DNA of 64,000 nucleotides, from contig NC_018394.1 of the NCBI RefSeq assembly GCF_000208865.1, positions 4,467,797-4,531,796 of the forward strand. The letters run 5' to 3'. Positions within the stretch are counted from its first letter, which is position 1, and each line of letters opens with the position of its first letter. The notes under the pieces were generated by a model. That model was given only the letters and a program-made list of their open reading frames with translations. It made no database searches and was not told the origin of the DNA. Of the stretch, positions 1 through 64,000 are shown one piece after another. Source of the DNA: Neospora caninum Liverpool (taxonomy: Eukaryota > Apicomplexa > Conoidasida > Eucoccidiorida > Sarcocystidae). Made by a program: the position numbers and the translations under genes.

Positions 1-2120
1 ACCGACGACGACCGAGAAGCAGATGAAGAAGATAGACGAAAGGAACAGACGGTGGGGAAAGACAAGATATAAAGAAGACGAGGAACACAAATTCCGGTAG
101 ATGGCAGCAAAGAAGAAGGTCAAAAGAAACTCAGGATTGCTCTTTGCGTCCGGATTGTCCGGGTGGTTCTCCTTTCTCCTGTTTGCTCTGTTTTCAGCCT
201 TGCGTTTGTTTCTTTTCTCACGCTTTCAGGATCTCCAGCACTGCTAGGGCGACGCACGGCACTGCGAAAGGCACGACGCAGTCTGGGGCCTCGTCCTCGA
301 GTTCTCTGAGGACGTTCTTGAGGTGTCTTCTTATTTCGCTCCTCTTTTCACGGATGCGTGCTCGCTTCCTCTCTTCTACACCCGTTTCCGTCTGCCCATC
401 TTCTGGCCTGCTCTTCCTTCCACTTGTCGCCTCGTCACAGCTTTGAGTCAAACCATCACCTTCCTCCCCCTCTTTGCCTTCTTCTTTTCCTTCTTCGTTT
501 CCGTTTCCCTCCTCATTCGTTTCCTGTTGGTCTGGCTTCTCTGATTCGTCTCCGGGGCGTGTCGCTGCGCGTTCGGTGTCTCGGGTTTTCCGTTCTCTGT
601 GCGCGTCGCCGCCTGCGTGGCCACGCGTTGCCAGCGAGAACGCGAGATTGAGAGAGCTGAGGCAGGCACCGCCGCCACGTCTCTGGGGCGACGGCCGCCT
701 TCTCTGCTTCTGCCTTTCCGCCTGAACGTCGCCATTGCTCCGTAATTCTCGGCGCACATGCAATCGACGTCTTTTTGAGGGCAAAGCGCCTGCAACGCCT
801 GCGCGAGAAAGCCCTGTGGATCTTCGCCCGCGTCAGCCCGTTCATCTCCGCTGTCTTCCCCGAGACTTCCAGAAGACCAAGAGCGATGCAAAGATGAAGA
901 TGAAGAGAAGGAAGGAGAGACAGCACAGGAGCAGAAAGAAGCAAAAGAGGGAGAAGACGAAGAAACAGAGGAAGCAGGCGGGAGAGAGGAATCTGGAGAC
1001 GACACACAAGTTGAGGGTGAGGCAGCCTGCCGAGAGGTTCGGTCGAAGGGGGAGAGGATAATAACGGCGTCGACTTCGGGTGACGCACCTAGACATCGAA
1101 GGTGATCTCTCAAATTGCGGAGAGATATGGAACCTGCATGCATGCAAACCAAACTCGACAAGAAATCAGCGAGTCGCGGACCGGAAAGAACTTTTGAAGC
1201 TTCAGTCTTTGGGCGCCGAGGACAGTTCTTCCGTAAGAGGTGCTGCGCCTTTCCTTGGCGGAGCAGATCTAACGGCGAAAGGAACGAACTCCGACATTTT
1301 CAGCACACGCAAGGAAAACAGAATTGAACTTCTGGGAAACCAGGGGACGTGTTGACTCGAAAGACGGCGAGTAGAAACCAGCGAGGACTGGGCGGAAAGA
1401 GGAGTTTCTAAAGCAAGACACCGAACATGCAAAGCACAAGGTATCGCGCGATCTTTTGGCTCTGAACTCTGGAAAGGTCTACTGACCGTCCAACTCGAGT
1501 AGGGACAGACGAACACCAGACGCTTCAGCCGCTCTCTTCTGGGACCGGAGAAAGGAGACTCCTGCATCTTCCTTTCCAGCAGTCACCGCCACCAGGTGGG
1601 GGGGGGCCTTGACTCTCTCTAAAAAGGCGTCCCAGAATCCTTCTTCTTTGTCTCGGCTCGCTGCATTTCCTTCTGCTTTCCCCGGCGGCGCGTGTGCTGC
1701 TCCCTCCTGGCCTTCTTCAGTAATGTCTTTCGTGTTGTCTTCGCCAGTCTTGACTCCTTCTGGAGCTCTTGCCTCAGAAGAGGGCTTGGAATTCACACTC
1801 GAAGAAGACCAGCGAGGCGGTGGGGGGCAAGAGGAGACAGAAGACAGAGAAGAAGAGACATGAGAAGAGGACGAGACAGAACACGATGACGAAGGAGAAG
1901 ACAGCACAGAAGCACGAGAAGACTGACGCAAGGCTTGTTGCTCCCCAAGTTGGCGGAGGGCGAGGACACCCCTGTGGACTTTTTCGAGGACGCTCTGAGC
2001 GATTTCTATGCATGTGGCAATCCGCGGCTCTTCCGGCGTCTCTTTCCTCGAGCGCCTTTCTTCTGTCGCGCGAGAGGCGTCCATCTGTTCTCGCGTGTCG
2101 CCCCCGGCCGACTCTTCCAT
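1..2120 (-). CDS. FolD-like methylenetetrahydrofolate dehydrogenase/cyclohydrolase, 5' part, runs off left edge
   Basis: FolD enzymes interconvert methylene-, methenyl- and formyl-tetrahydrofolate in one-carbon metabolism. Exon 1 is 1487-2120, from the first in-frame ATG at 2120. Residues after about 20 (CIEIAQSVLEKVHRGVLAL) fit the family's first helix. After a Ser-rich insertion comes PPHLVAVTAGKEDAGVSFLR, matching the family's first strand and active-site helix. A phase-1 donor at 1486 joins an acceptor at 1134, giving LLELDGSISLRNLRDHL without a break. Exon 2 (from 1133 down) carries PEVDAVIIL and, after another insertion, CPQKDVD, the conserved KDVD motif. A third segment ending at a GTGAGA donor near 221 carries VPCVALAVLEILK, like the PCTPxGVxELL motif. 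The exon 2/3 junction, roughly 650-730, is unresolved. The Rossmann NADP-binding half must lie left of the window. By eye, the catalytic Tyr and Lys positions hold Phe and Gln, so activity is uncertain. Family assignment is by motif order only. Confidence 0.72.
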
Positions 2121-4536
2121 TCCGTAGCGAGAACAGGAGGCAGCGCGAGGGACCTCCTCCAGCAAGACGGCAGAGGTGAAAGACTCAGCCGTCGAGCGGG
2201 TGACTCTTCTCAGAACGCATTGAAAGAAGCTCCAAAGCCGACGAGTCGCAATTCCACAAAAAACCCTCAAGAGTGCCGCCCCTCTCGACGAGGCGAGTGA
2301 TCCTTCTGTTCCCGGCCATGCACAGAGTTTCTCCCGGCGTCGCGAAAGGCCGATCGACGGTTCGAGAGGCGCGGGAAGAACACGAAGATTGGGAGAGAGC
2401 AAGCAAAAAATGGTGGGGGGGCTTGGTCGTGAGGAGAAAACGTGCAGGCGGAGAGAAGAGGGAGAAAGGAGGAAACTTGGAACATCGCGGAGTCGCTCGT
2501 GTGCAGAACGAAGTTTGTAAGTTTCTCCAAGGCAGGCCGGAAGAGCCTCGGGTCTCTCTGCTCTCTCCCTTCAATCTGGCGATTGCTCCTCTGGGCGTCG
2601 ACACTCCCCTCCAATACACTGTCGGTCCGCGCGAGGGGCCCTACAGAGTCGGCGGCTTTTTTCGCACATCCCTGAAGACGTACGGAAACGCCTCGCAGCC
2701 ACGGAGGAAGCCAACTCGTGAAAGCGGAAAGAAGTCGACAAGAAAAAGCGGGGAAACGTGCCAGGCCGGGACTCGCAAGACGGGCGTGTGCATGTATGCG
2801 CCTCAACCTTCTCGCTCAAAGCGACACAACGCCCGCAGATTAAAGACTCTCGTGGGTTTACAAGGTCGTATGAGGCGTCTCGCCGTTTAAAAAAAGGTGG
2901 GCAACGATCCGAGACACGACGGGGAGAAAAAACAGAAAGGAAAGATCCGGAAATATCGGAGCGACCGAGCGGCGTTCTCTCCACTTGTCTTCTACTCCGC
3001 GCGTTGTCTCGTCGATCGGCAACGAACCCCCCCGTTTCTGCACGAGACGCGTCCCTCCTTGCTGCGGCTCGAGCAAGACCGCAAGTGAACGCGGACGGTG
3101 AGCGGGGTCGGCAAAAGAAACGAGAGGGAGGAGTCCTTTGCAGAAACAGAGAAAATCCGCAGAAAAGGCGGCGAGTGCCAGCTGCAAGCGCTCCCTTTCG
3201 ATTTTCGCGTTTCCACAAAAAACCTCTCCCTCCGAAAAGTGTCCGTACAGGCGAAAGCGGGACGAAGCACACGCCGGTTCAGTCGGTCGCTTGCCTTCTC
3301 TGTGGCGGACTGGCCTCGAGTTGAGCGTTTTTTCCCTCTGGTGCCCGCGAGGGGCGTTGCATTTTGGCGGCTTACTCTTTCTGCTTGTTGTGGGCGATTT
3401 TTTGCGCGAGTTTGCTTTCCACTGGAGCAGACGCGCGCCTCTTTTGACTGATTAGCGGGCGCAACGACACCAGCGGTCTGGGGACTCGCCGCGAACAGCT
3501 GCCGAAACGGGCGGGAACACATCAGATATTATAAAAAGCAGTGGGAAGGGGAAGAGCCGTTTCAAAAGATTCATTCAAAAAGCGCCGTTATAGCGGAGGT
3601 GAAAAATCGCCCAACAAAAAGAGCGAGGCCTCGTAGCGTTCTCTGTGTGTCCCCCGTCTCTCTGTATGTGTAGTTTTCTCCCGCTCCCCTTCCGCCAGCC
3701 GCGGGAGCTCTCTTTCACCTTGCTCTCGACGGGTTCAGGTGCGGCGACGCATAGGCCAGTGGAGCATTCGGCTTTTTCCTTCTTTTGTGTCTTTTCAGAG
3801 CTCTTTCCGCGGTTCAGTGTTCGAAAAACGCGCGCTCGGTTTCCTGGTGACGCCGAAGTCTGGGGCGCCGCCTGCCTCTCGCTTTCTAGCCCTTGCTTTC
3901 TGGCTCTTGCTTTCGAGTGAGAGCGAGACAGAACTGCTGCGTGCACCAGTCAATGAGCAATGCAAGAGCCGCTTCGTCCTCCGCCTTTCGTCCTCTTTCT
4001 GCCTCAGAAATATTGTTCTTGAGAGACAGAGAAGGCGCTGTGTTCCCCCGGTGTCGCCTCGGGATCGAGCAGGAGCTGTCTTGAGGAGTTACGGCGAGCC
4101 GTCTCCCAAAAGGCGAGGCGTCTCCGCCGTCGCCGCTGGCGAGTTTGGTTGTACACGCAAAAGATAGGGCGTGGAAACGGTGAAGGGGACCCTGCGTGCC
4201 AGGCAGAGGCCTTTCCACTGTTTCTTTTCTCGTTCCGTCGTTTCGCGCCTTCCCCCCCCCGTTCGTTCTCCGAGAGCTGGACTGCCGCTGCCTTCGTCGG
4301 CCGAGACAAACCATCGGCATATCGAGGCATGGCAAAATTCGGCGTTTCCTCGAAGTGTCCGCACTTCTTCCTGCTCCGCCTTTCCGGTTCTGTCTCCCTT
4401 TTGCCTCTCTTCTCCCCTCACGCCAGGTCTTCCCCTTTGGCCTTCTGTGCTGCCGCGCCTAGCCTCGCTGTCTTGCCTCCCCTCTCCTCCGCTTGGAGGT
4501 TTCCTCCTTTGCTCCTCGTCGCCTTCTTGCCACACA
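2121..4536. promoter_or_regulatory. Divergent intergenic region between FolD-like and Ser-rich genes
   Basis: About 2.4 kb between two divergently oriented start codons, so it probably holds both promoters and 5' UTRs. The open frames here are Arg/Ser-rich on both strands, lack conserved motifs and mirror each other. I see no TATA box, which is normal for this group. No specific factor site is claimed. Confidence 0.4.
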
Positions 4537-7269
4537 ATGAAGTCCGCCGAGAGCGGGCAAGCGGTGCGCCTGGCGAGTCTCCGAGCCGGCGGTGTCTCCA
4601 GCCGCTCTCAATCGTCTCCTGGTCGCGGCCGCAGTGTGACGCGGATCTCTCCCCAGACACGCCTGGAGGAAGAAACAGGCCGTAGCCACTCTTGCCTCTC
4701 TGGCGCGAGCGCGCACCCCGATACCGTGCATGTACCTGACAGCAAACTCCTAACGGCATTCTCTCCTTTGTCGTCGCTCTCTCTCGCCGTTTCTCTCGCT
4801 TCGTGCTCCGGCGAGAAGCACCGGCAAGAAACTCCGGTTTTCCGCCAACGTCTTTCTTCGGCATCTACTTCTTCTGTTACAATCCCTCGACAGACAAACA
4901 CTTCACTGGATGGCGGCTTGGCTGATTCAGCTTCGTTCACTTCCTCGACGCGTCCGGGGAGTCAGAAAGACAATCTTGTCCTTCCTCCTCGTCCCCCTCC
5001 TCTCTTGGCTCCCGCTGCTTCAACGTGTGCATCTCCGTCTTTTCGCTTTTCGCTCTCCTCTTGTTCCCCGTCTTCTGGCCTATCTTCCACTTCACTTGCT
5101 TTCCCTGCTTTACCGTCTTCTTCTCTTTCCACGCAGGACGCCCGACATGCTCATGTCTCGGACTCTTATCTCGCGATTTCTCTCCACCTCTGTCAGGAGG
5201 CGGCGGCGACTGCCCTCGTCCCAACGTTTGCCCGCGAAAGTGCGGGGCGAAACGAAGAAGCGGGCGAGAGGTCAAGTGTCGAAAAAGAAGGAGGCAGTCT
5301 GCCAAGCGCACCGCCGGACCTCCCTGCGCAGCTCTCTGCGCGGCAAGCTTCACATCCTCCAGGTGTATGTACACCTCGCGAAAGGCGAGGAGACACAGAC
5401 GACACAGACGCAGCTCGCGGTGCGCGTCTCCGCTTCTCCTCCAGCGGCATCTTCGGAGCGTTTCGAGAGCAAGGGAAGTCGCAAAAGCGCCCCATCCGTC
5501 GTCGAGTCTGGCCGCGACCGCGGAAGGCTCAGGCGACGAGGCGCGCGGCGTCCTCGGCGCATGCAAACGACCAGACAAGTGGGAAGAAAGAGCCTTCCCC
5601 TGCCCCCTATCCGGCGTCGGCTCTCTCGAGCCCTGCGGATCTCGGCACCTCTGGCAGCTCTTCTCTCTCGCATTCGGTCTCTGAGCGGAGCAAACCGGTT
5701 CGCGTTGGAGAAGTGTCCCTGACGCCTCGCCAAAGACTCACTGGCCGCTCACATGTGACGGCCGAGGAAACGCCTTTTTCTGGGCTGAATGCGGCCCTTT
5801 CTGGGCATTCGCCCGACTGGGCGCCCGCCCCTCAGGAGCGCACGGCTTCGGCTGTACATACACTTCACGTGCCGATGCCTAGCAGCCGACACGCGAACCG
5901 TGTTTCGTCGCCGAGCACCCATCTCCGCAGTCCGCTCTCTCGCATGTCCTCGACTCCCTCGGCGACCTCGGCTTCTCCCGCGTCGCGCCGAGGCAGCCGG
6001 AGACGGTCTCCGTCGAACTCCAGCCCCCCCCCTTCCGTGTCGCCCTCGCAGTTTTTGGATTTTCTCTTTGTCTCTGCATCGCCGGTCACCCCCCACGAGT
6101 CTGCGCGCCGCGCTGCGCACCATGACTCTGCCTTGCGTCCTGACTCGCAAGCTTTTGCGGAGGAGAGACAAGGAAGAGCTCTCCGAGGCCAGCCAGGCTC
6201 AGCGGTCCGTCATGCACAGGGTCAAGGCGCCTCTGTCTCTCCAGCACACGCCGACAGAGACGTCGCGTGGGCGTGGCTGCCTCCCGCGTCTTCTGGCGAG
6301 CACCCTGCCGCTTGGCTAGCCAGAAGACACGGCTCCTCAATCCGGCACGGGAGTCTGGGCGCGCCCCGCGTGGGCGAGACCGGACGCCCGTCTCTGTTGC
6401 CTGTAGCTTGTTCAAGCCTTCCCCGTTCCCGGTCGGGGGGCTATCCCTTGCGGCGTCGAACCTCGGCGCGTTCGTCGTTCAGCGCGCCGTACACACTCCC
6501 GGACTCGCTGCAGCATGCGGCCCTCTGGGGGAGAGCCGGACGTCCTTTCGACGAGCGAACCGAGGGCGTGGCGCTTGGGCGGAGAGGCACTGAGGGCGGC
6601 AGGCGACGCAGTGCGTGTCCCTCCGAGCGAGGCAGCCTGAAGCGGGGCTCGGCAGTGGCTGATCCAGAGCGGCGAGATTTGGGGACCCTGGGGGAGACGA
6701 GTCGTGGCGACAGAGACGCATCCTTCTCCGTGCCCTACGGCCTGCGCCGTCAGTCCAGTGCGAGGGCCTCGACGCTGGAGCGCGTGCGGCAGGCCTGCGG
6801 GGAGGCGCTGAAAGAAGATCTTGCGCGACTCCTCGCGCAGGGGAGCCACGCCGATGAGCCTGTGGGTACACTGGACGCCTGCTGGCAGCGCGTCCTTTCC
6901 TGTGGCGGCAGCACTCTCTGCGGGGCGAGTGTGGGGCAGACCCGCACGGGCGCGCGGCTCCGAGAGATTGCAGAATCGATCGCATGCGGGGGAATCGAGG
7001 AAGCGACGTGGAAACAGGCGTTGCGAAACGGGGACGAGGACTCGAAAGCCACCCTAGGAGACAGCGACTCGAAGCGAGCGATTCGCCAGAGAGGTAGGGG
7101 CGAGCGGGAAACAAAGGCACGAGCCGTCAGTTTTTTTTTGAGCCTGTACATGGAAACGTCTCCCAGAGGCTCCTGTGTCGGGGTAACGGGGCGTTGCGCT
7201 CGCTGGCGAGTCTATTGTGGTGATACCTTGTGTTCAGCAGAGTGCTCGCAGTCTAAATTCACCGCATAA
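4537..7269 (+). CDS. Large Ser/Arg/Pro-rich disordered protein of unknown function
   Basis: An uninterrupted 911-codon frame. I chose the ATG at 4537 because the frame upstream starts only with a GTG and because ACAATGA is a good coccidian start context. The first 700 residues are low-complexity Ser/Pro/Arg with no signal peptide or membrane segment. The C-terminal 200 residues are less biased and contain helical stretches such as LERVRQACGEALKEDLARLL and RLREIAESIACGGIEEATW. No family recognised. A plausible donor (AGAG|GTAGGG) at 7093/7094, close to the end of the well-composed part, suggests that the last 58 codons could be intron read-through and that the gene may continue into the membrane-protein exon at 7611. 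Shadow frames on the minus strand are shorter and more fragmented. Confidence 0.55.
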   Translation: MKSAESGQAVRLASLRAGGVSSRSQSSPGRGRSVTRISPQTRLEEETGRSHSCLSGASAHPDTVHVPDSKLLTAFSPLSSLSLAVSLASCSGEKHRQETPVFRQRLSSASTSSVTIPRQTNTSLDGGLADSASFTSSTRPGSQKDNLVLPPRPPPLLAPAASTCASPSFRFSLSSCSPSSGLSSTSLAFPALPSSSLSTQDARHAHVSDSYLAISLHLCQEAAATALVPTFARESAGRNEEAGERSSVEKEGGSLPSAPPDLPAQLSARQASHPPGVCTPRERRGDTDDTDAARGARLRFSSSGIFGAFREQGKSQKRPIRRRVWPRPRKAQATRRAASSAHANDQTSGKKEPSPAPYPASALSSPADLGTSGSSSLSHSVSERSKPVRVGEVSLTPRQRLTGRSHVTAEETPFSGLNAALSGHSPDWAPAPQERTASAVHTLHVPMPSSRHANRVSSPSTHLRSPLSRMSSTPSATSASPASRRGSRRRSPSNSSPPPSVSPSQFLDFLFVSASPVTPHESARRAAHHDSALRPDSQAFAEERQGRALRGQPGSAVRHAQGQGASVSPAHADRDVAWAWLPPASSGEHPAAWLARRHGSSIRHGSLGAPRVGETGRPSLLPVACSSLPRSRSGGYPLRRRTSARSSFSAPYTLPDSLQHAALWGRAGRPFDERTEGVALGRRGTEGGRRRSACPSERGSLKRGSAVADPERRDLGTLGETSRGDRDASFSVPYGLRRQSSARASTLERVRQACGEALKEDLARLLAQGSHADEPVGTLDACWQRVLSCGGSTLCGASVGQTRTGARLREIAESIACGGIEEATWKQALRNGDEDSKATLGDSDSKRAIRQRGRGERETKARAVSFFLSLYMETSPRGSCVGVTGRCARWRVYCGDTLCSAECSQSKFTA

Positions 7270-7610
7270 CTTTGGTGTTTTTCAGTTACACAGTATCACA
7301 CCTAACATAACGAACCGAGTCGGCGGGAGGAAACTCTGGGGTTCAAGGCGAGCCTGCGTTTTGTGCTTTCCCCCCCCCCCCCCCCGTTTTCCCGTCTATG
7401 CCACAATCCCGTGTCTGTTTCGCTTCTAATCCCTTTCAGCAGTTCCTCCTGTTCCCACTCCCGCCTGGGGCCGCTGTCCTCGCCTCTCCTGTGCTCTTCG
7501 AGTGCTCAACTGTCTCCCCTCCTTTGCTGTCGCTTCGCCTTTGCTGTCTCCACTGGTCAGGGATTACATACTCTACCCCTCTGCAGTGGGGTTAGCAGCA
7601 TCTAGTGTTG
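7270..7610. other. Short gap with C16 homopolymer
   Basis: Only 340 bp separate the stop at 7269 from the ATG at 7611, unusually short for genes here. It contains a run of 16 C (7370-7385) followed by a pyrimidine-rich stretch and CTGCAG at 7581-7586, which resembles a 3' splice site. It may therefore be intron rather than intergenic DNA. Acceptors here with a correct phase are weak, so the fusion is unproven. Confidence 0.3.
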
Positions 7611-10124
7611 ATGTCCAACAGACGCTTTGCTGTCTGTGCAGAGGAGAAGTACCGCGGATTTCTCTGCTTCGTCGTGACGGTCGGCGTGTTGCTATGCGCG
7701 GTTGCCGCGGGAACCATTGCCGGCGTCATCATGGCCTCCTCGACGCTCAGTCCCTCCGGCGCGCTGCTCCGCGTCACCTTCTCTTTGCCTGCAGCGCCGG
7801 AGGAGAGAGAGGAAGCCTTCAGAGACGATGCGCGCCCGCGCAGAGCCTGGGAAGGAGAGACAGGAGGCAAAGGGGAGACAGGGCCTCGCGAGGCAGAGCC
7901 CTCTCGTTACTCGCCAGTGGATGACTCGATCCTCAGTCTGAACTCTCTGGTGCTTCTCGTTCCGCCTTCAGGAGCGGAAAAAGCGGGCGTTGCTGGAGTC
8001 CTCACAGGCGGATTTGTCGTGACCCTCGTTGTACACAACCAAGGTGAGGGACAGGGAGAAAGACAGCAAGATCAAGGTAAAAGCGGGGGGGAAAGCGGCA
8101 ACAAAGACGGGAGCGCGCCGGCACATGCAGAGAGAGAGTCGGGCGCCTCGTGGGAGAGGTGAGCAGCTGCCTGCCGCGCCGGGACGCGGCCGTCGAGCTA
8201 GAGGCGAGCCGCAGGGGCTCGCAGACAGAGCGCAGCAGAGGGGGGACAGAGAGAAGAGAAAGACGGAACGAAACGGCCGGGACACGAAAAGCCATGCGAC
8301 GCGTGGGCGCGTTCGAAGGTCACCGGTTGGGAAGAAAAAGGACAGAGCGGAAGAGGAGAGTCGATGAGGCAGTCAGAGTGGAGAGGAGCAGACGCCAAAG
8401 AAGAAAGGGAAAGAGAAGACTACAGAAGAAAAGGGACAAAGAAGGAGGCTCTTCAGAAATGCTTAAAATAATCCTGTCTCAGATGTATCACTCCCAGTAC
8501 GCTGGTACTGCTAGCATCTGAGTTGTATTCTCTCTGCCGCTAAAACGCATTATAACGGGAAGCATGCAGACGCCTAGAACAGAACCTATATTTGGAGTCA
8601 CCTAAATATCCGTGTCGTCACGCCTCCAGCGACTCGGCGTCTGCTTTCCTCGCAGGGATCAAGGCGAACTTCTCAGCGCTGCTGGAACTCTCGTACCTTC
8701 CCGCGAACGCCATCGGGCAAGCCGCCTCGTCGGTCTGTTTCACGCCTCAAGACCCCAGTGTTCCTTCCCGGCCTGCGTCCAGTGAGGCTGCGCTGCGCCG
8801 CCTGTCGCTCTCTGCGGCTTTCAGCGCCTTCGTCGCTCTGAATCGCGCGTCGCCCGACGCCGTCGATGCAGGCTCCGCGGTGGCCAGCCAGTGTCGAGTC
8901 ATTTGGGAGTCCTTTGCTTCTTCTTCGTTTCTTCTCCCCCTCACCATCTCCGAAGGCTCTCGCGAGATTCAGCCCGGAGGCCCCGCCCTTCGCCAGGTCG
9001 TCTTGGACGCTGGTTTCAGTCGGAGTCTGAAAACGCTCCTTACTCGCGCAGACGCAGAAGGCGTCGACGCACCGCCCACAGACGCACCAGGCGCTTCCGC
9101 AGCGCCAGGTGCCGTCCAGCCTCCTTCTCCTCTTCCTTCTTCTCCTCTCCCTTTTTCTCCCGCTTTTTCGCCTTCTTCTTCTCTTTTTTCTTCTCTGTCT
9201 TCGTCTCCGTCTTCTTCTGCTCGTCCGTCTTTTTCGTTTCGGCAGGGGGAGGGGAATCGCGCGAGGCACGGTGTGCCTGCTTCGCCTCGAAGCGACTACG
9301 CTCTAGCGGTGACGCCTTGGCTGGACTGGACTGGCCTGGAGCGCGGTTACAACGAAGTGGTCTTGGCCGTCAACTTGAATCGGCAAATCGGCGTGGCGGA
9401 GGCGTCTTTTTTCGACGCCCTCCAGCGCGACTGCGCCGACTTGGGCCGCGTCTACCTCGCAGTGTCCATGAAAGGCGTCATTCGCAGAACCGCCCTGCAA
9501 ACCGGAGACCCAGAGAACTGGTGGACCGTCGCGTTCCGCCTTCCTTGCACGCGCGTCGAGGGAAACCGTCCCGCCCCTGCGGCGACCCCTGCGGACGGAG
9601 CTGGCGGAGCCGGATCCGCTGGGTCCGGTGTCTCCTCCTCGCTCCTGGCGGAGGCGCAAGCGCGGAACTCCACGGAGAGACTCCCGGACGCGGGAGCGTC
9701 TGTCGCGAAGATGAAGAACGCGCGCACCTCCCAAGCGCAGGGTTCTGTCCCCCCTCGGAACGGAGAACAGACGGACCGAGTCGACAGCGAAAGAGAGGAG
9801 AGGAGACAAAAAGCAGCAAGCAAAGAAACCGGAGGAACAGGAGAGAGAAGTGCAGCGAGGGTGACAGGAGGTAGAGGTGAGGAAGGAGGGAGACGCGCAG
9901 GGGCTTCTCAAGAGGCGAGGGAGAGAGCGGAAGCGTCAAGTGCCTGGCCACCGAGCCTTTTCGTGTATGGCGCTGTGCTGGGCGAAAACCGAAAGAGGTA
10001 CAAGGCGGTCCTAGGCGACGTTCTTCTTCGATGGATGAAGAGGTTCCCCACGTGCACGCATGTGATCCAGAGCCTCGCAGCAGAATCGGGAGTAGAGCTC
10101 GCACTACCAACCGTCATCCACTAA
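7611..10124 (+). CDS. Single-pass membrane protein, possibly LEA2/NDR1-like, two exons
   Basis: Exon 1 is 7611-8043 and exon 2 is 8656-10124. The donor AAG|GTGAGG and acceptor CGCAG|GG agree in phase (G+GG) and give VVHNQGIKANFSALLEL, for 633 residues in total. Residues about 14-38 (GFLCFVVTVGVLLCAVAAG) form one hydrophobic anchor after a short charged N-terminus, so the bulk is extracytosolic or lumenal. The pattern of short TM, then VTLxVHNxG with a beta-rich stretch (YNEVVLAVNLNRQIGVAE, VYLAVSMKGVIR), recalls the LEA-2 fold of plant NDR1-like and yeast Tag1-like proteins. That is inference from topology and spacing, not a motif match. A Ser/Pro linker (nt 9110-9240) and a Lys/Arg/Glu-rich insert (nt 9640-9940) are coccidian-style insertions. 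The C-terminus (LFVYGAVLGENRKRYKAVLG) is well composed. The intron at 8044-8655 is purine-rich. Confidence 0.68.
8462..8502 (-). repeat. Dispersed element, copy A
   Basis: Read on the minus strand: CGTACTGGGAGTGATACATC followed by TGAGACAGGATTATTTTAAG. It lies in the intron of the membrane-protein gene (8044-8655). Confidence 0.6.
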
Positions 10125-12955
10125 ACCGCGGCTCTCCAGAAACACGCAAATGCGAGACGGGTGTGCAGCTGCGTCCACAGAGACACAGCGAGGGAGCGAG
10201 CGACAAAGCGAGATACACCCGACACGCACCTGAAGCTACAAAGGGCGAGAGAGATAGACCCTGATAGAGAGGCAGAGAGGGGTGGAGAACTATCGAAAGC
10301 ATAGCGAGACATAGGGAGTAAGAAGTGGAGAGAGCGCGAGAGATAGAGAGTCAGACGAAGCGAAAGAGGTGACTCTTGTAGGGAGATACGGACACACACA
10401 GACAGGGATACCGAGGCGTAACGGAAAAAGAGCAGCCGAGATGCCTGTCAGCCGCCGCCCCCCTGACTATACGTATGTGTTGAGTACAAGCTAACCAGAG
10501 AGAAGAAAACGGAAATCGATAGCCGTCACTTCCGAAAAGTGGAGGCTGCTGTGAGAGGTACAAGTGCTGTTCTTGTCTGCTGAGTACGTGTGGTGTGTGC
10601 GGTTCATTCCTTCGCTGAAGAGGCCGCATTTTCTCTCCTGTTCTCTTGCTTTTCGCTTTGTCATTCTCGCTTCCACGTCGGCTGCTTAGAGCCCTCGTTC
10701 CTGAGAAAAACAGATGTGCCTGGAGGTTCATCCCTCGTCTGCATGTGTTGGGTTTTCTACCGTGTGTTAATCTCTCTGTCGTTCCACGTCTTCCAGCAGA
10801 AAGCGAGAGGGAGATTGTTTTCCCGTCAGGAACACCGCTCTGTTCTTTTCGCCACAGAAAAGGGTTGTGGTAGCTGAGGAATCAGACGCCCGGAAACGGT
10901 TAAAGGATTTTTACTTTGTTTGACCATTTTTCGTCCGCATTTTTTCCGGCGCCTACACCCAGCCCTCTGATGCTCGCACGCTTGGTGCCGCATTGTGGCG
11001 CGCAAGGGAATTCGCTGTGACATCACTCGCTTCGCCAACGTTTCTGGTTTGCCTCCTCGCTCTTCTTTTCTCAGAGGTGTTCTTCCTTTCCCCGTCTCGC
11101 TCCTCCCAACCCAGCCGCGGCTGGCGAGAGAAAGAACAGCCGGGTGAACGCCGTGTCCGGGGCTGTGCCTCGGATTTTCGGAGTTTCAGACCAAGAACCC
11201 GAGTCGTGAAACTTTCCTCTCAGCGTGGTGAAGAGAGGAGATCGAGTCAAACACAGCTGCTCTTTACAGTCGTTCTTCTTCTCTGTGCATTCTGTCTCGC
11301 GTCTCTCTCTCTCTGAAGCCACTGCGCCCGCGTGGGGCGTTTGGAGGCGGAGTCTCCAGATATGTGTGTATGTGTAGGCGGGGGTCTCTGCGTGTGGGCT
11401 TGGACCTTCTCGAAAGTTTTTCGGTCTCGAGGAAAAAGAAACGATGCATGGAGGCTTTCTTCGGGGCAACACCGTACAGGGATGGTAGTGGAAAGACGCC
11501 GACAGCGACTTGCAGCTTCTTTAGGTTGTTGCCCGTGGGAGAGGCAGAGAACAGCTGCAGGAGTAGCAGAAGCAGTCACCCGCGCTCTCGCCACACTTGT
11601 CGTTTTCGCCGTCACCAAAACGCTTAAAGACGCAAAAGCTAACAGCGCGAGCTAGTGGAGTACTCTCGTTTTTCCGTCGCGCATTAGATCCCAGGCATGG
11701 CTAACTGACCTGGAAATGCACCCTAATTGTTTCAGTATGCCTTACTCTCTCTGCATATATAAATATATATGTATGTGTATCTCCTCCCATATGCGTAGAT
11801 GCCACATATGCAAATGTGATAGAGAGCGAGAGAGAAGTGAATGAAACGATGTGTACAACAGCGAAGAAAGAAAAGGGTTTTTCCTAGCGAGTGACGGGGA
11901 GAGAGATAAAAGTGGCCAGAAGAGCGATCGCTACATTCAGGCTGACGGCTATAGAGAGCCTGTGATCGGTTTCACCAAACGCGAGGGGAAGAGAAGAAAG
12001 AGAGAAGAGACCACGTGTAGAGTGTTGCGGATGGGGAGCAGTTTCTCGACAGACCTCCGTTCCCCTTTTCTCCTTGTCTTGCGAAACGGGGCTTCTTCAC
12101 CACTCCGCGTCTTTTCTTGCCGTTTCCAGAGGCACAGAAAGAGAAAGACAGACGCAGACGATGAGAGAGAGAGAGACAGACAGCGAGAGGGAGACAGGTG
12201 ACGGCGCGACTCCTTTGCTCTGCGCGGCTGATTAGTGCATCCTGTCGGCTGCAAGACCGATACGACGCGCCCTGGAAGCTTGCAGCCTGAAGTTCTTGTT
12301 TGTCCAAGAAAATATCTCCAGAGATCGAGCATCCTTTCGCGGTCTTTCCTGCTCGCCCGCTTGTGTCGTTGAAGAAGATCGCATGCTGGGCCCTAGACCG
12401 GCAGCCGATCTTCGCGGGCTCGAGTCTCCAGCGCACAGGCGCCGACTCTCGATTTCTTCCGAGCGCGGAGACTCCTAGGGAGACGCGCCTTCCACTCGAT
12501 CTTCTGTCGGCTCTGAGAGGCGATTTCTTCTGCGAGGAGACTCTCGATTGAGCGAGCGCTTAATCAGAGACGAAAGATACACTTCCAGGGAAAGAAAGGA
12601 CTTTCCAACCCCCGACAGTGTGGTCTGAACTCGACTTCGTCCAGCATGCGCATGCGCGAGGCGGGCGTCCTCAAAGGCTCGGGAAGCAGGCTTCGCCGTC
12701 TTCCTGTCATGATCGAAACGTCTCTCACTTCTCTCCAAGAATCCTGGAGCCGCAAGCTCGCATTTCCATGTCTCCGTCGTATCTGACCGCGTTTCGTATT
12801 CAGAGAGTTCCGTCCACATTCTGCGACGGGCTAGCTATCTCTAGCGTTCTGTCTCTTACTCGTTCTTTCTCTTGCTCGTGCTTTCCTTCCTCTTACCTTT
12901 TCACTTTTGTTTCTTTTCTCTTTTTCCTGGTTTGCTTCTCTGACTCACTCCAAAA
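10125..12955. other. Intergenic region, no supported gene
   Basis: 2.8 kb between two plus-strand genes. It holds a GA-rich stretch after 10140, a small TA microsatellite (about 11754-11772) and a pyrimidine-rich leader before the SMYD start. Short frames on both strands are Arg/Ser-rich and mutually antisense. I found none with a conserved motif. It presumably holds the 3' UTR of the upstream gene and the promoter/5' UTR of the methyltransferase. Confidence 0.4.
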
Positions 12956-15900
12956 ATGGCCACGGCGGGAGGGTTGCGTGTCTCCCCCTCTTCTCCCTCG
13001 TCGTCGACTTCTTCTCCCTCATCTTCCCCTTCTTCTTCCTCGTCGTCGACTTCTTCTCCCTCATCGTTTCCTTCTTCTTCCCCGTCGTCGCCTTCTTATC
13101 CCTCTCCTGCATCTTCTGGTCCTTCCCTCTCTTCCGCGGCGCTGTCCTTCCGTACCCGCTCGGCCCTCTGCGCCGCTGAGGGCTGCACTTGGCCACCGAG
13201 TGTCTCCCTTTCGCCGAGCTCCCCAGCGAGCGGCTTGGGCCTTCGGGCGACGTCGCTCCTCCGCGAGGGCGAGACCGTCTTTCTCGACCGCGCCTCGCGA
13301 GGCTGGTTCTCGCCTCTCTTTCGGCAAGGCGGCCGGCTGGCGTCGTCGGCCGAGTTCGTCTTCCCCGCCTTTTGCTGCCATTGCAGTGCCCCGCTGCCGC
13401 TCCGCAGAAGTCTCCTCCGCGCAAGCAGAAAACCGAAAGGGGGGAACAGGCGCCGCCCCCCTTCAGAAAAGAGACTGCCGAGAAAGAAGGGAGGAGAGAT
13501 CAACAACAAAAGCGACGAACAACACGTAGACGGAAGTTTTAAAGTGGAGGAAGCAGGCGCGGCAGGTGGAGAAGAAGAGACGGGCACAAGGCAGGCAGAA
13601 GAGCGACACAGCACGGACACGGAGGTGACACATCGAGGGGAGCGAGAGAGAAGGGATGGAGGCTGCTTGACAGAACAGCTTCTCTCTGCCACACACCACG
13701 CATCCTGTGTCGCGCCTTCTTCGTTTACTCAATCCCCTCGTCCTTCTTCCTGTTCTTCTCGTCCTTCTTCCTGTTCTTCTCGTCCTTCTTCCTGTTCTTC
13801 TCATTCTTCTTGTTCTTCTTCTCATTCTTCTCGTTCTTCTTGTTCTTCTTCTCGTTCTTCTTGTTCTTCTTCTCGTTCTTCTTGCTCCTCTTCCTGTTCT
13901 TCGTCTCCTTCTTCGCGGGGTTCTTCACCCGCGAGGTCCTCTTCTGGTCGCAGGCGCAGCGGAGCTTTTCCGGGGCGTGAAAACGCGGACATTCACGGGA
14001 GGAAGACGCCGCAAAAGAGAAGGGCGACGGGCGGAGACAGGGAGAAGGCTGTCAGCGCCAGGGCGGTGGAACACTATGTGGGAGGCGTGCGCTGCCGGCG
14101 ATGGCGACGCGGCTGCGCGCAGAAATTCTGCGACGACAGGTGCCGCCGCGAAGCGGAGTTTCTGGTAAGTGGGGATCTGTGTTCGCGCACAGCGGTGAGT
14201 CGTTTGAGCGGAAAAGAAGGAAGTGCACACGCGAAATCGAAGCTCTTTTTCACGCGAGTCTCGAATCTGCTGAGGGGGGGCTGTCGCAGAGCTGCAGGGG
14301 TGGAGGACGGCGAGTCACCGCATCGTCGGGTGTCTCCGTAGGCATGTCAAAAGAAGAGACACCATGCGCCCCACAGAGACAGCGACGCGCAGCCGCCTTC
14401 CCGCCCGATGCGCGGATGTCGTGCATCAACGCTTAAGCGAAACTGGCAAGCATGAAGGCTCCAGGGCCCAAGTCTGAATGGGAAGATCGTTCTGAAAGCT
14501 TCCACGGGACACCGCAAATGCCCAACCATCGGCCTGTGGATACCTGAGACCCGGGAACCCATGTGGGCGGCACTCTGAAGGCTGGACCAGGCAGCGGATG
14601 AAGCGCGAAAAAGTCTCTTTCACACCCCGTCTCTGTCGATGCGCAGCTGTCGAGACGAGAGACTCTTTTCTCTTTCCCCTTTTTCACTCGCGTGCTTGTC
14701 TTCATTCCCTCCGGGTTGGCCGGATCGGGGTGCGTCGCCTCTCGTGTAGACCTCTCGCTCTTCTGGTCTTCTCTCGTGTAGACCTCTCGCTCTTCTGGTC
14801 TCCTCTCGTGTAGACCTCTCGCTCTTCTGGTCTCCTCTCGTGTAGACCTCTCGCTTTCGCTCTTTCTCTCCTCTTTTTCTGCAGTACCACAGCCGCCTCT
14901 GTGTCGGGTTCTCGCCTGCGTACGCCGAGCTTTTGCGACGCGCAGCAGAGGCGGATAACGAGTACTATCTGGTCGCGGCCAAGATGTTTGCTGGCGTCCG
15001 TTGCCTGCGCCTCCCTGCCTCTGCGAGCGCGCGATCGCCGGGAGGCGGCGACAAAGAGGGAGAAGCCGAAGGACGTTTCGCGGAGGCTCAAAGTGAGCAC
15101 TTGGACGACGCGAGAGGAACTCGACCTGCCTGTGACTCGCCTCCGCGAGGGAACTCATCTACTGAAGAAAAGTGGAAGGAGCGAGGCGGAGAGAGAACTG
15201 GAGACAGAAGAACTGGAGGCGCGCAGGAGAGGACGACATGCGAAGAGTGCGAAGGTTTAGGTGCCGACGCTGACGGCTGTGGACGTTTGAGCGAACACGA
15301 GCGAAAAGACGAAAGCGAAGAGTGGATTGTGCCATGGGCAGGATGGCACCGCCGGCCGTGGTGCGCCACAGCAAAGTGCCTCAGAGGCCGCGGTGGGGAG
15401 TTGGGCGCCCGACAGGCAACTCACATGCCAGTCACGTCTCGCCAGTTTTTCATGAATACATATCAGTATCTATATGTATATGTATATGTATTCAAGTATG
15501 CATAGTTATGTATGTTTACACTATATGGGACTAGACACACGTGTATGTGTAAAGCGAGGCTCAGAACAGATAGGCCAATGCATTCTGAAATCAACATATA
15601 TATGTATGTGTGTGTGCATACATAACATAATTAGATGTGTGTTGATCAACTGATCTAGAGGTGGGATGGTTCTCTGTACGAGGGGAGAAAGCGTACGAGA
15701 AAAGACCCGCTGGGGCTACGGTTCCACATGCACATTTTCCCATATAGGCCGATAAATTCTCCCTGTCGCGGAGGACTTGCGAGTCCGCTCTTGACTGCGC
15801 AAGTGCCTCGCTGCCCGCTGTATCTCTCTTGAGAGACCCGGCGTAGTGAGCGAGCTGGTTCCTCTCCGTGCGGCCAGCGCCGCAGGTTGCGCGGAGCAAA

Positions 15901-18751
15901 GGGGAAAACGGTCTTCCCGGCGTAAGATGCAAATTGCCAAAGTAGACATGGCGACGCTGATTCACCAGCACCACCACGCACAACGAGCGCGCTGCTGCGT
16001 GCGCGCCTCCAAAGATCCGGTAGTCTCGTGTCTCTGTCTCTTCCGTTCCCCTCTATCTCTCTTTTTCCCACCCTCGTTCTCTCTCACGCTCTTCTCTTCC
16101 GCTTTCTCTGTCTTTTTCTCTTCCTCTCTGTCAGGTGGGAGACGATGAAGAGGCCGCACTACGCAGTTTCGTCCACGACTGAGGCAGAAGACGAGGCCCA
16201 GGAGGAAGAGACGAGCGGAGACGATGGAGACGGAAGGCTGTCTCCCATTGGACTGTCGAACGAGGTAGCTTTTGTGTCTTGTGAGGAGAACCGCAAACGG
16301 AAAAGCTTAAAGTCCGGGAAATATCGACGTTTCTACGCCGCTGCTCTGGCTGGCGTCGCGCGCGCCAGGCGACGCGCTGGCCAGGCAACGAAGAGTTGCC
16401 ATTCCGCTGTTTCCCAGCCTCACAGCGCTTCTCGTCTTTCCTCCCCTGGTTCCTCATTTGCCGCACCGTCTTGGTCGTTCCGCTCTTCTCGTTCCTCTTC
16501 TTCCTCTTCTGGTTCCTCTGCCGGGTCTTCCTCGTCATTTCCTGCGTCCTGTGCCCCTCGAGCGTGTGTTTCTCGTTCGCCTGCTGTGTCCCATGTTTCG
16601 CGCTGTCAAGCTCTCGCGTCTTCCTCTTCTCGTCAGAGCCGCAGAGGCTCTTCCCAAGCCGAGTGGCGTGGGAGGCGATCTCGGATACAGCACAGGGCGA
16701 AAGGGGAGTTGAGGCTGAGGCGGCCGAGGAAGGCGAGAGGAGAAGCAGTCGAAAGAGCGCCAGAGTCGCTCGAGCGAGTCGGCGGGTGTCGCGCTCCACC
16801 GCCTGTCCCCAGAAAGAAGAGAACGACGCAAAAGACGGCCCTGGCGAGAGCGACGGCGTCGAGGCGCCTACGACCGAGGGTGCATGCAGTGGTCCCTCGG
16901 AGGGCGCGACGCACGTCAGAGAATGCCGCGCATGTTTGTTCCAACAGGAAGAAGGGAAACGAAGACAGGCGATTACCAAGCGGGCGATCCGGACCTGCTC
17001 TCGCTCCAGCGAAACCCGAACAAGATAAGGCGAAAAAATCGAAAGTGATGACCGAGGGGGGAGAAGGTAAGGACGAACCGGAGGCAGAGGAACCGGGAAG
17101 AGAAGATGAAGTGCAAGACGATGGAGATAGCGAAGAGCCGGCGAAGAGCCCGGCGACGAAGTCGGTTGCCGGGTGTTCCCTTGAGAGTTTTTTCCGCGCG
17201 CAAATCAGAAAGCAAACGCAAGATATCCTCGAGCTTCTCTCGAGGCTCCTTCCGGAATTGAAGGCAGCTGGCGTTTTGACTCTCGACAGCTTTGCCGACG
17301 TGATCGGTCTCATTCGCATGAACGCCACTGCGTATCGTGTAGATCACCACGAGCTCGCGAGTCTCCTGGAGACCGAGGCAACGCGGCGAGGGAAGAAGAA
17401 AAAGAAGAGCGAGAAGAAAGAGAGGGGGAACGACGAGCAGAAGGAGCGAAAGGAGGAGTATGAGAAGCAAGAGGCCGAGAAGACGACGCACCCGGAGGCG
17501 GTCGTAGAGAGGCGAAAGGAGACGAAAAGCGGAGCGAGAAGGCAAACATGGACGGAGTTCAAGAAAGGACGCGCCAAGGAGAGGAGGCGTGGCGAAGCGA
17601 GCGGAAGCTGCGGAAGGGGCGTCAGCGCTTTGCACGGGACAGGCAACCGACGAAGAGAGTCTCGCGTCCTGGAAGCCTGCGAAAACGGAACTGCACGCGG
17701 ATGCGGCGGGGACAATCGCCGAAAGAGGAAAGAAAACGCACCCTGCTCATCGCTGTGTTCAGTGGAAGGCCTGGCGCTTTTCCCGATTCAAAGCTGCATT
17801 AACCACTCGTGTTTGCCAAACTGTCGCTGGTTCTACGAGGAAGAACGGGAAGTTGTCGAGAGAAGGCCAGCAAAGGAAATCCCTGGAGACCGAGCGAGGA
17901 AGCGAGAAAGCAAGGCCTCGGGAGCACGCCTGGCGCTCGCTGGCGTGTGGTGTCCCCCCTCCGAAGCCCTTGGCACGGAAGGTCTGAAGCCTCGCAGTGG
18001 CGAAGGTCGAGACACGGCGACCGCAAACGGAGACGCGTGGGAGCCCCGCTCGGGGCAAGAAGCGTCGGCCCTTCTCAGTCTGTTTCCTCTGACTCCGAGT
18101 TACTTTTCTCTGGCAGTTGTTGCATGCAGACCCATTCTGCCAGGAGAAGAAATCACTGCCGACTATTTTCGGCCGTGCGAGGCACGCGCGCCAGGCGCGC
18201 GTCGCGAACTGCATGCAGGCTCGTCACTGCGGCCTGATGTTTCGCCTTCCTTCCATAAAGGCGAAACCGAAACGGCCGCGATCGGAGCAGCGAGCGTGGA
18301 GAAACGCGAGGCGACTGAAAGAGAACCTCGGGCATCAGTTGAGGCAGGGGCAGGCAGACAGGGAAGAGCAAGTGAGGCCGCTGGAGATGCGAACGGAGAA
18401 GAGAAAGCTACGAAGCGAGGAGCGACGCCGTGCCTGCGCGTGGCACACCAACAAAGCGACGAGCAAGGAGAAGGGGGACCGGGAGACAGGCAGGAAGGAC
18501 GGAACAACGGAGGAAGCGAAGCTTCAGGAGACAGTGAATCTCCGCGCGCGGTGGAGGGGAGTCTCGAACTGCCTCCGTTCCTCCAGCATCGATACGAGTG
18601 CATGACTCATCAGTACGGATTCAAGTGCTCGTGCACGCTCTGTCGCAACGCCGCAGCTGGATGGCGTCTGATTCTCGCGGGGGCTCTAACTCTCCAGGAC
18701 TGCGAGGATTTTGCTAGGGAGCGCAAGTTGAGACTGATCGAAGAACACTGA
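12956..18751 (+). CDS. SMYD-type MYND-SET protein lysine methyltransferase, three exons
   Basis: SMYD enzymes methylate lysines on histones or other proteins using S-adenosylmethionine. Exons 12956-14164, 14885-15360 and 16135-18751 join in phases 0 and 2, giving 1433 residues. The start AAAAATGG is strong. Order: SET N-part (GLGLRATSLLREGE, about residue 90); first zinc pair FCCHC (about 140); a Ser/Arg insertion of some 230 residues; MYND remainder C-x6-C-x4-C-x3-C-x8-H-x3-C (about 378-410), whose last ligands (YHSRLC) come from exon 2; an acidic insertion; WHRRPWWETMKRP across the second splice; a long Lys/Arg/Glu insertion; SET core CINHSCLPNC (about 1118) and GEEITADYF (about 1232); and post-SET YGFKCSCTLC (about 1394). 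All signature motifs are present in family order, but in about three times the usual length (430-490 residues). Completion of the zinc motif across intron 1 independently supports the gene model. The substrate cannot be told. Confidence 0.88.
13735..13935 (+). repeat. Ser-codon simple repeat inside methyltransferase exon 1
   Basis: Imperfect 15-24-nt units of TCTTCTCGTCCTTCTTCCTGT type. The coding frame reads as Ser with scattered Arg, Pro, Cys and His (SRPSSCSSRPSSCSS...). It lies inside the insertion that separates the two zinc-ligand halves of the MYND finger. Unit lengths are multiples of three, so copy change keeps the frame. Confidence 0.8.
14738..14860. repeat. 32-bp tandem repeat, four copies, in intron 1 of the SMYD gene
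   Basis: The core CGTGTAGACCTCTCGCT recurs at 14743, 14775, 14807 and 14839, an exact 32-bp spacing. The array is pyrimidine-rich on the sense strand and ends about 25 nt before the acceptor TTTTTCTGCAG (14884), so it forms most of the polypyrimidine region of that splice site. Confidence 0.85.
15462..15505. repeat. TATATG-type microsatellite in intron 2 of the SMYD gene
   Basis: Alternating TATATGTATA sequence inside the intron 15361-16134; a related TATATGTATGTGTGTG stretch follows at about 15596-15618. No coding meaning. Confidence 0.6.
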
Positions 18752-19262
18752 GACAGAGCCGGGTACGCCCCGGTTCTTCTTCGCGAGAACTGTCTCCAGT
18801 GGCCTTCCTCTAGTCGTCTCCTGCCAGCATCCAGCGGGTGCTTCTCTGTGCGCCTCGCGCAAAGAGCCTCTCGGAGGCTCCTCGTGTCCTTTCTCTTCAT
18901 TCTCTCTCGCTTTTTCCTCTCCTATCTGTTTCTGTCCTCTCGCTTCTCTCCCTGTGTTTCTCACGAGTCGTCAGTGTTGACGGGTCATTTTCTCTCTCCG
19001 TTTCGTTTTCGAGGCTTGTCTCCCTGACTCAGCGCGTGTCGGCTTTACGACCTCGACTCAGGGAATGCTCCCACGTGGGGAACCGTAAACCGCAAACGAG
19101 GGAACGAACAACGCCTTGTCTCCCAATCTGCGTAGGAGGCGAAACTCGAGCTGCGCGTTGGGGGCTTTTTGCGTCATAAACTGCGCCACATCTCTCAAAA
19201 GAAAGTTGCCAACTGGGGCGGCCACGTTTCGTTTCAGCCAGTACGAGCACGCGCTTGTTCAT

Positions 19263-19340
19263 ACAGATATATATATATATATATATACGTATATACATAT
19301 ATGCATAAATATATATACATAAATATATATATGTGTATTT
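19263..19340. repeat. TA-rich microsatellite
   Basis: Alternating TA with interruptions (TATATATACGTATATACATA and similar), about 75 bp long. Confidence 0.85.
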
Positions 19341-20467
19341 TTATATTTAAGGATACAAATGTATCTCTGCGGACACCCCGATATACGAAGGTGTATGGCT
19401 ACAGATATGCATACATTCAAAAGCTCAACGATGGATACTTACTCATGTCTACAAATAGAATTGTATTTATATGACTCTTGGAGCGCATGCAGTTGCTTGC
19501 GCGGTAGGCTGTGGCACAGCGGCAGACGGTTGCGAGGTTGCAGTTGACCCTGAAGACAACTCTTCCGGGTTTTCTGAGCTGTATGCCAAAACGCAATGAA
19601 CGCGTTCACAGAGCACAAAAGGTGAGAGAGGGACTCCCTTCACCATCCCTGGCGAAAAAAGATACGCGTGCTCGCATCTCTCAAAAAAATTCGGGTGCAT
19701 CTCAACTCGTGGGCTGGCCTGCGTCCTCTGTCTCTCGTTGTCCCCTCCCCAGGCATCCTCTTTCTGCATTTTCCCACACGCACAGCCCCCGCTCCACCTC
19801 CCTCGTGCTCCGCACCAGCTGCGACTCGCAGGCGTCCACGTCTCCCCCTCGGCTGCTTCTCCCTTCTCGCACCCTTCGTTCTCTCTCATCTGCCTCTTTC
19901 TCGCACCCTTCGTTCTCTCTCATCTGCCTCTTTCTCGCCCCCTCTCGCGTTCTTCGCACTCTTTCTTCCACAGTCTGCTCGCCGTTCTTTTCTGTGTTTC
20001 TCTTGCGTCAAACTCGTGTGCGCGCCGTCGCTTCCTCTCTCTCTGGCGAGTCTCGGCGACTGCGCACTCCCCCAGTGCCTGTCGAAGCGCAGACGCAGGC
20101 CGTTCTCTGTGACGGGAGAACGGGAGGACGAGCGCTAAGAGGAGAAAGCGAGGAGAGAAGAGTCTACTCGCTCTCTCGGGCACATTCCACTGCGAGGCAC
20201 CGAGACACGCCTCGCAACGCAGGCAGGCCGAAGCGACGAGAGACGCGCCTGTCTCTCGCTCCCAGCCGAGCCTCAACTCTCCGAGTTCTGAGGAGAATGT
20301 ACAGACGCGACGCAACTGGCAGGCCTCACCGGGTTCCGTCCTCTTCCGACACAACTCGACTCCAATACGCCCTTTTCAACTGCAGAGGCTTTCTTCTACA
20401 TAAACGCAGGCAGAGCTCTGCAGTCCGAAAACGCCTGATTTCCACTTACCCCTCCCAACGAATCCCA

Positions 20468-20470
20468 CAT

Positions 20471-20512
<42 letters not shown>

Positions 20513-20537
20513 ATATATACATGTATATATATACATT
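20468..20537. repeat. TA microsatellite with ACATGT punctuation
   Basis: A TA run bounded and interrupted by TACATGTATA units. The array is largely self-complementary and could form a cruciform or hairpin. Confidence 0.85.
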
Positions 20538-21607
20538 GCAAGGGCCTTCCATCACCGAGCGGAGAAAAGACCTTGTCGGCCTGTGTATCTTGTGCCGTGT
20601 AGACCATCTAGAGAACTTTGGTTTCTGCGGAGAGCGACGAGGACGCGGAAGCAGAATGGAGGTTTCCACCTCGCGCATCAGCAAATTCATCGCCTCTCAC
20701 CGAGAAGCGCGTCTTCATGCATGTGAAAGAGCTGCGTCTTGGGAGTTTTTGCTCGCCAAATGCGTCAACTGCGACACGCGCGTTGAATGCGCATCTCGTA
20801 TGAGGAGCGGTACACCTTTCCCCAGTATAAAAACTGTCTTTGCTGGCCGTCCTCCGCTCTCGGTTCTATGTGCACGTCCCCCGGTACCGTTTACGGTTTA
20901 GTTCCTATTCGATTCCGAGTAGCTTCGTGCTGTGCATACTCTCTTCGGTCCCTTTTCCGTATACCCGGACTTTCTCTCCTTGCTCTGTCTTCACTCTCGC
21001 CCACTGCTCGTCTCCGTCTCCCTGTCCGACTCCCTCATCTTGTTCGTCTTGCTTCCTCCCTCGCACCTCCACCTTTTTCTCGACGACTTCCACTTCCCTC
21101 TGCGTCTAATCACTCAGAGGCGTACAAGGTCGCCTCTTCTTCGGTCTCCGCCCGCCTTCTCCCTGTATCCTTCCTCTCTTCCGCCATTCCACCTTCCTTT
21201 CTCTCGCAAGGCACCCTCCCCTCTCCCTTTCCTTTGCTCCGTTATCGTTCGTCTGAAAAACCGAAAACCGGCTTTCCTGCGGAACTCCCAGAAGAGAAAA
21301 AGAAGAGGAACCGACAAAGTAGGAGTAGAAGACTTGAGCCGTGTCTAAGAAGGACCGGCGACGGACACGGCAGTCAGAGAACGGTAGATGAGGAGGCAGG
21401 CGAACTCACGATATTGAGTTCGTCTCCCTCGAGAGTTCTCCGCATACTCTCACCGATCTTCTCATGTCTCTTTCTTCTCGTGTTCCTTGATTTACCAAAG
21501 ACCAGTTCTCACCGACACCCTCAACAACTGAAGCCCTACCCAGGGCGAAGACGAAGAACCGAACGACGCGACAACAGGTGAAAAGTCAGACAGGTAGAGC
21601 AGAAAAT

Positions 21608-21845
21608 GAGGTCAAGGGAGAGATAAAGGAGATCAAGAAGATCAACAAGGACATCAAGGAGATCAAGAAGATCAACCAGGAGATCAAGAAGGTCAACAAG
21701 GAGATCAAGGGAGAGATCAAGAAGATCAACAAGGAGATCAAGGGAGAGATCAAGGAGATCAAGAAGATCAACCAGGAGATCAAGGTCAACAAGGAGATCA
21801 AGGGAGATATCAAGGAGATCAAGAAGGCGGTCAAGAGGATATCCC
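21608..21845 (+). repeat. Tandem array of ATCAAG/ATCAAC units
   Basis: About 240 bp of tightly repeated GAGATCAAGAAGATCAAC-like units in 9- and 12-nt modules. The plus frame reads as an uninterrupted Glu-Ile-Lys-Lys-Ile-Asn pattern (EIKKINKDIKEIKKINQEIK), an ideal charged amphipathic coiled coil. The minus frames read as Leu-Asp or Leu-Ile repeats, and all frames are open because the modules are multiples of three. No start with upstream coding support was found. Confidence 0.85.
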
Positions 21846-22136
21846 GGAGGGCAAAGGCAGGCCAAGAGGCAGTTTAACGAGAGATGAGGTGTACCTCAAG
21901 AAAGAGATCAACGAGAGGACGGAAATGAAGAAAGGGAGACGAGGGGGAAGCGAAAACGCGGGATGACGAGGAGAAGAGAGGCAGCTGGAGACGTTTTTTT
22001 CAGCTACAGAATGGCTATTTGTTTGGTTTTTCGAGTTGGCGAGAAAGGGCGTTTGTTCCTCTTTGGCGTCGTCCTCTCTCACTTCTCACCCTTCTCCTTT
22101 TCCTCTCACCACGGTGTCTCCCTCTGTCGGCTCTGT

Positions 22137-23819
22137 CTAGTTATTTCTGTCCTTCTTCTCCAGTCTGCAGTGACCTTGTCTTTCCTTCGAGTTCAATTCC
22201 TTCTGCCCCGCGTCTTGGCTCGAGAGTCCGGCGCCGTGTGTCCCTCGTCTGTCGGAGTCCTCGCCTTCGTCTTGCCCCTCACTGTGTCTCTGTCTCCGAT
22301 TGCTCTCGCTCTCTCGGTCTCCGTGCTTTTCGCCCTCTTCGGGTCTTCGTTGTCTGCCTTTGCTCGTTCTCTCCCCATATTGTTCCTCTGACGCTTCTTC
22401 GTTTTCCTCGCCTCCCGCATCGGCCTCTCGCGGGGCAGAGGGTGCACTCGACGAGAGAGAAGTCGCGTCGTCAGGCGAAGATTCGTCCGAGGGCGAGTCG
22501 CGGCCAGAGTCCCCGTGTCTCCTCCGTTCTTCCTCGCGTCGGTTGCGTCTCCCGATCCGGTCGCACCTACTCCTCCGCTCCGCAGGCCTCGCCTCGGCGC
22601 TGGACTCCTCGGGCGCGTGCGCGGGAGAAGAAAGGTGGGAAGGCGGGGAAAAGGGGGCGGGGGACCGACAGGGCGAGGACGACGAAGACGGAAAGCGAGG
22701 GAGGAGGCGAATCGCGTCGCTTTCGCCGCGAACCGAGGATCGAAGCGGCGGCGGGGTCAGGATGCCGCGAAGAAACGTTGAAGAAGGGAGGGAAGAGTTA
22801 GCGCTGCAGTCGCGTCCTTCGCCTCGCTCTCTCCAGCAAGTCGATGTCGCACTCCTGCCGAAGCCCGTGCGGTACGCGTGGGTGGCCTGGAAGGAAGGCG
22901 AGAGGAAGAAAGACGAGGTGGACCTGCCGCGTCTTCCCTCTTTCCTGCCTCGTCGCTCGGTTCGCTCCTCGTCTCTTCCTTCGCAGCCTCTGTCTCCGCC
23001 GTCGCGCTCTCGCTCGCTGGCCTCACCTCTCTCCGACAGAGTTTGGTTGTACAGAGAGCCCTCTAGGGATCGACTCCCCACAGTGGGGGGACTGGAGGCT
23101 GTCCGCGGAGAAGAGAGAAAGTGAGAAGAGACCGCAGAAGAAGGCGACGCATTCGAGTTCTGAAGAAGGGAGACCGAAGGCGCCGTCGACGCCACATCGC
23201 TCTCGTCGGCAGTGCTGCTGTCGCTCGGCGAATCCCCGGCCAGAAGGATGTCCACGCCCAACTCTGAAGGCGCTCCCCGGGAGGGGCGCCCCGGACGGGA
23301 GACGAGCGAAGACGGAGAGGAGAAGGAAGAAGGAAAGAAGGACGAGGGAGAAGAGAGCGAGGACAAAAGCACAGATGAAGAGAGAGAAGACGAGACAGAA
23401 GACGATGCAGAAGCGGAGAACGAGGAAGGAAGAGCAGAAGAGGACGCGCAGACAGGAGGCGGACAAGAAGAGGAAAAAGAGGAGGAAGAGGACGGGAGTG
23501 GATATGCACAGGGACAAGACAGCGAAGAGGAAGAGAGAGGCGACGGAGGAACAAACCGAGTCTCGGACGTCGTTGACGACGAAGAGAAAGGCAGAGATGA
23601 GGAAGAGACCGAAGGAGAAGCAGGAGAAACTGAAAAAGAGGAAGGAAACGACGTGTGGGGAGAGGGAGAGGAAGCCTGAGGGACAGAGGCAGGCTGCCGC
23701 CCGTCTACGTGCTGCGAGGAGACAGGTGGATCCTCAGCCTCTTGTTCGCACGGAGGAGAGACGTCGGGAGTGAACGATTCCCTCCCAGAGGGTGAGTGGC
23801 GCGGCGAAGCCGAGCCCAT
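22137..23819 (-). CDS. Ser-rich/charged low-complexity protein of unknown function
   Basis: An uninterrupted 560-codon frame starting at an ATG with strong context (CACAATGGG) at 23819. The first 200 residues are Ser/Pro-rich. A middle part has better composition (LGVDILLAGDSPSDSSTADE; SLEGSLYNQTLSERGEASER; FFLSPSFQATHAYRTGFG). The C-terminal 200 residues are Arg/Glu/Ser-rich with many SR and RE dipeptides. No signal peptide, TM or known domain. The opposite strand has shorter overlapping frames of Arg/Lys composition. The minus frame wins on length, start context and composition of the middle part. Probably a disordered nuclear or cytoskeletal protein; that is inference. Confidence 0.55.
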   Translation of the reverse strand: MGSASPRHSPSGRESFTPDVSPPCEQEAEDPPVSSQHVDGRQPASVPQASSPSPHTSFPSSFSVSPASPSVSSSSLPFSSSSTTSETRFVPPSPLSSSSLSCPCAYPLPSSSSSFSSSCPPPVCASSSALPSSFSASASSSVSSSLSSSVLLSSLSSPSSFFPSSFSSPSSLVSRPGRPSRGAPSELGVDILLAGDSPSDSSTADESDVASTAPSVSLLQNSNASPSSAVSSHFLSSPRTASSPPTVGSRSLEGSLYNQTLSERGEASERERDGGDRGCEGRDEERTERRGRKEGRRGRSTSSFFLSPSFQATHAYRTGFGRSATSTCWRERGEGRDCSANSSLPSSTFLRGILTPPPLRSSVRGESDAIRLLPRFPSSSSSPCRSPAPFSPPSHLSSPAHAPEESSAEARPAERRSRCDRIGRRNRREEERRRHGDSGRDSPSDESSPDDATSLSSSAPSAPREADAGGEENEEASEEQYGERTSKGRQRRPEEGEKHGDRESESNRRQRHSEGQDEGEDSDRRGTHGAGLSSQDAGQKELNSKERQGHCRLEKKDRNN

Positions 23820-25872
23820 TGTGCCCCAGCACGTGCGTGGGGCGCAGATAAACCGACGAAGTAAAGACGAAAGAGATGACGAAAGGATTCATCTGAAGCT
23901 AGCCTACAGATATGGTGATACAGATCCATGCGTGTAGGTGGAGGCGCGCGCGATCGATCTGTCGATCTCCCAGTGCTGCAGAATCTCTGCAGGTCTCTGT
24001 TGTTTGAGGATAAGAAGTGGGGACTTGGAGATGTACCCGCGAGAGCGAGAAAGGGCTGGGGGATCCAGCAAGACACATGCGTGTGGTTGCGCGGGAGACG
24101 AACGTAGCGGTAAGTTGAGCGCCGCGCGTCACATGCTTCGATCCCAGGGAGATGACACGGACTGTGCGCAGCCTCACACGTTGTTCCTGAAACGAAGGGA
24201 GGCGCTCGGCCAAAGACAAGGCCGAGATCGCACAAGAGAAAAACTGAAGAGAAAAAAAAGTGTCGCGGCAGCTGGTCCCGCGAGTCGTCCAGCTCGCGCA
24301 GGATCTCACGCGCGGCCGAAACCCGCCGACGGTCCCGTGTGAGACGGCGAAGAGAGCGGCGAGACACGCGAAAGAAGTCGCCGCTGAGAGAGCGGAGAAG
24401 GGAATTACGAGGACCGGAGATGGGGAAGGGAAAAAACGGAAGAGCCTCGCGCGGAAAACACGCGCCAGCCGCGTAGGTCCGGCTTTGCCGGAGTCAACAC
24501 TCGCGGTGTGACCGTGTCCGCAAAGACACAACAAAGAAAAGGCGAAAGCCGGGACCGGACGGACGAAAGTTGTCCGGTGGGCTGCTCTCTTGAGAAAGGA
24601 GAACCGAGCCGGAGAGGAAGCGACGATGTGCGTTTGAGACCAGCGGAGAAACGCGCGCGCGCGGGGCGGTCTTGTCTTGTTTTCCCCGGGTCATGAAGAG
24701 GGACGTGAAGGGTTGTAAAAACCCAGAGACGAAAAACGGAAACGGCGAGGCGGGCGAGAAGCGCAGGAGACAGCAGCGTGGACAAGGCAGAATCGAAAAG
24801 AATGCGCAAACCGCGGAGAAAACCAAGACACACTCCAACGCGTGTGTCAGCTGAGGCGAAAAAACGCAAAGGCCCAGAGAGGAGTTTCCACTGGCACGGA
24901 ACAACGCGTTTTTTCCTGCGTTGCATCTGAGAGCCTGGACGGGGAGGAAACTCAGTGTGCGAGAGCAGAGAAGGAGAAAGAAAAGGGCGAAGCTCTGAGT
25001 CGCGAGCAAAGCGCAGTGAGGTGGGCAACCAAGCCGTAGTAGGGGGTAAACGAGGCACAGATTGTTGGCTGTGCGAACCTCCCGCCTCTTGTCTCTCGCC
25101 GATCGGCGAAGATTTTGACCTCTCCCAAACTACAGCTGCTGGTCCGACAATTTGCGCGTCGGTAAAACCAAACGAGAAAAGTGTCCGAAGTTGGAAGACT
25201 CCGCACACGGCCCCGACGCTTTGCCGCGTGCGGGAGGCACGCGAACCAGTTCCGTCGCATGTGTAAAGGAGCAGACCTTTTTTCAGCAGGCCGAGTGGCG
25301 TCAAACAAGCTGCAGAGGGAAGATCCAATCTGGTAGTAGAGCAGGCGGGAACCGACGCCCAGAAGGGTACGTGAAAGAGCAAAAAATGCCGTCTTTGTAG
25401 AATCACGTGTGGACAAAAACGCGACAGCTACTCTTGTTCCGGGAGCGATATATGTATATATATGGATTTCTGTATCACGTGTACTCCTGGCGAGAGAAAA
25501 CGATGCGCTTGCTCGTGTGGTCAGTGTACCACCGTATCGTGGGAGTGACAAAATCTGAGACAGGATTATCTATAAGCTTTTTCTGGGGGAACAGACTCCG
25601 TACACCTGTAGGCAGGCTTCCCTTCATATCCACGTACCGAGACCGCTGGACTTGACTGCCTGGATTCATCACGTGCGAGGAACCGAGGCGGATTTAGCTA
25701 AGCATAGGGTTTTTTTCAACGAAACCGAGAGACGCGAACTACTCGGGAACTGTGTTTGTGGCTGATCTCGAGAGAGGCGGCGGGGGACGAAACGGCAGAG
25801 GTTCTGAAAGGCACACTCAGGCCTTTCCTGCTGAACACCAAAGAGCAGCTGGGGAGAGAGGCGTGAAGAAGA
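23820..25872. promoter_or_regulatory. Divergent intergenic region
   Basis: 2 kb between the start of the minus-strand low-complexity gene and the start of the candidate plus-strand small gene. Frames here lack conserved motifs. It contains one copy of a dispersed palindromic element (25534-25589, described separately) and a TATATGTATATATA tract near 25449. Confidence 0.35.
25534..25589 (+). repeat. Dispersed element, copy B
   Basis: Begins GTATCGTGGGAGTGACAAAA and continues with TCTGAGACAGGATTATCTAT and CTTTTTCTGGGG. It shares GGGAGTGA, TCTGAGACAGGATT and CTTTTTCTGGGG blocks in the same order with the copy at 30362-30415. It shares the first two blocks with the copy at 8462-8502 on the opposite strand. 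Confidence 0.6.
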
Positions 25873-26671
25873 ATGCGAACCCTGCATCAGGCATCTAGAA
25901 GCCCGACGGAGGCGATGCAACAGCAAAGGACGGGAAGTGTGTGGCGCTGGAAAGAAGGAGGGGATACGAAAACGGGGTCGCAGCGCAGCGAAGAAAGGGA
26001 GCCAGCTGAGAGACATGTGAGAAGACTCAGGGCTGAAAGAATGACGAGAAACTCAGGGAGCGTCCGGTTCTTTTTGCTCATTCCCTCCACAGGGGACTTT
26101 CAGTACATGTTTCCGATCCGGCAACAGCCGACGTGCATCGCTCTACAAGGTGTCCGTCTGTTCGACACAGAGGAGACCGGTGGACACACAAGGCAAGAGA
26201 GCAGTATAGATGTTTGGGACGAAGACCCGCAAGCTTTTCTGTCTTGCGAGGAATCGCGAGAGAGACCGGACGCGCGTTTCTGGCCTCTCCCTGAGAATAC
26301 ACTTCCCCCGGCACAGGTTACCAACGTGTGCAGAACGGAACCGCTCCCCAAAAGCCGAGCGTGCGTGACGTTTTCTCGAGAAGACGGTCGAGCAGAGCGA
26401 TGTCGTCAGAAGAGAGAGGTGGAAGAGAATTTCATTTCAGGCATATAACCGGTTCGCAGAGATGCCCACCGGCACGAAGGATCTTTCTTAACTCTGGCAG
26501 GGCGCAATAGGCGGTGAACAAATTGACAAATTTTCTGCCGCGCAAAGCGCACAACGCCGTCTCACAAAGTCCCCAGGGCGTCCACCCAAAAACGGAGAGA
26601 CCGTGGACACGGCCGAAAAAGCAACAGAACCGTTGAAAAATCTTCAACGGTCGATTTGGATCGGTGCGTGA
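25873..26671 (+). CDS. Candidate small two-exon gene of unknown function
   Basis: Exon 1 25873-26316 and exon 2 26501-26671 join in phase 0 at CACAG|GTTACC and CTCTGGCAG|GGC, for 204 residues. The end of exon 1 (DFQYMFPIRQQPTCIALQGV, then WDEDPQAFLS) and all of exon 2 (GAIGGEQIDKFSAAQSAQRR, ending QRSIWIGA) are compositionally far better than flanking frames. Exon 2 is too short to be noticed as an ORF. A strong pyrimidine-tract acceptor at 26092 inside exon 1 suggests that the true first exon may lie elsewhere, with this exon starting at 26093 in phase 1. No family recognised. It converges on the secreted-protein gene 316 bp away. An A-rich stretch follows 26690. Confidence 0.42.
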
Positions 26672-26987
26672 GCAGCCATAACTCGGGTTTTAAAAAAAAA
26701 ACCGTCATGTGGAAAGCGAAACCCCACAGGAGTCTCGGTTTGAACCAGTTCGTTCCCCTCGCCGCGAGCGTCGAGCCGCTCACGCCTCCGTGCCGACTTT
26801 CGCCTCTCTGGGCTGCCGAGAGAGCGATCAGCCGGTCACGCGGCTGCTTCCCATTTTGCACAACCGTTTGATTCATCCAGGTACCGGTGTGAAGTTCTTC
26901 GCGTCACTCCCAACAGCCCCTCTATGCAGCACGACTCTCTACATATCGGCCTCGCAAGGCGCTTTCCCCCTTTTTCCCGTCGAGAGC
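26672..26987. other. Convergent intergenic gap
   Basis: 316 bp between two stops facing each other. It contains a short A-tract and no coding signal; presumably 3' UTRs and polyadenylation sites. Confidence 0.4.
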
Positions 26988-27860
26988 TTACTTAGCCGCA
27001 TTCGGCGGCTCCACATTCGCCTCTACCGGCGCCTGCACTTGTGGAGGTTCGGGGACCGGCCACAACGGCCTAAGCGCCTCAGCGTGCGTTTGGACAGCTT
27101 CCAGTAGCGGCCGGAGGACAATGGATCCGTTGTGGAGAGCAAATAGGACCACACCTGCGACTCCAAACATGAGGGAGACACCTGCGAAAATGCGAAGCCC
27201 AACTGAAGTCCATGTGCTCCCCAGAGTGACCCCAAAGAGGCGAACATCCTCTGGCCTTTCAGTCGGCCGCAGCGCAGGCCCCAGGAAGGCCATCGACTTG
27301 CCTACTCTGCCAAGGAACGACTCTTCGTTGGCGGCGCCCGCGAGCATACCCTGCACGAAGATGGTGACGAAAACCACCGAAAGCAAGACTCCTATAGCCG
27401 TGATGGTCACCGGAGACAAGGGCGGCAGACGAGTCGCGCGTTTCACAGCCCGCGGGCGCCGATCCACTCTCGGGCGGCTGTCCAGCAGTGGGAATTTGTG
27501 CACGTATTGTCTCCTCGGCGACGCGTGTCGCACACGAGCTCTCTTGGGTCTTCTGTTGAGGGAAGCAGACGGAGATCTTCGCGCGCCGTCGTCGGCGACA
27601 GCGGGAGGCGCGAACCTCGAGGGCGGCGTCGCGTCGTCGTAACTCGACGCATTTTCTCCGGCGTCCTCAAAGAAAGGGGTTTTCTTCCACTTGTCCGTCG
27701 TCAACCAGACGCCGTCGTTACTTAATTCATGCCATTCTGACAACGACGCCTCGGAGTCTTCGAGGGTGGCTGCTTCGCACGGCGGCGCGAGGCGGGCTAC
27801 GAAAGAGGTGCGGCACAGAGCGAGGGCGAAAAGCGAGAGAGTTAGAACAGCTGCTGACAT
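26988..27860 (-). CDS. Secreted/membrane protein with signal peptide and two TM segments (dense-granule-like)
   Basis: From the ATG at 27860 the product has 290 residues. The first 20-25 (MSAAVLTLSLFALALCRTSF) form a clear signal peptide. Then come an acidic region with WHELSNDGVWLTTDKWKK, an Arg/Pro/Ser-rich basic stretch (residues about 75-145), TM1 (ITAIGVLLSVVFVTIFVQGM, about 150-172), a loop with PEDVRLFGVTLGSTW, TM2 (IFAGVSLMFGVAGVVLFAL, about 220-242) and a Pro-rich tail (PVPEPPQVQAPVEANVEPP). Signal peptide, basic disordered region and two amphipathic or TM helices are typical of coccidian dense-granule proteins that insert in the parasitophorous vacuole membrane; this is inference. 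An upstream in-frame ATG at 28016 with better start context would add 52 residues and recess the signal peptide. Single exon. I do not recognise the specific protein. Confidence 0.68.
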   Translation of the reverse strand: MSAAVLTLSLFALALCRTSFVARLAPPCEAATLEDSEASLSEWHELSNDGVWLTTDKWKKTPFFEDAGENASSYDDATPPSRFAPPAVADDGARRSPSASLNRRPKRARVRHASPRRQYVHKFPLLDSRPRVDRRPRAVKRATRLPPLSPVTITAIGVLLSVVFVTIFVQGMLAGAANEESFLGRVGKSMAFLGPALRPTERPEDVRLFGVTLGSTWTSVGLRIFAGVSLMFGVAGVVLFALHNGSIVLRPLLEAVQTHAEALRPLWPVPEPPQVQAPVEANVEPPNAAK

Positions 27861-29282
27861 CGAAGGGACGGAGAGGAAACGGAAAGGAAAGGATCCGCGC
27901 CAAGAAAAGCTTTGGCGACGGCGTAGCGTCTGTGCGAGACCGGGACAGCGTGCCTCCAGCGTCGCCCGTCTCCGGGGGGACAGGAAGGAGAGAGCCGGCT
28001 GTGGCAAAGAAAGCATCTTTGGTGGAAAGGACGATCGACCTCTACAGAGAGACACGGGAGAAGAGATCGATTTCTGCGAGAGAGAGGCAGGCGCCAATGT
28101 GGCGATCTCCCATTCTTCCGTTTCTCGGGAGGGCGGTGGTCAGGGACGCGCGCTACCGGCAGACCAGAGTAACACAGGGAAGACCCGCCACATTTTTAAC
28201 CGGCGCGCGAGAGACCTCTTCTCTGAGACAGAGAGCGCCCTAACCTTTTCGACGCGAGAAAAGGAGTAGAGCTTGACGAATCAAAAACCACGCGTGCCAA
28301 GCACATGTACCCTGTTCCCCTCTTTTCTCTGAGGGATAATAGGAGAGCGAGGGCGAGGCGCTCCCCGGGGCGCAGCCCGACGACCGCGCGCGGCAGGCGG
28401 CTGCTTTTGTTCGGTCAGTGCTTTATCGCCGGAGAAAAGGCCCGAAAAGGGAACGTCTGTCGCGCAAGCGCAGAGAGTGAACGCTTCGGGGAAGTAGGAA
28501 AACAGGCGGGTAGCGGTCCCCCGCGCCATGCATCTGAATTGCTTTGACTACGCGGCCGGATCCCGGGGCCCGCTGCTTTCCTGTTTTGTCGGTTCCGGGG
28601 ATCCAGGGAAGATCTGCTTGCTCCCGGGAGATGGACCATTCGAAATGCAAAAGATGTCAGGAAAGCGAGAACCTGCAGGCCGATTCTAAGAGGAGCGACA
28701 GTGTGTGCTGGCGACCAGGCAGACAGGAGAGACGCCGAAAGTCGGGGGTACACTACGCACTACGACTCCCACCGGAGAGCGAGAACGACGGCGCCCCCGC
28801 AGCGTTTTTTCCAGCGGTCAACGCCGCATGGGTCAGCGAGCGCGCGCACACGGCAGCCGATTCAGTCGCATCTATCTGTCCCTTTTTGCAGGAAGCGCGC
28901 CGGTTTGTTAGGGGCGCAAAGACAAACACGAGAAGCACTCAGGTAGAAGAGAGCGGCGAGGGGGGGAAGGAAAGGGGTAAACAGGAAAGCCCCAGAGGCG
29001 GCGGAAAAGGAAGTCCTGAGATGAGCTCACCGGATCAACGCCGATGCACGGTCAAAGGGGGGGTAGCGAAAGGAGCGTTGCAGCAGGGGAAACACCGTTG
29101 AAGTCGCTTTTTCCTCTCTCCGCCACAAGCGCACGCGTTCTTGGTTCCCTTGTCCTCAAAAAGGCAGGAAAGCATGTGGCTGGAGCTGTCTCGGTGCGAT
29201 ACGGTGCGGGAGACGCCGCCATTCCAAAAATTGGAGCCTTCTAGGAATGCATCGCTACAAAAAAGGAGATCTACGGGTGCAC

Positions 29283-29290
29283 TGCATGCA
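29283..29290. promoter_or_regulatory. TGCATGCA motif
   Basis: Palindromic TGCATGCA. GCATGC-type elements are known functional promoter motifs and AP2-factor targets in apicomplexans. It lies in a divergent promoter region; activity not shown. Confidence 0.3.
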
Positions 29291-30361
29291 TCTCGGCGTT
29301 TACGAAGCCCTGCAGAGGAAACGTGCGTAGTGTAAGAAAGCTCGTTGGACCAGTTCGGTACTCAGCACTCCCTTTGTCAACCCCGTGCCAAGGCGCCCAT
29401 CTCTATTAGAGACCGCAGCAACTCGAGCGCGGGGGGAGTAGGTTTCCAGCAAGGGTCAACGCGAAGAAGGGACCAACTGAGAAAGAAATTCACATCACCG
29501 GGAGTCCGAACAGTCGCCCGGAACACAGCCAGGACTCCCTGTAGGGAAACGCCACAAGCGCCACACTTCAGCTTTACGGTCCCGCGGCGTTGTCCACGCG
29601 CACGCAGGGAAACCGTCGAACCCAACCTGCGTGCAGAGTGCAGACAGGAGCTCTCATCCTCCAAGGGAAAACTTTGTTTCCTCGGCTGCTCTTGCAAACG
29701 TGGGCTTCGATCTGTTTCTAGAATGACGAACGAGGCGTCTGTAATCCCGAACAAGTGCTTGTTTGAGATCGGTCGCCTCTGCGCATGTGCGGACACACGA
29801 ACGCCGCCATGGTCAGAACAAGCTAAACGGAAACGTCTACGCCCAACGCCCTTTCACGCAGGTAGAGAGCTTAGAGAGAACGCTTCGTATGTCCGGCGGC
29901 GTTGGGCGAGTTGGGGCACGGCTCAGAATCCGCGAAAGCCGGGTACGAACATGAGAACCGGGCGTCCGGGGCTGCCGTCGCCAGCTCCACAGATATTGGT
30001 GGAAGTCACTGCCTTAAATCTCGGCAAGGCATGGGAACACTCTTTTTGTGTACGTGGTGCCTGTCAGGTTGACTCGCGTGTGCAGAGACAGTGTCTACTT
30101 CTCATGTGATAATAACACTACATGGTCTAGCTATGGTCTTTACGCTCTATTTAATGCCGGCTTTGTACGGTGGATATGGTAACTTCTTTGTACCCGTCTA
30201 TGGACCGTACGTCTTGAAAGCCATTTGACCGCGAATAGATGCACAGCGAGTATGTCGACGTGTCCCGCCTCTTGAGACATGGCAGCAGGCCCTCAAGACA
30301 GCAAGCTCCATGCCATGGAGCGAGAGAAACCCGTACTCAGGTGCTCGTGTGATTTTCAGCT

Positions 30362-30415
30362 CTATCGTACTGGGAGTGATCCTGTCTGAGACAGGATTCC
30401 ACGCTTTTCTGGGGA
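30362..30415 (+). repeat. Dispersed element, copy C, with 19-bp palindrome
   Basis: CTATCGTACTGGGAGTGATC continues to a near-perfect palindrome ATCCTGTCTGAGACAGGAT (only the central base unpaired), then CTTTTCTGGGG. It lies in the divergent region upstream of the WDR70 gene. Confidence 0.65.
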
Positions 30416-31043
30416 GTGGTGGACCGCAGCTCTGTGCGCATCGGCACCGCCACTCAGAACCGCTGTTGCTGATGAGAGTCTGAGTCAATGAGGCAAGCAC
30501 GATGGGCGCTCTCCTTGGTTAAGTCGCTCGCGCATGAATCTCAGTAGCGCAGGCATACGAAGCGTTCCTCCGTAGGTTCTCAACGAAGAATCCAATGAAA
30601 AGACCGTTCCTCTTCCCCGTTCTTTATATTCGCCGCTGCAAGACTCAGTCAAAGCAGCTGAATGGAACTTCTAGTTTTCCAGCAGCCTCTCTCTACGCGC
30701 GCGAACGCTTTGGCGTGCGAGGCTTCGTCCGCTCGTCTCGACGTTTCGGCACACGTTCTTCCAAGGGTCGATCTCGAGTGCGCGCAGGTCTGTTTCGTTT
30801 TTCTGGTCGGCGGCGAACCGGAACATGCACAGAAATATCACGCCTGTGTGGAGCTTGCACAGCGTGTGGAAACGAGATAAAAGTGTGTATCCCGTGTACG
30901 GTCCACGACGGTCCGCGGCACTGCAACGTGGCGAGAGCTGTTACTGCCTGTGCTTGTCTTGTGTCTGCTCGTTTTCCTCTCGGCGCTCAGAACACCGCGC
31001 ACCGCGCTGTCCGAATTCTCCCTCTTCGCCCGAGTTCACCTTC

Positions 31044-31051
31044 TGCATGCA
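31044..31051. promoter_or_regulatory. TGCATGCA motif upstream of WDR70
   Basis: A second palindromic TGCATGCA, about 620 bp before the WDR70 start codon. A candidate AP2-factor site by motif only. Confidence 0.3.
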
Positions 31052-31665
31052 CTGGAGCCGCCTCTGGGAGATGCTTCGTCCGATTTCAGGAACTCTGTTT
31101 TGTGCATCGGAAAAAAGGTAAAGCGATTTTGTCCGCGAAACGCCTTGCTATGGCCTGCGCTTTTCGTTTGAACACCGTGCGGTCAGCACCCGTTCCCGCG
31201 CTGCTTCTTTCCCGTGTCATTTTCCTTTCCCTTCCGCAGAAAAACCCAGGGGGTTTTCGCGGAACCCGCAACAGAACTCGCCAAGCTTTTTCTATAGTCC
31301 CTCAACGCAAGAATGCGCGTGGCGGGGATACTAGCGACTCTTCGGTGTCGTCTGTTCCGTTCAGTGTGTGTGGGTTGCTGAGATCATTCGTTGCTTGTTC
31401 TGCCGCTCTCCAGGAGCGAAGAGACCCGGGGGTCGTCTCCACCCGCCTCGTTCGCTCGTTTGACTTGAGCTGATTCCCATCTGCCGTCCCGAGAAAGTGC
31501 TCTAACGTCCCGTCTATGTGTCATTCGTTTTACTGATTCTTCAGGAAGTGCATCCCGCGTTCCGTCCGCCCGTCCAGCATACGTGTTCCTCTCCTCAGCT
31601 TCACTCCTGGGCTCTTCGCTTCGCTTCGGGCGCTGTCTTCTCCCACAGCCTCGTCGTCGAACGCC

Positions 31666-34600
31666 ATGTCGAGTGACGAAGAGGAAATGCGCGCTATACG
31701 CGCGGCCCGGCACTTCAAGACGCGGGCACAGAGGCGAGAGGAAGACGCCGCGCAGGCCCGAGCGGCTTGTCGACGGAAAGAGGGAAAAGGAGAGTCGGGC
31801 ACCGCCGAACGAAGCGAGGAAGATGGACAGGACCGAGAGAGCGATTACGACTCCTTTGGTCCCTGTCTTCGAAGAAAAGACAGTGTGTATTCTTCTTCCC
31901 TTGGAGGAAAGGCAGCGGGTCGCGTTGTTGCTAACGCCAGCGACGAGGAATCGGACGACGACTGGGGCCCCAAGCCGGTTCGTGCATCCAATCCTTCCTC
32001 GCCTTCCAGGGCGGAACGGCAGATACTCGGTCGTCAGACGTCGTTGTCAGGCGAGGAAGAAGAGTCGGACGACGACCTGACTTTTGGTCCTCAACCTCTT
32101 TCTTGTTCGTCTTCGTCCTTTTCTTCCCGCACGGCCTCTGCCCGAGGCAAGAAGAGCGGTCTTGCCTCCAAGGCATCTTCTTCGGAAGAAGAAGCACGGT
32201 CGTGTTCCGAGACTTCCGAGCCTGCAGGCGTCTCTTCCTCTCGGCCCCTTGCCGTCTCTTTCGATGATGAAGACTTTCTTCTCGGCCTAGCGCCGGAGCT
32301 GCCTTCCTCGGCCTCCCTTCCTAGTGCGAGAGACAAAGGGGAGCACAACGCGGCAGAAGACCCGGAGTTCCGAGTGCGTAGGGGTACCGATCGGAACAAC
32401 AGAAGAAAGGGAAGAGACACAAAAGAGGAAGAGGAAGACGAAGAGGAGGAGGAAGACGAAGAGGGAGAGGAGGACGAGGAAGAGGAGGCGGCGCAACTAA
32501 GAAGCGCGATAGGCCTGCCTGCTGCCTTTGGTTTAGCAGGAGCGAAGAAACCCGAGTGCAAAAACAGTATCGTTAAGTCAAGGGCTGCAAAATCGAAAGC
32601 GGCGGCAGTCGGTTCGTCATCTCTCTCCGCAGAGGAGACGCAACGCATGAAGAGAAGAGAAGAGGTCGACGGCGAGAAGAATGAAGGCACACGCGGACCC
32701 CACAGTCGCGACTTTGATGCAGACGCGAGAGACCAAGCGGACGACACGGGCGAATCTGAAGAAGAGGAAAAGTGGCGAACTCTCGGCCTGCCGGTCTCGC
32801 TGGAGGTTTATGTCCCAGCACACCAGCCGTCGCTGGCGAGCGCTCTCGCTCTGAACCCAAAGGCAAACCGAATGGTACGTCTTTCACACTTCATCCTTGT
32901 TTTTCGACTCGTCTCCTGATTCGTTTCTGAAGTCTACAGTTCGTCTTTCGCCCTCACCTGCGGGGGCGGAACTCTGCCTTCCGATTCCGGTGTTCTCTGG
33001 GTTGCTTCTTTCCTCCCCGCCGTTCGCCGCCGAGCCTCGGTGAATCCTCCGGCTGGCTTATCTCGTCGAGCCAAGGTCTTTTTTGTAGTACCCCTCCATC
33101 GAAGAGATAGCTGCAACTGCTGCACTCTCGCGTAACAGCTCCTCGTCGATGCTTCTTGTCGCTCTGTAAAGCTGCGGCTGCGTTCTGGCGACAGCTGGGA
33201 AGACACGCGCCGCCTTTTTGGAGGTATCTCTTCTCCACCGAGCCGTGGTTTCAGGCTGGACGCCATCCGCATGCACAAGTCAGCGGAAGAACCAGAGTTC
33301 AGGGTCCAGGGTCGAAACGCGGGGCGCGGCAGTCAGCGTGCCAGTCCGCAGTGTCGCATTTCCGGGCGGTGGCGATTTGGCCTTTTGTTTTGCTGTTGCA
33401 GGCAACGGGAGGAAGCGACGGAGTCGTGCGATTCTGGGATTTTCAAGGCATGACGAGCCGGATGCGAAGCTACCGGCAGGTAACCCCGGTGGAGAAGCAT
33501 ACAGTCGAGGCGTTGGCCTTCAGCACTCGGAACGATTTTCTTCTGGTTGCAAGCGGCGATTCTCAGTGTCGCGTCTACGACTCTCAGGATCCCTCCCAGC
33601 CAGTCGTGACCACAACAAAGGGCGACATGTACATTCGAGATGTTTCGCACACAAAGGGTCACACGCACAAAGTTCTGGACTGTCACTTCCACCCTCTGGA
33701 CAAAAACCAGTTTCTGTCTTGCGGACTGGACGCCAGCGTGAGGCTCTGGGACTTGAATGCGCCGCTGTACGGCATGCTGCAAACGCTTCCTCACATGGCC
33801 TGTCTGAAAGCAGTGGACCGACGGGGCCTGAACAGCAGTGCGACGCACTGCACGAGCTGTATGTACACCCCCACGGCGGCGAAGGCAGTGGTTGTGGGCT
33901 GTGCCGACGGATCCCTCCAGATGTGGGGCAATGTGGGCAGCAAGAAGACTTTTGGACGTCCCGATGCGATTGTCCGAGACTTCCAACTTTCGTCCACTGG
34001 AGCCTCTTCGGCAGGCTCAGGGATCAGGCACAACTCGAAAGGGGTCACCGGGCTGAGGACTTGGCGCGGCGGGGACGGCGGGTTCGAAACGGCCATCTTG
34101 TCTTTGAGAGGGTTCCGGGACGACTACCGCTTCGTTTCTCGAGGTGGAGATGGAGTTCTAGCTCTGTGGGACCTGAGAAAGTTCAAAGCGCCTGTAAAGC
34201 GGGTCGAGGGTTTGCCGACAGAGAGTCACCGAGCCGGGGTCTGTCTGTCCCCGGATGAAAAGTACGTCTGTACAACTAGCCAAGTTGGAGGCAAGTCGAA
34301 ACCTGCGAAGCCGCGCGATCCCTCTTTGGCCGGGCGCGCGTCCCCCGACGAAGCTGGAGGATCACTGGAGATCTTCAACGCGGACGACCTTTCTCGAGTC
34401 GCCTCGTTTCCTCTCGCCGTCGGTCGCGCACCGCTTCGCGTCGAGTGGCCGCAGGAGACGAACCAGATCTTGTGCTCCTGCTCCGACGGCTGTGTGTCGA
34501 TCTTTTTCGACCGGACACTCTCGCAGAAGGGTGCGCTTCTCTTTGTGGATACGCCGCAAGGTCGGCGGCGACGCGAGGAAGAGGAGACGGGCGACAGTCT

Positions 34601-35156
34601 TGTCTTTGCAAAAGAGTACATTTTTGTCCCGGGCCAGCTTCCCGAAGGATACAAAGAGACCTTTGACGGGAAAATTATCAAGGTCGTTCCTCGAGGGAAG
34701 GAGCGCCTTCGCCGGTTTCTGGAGACGCAGAAAACATCTGTGCCTCCTCGACCTGCCAAGGAGGGGTATGGCGGCGCCAACGTGGGGGGAGGAAATCGAA
34801 GCCAGCATTTGCTGAAGAAGTTGGGGCTGTTGGATCCCGAGAAACTCCGACAGGAAGAGGAACAGGATCCCGTGGAGGCTCTCAGGGCGTACGCGGCGAA
34901 AACTGCAAAGGCAGGCGTGGACAGCCAGTTCATCAGCAGGGCGTACGCGACGACGCAGCCGAAACCTGTGCTCAACGTAGACGTGGAAGAAGAGGACGAA
35001 GATGAGTTTCTGAAGCAACGGGAACGGTGTCCACGGTGTGCGTTGCGCATGTGCCAGTGTGGCTACATGGAGGAAATGGAGAAACTTGGCGGAGGCAGGG
35101 ATGGCGGCGACGCCTCTGACAGCAGGGACAGGAAGAAACAAAAGACGGGGGCGTGA
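31666..35156 (+). CDS. WDR70: WD-repeat protein 70 (WDR70) orthologue, two exons
   Basis: WDR70 is a nuclear WD40 protein linked in yeast and animals to CUL4-DDB1 ubiquitin ligase function, H2B ubiquitylation and DNA-break repair. Exons 31666-32874 and 33402-35156 join in phase 0, giving LASALALNPKANRMATGGSDGVVRFWDF, the family's first WD blade; 987 residues in total. Residues 1-390 are acidic and Ser-rich with a poly-Glu/Asp run near 255 and repeated SDDD motifs, as in family N-termini. The propeller (about 390-720) contains KGDMYIRDVSHTKGHT (about 478) and LSCGLDASVRLWD, the hallmark block of WDR70. The C-terminus has VxNVDVEEEDEDEF and a Cys cluster CPRCALRMCQC, possibly metal binding. Length exceeds the usual 650 or so because of the N-terminal extension. 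Intron 32875-33401 has a good TGCTGTTGCAG acceptor. Confidence 0.92.
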
Positions 35157-38100
35157 CAGGGAGAGAGAAGAGAGCGAAAGGGTGAGAGTGGATACCTCTG
35201 CCAGAGCGACGGCTGCGCGAGGAAAGCCCACAAACGAAAAAGCTACCTAGACAGCGAATCCTCTTTTCGAGGTGTAACTTGTAGACTGGTAAAAACACAG
35301 GTAGAAAACCCCGTCAAGGAACTCCACACACTGGTTCGATAGGGCGAGTGAACGTTTCGCACGAGCTGAGAGAAGAGAGAGATGGACGAGCAAATTTGTT
35401 GCCAACCCAGAGGCGCAAACACAACAAACAGCCTGCTGGGTTCTCGCTCTAGTCGCCTGTGGGTTTGGCGAACAGGTACGGCCGCATAGTGAGAACGTCG
35501 TACACGTGCGTGCACTCTCTCCTGTTGGAAAGAGAAGTCTTCGGGAAGACTGCTTGGGTCTGCCGTGGTGCACCAGCAGAAAGTTCTGAGGATTGTGTGC
35601 GATGTCTTCCAAGTGTGACTGAGCGAGACGGGGGCCCAGCTTGGACGCAAAGGTCCGTATCTTTTCTGGAAACATGTTTCTTGGGTAAAGATGCGTCTGG
35701 AATCGGGAAAAATCACTGAGGGAACCTAGTTGTAGCTGTTTTGCCCTCCCCCAGCTCACAGGGGGAAACACGATAGAAACGCGAGAAGCCAAACAGAGTG
35801 CCCAGTTTCGCCGTGAAGTCTGTGTAAAAAACTGGCAGCGGTCCGCCTGCCAAGGGAAGCTTGAGGCTCTCAACACACTTCCGCCTTCGTGTGGCTACAG
35901 ACCCCAGACAACCCTGCGCGAACAAACCGCGGCAGACGATTAAGATGGTTTTCTGTGTCCGTGCGCCACCCTGAAGTGTTTGCGGAGGACTCGAGTTCGG
36001 AGAAGAATCTAAAAACTTGCAAACTCTGAGACGCGGACAGAGGGATCCCTGTGGACCATCAGATGGATGGCTGTGCGTTTCAAAAGAAAGCAGAAACCGA
36101 AGTTCCCGGAGTCGATACGTGCGGTATCGTGGGCCAGAGAGGACCGTCACGTTTTTCTGAGGCGTGTGAAGGTGCGCTCGACGTGTGTAGAAAAGCTGTG
36201 CGCGCCTCTGTCGGACTGTACACACCTTTGCTACACAATGCCACGCAGGACGGCTGCCAGTAATCCTGGAAACGAGTTGTAAAGTGTCTGTAAAACGAAG
36301 CCCGGTGGTGACTGAAGTATGTATACATGTCCGGGGGGAAAAGACCTTCGAAAATAACGCAGGCTCTTGACCGGCTGCCTTCCCCAAATCTCGCACGTGT
36401 GTAGTAGAGCTTGCGGTAAGGCGCTCCCACCAATCCAGCTGGCGAGCGCGAAAGCATAAGCAGAGTGTATGGCGAACGCGGCCGCTTTCCGTGGGACGGA
36501 CTCTCTGAAGGGATTGCTTGTTTCAACCAGTATCTGGAGGATCTGTGGGAAGTTTTAGTACACTTCACCACACTCCTTTGAAGTTGAAGCAACTGTTCGC
36601 CTTCCGAATGCACAGCTGTGCAGCTGACCATCTGTTTTTTTTTTGTTTCACTTTCTCAGCCCGCAAGGACGAGAGGAAAGAGACTAAGCATGGGTCCTTC
36701 TGCGATGAGTTTTTCACTTTTTGCTGGGGCGGCAAAGCACGGACAACAACTCTCAGGTGCGATCTCGCACGAGGTGCCCGCCTAAGACACAAAAGAACAC
36801 TTCAAGTGTGCCTCGCTTTTGTGGCAGAGGGGAGGAGAAAGACGTGAGTCAACACAGCGGGAAGACGCAGGATTCGAAAAACCACACAGAAAAGGAGGAC
36901 CACCGCCCGGGGTTCCTAGCCCAGAACCACAAAATCCGTCACTCCAACAGTCAGGGTATTCTCGCGGGGGTCAAAATGCTCCCACAGCGCCGCGTTGCAA
37001 GGCTCCGTCGACGAGCTCCGCTGCAAACAACAAAAAGGGATGTCGCAGCTTGAAACGGGCACGGTTTGTCGCGACTCGATGCCCCAGAGGAGCCTCAAAA
37101 GGACGTGAATCTTCGTTTTTTCTTCGCCGTCGCTCCTCAGCTCTTCTTTCTTCTGCTCACATATGCATCGCGCTCCGTGTCTGCCCCAGCTTTTCCCCTT
37201 TTACCCCGTCTCACCGTCTGACTCGGGCACTGTGGAGGGCGGACGACAACTTCCCGCTTCTCACTCCCAATGCAGAGCGTGCACTTGAAGACCCGCGGTG
37301 AAGACGACCAGAGAAAGAGTCCACAGATGCATGCGCGGTCATCCAGTACGCGTCTGAGCTTCTCCTCGTGGGTCAGCTTTTCTCTGCGACTGATTCGAAG
37401 AAAAACAGATACACGGGAGGCGAAAGGAAGAATAAAGGGACCGTAAAGGGGGCAAACGTCTTTTCAGCTATCGCACAGACGGGCGCAGAGGCTGCGTAAA
37501 AGCCGCCATCGGGCACAGAGAGTCAAGTCACCTTCTCAGCCCCGTAGGTGCGAAAGTTCGGAAGTCGAGCTCGCGCTCGAAGATCAGAACGACGGGCCGT
37601 GCAACTGACGAAGAAAACGAAAACGGAACGCAGAAAGGGAAAGTCGCGTCCGATCTCTGTTTCTCTTTGGTTGGAAAAGGACAAAGTAGAAATCTGCTTG
37701 GCCAGAACGCCAGCTCCCCGCGCTTCGTGGCATTCTCACGTCTGCTTTTGACGAAACGTCCACGCGCAGCGTTCGCGCCGGCACGTCTCCCCGAAAACTG
37801 GGCACGGTCAGCCAATCAGACTGGAGAGTACACTTCTATTCCCGTGCATACAGGTGCACACATTTGGATGCGTGTGCACGCGCAGGAGGCGCTCCTTGTT
37901 ACCTCAGGCAAGAGAGGACGTTTGGCAGGAACTGCATCTGGAGTTCCTGCACTCCGTTGAACGAGAAAAAGGGCGACCAGAGTGCGTCGGTGCCGCTCTC
38001 GAGAGCTCCACGAAGGGTCTGCGGCACGGAGCGGAAAAGAGCAAAAACAGGCGGTTTTGCCGCGAAGAGAGAAGGGTAAAGCTTAAAGCAGAACAGGCGA

Positions 38101-38215
38101 ATCTGAAGAGGTTTACAGCGAAAGCTCTGGACGTCGACGACAGGCGACGCACATGGCCTCGGGAGAAGATGTTTCTCCGCGGGTTCCGGGGCTCCTGTAG
38201 CTAAGCCTTTTAAAT
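35157..38215. other. Convergent intergenic region, no supported gene
   Basis: 3 kb between the WDR70 stop and the stop of the minus-strand coiled-coil gene. Minus frames near 35247-36396 are Cys/Arg/Leu-rich without motifs and overlap each other in different frames. I find no convincing exon, repeat or RNA gene. Confidence 0.4.
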
Positions 38216-41200
38216 TTAACCCCGAAACCGCAGACAGAAGGGAGAAAGGAACACGGACCTGTTCGAGAAAGTACGCAGAGCGCCAAACGCGTGCGAGGCG
38301 TTGTCTAGATAATCCAGATAAACTACCTCGAGGAATGTGCGACACATTGAGGCGTCTATTGTGTCGCGAGCGGATTCTGGCCTTTTTTGGTCAGGGACGT
38401 AAAAGCTCACCTCGATAAAGTTGTCGATTCGCCACTCCATCCTCTCTCCTCGTCCCTCTCCTCCCCACAGCTCTGAGCCTCGGCTTCCGCCGCCCACGAG
38501 CGGCATGGTAACCAAAGCTGAGGGATCCCTTTCAGCGCCAGAGTCGTTGCACTCTTTCTTGAATCTGAAGCTTTGACGCCCTTCGAAACGCGTTTCTCCC
38601 GCACTTTTTTCGTCCGAAAGACCAGCTTCCGGGGCACCCGCGTGTCTGGGGAATCCGGCTGTCTCGCTGTCCGACTTTGGCGGCGTACGTCCCTCCAGAG
38701 AAACGGTCTTGAAAGCTCGCCTAACTGCCTCGGAGGCTCGAGCCAGCGTTGCGGCCTCTCTACAGCCTTGGCCCTGAACCCGCGAGCCCTCACCCTCCGG
38801 GAGAAGAGCTGCGACGGCCGCGCTGGAGGCGGTCTTCTGCAGCGTCGTGGCGCTTCTCTGTCTGGCCCAGGAGGCAGGAACCGGTGCGCTTACAGACGAA
38901 CGAGGGGATCCCGTCTGTTGGTCTCCCCATCCCGTTGCTTCGACTGGCGCACTGTCCACTGCCGGCAGGTCAGAGATGCGAGGCGCAGTCGCCATCGATT
39001 CCCGGTCTAGTTCCTGCTCGTCAGTTCCGAAACCCAGACTTCGCGCTGCTCGGGTGTAGGCAGTGCATCTGTCCTGGGCGGCGTCAGTGCTTGGTCCGCC
39101 TCGGAGACGGTCCGCGAGGGATGCGAACGAGTCAACTTTGAGTGTCTCGTCCCGGTTTTCTGTCAGGGAAGCTTCCTGCTTCTGACTTGAGGCGCACGCA
39201 GGACCGCCCGAACCAGACGCAGAGCCAGCAGCGCATGCCCCAAGCGCATCCAGAGAGGTGGCCGATGTCGTCGTGTGCCGCGTGGAACACACCGAAGACG
39301 TGCCCGAGAGAGGGAGAAGTGTCGGGGTCACTTGTTCACCCTCCGTCGTTTTGTCATCCTCGCTGTACAGGGTACCTTCCACGTCAGCTCGAGGCGAGAG
39401 AACCACGGATTTCCCCCTCACTCCAGAGAAAGCTGCCTGGGACGCCTGCCCTACTGTCCAGCTCTGCCCGCGCGCCTGTGAACCCGCAGGAGCGCGGCCT
39501 CGCGGCGACGAGTCGCTCGCCACCTGTTCTCCCGCCTCGAGAAACCTCTCGGTCACACGTGTCACTCTGCTTGCGAGACAGTCTGTTTGTTGGCCGGCAG
39601 AAGAGTCGGTGGAACTCGTCTCGTGAGGAGCGTCTTCCTCACCCGGGGGGGGACGGACGGTTTCGTCGGAAGACTGGGCCGAGAGGGATACGCCGTTCCT
39701 AAGAATCTGAGAGTCCGACAAAAAGAAGTCTTCCGATGACGCGGTAGCGGCCGCGTGGATGGCGTCAAATGTGCACCGGAGAAGGAGGGCTGCGTGCAGC
39801 GCCACTTTCTTCTGGGACGAGGAGGGCAGAGGCGCGCGAAGAGGTCCAGCTGGGGAGGGGGAAGCAGCACACGACAGCGCCGCGATCAAGTCGAGGTAGT
39901 CTGCGGAAGAGAGAAACACAGGAAACAAACCGGCGGAAGCAGCAGCAAGTGAGACGTTCGGGGAAGACGCGGACGAAACGGTAACGCAGAGCGACGCAAG
40001 AGATTAGGAAACGAGGCGCACGGATAACTCACGCTGGAGCTTCAGATGCACTAACAGGAAGAAAAGCCTCGACAGGCAGAGATCCCAGCGAGAAATTCTT
40101 TTGAAAACCTTCTTCCTGTGTGGAGAAAAGGCGTAAGAACTCTTTTGACCTTCCTCCACAAAATAGCGAGATGCACTTGGTTCTCTTCAGTCTCTGTCGA
40201 CGCGGTGAGGCACCTAATCGGCAAGAACGCGTACGTTACTCCATTCGTTTGGAGACACTTTTCTGCCTTCCAGTCGAGGGTAAGCCTCCCCTGACTCGTA
40301 AGAGCCACTTACGCTTCTGAGCCTCTTTCTCGCGATCAGATACAAAACGTTTAACATCCTCAAGTTTCTTCTCAAGGCGTTCCGCTCGATCTTGTTGGCG
40401 CGTTTGACGTGCCTCAGACTGTTCTTGACGAAGTTCCTGTTGCTGTCTCAGCACCACTTCAAGTTCTTTCCTCAGTTGCTGTTCCCGCTGGCGACACCGT
40501 TTCTCCGCTTCTTCTCTCTGCAGGTCCAGCTCCTCCGATTGTGATGCCTTCTGCTGCCAGAGCGCGGTCTCTCGTCTGAGCTCATCGAGCGCCTCGCGCA
40601 CGTGTTCCATTTGAATGGAGACTTCCTGAGATTTCTCTTTCGAAAACGCAGCAAGTTGACGCTGGAACTCATCTCTTAGACGCTGTTCTTGAGCGCGCAG
40701 TGACTCTTCGTGCGTCTCAAGAAGCCGCTGCGTGGCCAGTTTCTGTTCCTCGAGGAGACGCAAAGTGTCGCGGTTCGCCTCACTGTTGGTGCGGCTCTGC
40801 TCTTCCATGTTGTCGAGACGGTCGCGAAGGCCCAGACATTCCCTTTGATTCTGGAAGAGCTCCACCTGGAAGGACATCTGCGCCTCTTTCTGTGTGGATG
40901 CGTTGTCTTGTATACGGCGGCCAAGTTCCTCTAGGAGCCCCGGCAGATTTTGAAGAGGTAGTTGTGTCTCCTGGAGTTTGGAGATTTCCCGTCGCTGTTC
41001 CTCTCGGCTTTTCTTAATTTCCTGCTCCTGGTAGCTCTGGGAATCGCGAATGCGCCGGTCGACTTCAGCCCTCAGCGCAGCTTCTCTCTCTTCAAAGTCC
41101 TTGAAGGCGGCCCCGCAACTTGAGATGAAAGACGCCACCTCGGCGACCTCTGCCTGAAGCACTTGCTGCTGGTCCAAGAGAGCCTGCCGCTGGGCGCCGA

Positions 41201-42017
41201 GCAGCGTTTCGTGCTGTTGCATTTGGGTGCGAATCGAAGAGACACGATCTGTGAGACTCGCCACGGCCGGTTGAAGATTTTCGCGGGAGGCCAGCAACTC
41301 GTCGTGTAGCGTCTGGAGTTGCCGGCGGTACAGCTGGTGTTGCTCTTTTTGACGATTCAACTCCTCTTGATGATGCAGAACTTTCCCCCTCAGCTGCTCG
41401 ATCTCTCTGCCTAGAAGCTCCTGCGAAGCTTTCTGTGAAACCATTTCCCCCGAGTTGTTCGCCGGCTTTTCCCCAGATCCGGACTCAGCGAGGCCAGCTT
41501 CTTTGGCGGCGCATGTCATCTCAGAGGGATAAATAACGGTCCCCGAAGCAGGCGGGACTCCGTCGCTGGCCAGTCTTGTCTCTCGATGGTCTCTAAGGCG
41601 CTCTGATGCATGCTGGAGCTGCTGAAGCGCGTCTCCACTTCGGGCCATCTGATTCAGCAGTGAGGAGAGACTGGTGGTACCGGCTGACGTGGAAGCGGAC
41701 GCAAGAGAAGGCGAGGTGGACGCAAGGAAGGAAGAAGAAACGGTGGTCTGAATGCGTTGGGACTCCCCGAAATCCGCCGACAGAATAGTTCCATGCATAA
41801 CCCTTCTGGACATCTTGGGATCTCCGCAAGAGACAGTTCGAAGGGATCCACTGTACCGAAGTGGGCGCAGTGAAGCCCCGCCGGGGGACAGCCCCGGGGG
41901 CGTCATGTTGCCTTCGTCAGGCTCTCTCGAAACAAAAATATCTGCAGGATCACAGCCTCGTTCACTTCCTCGGCTGATCCCCAAACCCAATTCCGCCGTG
42001 AGGTTGGTTGAAGCCAT
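38216..42017 (-). CDS. Long coiled-coil protein, two exons
   Basis: Exon 1 42017-40313 and exon 2 39900-38216 join in phase 1 (AAGC|GTAAGT to TTCCGCAG|AC) for 1129 residues. The start is the first in-frame ATG (MASTNLTAELGLG); the frame upstream opens only with TTG. Residues 1-150 are disordered. About 200-565 form a nearly continuous coiled coil rich in Gln, Glu, Leu and Arg (EIEQLRGKVLHHQEELNRQK; QLRDEFQRQLAAF-type heptads). Exon 2 begins with a short helical hydrophobic segment (YLDLIAALSC, KKVALHAALLLRCTFDAIHA), then 380 disordered Ser/Thr/Gly residues, then a well-composed end (MEWRIDNFIEVSFYVPDQKR, SMCRTFLEVVYLDYLDNASH). The domain order suggests a cytoskeletal, centrosomal or scaffold protein. 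No family recognised. A further 3' exon cannot be excluded. Confidence 0.72.
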
Positions 42018-45000
42018 TGGGGATAGGCGGGGCTCTGCGGACGTCTCAGGGTACCGAGCGCAAGCTGACAAGTGCACAGTCGTCAAGCGGAACTCGCCAA
42101 CGTTTTGACGACGCGCGAACGACGAACAATCGAGGGCAATGCAGTTTTGTAGGACACGAGAGAGGCGGGTCGCATGTGTGTGTCTTCGGCTGGGTCCCTC
42201 GGCAAACTTTGGTGTGCGATGCTCCAGAGAACTGGCGATGCAGAAGTGTGCAAAAGGCCACCGAGCGCTAGAGGCCAGTGAAGACGGCGCCTAGTCGGGC
42301 GGAAAAGTCCTCGTCTGGTGAAAGGTTGAAAAGGAAAAGGCGTCACCGCGTGGCCTGTCGACTAGCCACGAGGGCAGCTCGCCCCTTTGACACCAGTGCG
42401 TCTTCCTGGACAGCGACTCCTTTTCGCAGAGCATGTCCTGCGATTCCGAAACCCTCAAACCGCAAAACGCATTGTGTTCGGGAGAGAAGCCCAAACACAG
42501 AAATGCTGAAGAAAGATCGAGTGTCGCAGCACACAGGGTGGACGAGAGTTGAAGAGCGAAGACGCGCGAGAGACGCAGCAGCATGCAGGCGGGCAGACCT
42601 TGAGAAAGCAACAACAGCAGAGAGCTTGGCCACGAAGCCGTCCAGAATAACGAGGGAAAACTGCCAAGCTGAGAGACGAACAAGCCTTCTTCTTGTTAAC
42701 TAAAGCTGCGCCTTCAGACTGTAATTATATTGAACAGAAGGGACAGAGCAGGCGGCGAGTCACGCAGGGGTGAAAGAGTCGCGCGCCTCCGGAAGACACG
42801 ACCACCCAGCCCCCCGGCGCGTTGTGCGGGCGGCAGCATGGTGACAGCACTATGCACGAAACGGCCTATTTCCTCGCTTTTTCGGGGGACCTGAGACCGC
42901 ATCTTGCCTCGCAAACGGATCGGGTTCTTCCTCTGAGAAAGCTTCTCCTTCCAGCAATCACCGGCGCAAATCGTTACAGTGACAGCAGTGGAACCTGGTG
43001 TCTGCGCAGTCGTCGTTGACGAGTATCACACAAAGTACAGGGGAGATTCTAACATGGTTCCTTTCGGCACTTTTTCGGACAGAGCAAAAATACGGTACTG
43101 AAGACATCTGCCTTTTGGATAACGAGGAATAGGACCCGGCCCCACTTTTCGTTCGTGAGGCACCGGACGATTCTACAGCAGCTGAGGCGATCGCGAACGA
43201 AAACACGCAGCAACTCCTCAAACTCCACTCATCGAGTGTAAGAGGCACCGAGGAACCTCACGGCTGCGCCTTCTTCGAGGCAGAGGCAGAAAACCGCGGT
43301 TCTTTGTGGGTAAACGCCACTCCACACCTTGCCCGAGAACCAGGACCATGAGAGAAACAGCCCTCATCCCCAGTCCACGGTCGCGAGCGAGTCTCCAATC
43401 TATGTTCCACCTGTTATATTCGCTGCGAATTAGCCTTGCTTCAACAAGGAATGCGTAGCCCCGCTGTGGCGGTAGCGTCCGGAGCGGTGGGCCGTTAGAG
43501 TGGCGACTGTCACAGGCGACCTGCCGTATATCCGCCGGACACGGCATTCTCGGTGGCCTCACAACTAAACAGATCGAGAATGGGCTTTTCAGCTGGACAT
43601 CTGCGGGCATGGCCGAAAGGTGAACTGCTGACCACCTTGTTTGGTGCAGGAAGATGCTTCATCGTGCGATAGCTTCCTTTCAGAAAAGTGGCGGAGTCCC
43701 ACGCCTTCAGAAGCACAGCCTACTAGCATGGCGACAGAAACGTGTTGGTTGTCAAAGGGATTTGTTTCTCACGATAAGGTTTTGTCTGCAGGACATCGCT
43801 CCCCAAACATCTTAGGGTAAAGTTAGTATTATCGCTCAAAGCAGTCCTGTTTCCGCTCTTTACCATAAGAGCAGGAGAGCGTCGTAAAGTTCGCGATTCA
43901 TTCTGCGTGAGACTGAGGTGCTGTGCAGGCGTGCTCCCTCTACTGAATGTTGACTCTGTAGAGACGTACGCACTCGAACACATTTACGACGATAGTGGAA
44001 TGGTGTGTGTGTATTCAATCCGAACCGATGTACCCGGTGGCAGACGCGCATAGGAACAGCTGGGGACTTACTCAGACAAACTGGTGACATGTACCTTCAG
44101 AGACATCAAATATATAAAAGCATGCATATGTGTATGTGCCTACTTAGACGGTGTGAAAGAGCAGCGAGAATAACGCGCAACACAAATACTTTGTATGCGA
44201 CAGATAAGTGGCGAGAGTTCTTCTGCTGTCTAGGGTGTGCTTGCTCTCTAGGCAGTCTCTGAGAGAAAGTCGCGGATATATGGCTGGACTGCTGAACCTT
44301 ATTGAGAAATACCAAAAGCGACACCGTATGGACAGAGGTCATTCCCAAGCATGACGCAGGCACCGACGCGTTGGCTCTCTTGATCTAAGGGAAAGCAAGA
44401 TTTCTTCGTGTGTAACCACGGGATCCTTTTCAGTACCAAATCGCAGCGCATCGCCATACACTATGAATAGTTAAATGCGAGTTCAGTCGTCGCCGCCAGG
44501 TCAAACACCCAAGCGGTTTGAGGGCTTCACAGCACAGTAGGACATTCACATCTCGCCGATCACCCGCCAACAAATCTTTTTTGCGGGGACTTCAGGGGGT
44601 TTGACAGCTGCCGGCTTTGTGTGTTCAAAGAAACAGCATCACCCTTACGCGTGACGGTTACCACCGGGATGTGTGTCCTCTACCATGGTTTGTATGTTGA
44701 ACTGCGAACGCGGAGTCCAACCATCGTGTTGACGGCGGAGTGCGCTTGCCATTTGTCTCGGCGTCGTCAGTTCTCGGTGAAGCCATGGGCCTCCGTCAAT
44801 CACGTTACAGAGATCAGCAGGGAGAAAGGGCGGCTGTAATTTTCAAGGTCGTCTGGGCCCTCGGTTGGTTGCCTGGGATTGACGCAGGCTTGATAAACAA
44901 CCCCAGAGCATGGTTTGAAAAGTGATTGAAGGAATAAGAGCAGACTGAAACGAGAAGCATCGAGGGTTTCGCTTTTCTCTTACAGTTAAGTGAATGGGTA

Positions 45001-45916
45001 CACTGAGTCTCTGCAAAGGCAAAGCCGAATCAATATGCATGATGCGGACAGAACGCACTGTATGTAGTATGTCGGCCACGTGGAGTGAGCGGGTTTGCCG
45101 ATGACAACAGGTGACCGGTAGGCGTCGTAACCCTTCAGGGGGAGGCACCACGACTCCCCGCTACCTGTCATGCGCGTTCAGGTGGACCCAAAATAAATGT
45201 GTTTTCATTTCTTGCGAAGAAAACAGCAGAAAACGGAGCGCGAGCAATACCAGACTTGAGGGCTACCGGGCTACTGCTATTTCAAGTGAGGCAGACCGAC
45301 TCCTTCGATGTGTGCACCCTCGCGCTTTTCTGCCTGGAATCTTACCGTATTCATTGGACGCGCGTTCTCTCTGTAAACGTGGAAAAAAGACAAGTATTTA
45401 GAGAAGATATTACCTATGATACAGTATCTAGCCCAGATTTTCTCACGTTCTTCACGAAGGGTAGCCGAGATAGGCGCTGGCCGCCAGCTGCATGCACCCT
45501 CCTCCCTGCGCGCGCCACGATGGGATTCGGAAACTTTTCTTTTCGAGACACTTAAGCCATTCGCTTCACTGTGTCCTCGATGCAGTTCTTTTCCCCTTGT
45601 TCAACTGTCTCGTTTCGTCTTTCCATGTATACGGCCTGTGCCTCACTGACAAGGGAGGATGCCTTCACTGGATGACGCTCTTCCTCGGTAGCATGTGCAC
45701 AGCAGCATGCGTCGGGCAAGCCGTCCAGCCTCGCAGCGAATGCTGTCTTGCCGTTTGTGCTCTTTTGAAACTGAATGTCGCATGTTCCTCAGCTCGCATC
45801 CTGAGCATATTTTTGATGTTCACATCTCTTAGCTCCCAGTCGTCCACGCGGTCGGGCCTCGCCGAAACAGAGCACTAGAGCCGAACTACAGAGCCTTGGG
45901 ATGGGATGCAGCTGCC
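42018..45916. promoter_or_regulatory. Divergent intergenic region
   Basis: 3.9 kb between divergent starts of the coiled-coil and EME1-like genes. Base composition drops toward AT beyond 43.6 kb. Short frames on both strands have no motifs. The last 400 bp before 45917 remain open in the next gene's neighbourhood but look like leader sequence. I see no RNA gene or repeat of note. Confidence 0.35.
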
Positions 45917-47737
45917 ATGTCTTGCGATGTGCCTGCGTCATGCGGGGCTTCTTCTGACCGTGAAGGCGCGCTGAAGGCAGGGGATGGGCGCGTCCGGTCG
46001 CGGGAAGAAGACCTCAGCCTGCCTCGGCAGTCCCGGGAAAGTCGACAGGCGCCTGAGGAAAAAAGAGCTGACAAAAGGCCACAGCGGACGCACAGTGAGG
46101 CTCACCATGTGCATGTGCATTTTCCGAAGCGTCTGTCTGAGTCAGAGTTGCCACCGCTCCTCAAGAACCTCCTTCGACAGGAGGGGCAGTTAGGGCGTTG
46201 TGTGACGATCGTTACGCATGAGGTTCGTCAATGCTGGCTTCGCAATCTGCATGATGAGCGCGCAACGAGTCGGTCTCTCTCGGGAGACGTGGCGGAAGTA
46301 CCCAGCAGTCTCTCCGAATTGTTGGCCGTCGAAAAATTGATGGCAATTGCGCCACACACTTGTGTGTTGTGCATGCCGTCGGAGATTATCACCCATACTG
46401 AACGGGTACAGCGACAACGCGTCCAGGATGGCTGTGACGCAGGAGAGCAGTGGGGAAATCGCCTGGGCAGGAGTCCGTACAGGCGAATGTTGCTTCTTCC
46501 CCTTTATACGCCCGCCGATCTCCTCAGGCAGGATGTGACCGAATTTACGCTGGCCCAGTCAGCAAATACCTCTCGCACAAAAACATGCGAAATCGAAGAT
46601 CTTCCCCACCGACTGTGCGGTTTGATGCAAGAAATGAAATGCGAAGCGCGAATCATCTGTGTTCTGGAAGGCGTTCGGGCAGCTCTCGCCATTCCGCAGC
46701 CCCATATTACGGCGTCCGCTCCGTTCTCTGAGGGATCTCCAAGTGGTTGCAGGGACAAGAGCTCTGGGAGGAAAGATTCTTTTCCTGGTTCACTGGCTCT
46801 TCCCACCCTAGCGCAGCAGCTGGAAGATACAGCCACTCCAGGCAGGGCGCCGGGACCGACCACGGAGTCGATGCCTGTTTCCTATTCTTTCTCTGCAGAA
46901 AATCTTGACGAGTTGATTTCAATGCTGCTCATCGAATGGGGTATAGACACCCAGGAGCCCCTGAACCCCGCGGGTACTGCGCTGTTTCTCTTGGGGGCGG
47001 TGAAGCAACTCCGCGGAGCTGCACAGCTTTCGGAGTTGCCTGTGGACTTGCAGCAGAGACCAAAAAAACGTAGACAAATGTCGTTTGCCTCTGCCGTAAT
47101 TGTCAACAAAATCGCGTCGGGTGCTCTACCTATATCCTCGCGGTCGCTCTCGCATGATTCCTCGTCCATCGTGTCTCCCGAAACACCAACCACTGCCCAC
47201 GTCCTAGACGACGGGGACACCCTCGAGCAGAGTGAGGAACGGGGCCACGGGGTCCGAGGCACAATATCGAACAACCACGTTTCGACTTTCGCATGTCGGC
47301 TATGGGCGGAGCAGCTCATGCAAATTTCAGGTGTTACAGATAAAGTCGCCAGTGCCGTCATTCGCCGCTTCAGGAGGCCAGCGGCTCTCGTGTCTGCGCT
47401 TCAAACTGCCGAGAGGAGGGACAACAGATGCACTGAGCCAATCCGGGGAGACGCTTGCTCTCCTGCAGGGCCGAGCTCCGTCGGAGACGGCAGCAGCGGA
47501 AAGAAGGCAAAACGGCAGCCTAGAAGTTCCCGGCGGAAGATAAATGTGGCGAACGCATGCCTGATGGCTATCGTGAAGGAAATAGCTGATCTGGAAGTGC
47601 CCTCGGCCTTCACCGGGACGGGACTGACAGGAGGGGCCATCGCTGCGCCTCCGCGTGCGTTGCGAGTTGGAATGGCCCGGGCTGAGAAAATATGCCGGCT
47701 TTTTCACGAGCACGTAGACAGCAGAAGTATCCTTTAA
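45917..47737 (+). CDS. EME1/MMS4-like structure-specific endonuclease subunit
   Basis: EME1-type proteins pair with MUS81 to cut branched DNA at stalled forks and recombination intermediates; the EME1 subunit is catalytically inactive. The ATG at 45917 is the first in frame (the upstream opening is a TTG), for 606 residues. After 60 charged residues there is an ERCC4-like alpha/beta region (LGRCVTIVTHEVRQCWLRNL; RIICVLEGVRAALAI) that lacks the active-nuclease ERKxxxD motif. Next comes a helical stretch (LDELISMLLIEWGID), then helix-hairpin-helix 1 (LWAEQLMQISGVTDKVASAV, about 455-485) and HhH 2 (LRVGMARAEKICRLF, near the C-terminus). The WxxxLxxIxGVxxxxAxAV pattern matches EME1 better than XPF, which would also carry a helicase-like half. 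The C-terminus may be extended by a short exon, since AGAA|GTATCC overlaps the last codons. Alternatives: FAAP24-like or a divergent MUS81 relative. Confidence 0.6.
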   Translation: MSCDVPASCGASSDREGALKAGDGRVRSREEDLSLPRQSRESRQAPEEKRADKRPQRTHSEAHHVHVHFPKRLSESELPPLLKNLLRQEGQLGRCVTIVTHEVRQCWLRNLHDERATSRSLSGDVAEVPSSLSELLAVEKLMAIAPHTCVLCMPSEIITHTERVQRQRVQDGCDAGEQWGNRLGRSPYRRMLLLPLYTPADLLRQDVTEFTLAQSANTSRTKTCEIEDLPHRLCGLMQEMKCEARIICVLEGVRAALAIPQPHITASAPFSEGSPSGCRDKSSGRKDSFPGSLALPTLAQQLEDTATPGRAPGPTTESMPVSYSFSAENLDELISMLLIEWGIDTQEPLNPAGTALFLLGAVKQLRGAAQLSELPVDLQQRPKKRRQMSFASAVIVNKIASGALPISSRSLSHDSSSIVSPETPTTAHVLDDGDTLEQSEERGHGVRGTISNNHVSTFACRLWAEQLMQISGVTDKVASAVIRRFRRPAALVSALQTAERRDNRCTEPIRGDACSPAGPSSVGDGSSGKKAKRQPRSSRRKINVANACLMAIVKEIADLEVPSAFTGTGLTGGAIAAPPRALRVGMARAEKICRLFHEHVDSRSIL

Positions 47738-50667
47738 GGAACTGGAAAGGAGCATGTGACTCAGGCCAAAACGTTTTTCTCACGGAAGGACTGGCAATGA
47801 GAGGGTACAATGAGACAAGAGTGGGGAAGTTGAGCGAACAGATATGAGGTCCAGCGTTAGTGTGCTTTTTTGCGTGAAGCAAAAGTTAGTTCTCCGCGTG
47901 GGAGCTGCTATGCTGCTAGAATCTTCACGCGATGACGATCCGTCTTCCTTCAAGGCGACCTTTGTAGCCGCTGTGGTGCGCTGTTGAGGCGTTGCACTGC
48001 AAGCGGCACCTTTTTTGTGGTTCCGGGCAATCGCTTAACGCCGTGCAGCACGGTACAATGTTACCTGCACTGTCTTATTTCACCGACGTCCCATATACAC
48101 ACTCGTTTTGTTTCTGGCCCTTCTTACGATCCAAGGACGTGTGTACAGCTACTTGGTCGCCTAAAAACATCATTGCGTGTGGCTGTTGTTGAAGTTTTAC
48201 GTTTGTGATTGACGTGATCTGTTTCCGGTTGCACGGAGGCTACAGCTATTGTCTTTCCCACGCGTATGTGGGCCCCTCCTCGTTAGGCTTACACTTCCTT
48301 CGAGGTCAACTCGAAGCCGGCACCAGTTCTCCCAGAAAGACGGTGAGCTGTGTGATCAGAACCTGGCGCTTCCCTCTCTTCACAGATATCCCACCGTGGC
48401 AGACTTGCAGCGATGCAGTAAAACCCCCTACGAAGCCTCACCTCCCACGTCACTGTCCGAATGGTTGGAAATATTCTCGTGGCGTCACCCTGGTAGTGGG
48501 ACCTCCGTGACGTTCCAAAGCGTAGGAAGCACCTGTCTGCCGTGGAGACCAAGCTACACAGTCAGCCGGCGAACGCTACCTCACAGATGAATGCCATTTC
48601 TTTTCACCCAAGAAAAAATGAATGCGCGAGTAGGGGATGCGTGCCTGAAAATGTGGAACTCTGGAACCCGGATTTGCCCCCCCTCGCTGTTCTTGCCGAC
48701 GGCATTGTGGAATCAATCAACATCATTCTCGGTTCATCACCCCAACTTCAGGGAAACCAAGCTACCGGCAGAGAACATCACCGGTTAAGTACTCCTTAAC
48801 TTAACCGTTCTACCCATGACAGAAGACTTCACGTGCCGAGTGCTTAGAGATGTACGTTGACAGGAACTGGCTACAGCTTGGAGTGAAGGCTCTATGGATA
48901 AAACAAAATCGCTGCAATCCTTTACCCCTGGGGGCCAGATTGTCACGCACGCCCTCCAAGCACATGCTTCCCAATGCTGTGAAAGAGTGACTCTACAGCA
49001 AGACATTCATCGCCTTACAAATTGTGCATGCGATACAATCTGTATAAGAAATCTGCCAAAACCATCCAGATGCCGCATTTGCGCAGTTTAGTGAGATTTT
49101 CATTCTCAGCGCGAGGAGAGACGTCTCGATTAATGTTATTATTCGGCATGGCCGGTCATGCGCCTGGTCGAAACTCGACACTAAAACCACTGTGACCGTG
49201 TCCCGCCTTCCCTGGCAGGGAACCGAAAAAACCTCTTAACAACGCTGGCCTGCAGTCCCCGTATGGACATCGCACGCCGCACGCCAAGGACTGTATAAGC
49301 CGAGTTTGTGACGAACATGGATCTACGCTGCTGATGGCCGCAGGCCTGATTCAACGAGACTAGAACAGAGATCCTCTTGCTGTGCACGACTTCTACGTGG
49401 CTCCACGGCCATGGACAACTGTTCAGCTCTTCTACACCCTCCCCCAAAAATAGTATACAACGACACAGGAGACAGAAGGAAATTTGTATATGCTCGAGCC
49501 ATCGACTTCCTGGCACGCAACATAGATCGCGACGGGGCTTTACAATCAGAGGCTTGACCGGATACACAACTGTTTTGCGATAACGGACTCGACACCCATC
49601 CGATTTCGTGCCCGCACTCCCTATCCGACTGAGTGAACCTCAGGTTCCACATCCACCAGCTCCACTAGTATACACCAGTTGCGAGGCCTCTTGATGGCAC
49701 ACACCGGATGCGCCCCAAAGCGCCTGCACGTTTACGACAAAAGACGCGCCGCCAGAAACGGGACCAACTGCGAATATGCTGCGAAGCGCATACTCGACAG
49801 AAAAACCTCTTTCAAAGCGCACACTGCAGACGATCAGCGTCAGCCAAAATGTCGACACGTGGTACCCCCGAATGAACAGAGACGGCCAGCAACTGTTGAG
49901 ACCTAACTATCGGGCGAACAAGCATCGCCCGACAGAGCATAAAACATGCGCCGCAATCGGGTCCATTCGCTGGTCACGTGAATTAATTACCAAGGCTTCA
50001 CGGACTCGCTCACCGCGCAAATCACTGTTCCTGTAGCACAAGAAGTAGGACGGAACACATGCTCTTGCACGGCCGTCAGGACGCAGGCGAGCGACTGGCC
50101 ATCAACTACTGCCAGCGCCGGCTGCTCCGCTCTACATTCAGATTCATCGACAATGCCTCCGGTGCACACCAGCGACAAAGAGACGGTGTGCAGGCGTCCT
50201 GGAGAAACGGCGGTCGCTCACAACCTGCAGCGCCCCCTACACCTCGCGCGAAAAAAAATCTGGGCTCCATTGAACAAACACGTGGGCAAGACGTAACACG
50301 TGGACAAACAACTGTTCCCTCCACGCCCTACCTGGTTCGCTCATACGCGCTACCCCTGCAACGTGTACGCGCGGAGAACCCCAGACTGTGCAAAAACCTT
50401 TCAGTCCAGTCCCCGCAAACGATTTGCAGAGACAAGACCACACAACAAGGTGGGACGGGAACTGGCTGAGCGCGGAACCGCCTCTTCGAACTTGAGGTGC
50501 GCTTCACGTCAGCTAGGACCACGACGGGTCTTGACAACAACCGGGACAAAAAGACGATTGCACGTACACAATCGTCCCTCTTTTTTAGCGGCACACAACC
50601 CGACATCCAGGTACTCGTCTAGAGCTCAAACGTGGTCACATACTTTCTATTTGGCATTCGCACACTT
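47738..50667. other. Convergent intergenic region with weak candidate exons
   Basis: 2.9 kb between the EME1-like stop and the transporter stop. On the plus strand, CTTCACAG at 48378-48385 is a good acceptor, and the frame after it reads YPTVADLQRCSKTPYEASP. After CTCACAG near 48587 another frame reads PENVELWNPDLPPLAVLADG up to about 48784. Both are better composed than their surroundings, but they are in different frames and I could not build a phase-consistent model. They could be 3' exons of the EME1-like gene, a separate small gene, or chance. Confidence 0.25.
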
Positions 50668-52323
50668 TTACAGCACCTTGGGGACTTTCTTTTTCCTCAC
50701 ATACATGAACAAAAGAAGCCCTTCGTTGACGGCCGCAAAAATGAGGCACAACACTGTCATCGTGTAGAACCCGTTGTCAACACTGTATTTTCTCATGGGG
50801 TCGGTCACAAGCGAGATAATACCCCCCACTGAGCATAAAAACCCGATCATCTTTCCCATATTTTCTGGCAGGAAGACCTCGGCAACGTAGCAGTAGATTT
50901 GCGAAACCAAGAACGACATTTGGATGGAAATGAGAATCGACACAATGAACTGCGAAGCGACAAAGCACGGGATTCCCGGGATTAACATGAGGATCCAGGA
51001 GATAAGGCCGCAGCTGTTGCAGATCATCATGACGGGGACAATACCAACCCGGTCGGCGACCCATCCCAGCAGGATGCACGGGACAAACGAGAAAATGGAA
51101 ATGATCTGGTTGGCCTCGTACGCGCTGGGGATGAGACGCTTCGCCGACGGCGCAAAGAAAAGAATCGCAATCAGCACCAGGACGAAATACGGGAACAGGG
51201 GCAAGAACGAGAGAGACAGGAAGTCGCGCTTGATCGACTGAACTGCCGTCAAGTTCTTCTCCTGCTTGACCAAAGCGTCGGCCCCCGCCTCGACATCGTC
51301 CTCCGAGGAGGCGCTCGCCGGCGCGTCAGGTGCCATCCAGGCCTTACTCGGGATGATCAACACGGCAACGAGCACACACAAACCCAGCCCCACACCAACA
51401 TAGCCTAGCATGACGCCCCGGAACGTCGCTCCCTCTACGTTCATATAAATGGTCCGGAGCGTAACGCCGACAATGAAGGAGATCGAACGGAAAGAACCCA
51501 ATATAGCGATGATCGTCGCACCCTTCCCCGGGAACAGATTTGCTCCGCACAGGCACGGGAAAAACGCCATGTCAATGCCTGCTCCCATCAACACCGCCGC
51601 CGGCACGTACGCTCGGAAGCTCTCGGAGGAGAGCCCAAAGAGAGTCCACCCGACAACCAGGCACGCAAGGCCGGTGAATGCACCAAACTTGGGGCCAGCA
51701 AAGTCCAGCATGATACCTCCGAGCATCGCAAACACGAAATACGAGCACGACGCAACAGTGAACAGGTAGTTCACAGAGATCTCCTGCTCGGGGCATTTCG
51801 GCTCGTGGGAAAGAACCGTGAAGTCAATCTCGCCGGGTTTGCACTCCCACTCGAAAGCACCCGACATGTAGAGAGAGTCGGCAATTGTTGTCCAGTTCAT
51901 GAAGGACGGTCCAGAAAGCAGACAGTACAGGCAGTAGGCGACCAGAACAACATAACGCGACAGGCCGAACGCAACACGCGGAACCGCAGTCTCCGAACCC
52001 TCCAGCTGTCCTTGCGCCTTGGACACCTCCTGGTTCGGGCATCCGACTTCGAAGCTGGAAAGGCTCGCGCCTGCAGTCTGTAAACAACAGCAAGAAACCA
52101 CCAAATCGGCGACGCTGGCGAGAACTGCTCTTGCTTGGCCGCGCTCCGGTTTCCACAACGCCGGCACGATGCCACCTGTCTGTCCGTGAAGAGGACAACC
52201 TCTGCTGCAAAAAGCATCACACCTTACCGCTTGGTTCGCCAGCTCCATGCTTTTCGCTCGATCTCCCGAGCTCAGCCCCTCCTCCACCGCGTTCTTTGCC
52301 GCAACGTGCGTCGCGTCAGTCAT
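50668..52323 (-). CDS. ApiAT-family (major facilitator) amino-acid transporter, two exons
   Basis: ApiAT proteins are apicomplexan plasma-membrane transporters for amino acids and other nutrients. Exon 1 52323-52228 encodes MTDATHVAAKNAVEEGL and ends at GCG|GTAAGG. Exon 2 52077-50668 starts after TTTACAG and gives TAGASLSSFEVGCPNQ. Both are phase 0, for 501 residues. I chose ATG 52323 (GCCGCCATGAC) because the longer frame opens with TTG and its extension is Arg-rich leader. The core shows 12 predicted membrane helices: YVVLVAYCLYCLLSG is first, then YFVFAMLGGIMLDFAGPKFG (the MFS loop 2-3 motif region), LMGAGIDMAFFPCLCGANLF and IIAILGSFRSISFIVGVTLR in the first half. After an acidic cytosolic loop (residues about 275-300) come FPYFVLVLIAILFFAP through TMTVLCLIFAAVNEGLLLFM. 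A basic tail RKKKVPKVL ends the protein. The large extracellular loop 1 with Cys residues is typical. The individual ApiAT subgroup is not assigned. Confidence 0.87.
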   Translation of the reverse strand: MTDATHVAAKNAVEEGLSSGDRAKSMELANQAVRCDAFCSRGCPLHGQTGGIVPALWKPERGQARAVLASVADLVVSCCCLQTAGASLSSFEVGCPNQEVSKAQGQLEGSETAVPRVAFGLSRYVVLVAYCLYCLLSGPSFMNWTTIADSLYMSGAFEWECKPGEIDFTVLSHEPKCPEQEISVNYLFTVASCSYFVFAMLGGIMLDFAGPKFGAFTGLACLVVGWTLFGLSSESFRAYVPAAVLMGAGIDMAFFPCLCGANLFPGKGATIIAILGSFRSISFIVGVTLRTIYMNVEGATFRGVMLGYVGVGLGLCVLVAVLIIPSKAWMAPDAPASASSEDDVEAGADALVKQEKNLTAVQSIKRDFLSLSFLPLFPYFVLVLIAILFFAPSAKRLIPSAYEANQIISIFSFVPCILLGWVADRVGIVPVMMICNSCGLISWILMLIPGIPCFVASQFIVSILISIQMSFLVSQIYCYVAEVFLPENMGKMIGFLCSVGGIISLVTDPMRKYSVDNGFYTMTVLCLIFAAVNEGLLLFMYVRKKKVPKVL

Positions 52324-53440
52324 GGCGGCGGAATCCTGTACTTCCTTCTTAACGGTGTGCCGCTGCCGCACGTAGGGCAGAAGAGGTCGGTCCGATTCCG
52401 GAGCCAAAAAAGGAAAGTTTGCAGGGAACCGGACAGCCAAAAAGACTCTGACTGGGTCGGGTTTCCGCGATTTCGTTAAGCTACTGAAAAGAGAGTTTCG
52501 CACGCGCACAGCCGAGACGAACGGTCTGGGTAAACGCGCGTTCCGCCCAAACCGGCTCCGAAGAACCTGCCAGCGAGCGTATGAAGGCGCGGGAAAAACA
52601 GGCAAGTCAGAAATTGCCTCTCACTAAACACGTGGGGCACCTTTCGTGCACAAATCACGCCACGCTCGGCAAAATTTCAAAAACCATGAGGAAGCGCAAC
52701 CGCCTGAACCACGATTCTGCTCCTCCCGCGATCGCGATCCGGGAGAGTCGAGTCGCTTTCCCAAGCTGCGATATGATGGTTTGGCACCAGCGAAAAAATC
52801 GAAACACGCATGAAGAGAAAAGACAGTATTTTTAAATACTGGGAGGCCGTGGCAGCCGCAGGAAGGCTGGCCGGGGAGGTGTTGAAAGAACCGTCCGGCA
52901 GCTGCTGTGGGGAACCCGTCCTGGACGTGGCAGGGGAATGCTCGTCGGGTGAACCCGACGGCACCTCGGCAACGGGGGAAACGCGAGTCCCGTGAGAACC
53001 CGGGAGAGAGTCGAGGCGTATCCGTAAATCTGCGACGCCGGCCTCTGTTCTTCCGCACCGTTTCGGTTGCCAAATCGGGCCCGGGTGACCGACGGCTCCG
53101 GAAGCAATTGCAGCTGGTCGGTCCTGCTTTCGTTGCACGGCGGCAACTTGCGGTAGCAATCCCCGTCCCGGTGACGGGCGGAGCCCTGTGGATGAGAAGG
53201 AAAGGGGCAACGGCGGTTCTACCGAGAGACACGGACAGCCGAAACGGGACGCACGCATTCCAGAGCGCTTGCGTCCGCTTCTGAAAACGCGCTCCGATAC
53301 GGTCGGTTGAAAGCCGTGTGTCCACAGAGAGTTGGAACGTTAGGGAATTTCCGCTCAGGGCGGTGCACGCCTGCCGGGCTGTCCTTGTCGCAGACACACG
53401 GGTAGTCGTAAATCGTAGGGGACAGCAGGCGTGGCTGCTG
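52324..53440. promoter_or_regulatory. Upstream region of the transporter gene
   Basis: 1.1 kb 5' of the transporter start. It is open in several frames but composed of Arg/Pro/Ser. It probably contains the 5' UTR and promoter. No element assigned. Confidence 0.35.
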
Positions 53441-55657
53441 TCAGCTCCAAGAAGAACTACTGTGCGCACAGAACTCTGTACACGACCAAAAAGCCGAGTC
53501 AGTTAGACCTGGTTCTTGCCTGGCAGTCTCAGGCCGGTGTGAAGCTAGAAAGGCGCCATCACAGGTTTCCATCGAAGCAGACGGTAGTCGCAGGTTTCTT
53601 GATTTCCCCTGTTCCTGCCACCGTCCCCGGAGCAAAATCGCCGTGGTATAACGCGGGGAGAGGTGCTCCCGGAGACAACGCAGAATCACCTGTGAGAGAG
53701 AGTCATCGGCCATTGCGTAGGAACCATCACTGGCCTACGGCGCTTCCAAGAAACGCAGGGGGTGTGCATGGATTGCGCCGTCTCACCTATACTTTGTTCG
53801 ACAATATATACACATATATACTGGCTATGAACAGATATATATTTATCTGTTACAGAAGCATGTCCCCAGACTGTATGAGGAAACTCAATGCGATGGCTGC
53901 TACAGGCGAGTCGTGAGTGTGCAGGACGGCTTGGGAGGCGTCAAAAGTGGTGACACGATGCTCATAATCTTCAACACCGAAATCTTTTCCTTCTCGACCA
54001 CCCATAAAGGGACACACCGCTTCATCTAAAACTCACATATCTAATTACTTGCCTCGGCGTCTCCTGCACTTCCAACCCAGGAGGGGAACGAAGTATTGGG
54101 CCCAGGAGACCAAAACTGACAGCACGCGTGCTTGCTTCTCCAATGGTAGTTTGGTCTCGAGGAGAGACAACAGGAGGGAGAATACCTCTTGCTAATACGG
54201 GGGATCGGCGTTCCTCCAAACGTGTATTTACCTCAGCTGTCCTCTGCAAATAGTTCATCGCGAGATCCCTGTACGAGAGACAGTGACATCTACGTTTAAG
54301 ATTTGCGAGCATAGAGACGCCCAGTAGGAAGAGGTTCCCCTCTTCACGCACGTTCACTTGGGGGCGGGTGTGGTTGTTCCTCCTGCTCGCGAGTTCTCCA
54401 AGCGTACCCAGAAATTCACTTTTTCCTGCCGTAGGTAGATGGTGGTTCTCGTTGCTCTCTTCCGAGCTTGTTTAAAAGTTCTTGTATCCCAAGCAGCTAG
54501 AAGCAGCAGCGTGGTTGATCGAACCGGCTGGAAACAGACAACGCAGTCGATTCCAAAGAATGCCATCAACTGGAGGTTGCCCCTGTCGATGTGGAACCGC
54601 ATGTTCTCCACTTTTTGCGGGGAATCTGATAAACTTGTCACCCCTAAAGTGTGTGGCTCCTCCGCAGGCTCAACACTTGCCGTTTACTGGAAAGTCGGCA
54701 CGGGTGGTTAGTCAGGAGCGGAGACGCCATGCTACCTTTTGTGGGGAGTGGAAGGTTTGGGTCCAAGTAGGAGGTAGTAGCCCCATGCGAGATGAACGCT
54801 GGAGGCAATTTTCGGAACTAGAGCTCTATTTAGTCACGTGATGCTGGTGACTGTTTCTTGGTGAGCAGCAGTTATTTCTTCGAGGCTTTCCTAAATTGCC
54901 TATGGGGTTGGGGTTGCTGTCTTCGGAGGAGCTTGAAGCAAGGGGATTGCCATGAGAAACCTGTCCTCTTTTTGTTGAACAACCCGCCCCCTGGAATGAA
55001 TTGCGTGTGGCGTAAAAACTCAGGGCTCTCCAGCTGCCGCCGTTCCTCATGGCCACCGTCGGAAATTTCAGTTGACGCGTGTTTTTATCGGATCCTGTCA
55101 GTCGTTCACTATATGCTCATTACAGTTGCGACTATGACACGACGAAAGACCCCTGATCCGGAACTCCCCGCGAGACCGTCTGCTACGGGTGTTCACGTTG
55201 AGACTCTTCGGCCCATGAAAGCTGTCCACTGCCAGCGGCCCCCGCAGGAAATGCGCGGCTGCGCTCAACGCTCCCCATGCGTCTAACAGCTGATTTCCGC
55301 AGGAGAAATAATAATATTGACGGCATTTTTTCAGCCAGCTTGTACATAAAGAGATGGGCACACACACCTTCAAATACACACGCTGCTCGACGCGTTGAAA
55401 AACGTCCGCAACTGGAAATATACTATCCGCGGCTGACATTCCATTTCGCAGTAAATCTCAAATCACTCTAGCACCACACGTGAAAACGGAAGGCGTTGCA
55501 GAGTTCCGCAAAACACCTCCACGTCTTTTCATAAAACAGCCTTGTTGTCTCACCGCGTGGCGTGACAAGAGATTTCGCTCCATCACCGCAGCCAGAACCG
55601 CCTCACAAGAATCCAAAAGAAAGGCAACCCTACCTTGAGTTCGGCAGCCCCGTCCAT
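53441..55657 (-). CDS. Candidate micro-exon gene (weak model)
   Basis: No long frame exists here, but short segments on the minus strand are bounded by acceptor and donor signals and have lengths divisible by three. They are 55657-55634 (MDGAAELK, ends AAG|GTAGGG, a possible first exon); 54425-54408 (EKVNFW); 54243-54232 (RTAE, TTTGCAG...GAG|GTAAAT); 54063-54049 (ETPRQ, CAA|GTAATT); and a terminal segment 53689-53441 (VILRCLREHLSPRYTTAILL then basic) after the strong acceptor TCTCTCTCACAG. Individually each could be chance. Their phase agreement, and the similar architecture of the neighbouring gene, are the only support. Donors and acceptors of EKVNFW and ETPRQ are mediocre. Treat as a hypothesis. 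Confidence 0.2.
53800..53852. repeat. Short TA-rich tract
   Basis: Interrupted TATATACACATATATA and ATATATATTTATCTG stretches just upstream (on the minus strand) of the candidate terminal exon of the weak micro-exon gene. Confidence 0.5.
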
Positions 55658-55932
55658 AACACAGAACTGCCAAGCCGCCCGTAAACTAGTGACCGGGTCC
55701 CGCGTGCTTCGTAAACAAGACACAAGCGCCCACATTTCAGGCCAGCGATCTTCTCTCCACCTTCCAAAAGCATTATCAAGAAGCCGCAGTTAGCAGAGGA
55801 AAGGGCATCACTGCTTTACCAAAGCCGCTCTGGACTGTAACCAAATATTAGCCAACCTTCATGTGAGGTGAAGAAACACGACAAACGCAGACCCACCACG
55901 CGCGCAAAGACCGTACGCATAATCCCGGGAAT

Positions 55933-58900
55933 CTAGCTGCCGTCACGCTTTTTCAACCTGCTGAAAAATCCTTTTCCTTTGCCCGCCTTGGCTCCGGATT
56001 TTGACAGGGGAGCAGCTGAAGTAGGCTGAGAAGATATCTGACCCACTGAGTAGGCCCTGGCGAGCGGTGGATGGCTTCCCTCATCGTCAGAGCTCCGGGA
56101 TGGAAGCGGACGAAGACTAGCCGATTTTATGTGGGTGAGCACGCCTGGTGCGAGACTTTGGTCATGATACCGGTGGTCACTCGAATAACCCATGGTGAGG
56201 TCTTCACTTGAGTCAATATCATATTCGTTAAGGCTGCCGTTACTGACGGCCGGCGACGGTGTAGCTGGGATGAACATGTATTCATCTTCCCCATCCCATG
56301 CATTTCTACCAGGGCGGCGCCCCGGACTCGGGAGATGATGTGAAGCCACCCCTGGTCCTGTGGATGGCGTGTGACGTGCTCCATCAGAAGCTGGCGTGGG
56401 AGGGGTTTCTGCAGGCGGCGCGGCCCCAGGCTGCTGCTGAGCGCGCTCACCCCTCGAAAGCAGGCCGCGGAACAACGGCGCACCCTGCGGCAGCCACGCA
56501 TACAGCAAAAGAAGTCAACGCTCCACGGGAGTGGCAGATGGGGGGGGGGGGGGGGGGTACGGACACCCTTGCACTTTAGGGGCTTGCTGTTCGGCTAGCT
56601 TACAGAGCGTAGGCACTCTGCGTAGATCCGCGCGTGACGCACAGCTGTTCGACTTCCCTCGACTGTCTGCAGGGGGCCTAGTCTTTCAGTCTACAGGAAT
56701 CATCTGCCACGGAATGCGTTATATGAACGACAGACCGGCAGCACCTGGACAAAGGCGCAAGACTTCCCCACCGACTCTTCAACACTTCAACACCCCCCGA
56801 CACACGGGACAGCAAGGACTGACTACTCCGCTTCAATTTCTAAGGCTGGCCCAGGACAGAAGAGAATGCCTCTTCTTTCCAACACCACCATTCCCTCTTA
56901 AAATCCCGTAGACTGCTAGGCACTCGTAAAAACTCTGTCCACTTCAGCACTCTGCCTTGTTCGAGAGACAGGCACTCTGTTCAGCGCAGAGGGACCACGA
57001 TGCAGACAAGCGGCCAGTGCACAGCGGACCGGCATTGTGTTCGGGTGTACAGACTCGACACGAGCAGTGAGGCGTCGCTCTGTCCTCGCGCCCGTAAAAC
57101 ACACACCCCAAAAGGAACACGGGCTGCCGAAAAGAGGCGCATCGAAGCACGCACGGCCACCTGCCGTTTCGTTCCCTCAGGAACATCGCCCCGGTTTGGC
57201 CACACAACCCCCTGTTGCAAATGCGTCCTCTGTTCTGCTACATGACTGCACTTTGAAGAGGTGGACTGTCTGTAGCAGAACAGAACACTTACGACCTGAA
57301 GAACATCACAAAGACCACAACCAATACATGTGCTACCGCCATCCAGGGCGACCGACACATACAATGGCCACGACAGGCCAGCTGTTGTGCAAGATCGAAG
57401 GGAACGAAGAAGCCCGTCGGGAACGAAAAAAACTGCCGTGAAGCTCTTTCAACAGCCACACACAAGCTTTGCTCGGGGCACTGTTTAAGGGCCGGTTTCC
57501 TCGCAAATCCAACGTCTCTGTCCGCAAATTGGTTCTGCAACATCGCGTTGCCGTGGAAGAAACCAGACGTGTGCACATACGGCTAACGGCACACAGGAGG
57601 GTCCGGGCAATCGTGAAGAAACGACTCTTGGACCAGGTGCTCTTCAAAAGTAAGTGCGCGTCGGCACTCCCTTTTTTTGCTCCACAGGGAAGGCCATTCA
57701 CGAAGTGGGTACGGTCTCTCTCGACCCCTACGCAGATCTTCGGCATCGCTCATCCACAGAAAAAATCGACATTTCCACTCAGTGACAGCACGACAGACCG
57801 AAAACCACTTGGTTCGGCACCGCAGCCTATGCCAGCCTGCGTTGCAGGTCGCTTCCCGAAGCAACGTCCCTTTTGTACAGAACAAACATTCGATGCGACT
57901 GCAAGGCGACAAAGATTTCCTTCACCGGAGAACGTACCAACTGGACGCCGGAAACAAAGAAACCAACCCGTCACGTTGTCCTCGTCCAAACGCCGGCTAC
58001 ATGGTCGCTTGGCGAAGGCACCCAAAAAAGGTGTATACAGCCTCACACCCAGAGTGCTACGTAAAAAACAGATAGCATCCAGCGACAAAGGCAAATCGAT
58101 GGATTCTACATCGACGCTGGAAGTCTGTAGATGGATGAAAGGGGAGTCCGACAGCTCGGCGACCGGACACGAAAACACAAATGAACGCTCTTCTTTCTTC
58201 ACTCTCTCCAGGAGTGATTTCAGAGTAACAAATAACGGAGCTCTCGACCGGCTACCGCTAAGCTGACGCGCTGCAGACTCACCACCTATATTCAAGGGCA
58301 CAGAGAGGACCCAACACTTGTTCTACCTTGAGTCGTCAGCACGGAATTTGCGCACCCCCGAAACCCCATGTTCCTCACATATTTGAGTTTCTGGTCCCTC
58401 CACGCACCCTAGTACCTAAAGAAACATATTAGTCTATGTGCCCACAGAGCCCTGTATAATCTACATGGAGGATTTTACGTATATTCATGCCAGCATGAAA
58501 GCGTCGGTGTGCATAGGGTGTCCTCGTGATCTCTTTAACTAGGAAAGGTTTCGTGACGTGATACCCGCCACCCGGGCGCAACAGGACCAGGCCGCCACGA
58601 CCAAGAGCCCAGACACGGAAGATTTCAGTTTCCCTGTTTATCTACGTTGGCACGGACGTGTCCGACGTAACGTTCTTGTTATTAATTGCTCGAGACTTAC
58701 AGCCTGAGAGTGAGGGCAGCGCGTGCGCATACCAGGGAATTCGACTTTCACCCTGTCGGACGCAATCCGTTTCCCACGCATCTGGCCCTCTTTCCTTTTC
58801 CGCAGGAAAGACTTTTCGCGAAGAACCTGAACGCGGAAAATAGCGTGGCGGAAACCTCCCACGCTCCCCCTGCAGACCCTCAACAGCTTCTGGCCTTCTG

Positions 58901-61900
58901 AGGAAATGAAACATGGACGTTTCTCTCTTTCTGAACGCCTCCAGGGAACTCACCGCCTGACGATTCCCAACACGCAGAAGTACCGAAAAAATCTTTGTCA
59001 TACATGCACGCGAAACTCCCGGGCGGGTTCTCCTTACACGCACGTGTTTTTGGCTACGCCTCCAGACCTCGGGCTTCCACACCTCCCAGTTGCCCAAAGA
59101 CATCTCTTTCACGGGTTGGGGCTCCACAGACGCACTCCAGACGCTACATAATGATGTTTGCCTACGCGGAAGGCGGTTCGCGAATTTTCACTTTTCGTTT
59201 TCCGAAGCCGTCAGTTCGACCTTCCTGCATACACTTCTTCATATCTGCACACTAGACGCGCTTTCCTCGTGACCAGAATCGTGGCCATGCAAGTCTCCGA
59301 TCTGGATCCTTTTTCCGGGTTTGCTGCTGAGAGACACTCGGGAGACTTACCACAGTGGCAACCTGAAGAAAAGAAAGAGGTGGGACCACGACACGCCATA
59401 GCCCCTCGTGTTTGATGAGCTCTGAAAACGGGGCAGCGTTCGACTCGCTCCAAAGGGGCATGCACACAGAGAAGGTGGGCACAGACGTCCTCGCGTCTGG
59501 ATAGGTCTGGGCCACTGCACGCTCGTCCTTCTTTTATATGGAGGCAAATCGCGACAAGGCGCAGGTCTACACATGGGTGATTCTGAAATGAGACCCCAGA
59601 CATGCCCGCTGTCGCGCCGCTAGCTCTGTTTTTGCACGGCCTTGCAGCGAGAAATGAAACAGCTTTTAAGGTCGGCAGAACAGGTAACCTCCCGGGAGGG
59701 TCAGTCCTCCCCGCCGTTAGCCTTTCTTCTCTCACCGACTGCCAGGGTATCTGCATGAACACCAGCAAAAACCAGAGCAGAAAAAAGCATCCGGCAGACA
59801 GTCCCTACAGTCGGCAGAGCAACAAGACCGTTGGAAACGGAGTTGAAAGGACAACCAGAGAGAAGCATGAACGAACAAACCTCGACAGATGCAGCTCTCC
59901 AGAGAACGTCATTGAACACCACGGTTGGTTTGCGCATTACCGAAGAAATCCGCGCTCTTGCTCAGGCGCGCCAATGTGAAGCGAGAGGCGTGGGGCAGCT
60001 AAGCAAATGTCCAACTCGGGGAAAGCGTGGTGAAGAAGACATACAGGCAAAGAACAACATCTACCTCTATTTATCAGGACGGACACGAGTAACACCTTCC
60101 ACCCGGAGAGACACACGATCCCAAAAAAAAGCGGGCCACAGGAGAGAAAGGCAAGGCAGCGAACCAGAAATACACGACCGATGTTGCAGAGAGAGGGAAC
60201 GCCTACCTTATCTAGCACAGATTCAGTCTCCGCCGCCTGAGAACAATTACGAACACGCACTCAACAAGCAGGGATTAGGCATGGTCCTTGACACGTCCAC
60301 AGCTCACACGAGCTAAAAAATACCCGACCAGAACCCCACACCGATGTCAGCTAACGCCAATCCTGAACCGTTCTCTCTGGCTGAAAGCGCCGAAAGCGCC
60401 GCCGTATAAACCAACCTAGGTAAAGATCCACATACCTTGGGCGTCTGAGGTTCGAAGCAGACACAGATCCACACGGATACACAATGGGGCACATTGTCTC
60501 ATCTGTTAGCTAGCAATGATCCAGAACCCCGTCCTCTCTAGATGAAAGCAACGAACCCATTCCCCGTATAAAACAAGCTCGTTATAACACTACGTACCTC
60601 GGGCACCTGATTGTCGAAACAGACACACATCCACACGGATACACAATGTGACACACCATGATAGAGCATAGCTAACGACAATCCAAAATCCTTCTTCTAT
60701 GTGGACACAGCCAATGCTTCTTCGTTCGACACAGCTAGTTAAAGCATCACATACCTTGGGCGTCTGAAGTGCGAAACAGACACAGATCCACACGGATACG
60801 CAATGGGGCACATTGTCTCATCTGTTAGCTAGCAATGATCCAGAACCCCGTCCTCTCTAGATGAAAGCAACGAACCCATTCCCCGTATAAAACAAGCTCG
60901 TTATAACACTACGTACCTCGGGCACCTGATTGTCGAAACAGACACACATCCACACGGATACACAATGTGACACACCATGATAGAGCATAGCTAACGACAA
61001 TCCAAAATCCTTCTTCTATGTGGACACAGCCAATGCTTCTTCGTTCGACACAGCTAGGTAAAGCATCACATACCTTGGGCGTCTGAAGTGCGAAACAGAC
61101 ACAGATCCACACGGATACGCAATGGGATACATTGTCTCATCTGTTAGCTAGCAATGATCCAGAACCCCGTCCTCTCTAGATGAAAGCAACGAACCCATTC
61201 CCCGTATAAAACAAGCTCGTTATAACACTACGTACCTCGGGCACCTGATTGTCGAAACAGACACACATCCACACGGATACACAATGTGACACACCATGAT
61301 AGAGCATAGCTAACGACAATCCAAAATCCTTCTTCTATGTGGACACAGCCAATGCTTCTTCGTTCGACACAGCTAGTTAAAGCATCACATACCTTGGGCG
61401 TCTGGAGTTCGAAACAGACACAAATTCATGCGGATACACCATGGGCCATAGTGTCGGGAGGCTCTAGCTGACCGGGGCAGCGTCGGAAGCTATCTTCTGC
61501 TTGAGGTTTCTTCGCAACGTTTTGTTTGTGCACGAGTGTGTTGCGTCTTACCGGGGGGACGATATGGGGAGGGCTGGCGGGGGTGTCCTGCGGAAGAGCA
61601 CAGACACTCCAGGTAGCAGGGGGATACACTCCGCAGGGAAGGGGGAGAGTCTATTTTAGAATACGACACAGGAGAGGCAACGCGTATCGCTTCGCTGAGG
61701 GAGCAAAAAGTATCGTTTTTCAGTTCAGGAAGACAGGCAGAGAGAAGGGAGACGTACAGGCTGCGTCGCTGTGTGCGGCTGCAGAGACCAGCCACAACGA
61801 AGGAAACGAGGGTTATTGGTGACAAAGCCTCGAAGAAAAGAATGCTGGACGTACTTTGTGGACCGGCTCCGGCTAACGTACAACGATGCCCCCAAAGACT

Positions 61901-63257
61901 TCAACGTGTTCTCGCAGCTGCGGCAGAACGAGAATCCGCACATTTTTGAACACGCAATGAAACACCTGCAATTCTTTGTTCAGGCATAGAAAAAGGACGG
62001 AAGCCGTCTTTTGGTCCATTGTGCATGCGTTGAACTCCGGAGAACACACACACACACAAGACGCAGACAGAGCCCAGAGACCCGCTGTCTCTTCATCCAT
62101 GCAACAAACTCCAACAGTTCGCAGCGCTCGCCACAGGGACAAGCGACGACGAGCGGATGCCATAGAAAGGCAGTTTCGCCCGCACCAGCCGTTGTCTCTC
62201 CATTCGTTGTGGAAATTCGACCTTCTGGAAACTGCAGTGACTTACAAGCGTTGCGTACTGACAAGAGAAACAGGAAGCGGCGGGGGAAGAATCCGTGGGG
62301 GAACACGCCAGAAACAAAAGTGCCTGTCAACTTACAACGGCCCTTGCCGCCGTGTCGTCGCTCGTCGTTTCTGCTTCCCGCGTAGTTTCGTGGGGTATTC
62401 CTGCGGCTCATGTCAGCCTCATTCGTACGCGAGAGGTCCCACGTGCTTGTCGCTGTCTTGTCTCGACGCTGTGTCTGTGTCTCTGTCTCCCTGGCTACAC
62501 CGCATCTCCTACCTGTGCTCGCCCCTCTGTTCCACTGCTCCACCAACACGTCCCACCCTTCTTTCGACAGCAAGCAGAGACTTACGAAGACTGCGACGGC
62601 GATCCCCACGCCAGCGATGGTGAGGCCAAGAACAAGGGGTGTAACGTCCTGAGAACATCACAAGACAACAACGCGAGCGTGAAGACAGGGAGCAGCTCAG
62701 TCTTCATAGTCGCTTGCAGAGAAGCCGAAGGGCCTGCCTTGGGGTATGCGTTGCCTCTACCGCCTCAGGCGCGGACACTGCCGCATCCGCACGCGCCTCG
62801 AACAACTCAAGCTGTAAGGTCTGCCTGCTTACATCCCTCTTTGGCCGCTGTGGAACAAGAAACACAGAAGAGAGGCGAACGGACATAAGCGCGTTCGCCT
62901 TCCGAAGAACCTACGATCCCCACACGTCACTCGCATCCCTGCTCCAGAAACCGCGCGCTGGAACTTTCGTTCGGTCCCCTCGCGCAGCCGCCTCCGCGTC
63001 TGGCTCAACACCGCGCCCCAGCGTTTGCGCACACCCAACAGGCCTGTGCACTGCCCTTGCTGCGGGGCGGGGTTGCAACGCGCTGTTCCGTGTTACGGAA
63101 AGACAGCCCCCGCGGCTGAAGCGCGCCGCTTCGCTCTGCCACGAAAGTAGCAGCCGAGAACGCGAAAAAGCTACAGCCACACGACTCGGCAGAAAACGCT
63201 GCGCCACACGCGAATCTCTCCAGAGAGCCTTACGGGGGGAGGCCGCTCTACGCGGAG
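55933..63257 (-). CDS. Candidate micro-exon gene encoding a membrane protein with TPK/VPE repeat
   Basis: Terminal exon 56484-55933 (184 codons; PETPP-like Pro/Ser region, DEYMFIPATPSP, ending FFSRLKKRDGS) follows acceptor GCTGCCGCAG. Upstream on the minus strand are short segments between splice consensus sites: 63257-63234 (LRVERPPP); 62847-62761 (RPKRDVSRQTLQL to SAPEA, strong TTGTTCCACAG acceptor); 62648-62586 (TM segment LVLGLTIAGVGIAVAVF, TTCTCAG...GTAAGTC); 62400-62336 (basic tail EYPTKLRGKQKRRATTRRQG); 62257-62246 (12 nt); 61917-61882 (LREHVEVFGGIV); 61778-61758 (PHTATQP); 61587-61552 (DTPASPPHIVPP); seven 9-nt exons 61401-60436; 60236-60207 (AAETESVLDK); 59750-59736 (IPWQS); 59362-59351 (VATV); and four 3-nt candidates. 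Nearly all are multiples of three. The 62336-62400/62246 pair leaves phase 2, so at least one boundary there is wrong or skipped. The 5' end may lie beyond 63.3 kb or outside the window. Topology would be single-pass with a basic and Pro-rich cytosolic side. Confidence 0.4.
56540..56557. repeat. G18 homopolymer (C18 on the coding strand)
   Basis: Eighteen consecutive G. On the minus strand this is a C tract about 55 nt upstream of the terminal-exon acceptor at 56485, so it lies in the pyrimidine-rich part of the last intron. Confidence 0.95.
60431..61401 (-). repeat. 319-bp dimeric tandem repeat carrying 9-nt micro-exons
   Basis: The landmark CATACCTTGGGCG recurs at 60431, 60750, 61069 and 61388, exactly 319 bp apart. 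Within each unit a diverged half-unit starts CGTACCTCGGGCA at 60593, 60912 and 61231 (162 + 157 bp). Both half-units share TCCACACGGATAC and a downstream AGC(A)TAGCTAAC-like block. On the minus strand every half-unit has a pyrimidine-rich acceptor, 9 nt, then a donor: CAG|ACGCCCAAG|GTATGTG or CAG|GTGCCCGAG|GTACGTAG. Unit 1 and unit 2 are nearly identical, so the dimer duplicated recently; the two halves are older. Confidence 0.9.
60436..60444 (-). other. Candidate 9-nt micro-exon (Thr-Pro-Lys), most 3' copy
   Basis: ACGCCCAAG between GAACCTCAG and GTATGTGG. Further Thr-Pro-Lys copies lie at 60755-60763, 61074-61082 and 61393-61401; Val-Pro-Glu copies (GTGCCCGAG) lie at 60598-60606, 60917-60925 and 61236-61244. 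The resulting introns are 153 and 148 nt alternately. Read in order on the minus strand, the exons give TPK-VPE-TPK-VPE-TPK-VPE-TPK. Confidence 0.45.
62586..62648 (-). other. Candidate exon encoding a transmembrane helix
   Basis: 63 nt between GATGTTCTCAG and GTAAGTCTC. In phase 0 it encodes Asp-Val-Thr-Pro followed by LVLGLTIAGVGIAVAVF, a full-length Gly-rich membrane helix; the other two phases give non-hydrophobic Pro/His/Arg text. This phase choice supports the phase-0 reading of the gene model. Confidence 0.5.
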
Positions 63258-64000
63258 CTGTCGAAGACACACATGGGCAAAAGGAGACGACCCCCCCAAG
63301 GCGATGCAGGCACGACCCGCACCGAGTCGAGAGCACGTGCGCGACGCGGTGAAGTGGTCGCATGGACCGCGAAAGTCGAAGGGAGTCCGTCTTTGCCGAG
63401 GTGAGGAGCAGATTTCATGGTGCGGAGAGCCCCGTCAGCCAGGACGCCCTGTTACCCGTGCTGCATGCAGTCCTCCCGGTCTCTACTCTCTAGACGACGA
63501 CACACGCCGGCACGCGTAGACGCGAAGATGAACGGCTACCACCAAAGATGTGCTACGCGTTCCGAAGAACATCGACTCTCTGTCGAGAGGGGGAAAATGC
63601 GACAGTCGCGGGCGTGAGTGCAGGACACAGGTGAGCAGGGGACAATGGCCTTGCAAAGAGGCGTTTCGTTCACGAGGCGACGCAAAGAACCTAGCGCCTT
63701 TGCAAGAGAGGACGACAGACCCAGGGCGTTCACGAAGCACCGACCCTGTTGTTGCCGCTTCGTGAAGGCCCCCGACGGCCTGCTTTCCGTCAACTCACCA
63801 CCTCAGACCTGGAGACAAAGAGGCCAACGCTCCGAGAAGCTCTGTACTTGGGGAGAGCGTACCGCGCCGCGATATACGGGAGATGCCAGAAATGAAAGCG
63901 ACGCTGATTCTCGGGGGAAGTCTTCCGAGTTTAGTGGGCCCCAACATTCACTTGTAGTCTACGTAGGAACAGGACTCTGGACACCGGGAATGCATGGAGC
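63258..64000. other. Right-edge sequence, possible 5' part of the micro-exon gene
   Basis: No long frame. On the minus strand there are further acceptor-donor pairs, for example TTTGTCTCCAG at 63811-63821 followed within 10 nt by a GTGAGTTG donor, and TCTCGACAG near 63575. I could not assemble them into a phase-consistent 5' end. No signal-peptide-like start was found. Confidence 0.25.

Follow-up and report, generated by a model that had tools for sequence, protein, structure and literature searches.

Seven 9-nt blocks, each framed by a splice acceptor and a splice donor, form a tandem array on the minus strand of the genome of Neospora caninum, a parasite of cattle and dogs. On balance, this array probably belongs to an unannotated membrane-protein gene composed of symmetrical micro-exons, which would resemble the micro-exon genes (MEGs) of schistosomes, would have arisen independently of them, and would owe its proline-rich stretch to duplication of an intron together with a micro-exon. 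The locus displays a tandem repeat, conservation centered on splice sites, a cluster of short acceptor-donor pairs whose lengths are multiples of three (3n), and one chain of exons open in phase 0. The window analyzed is a 64,000-nt stretch at contig positions 4467797-4531796 of N. caninum Liverpool, and coordinates follow its numbering unless another contig or flank is named. Genome-wide searches covered the 57.5-Mb genome (14 contigs).

The array spans 60436-61401 on the minus strand, with TPK and VPE alternating in phase 0. All seven blocks consist of CAG, 9 nt, and GT; four copies of ACGCCCAAG (A) alternate with three copies of GTGCCCGAG (B). The underlying 319-bp tandem repeat has 3.2 copies with a 97% match (60416-61445) and a half-period of 162 bp, and the distances between successive 9-nt exons alternate between 148 and 153 nt. 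The initial annotation, which had described seven alternating minus-strand AG/9-nt/GT blocks in the same register within this repeat, was therefore correct on each of these points. The predicted micro-exons, in the order of the minus strand, are as follows:

61393-61401, minus strand, micro-exon A1, ACGCCCAAG (TPK), acceptor 4.4, donor 7.0
61236-61244, minus strand, micro-exon B1, GTGCCCGAG (VPE), acceptor 4.2, donor 6.3
61074-61082, minus strand, micro-exon A2 (TPK), acceptor 5.1, donor 7.0
60917-60925, minus strand, micro-exon B2 (VPE), acceptor 4.2, donor 6.3
60755-60763, minus strand, micro-exon A3 (TPK), acceptor 5.1, donor 7.0
60598-60606, minus strand, micro-exon B3 (VPE), acceptor 4.2, donor 6.3
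60436-60444, minus strand, micro-exon A4 (TPK), acceptor 3.1 (the weakest of the array), donor 7.0

Splice sites were scored with a generic consensus taken from general knowledge and not trained on Neospora, and the background sample was 284 kb of the same chromosome on both strands (568 kb of strand sequence). Matrices from a retrained gene finder were kept out of all splice-site scoring. The output of the self-trained gene finder was dropped because too many exons were predicted; the ab initio gene finder left out the 9-nt exons. Within the sample, the array donors lie at the 99.77 to 99.93 percentile of all GTs (the top 0.07 to 0.23%), and the array acceptors lie at the 91 to 97 percentile of all AGs. 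At the weakest scores of the array, no AG-9-GT pair beyond the seven was found in the 284 kb on both strands, while pairs of other lengths (3 to 39 nt) numbered 10. On the same scale, the annotated intron of the adjoining MFS transporter gene (52323-50668, minus strand) has a donor of 5.3 and an acceptor of 7.6, compared to which the array acceptors (3.1 to 5.1) are weaker. This single 150-nt intron lies at 52227-52078; joining at 52228/52077 gives the annotated Neospora MFS transporter protein exactly, and the transporter has relatives in Toxoplasma, Besnoitia, and Cyclospora. Among the matches listed, which are the best candidates scored, the genome contains no paralogue of the array elsewhere, and all other matches to it overlap or adjoin it. 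A search of the 284 kb for old copies of the module core likewise recovered the seven alone; the next-ranked hit has an E value of 0.34.

It had also been proposed that the 9-nt length and the flanking AG/GT are under constraint, since both are kept in half-units that diverged elsewhere. Comparison of A with B bears this out: 43 of 53 positions (81%) are identical in the splice core, defined as 35 nt before CAG through 6 nt past the exon, versus 63 of 109 (58%) in the rest (Fisher P = 0.005, for a core that was chosen after inspection). An ordinary intronic minisatellite with no conservation linked to splice sites does not fit this difference, although with a post hoc core other causes of conservation are possible. 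Within the 9-nt exon, six of nine positions are identical and the three changes are all non-synonymous in phase 0 (Thr to Val, Lys to Glu). What is kept is therefore the spacing, the splice sites, the preceding pyrimidine-rich stretch, and the central proline, and not the peptide. At the end of the array, copy A4 retains an intact exon and GTATGT donor next to a downstream flank that has diverged and is of another type. The three B copies are identical over the 171 nt aligned and thus do not constitute independent evidence.

These observations bear on a rather unlikely alternative, according to which the repeat is a minisatellite inside one long minus-strand intron and the AG-9-GT blocks are pseudo-exon relics skipped by the spliceosome. 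Recent homogenization of the tandem repeat, array acceptors of moderate strength only, and exon letters that are not conserved between A and B are what such relics might look like. The better preservation of the A/B splice core than of the rest, the retention of exon and donor in the end copies, and the clustering of further micro-exon-like pairs on the same strand argue against it.

When the minus strand around the array was assessed, further exon-like segments could be assembled with the 9-nt blocks into a predicted chain:

64229-64109, minus strand, first chain exon, just outside the window, preceding RPKRD
62833-62847, minus strand, candidate 15-nt micro-exon RPKRD, acceptor 6.2, donor 4.6
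62586-62648, minus strand, candidate 63-nt exon DVTPLVLGLTIAGVGIAVAVF with a predicted membrane helix, acceptor 5.8, donor 3.6
62246-62257, minus strand, candidate 12-nt micro-exon YATL, predicted to complete the helix, acceptor 7.7, donor 4.9
61552-61587, minus strand, candidate 36-nt exon DTPASPPHIVPP, phase 0, acceptor 6.0, donor 6.0
60207-60236, minus strand, candidate 30-nt exon AAETESVLDK, with an open frame in phase 0 alone, acceptor 5.7, donor 5.9
59351-59362, minus strand, candidate 12-nt micro-exon VATV, acceptor 11.3, donor 6.7
55933-56484, minus strand, possible terminal exon, an open frame of 183 codons plus stop, Pro/Ser-rich, with a weak acceptor (2.2) and an uncertain link to the chain

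The predicted order would be MSSASQDGSWESTV-RPKRD-DVTPLVLGLTIAGVGIAVAVF-YATL-DTPASPPHIVPP-(TPK VPE)x3-TPK-AAETESVLDK-VATV-..., and peptides such as VPETPK and TPKAAETESVLDK are predicted from it. The gene would extend on the minus strand from about 64.2 to 59.3 kb, with its 3′ end possibly at 55.9 kb; an alternative reading of the VATV exon runs on to a stop. The chain of 14 exons is open throughout in phase 0 and comprises 91 residues from a Met in the first exon. Thirteen of the 14 exons are no longer than 63 nt, and all 13 of these are 3n in phase 0, a balance that the possible 552-nt last exon would shift. Phase 0 itself had been assigned in the initial annotation from the array, and here the claim stands on different grounds: the 9-nt exons alone cannot set the phase, since neither the 9-mers nor the 36-nt exon contain a stop in any of the three phases, and phase 0 was chosen because the downstream 30-nt exon is open in phase 0 alone.

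Joined together, the 63-nt and YATL exons would encode a hydrophobic helix across their junction, whose best 19 residues reach a KD value of 2.32. This value is matched by 345 of 69853 (0.5%) stop-free 25-residue segments, a per-segment rate to be read against a 91-residue chain that offers several such segments. The 63-nt exon has a longer alternative form that reaches a donor at 62513 and ends in phase 1. A gene using this donor would read the downstream exons in phase 1, with DAQ/GAR triplets from the array and a stop inside the 30-nt exon; we regard it as highly improbable. The 62513 donor scores higher (5.9 versus 3.6) and the longer reading is open, but the helix completed by YATL, the 30-nt exon that is open only in phase 0, and the pattern of symmetric exons would all be lost.

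The codon scores of the predicted phase-0 chain provide a weak coding signal: the exons from RPKRD to VATV total about +6 (YATL not scored), and the first exon scores −1.8. The possible last exon is neutral in frame (−1.5), versus −82 and −24 in the other frames. Weak codon scores and the lack of a protein match to either query model described below would suit micro-exons that are spliced yet untranslated, in a non-coding RNA or an untranslated leader. We judge this clearly unlikely, since all the array exons and nine of the 12 neighboring pairs are 3n, phase 0 alone is open throughout (most of the chain exons, taken singly, are open in all phases), and the joined chain gives a membrane helix.

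To estimate the density of short exon-like segments, acceptor-donor pairs of 3 to 66 nt were counted on the minus strand of 55933-66391 outside the array, at thresholds of 5.5 (acceptor) and 3.5 (donor); thresholds and region were set after the first exons had been seen. Twelve such pairs are present, nine of them of length 3n. Elsewhere, 1014 windows of equal size, overlapping and taken from both strands, gave a mean of 2.39 pairs (maximum, 7) and of 0.91 3n pairs (maximum, 4). None of 200 dinucleotide shuffles reached 12 pairs, and the plus strand of the same region contains 2. At thresholds of 5.0/5.0, 5 pairs remain; the windows elsewhere contain at most 4, and 5 is attained in 2 of the 200 shuffles. 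The chain makes use of six of these 12 (RPKRD, the 63-nt exon, the 12-nt YATL, DTPASPPHIVPP, AAETESVLDK, and VATV). The other six, of 10, 8, 37, 30, 3, and 3 nt, lie outside it; some share a site, and three of them are not 3n.

The pair counts bear on an extremely improbable reading in which splice-like matches arose by chance in a repeat of other cause and the minus strand carries no gene. The splice consensus is generic, the region and the thresholds were chosen after observation, and the codon scores are weak, all of which chance would allow. Against it stand a clustering at 5.5/3.5 that exceeds all 1014 windows and all 200 shuffles and the conservation of the splice core. Overall, the splice-like architecture, the constraint, and the comparison with MEGs put forward in the initial annotation are supported, and the strand appears richer in micro-exon-like pairs than it had noted; on the other side, coding bias is weak and no protein match was found.

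The pattern TTTCNNCAG-N6-36-GTAAGT matches the genome 40 times, the VATV exon being among the matches, and a reversed control pattern matches 50 times. Matches to this pattern are therefore not generally real exons, and what is notable about the VATV exon is that it lies 1 kb from the array. A broader short-exon pattern gave 517 matches genome-wide versus 813 for its reversed control, so strong short pairs are not commoner than in the control. Two sets of short-exon pattern matches are identical: on C12, at 4368267-4368301 and 4369824-4369858 on opposite strands, and on C14, at 6246196-6246226 and 6294872-6294902 on the same strand. Their pairing suggests local duplications.

Protein searches were run with a 436-amino acid (aa) model and a 152-aa query, both of which preceded the final chain, and an annotated protein shorter than 240 aa that shares the micro-exon chain alone would escape them. 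In a database that includes Neospora, Toxoplasma, and Besnoitia, no protein was found at E ≤ 1 either for the 436-aa model (candidates of about 240 to 763 aa) or for the 152-aa query (candidates of about 84 to 266 aa). Among the matches listed, the 436-aa model has no paralogue in the genome; its five protein matches are all at this locus. Pfam searches of eight open frames yielded only the MFS transporter. With stops masked, the three minus-strand frames of 55-64 kb had no match, and those of flank L004 had one, below the cutoff (DUF6525, E = 0.09). Rfam gave no match in 50-64 kb. A J-domain (Pam18-like) assignment of the membrane exon was dropped because no Pfam match was obtained. Among the entries listed by text searches for Toxoplasma gene numbers near the MFS transporter, none could be tied to the candidate gene.

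The locus may be transcribed and all the exons may be spliced, and the product would be a single-pass membrane protein with a proline-rich tail. The ancestral module would have consisted of a 3′ splice site, a 9-nt exon, and a 5′ splice site with an intron of ~150 nt. Duplication of this module would have produced A and B, which then diverged, and the AB pair would have been amplified via unequal exchange. Every such exchange would gain or lose whole introns together with whole codons. Since the frame is kept when any symmetrical exon is skipped, length variants, if they are made, would be free of a frame cost. Tentatively, and short of calling it probable, we propose that an apicomplexan possesses an independently evolved micro-exon gene in which germline copy number and exon skipping would change the proline-rich tail in three-residue steps. 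On this equally tentative reading, MEG-like systems would not be confined to flatworms, and the amplified unit would include the intron.

In excerpts of two papers, MEGs are characterized by many very small symmetrical exons that make up most of the coding region (PMC4350168, PMC4015677); in the first of these excerpts they are apparently restricted to platyhelminths and all carry a signal peptide (PMC4350168). Compared with schistosome MEGs as so described, including the 10-3 antigen (MEG-4), the candidate gene would be similar in that very small symmetrical exons form most of the predicted coding chain, in that a membrane anchor is predicted, and in that skipping or duplication of an exon would be frame-neutral. 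It differs in that it comes from an apicomplexan, would contain seven 9-nt exons in an amplified intron-exon module, and is predicted from genomic sequence. As to the signal peptide or membrane anchor, a helix is predicted across two exons, and a signal peptide–like stretch lies upstream, unjoined in phase. The origin in N. caninum is not platyhelminth, and no sequence relation to MEGs emerged at E ≤ 1 from the two early queries, though a sequence this short and skewed gives little power. We therefore do not class the candidate gene as a MEG, and the likeness is one of architecture. Judging by its title, another study, cited in PMC4015677, reportedly concerns 81-base exons of S. mansoni that are repeated in tandem.

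Titin PEVK exons are likewise small, in-frame, and rich in Pro, Glu, Val, and Lys, and they vary the length of an extended segment; they are longer than the exons predicted here, and common origin is not implied. Plants and vertebrates splice micro-exons that range from a few nucleotides to about 27 nt and that, unlike those of the array, are usually single and without tandem amplification together with introns. In the coding minisatellites of apicomplexan antigens, unequal exchange alters the repeat number in the protein, but the repeat lies within one exon, whereas here the 319-bp repeat would hold two introns and two exons. Among the papers listed by full-text searches for micro-exons with Toxoplasma, Neospora, and apicomplexans, no title or abstract opening describes a comparable gene, and the Toxoplasma and Neospora transcriptome papers PMC3543268 and PMC4395442 contain neither “short exon” nor “small exon.”

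If the array is spliced as predicted, a MEG-like architecture would be convergent in an unrelated parasite, and introns and 9-nt exons could be amplified together as a module of protein length, each copy altering the protein by three amino acids. Gene finders and RNA aligners, which perform poorly with exons below 10 nt, may then miss such apicomplexan genes. The array would also provide a natural test of how the spliceosome defines seven successive 9-nt exons.

Several other stretches were observed around the putative gene. At about 66117-66395 on the minus strand (L004:2117-2395) lies an open, exon-like stretch of 93 aa with a hydrophobic, signal peptide–like start that includes PALLLVFLALVLEFGVRRVSS; it is not joined in phase, and among the genome matches listed it occurs at this locus only. 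Immediately upstream of it, two copies of a 59-nt stretch match at 73% (L004 flank 2477-2535 and 3873-3931). A membrane helix–like stretch, also not joined in phase, is located upstream of the chain at about 65.1-65.0 kb. On the plus strand, across from what may be the 3′ part of the gene, an open frame of 274 aa without a Pfam match occupies 57442-58266. Further along, at about 75-83 kb, the gene-finder output includes minus-strand exons that were recognized by eye as similar to a CDP-alcohol phosphotransferase.
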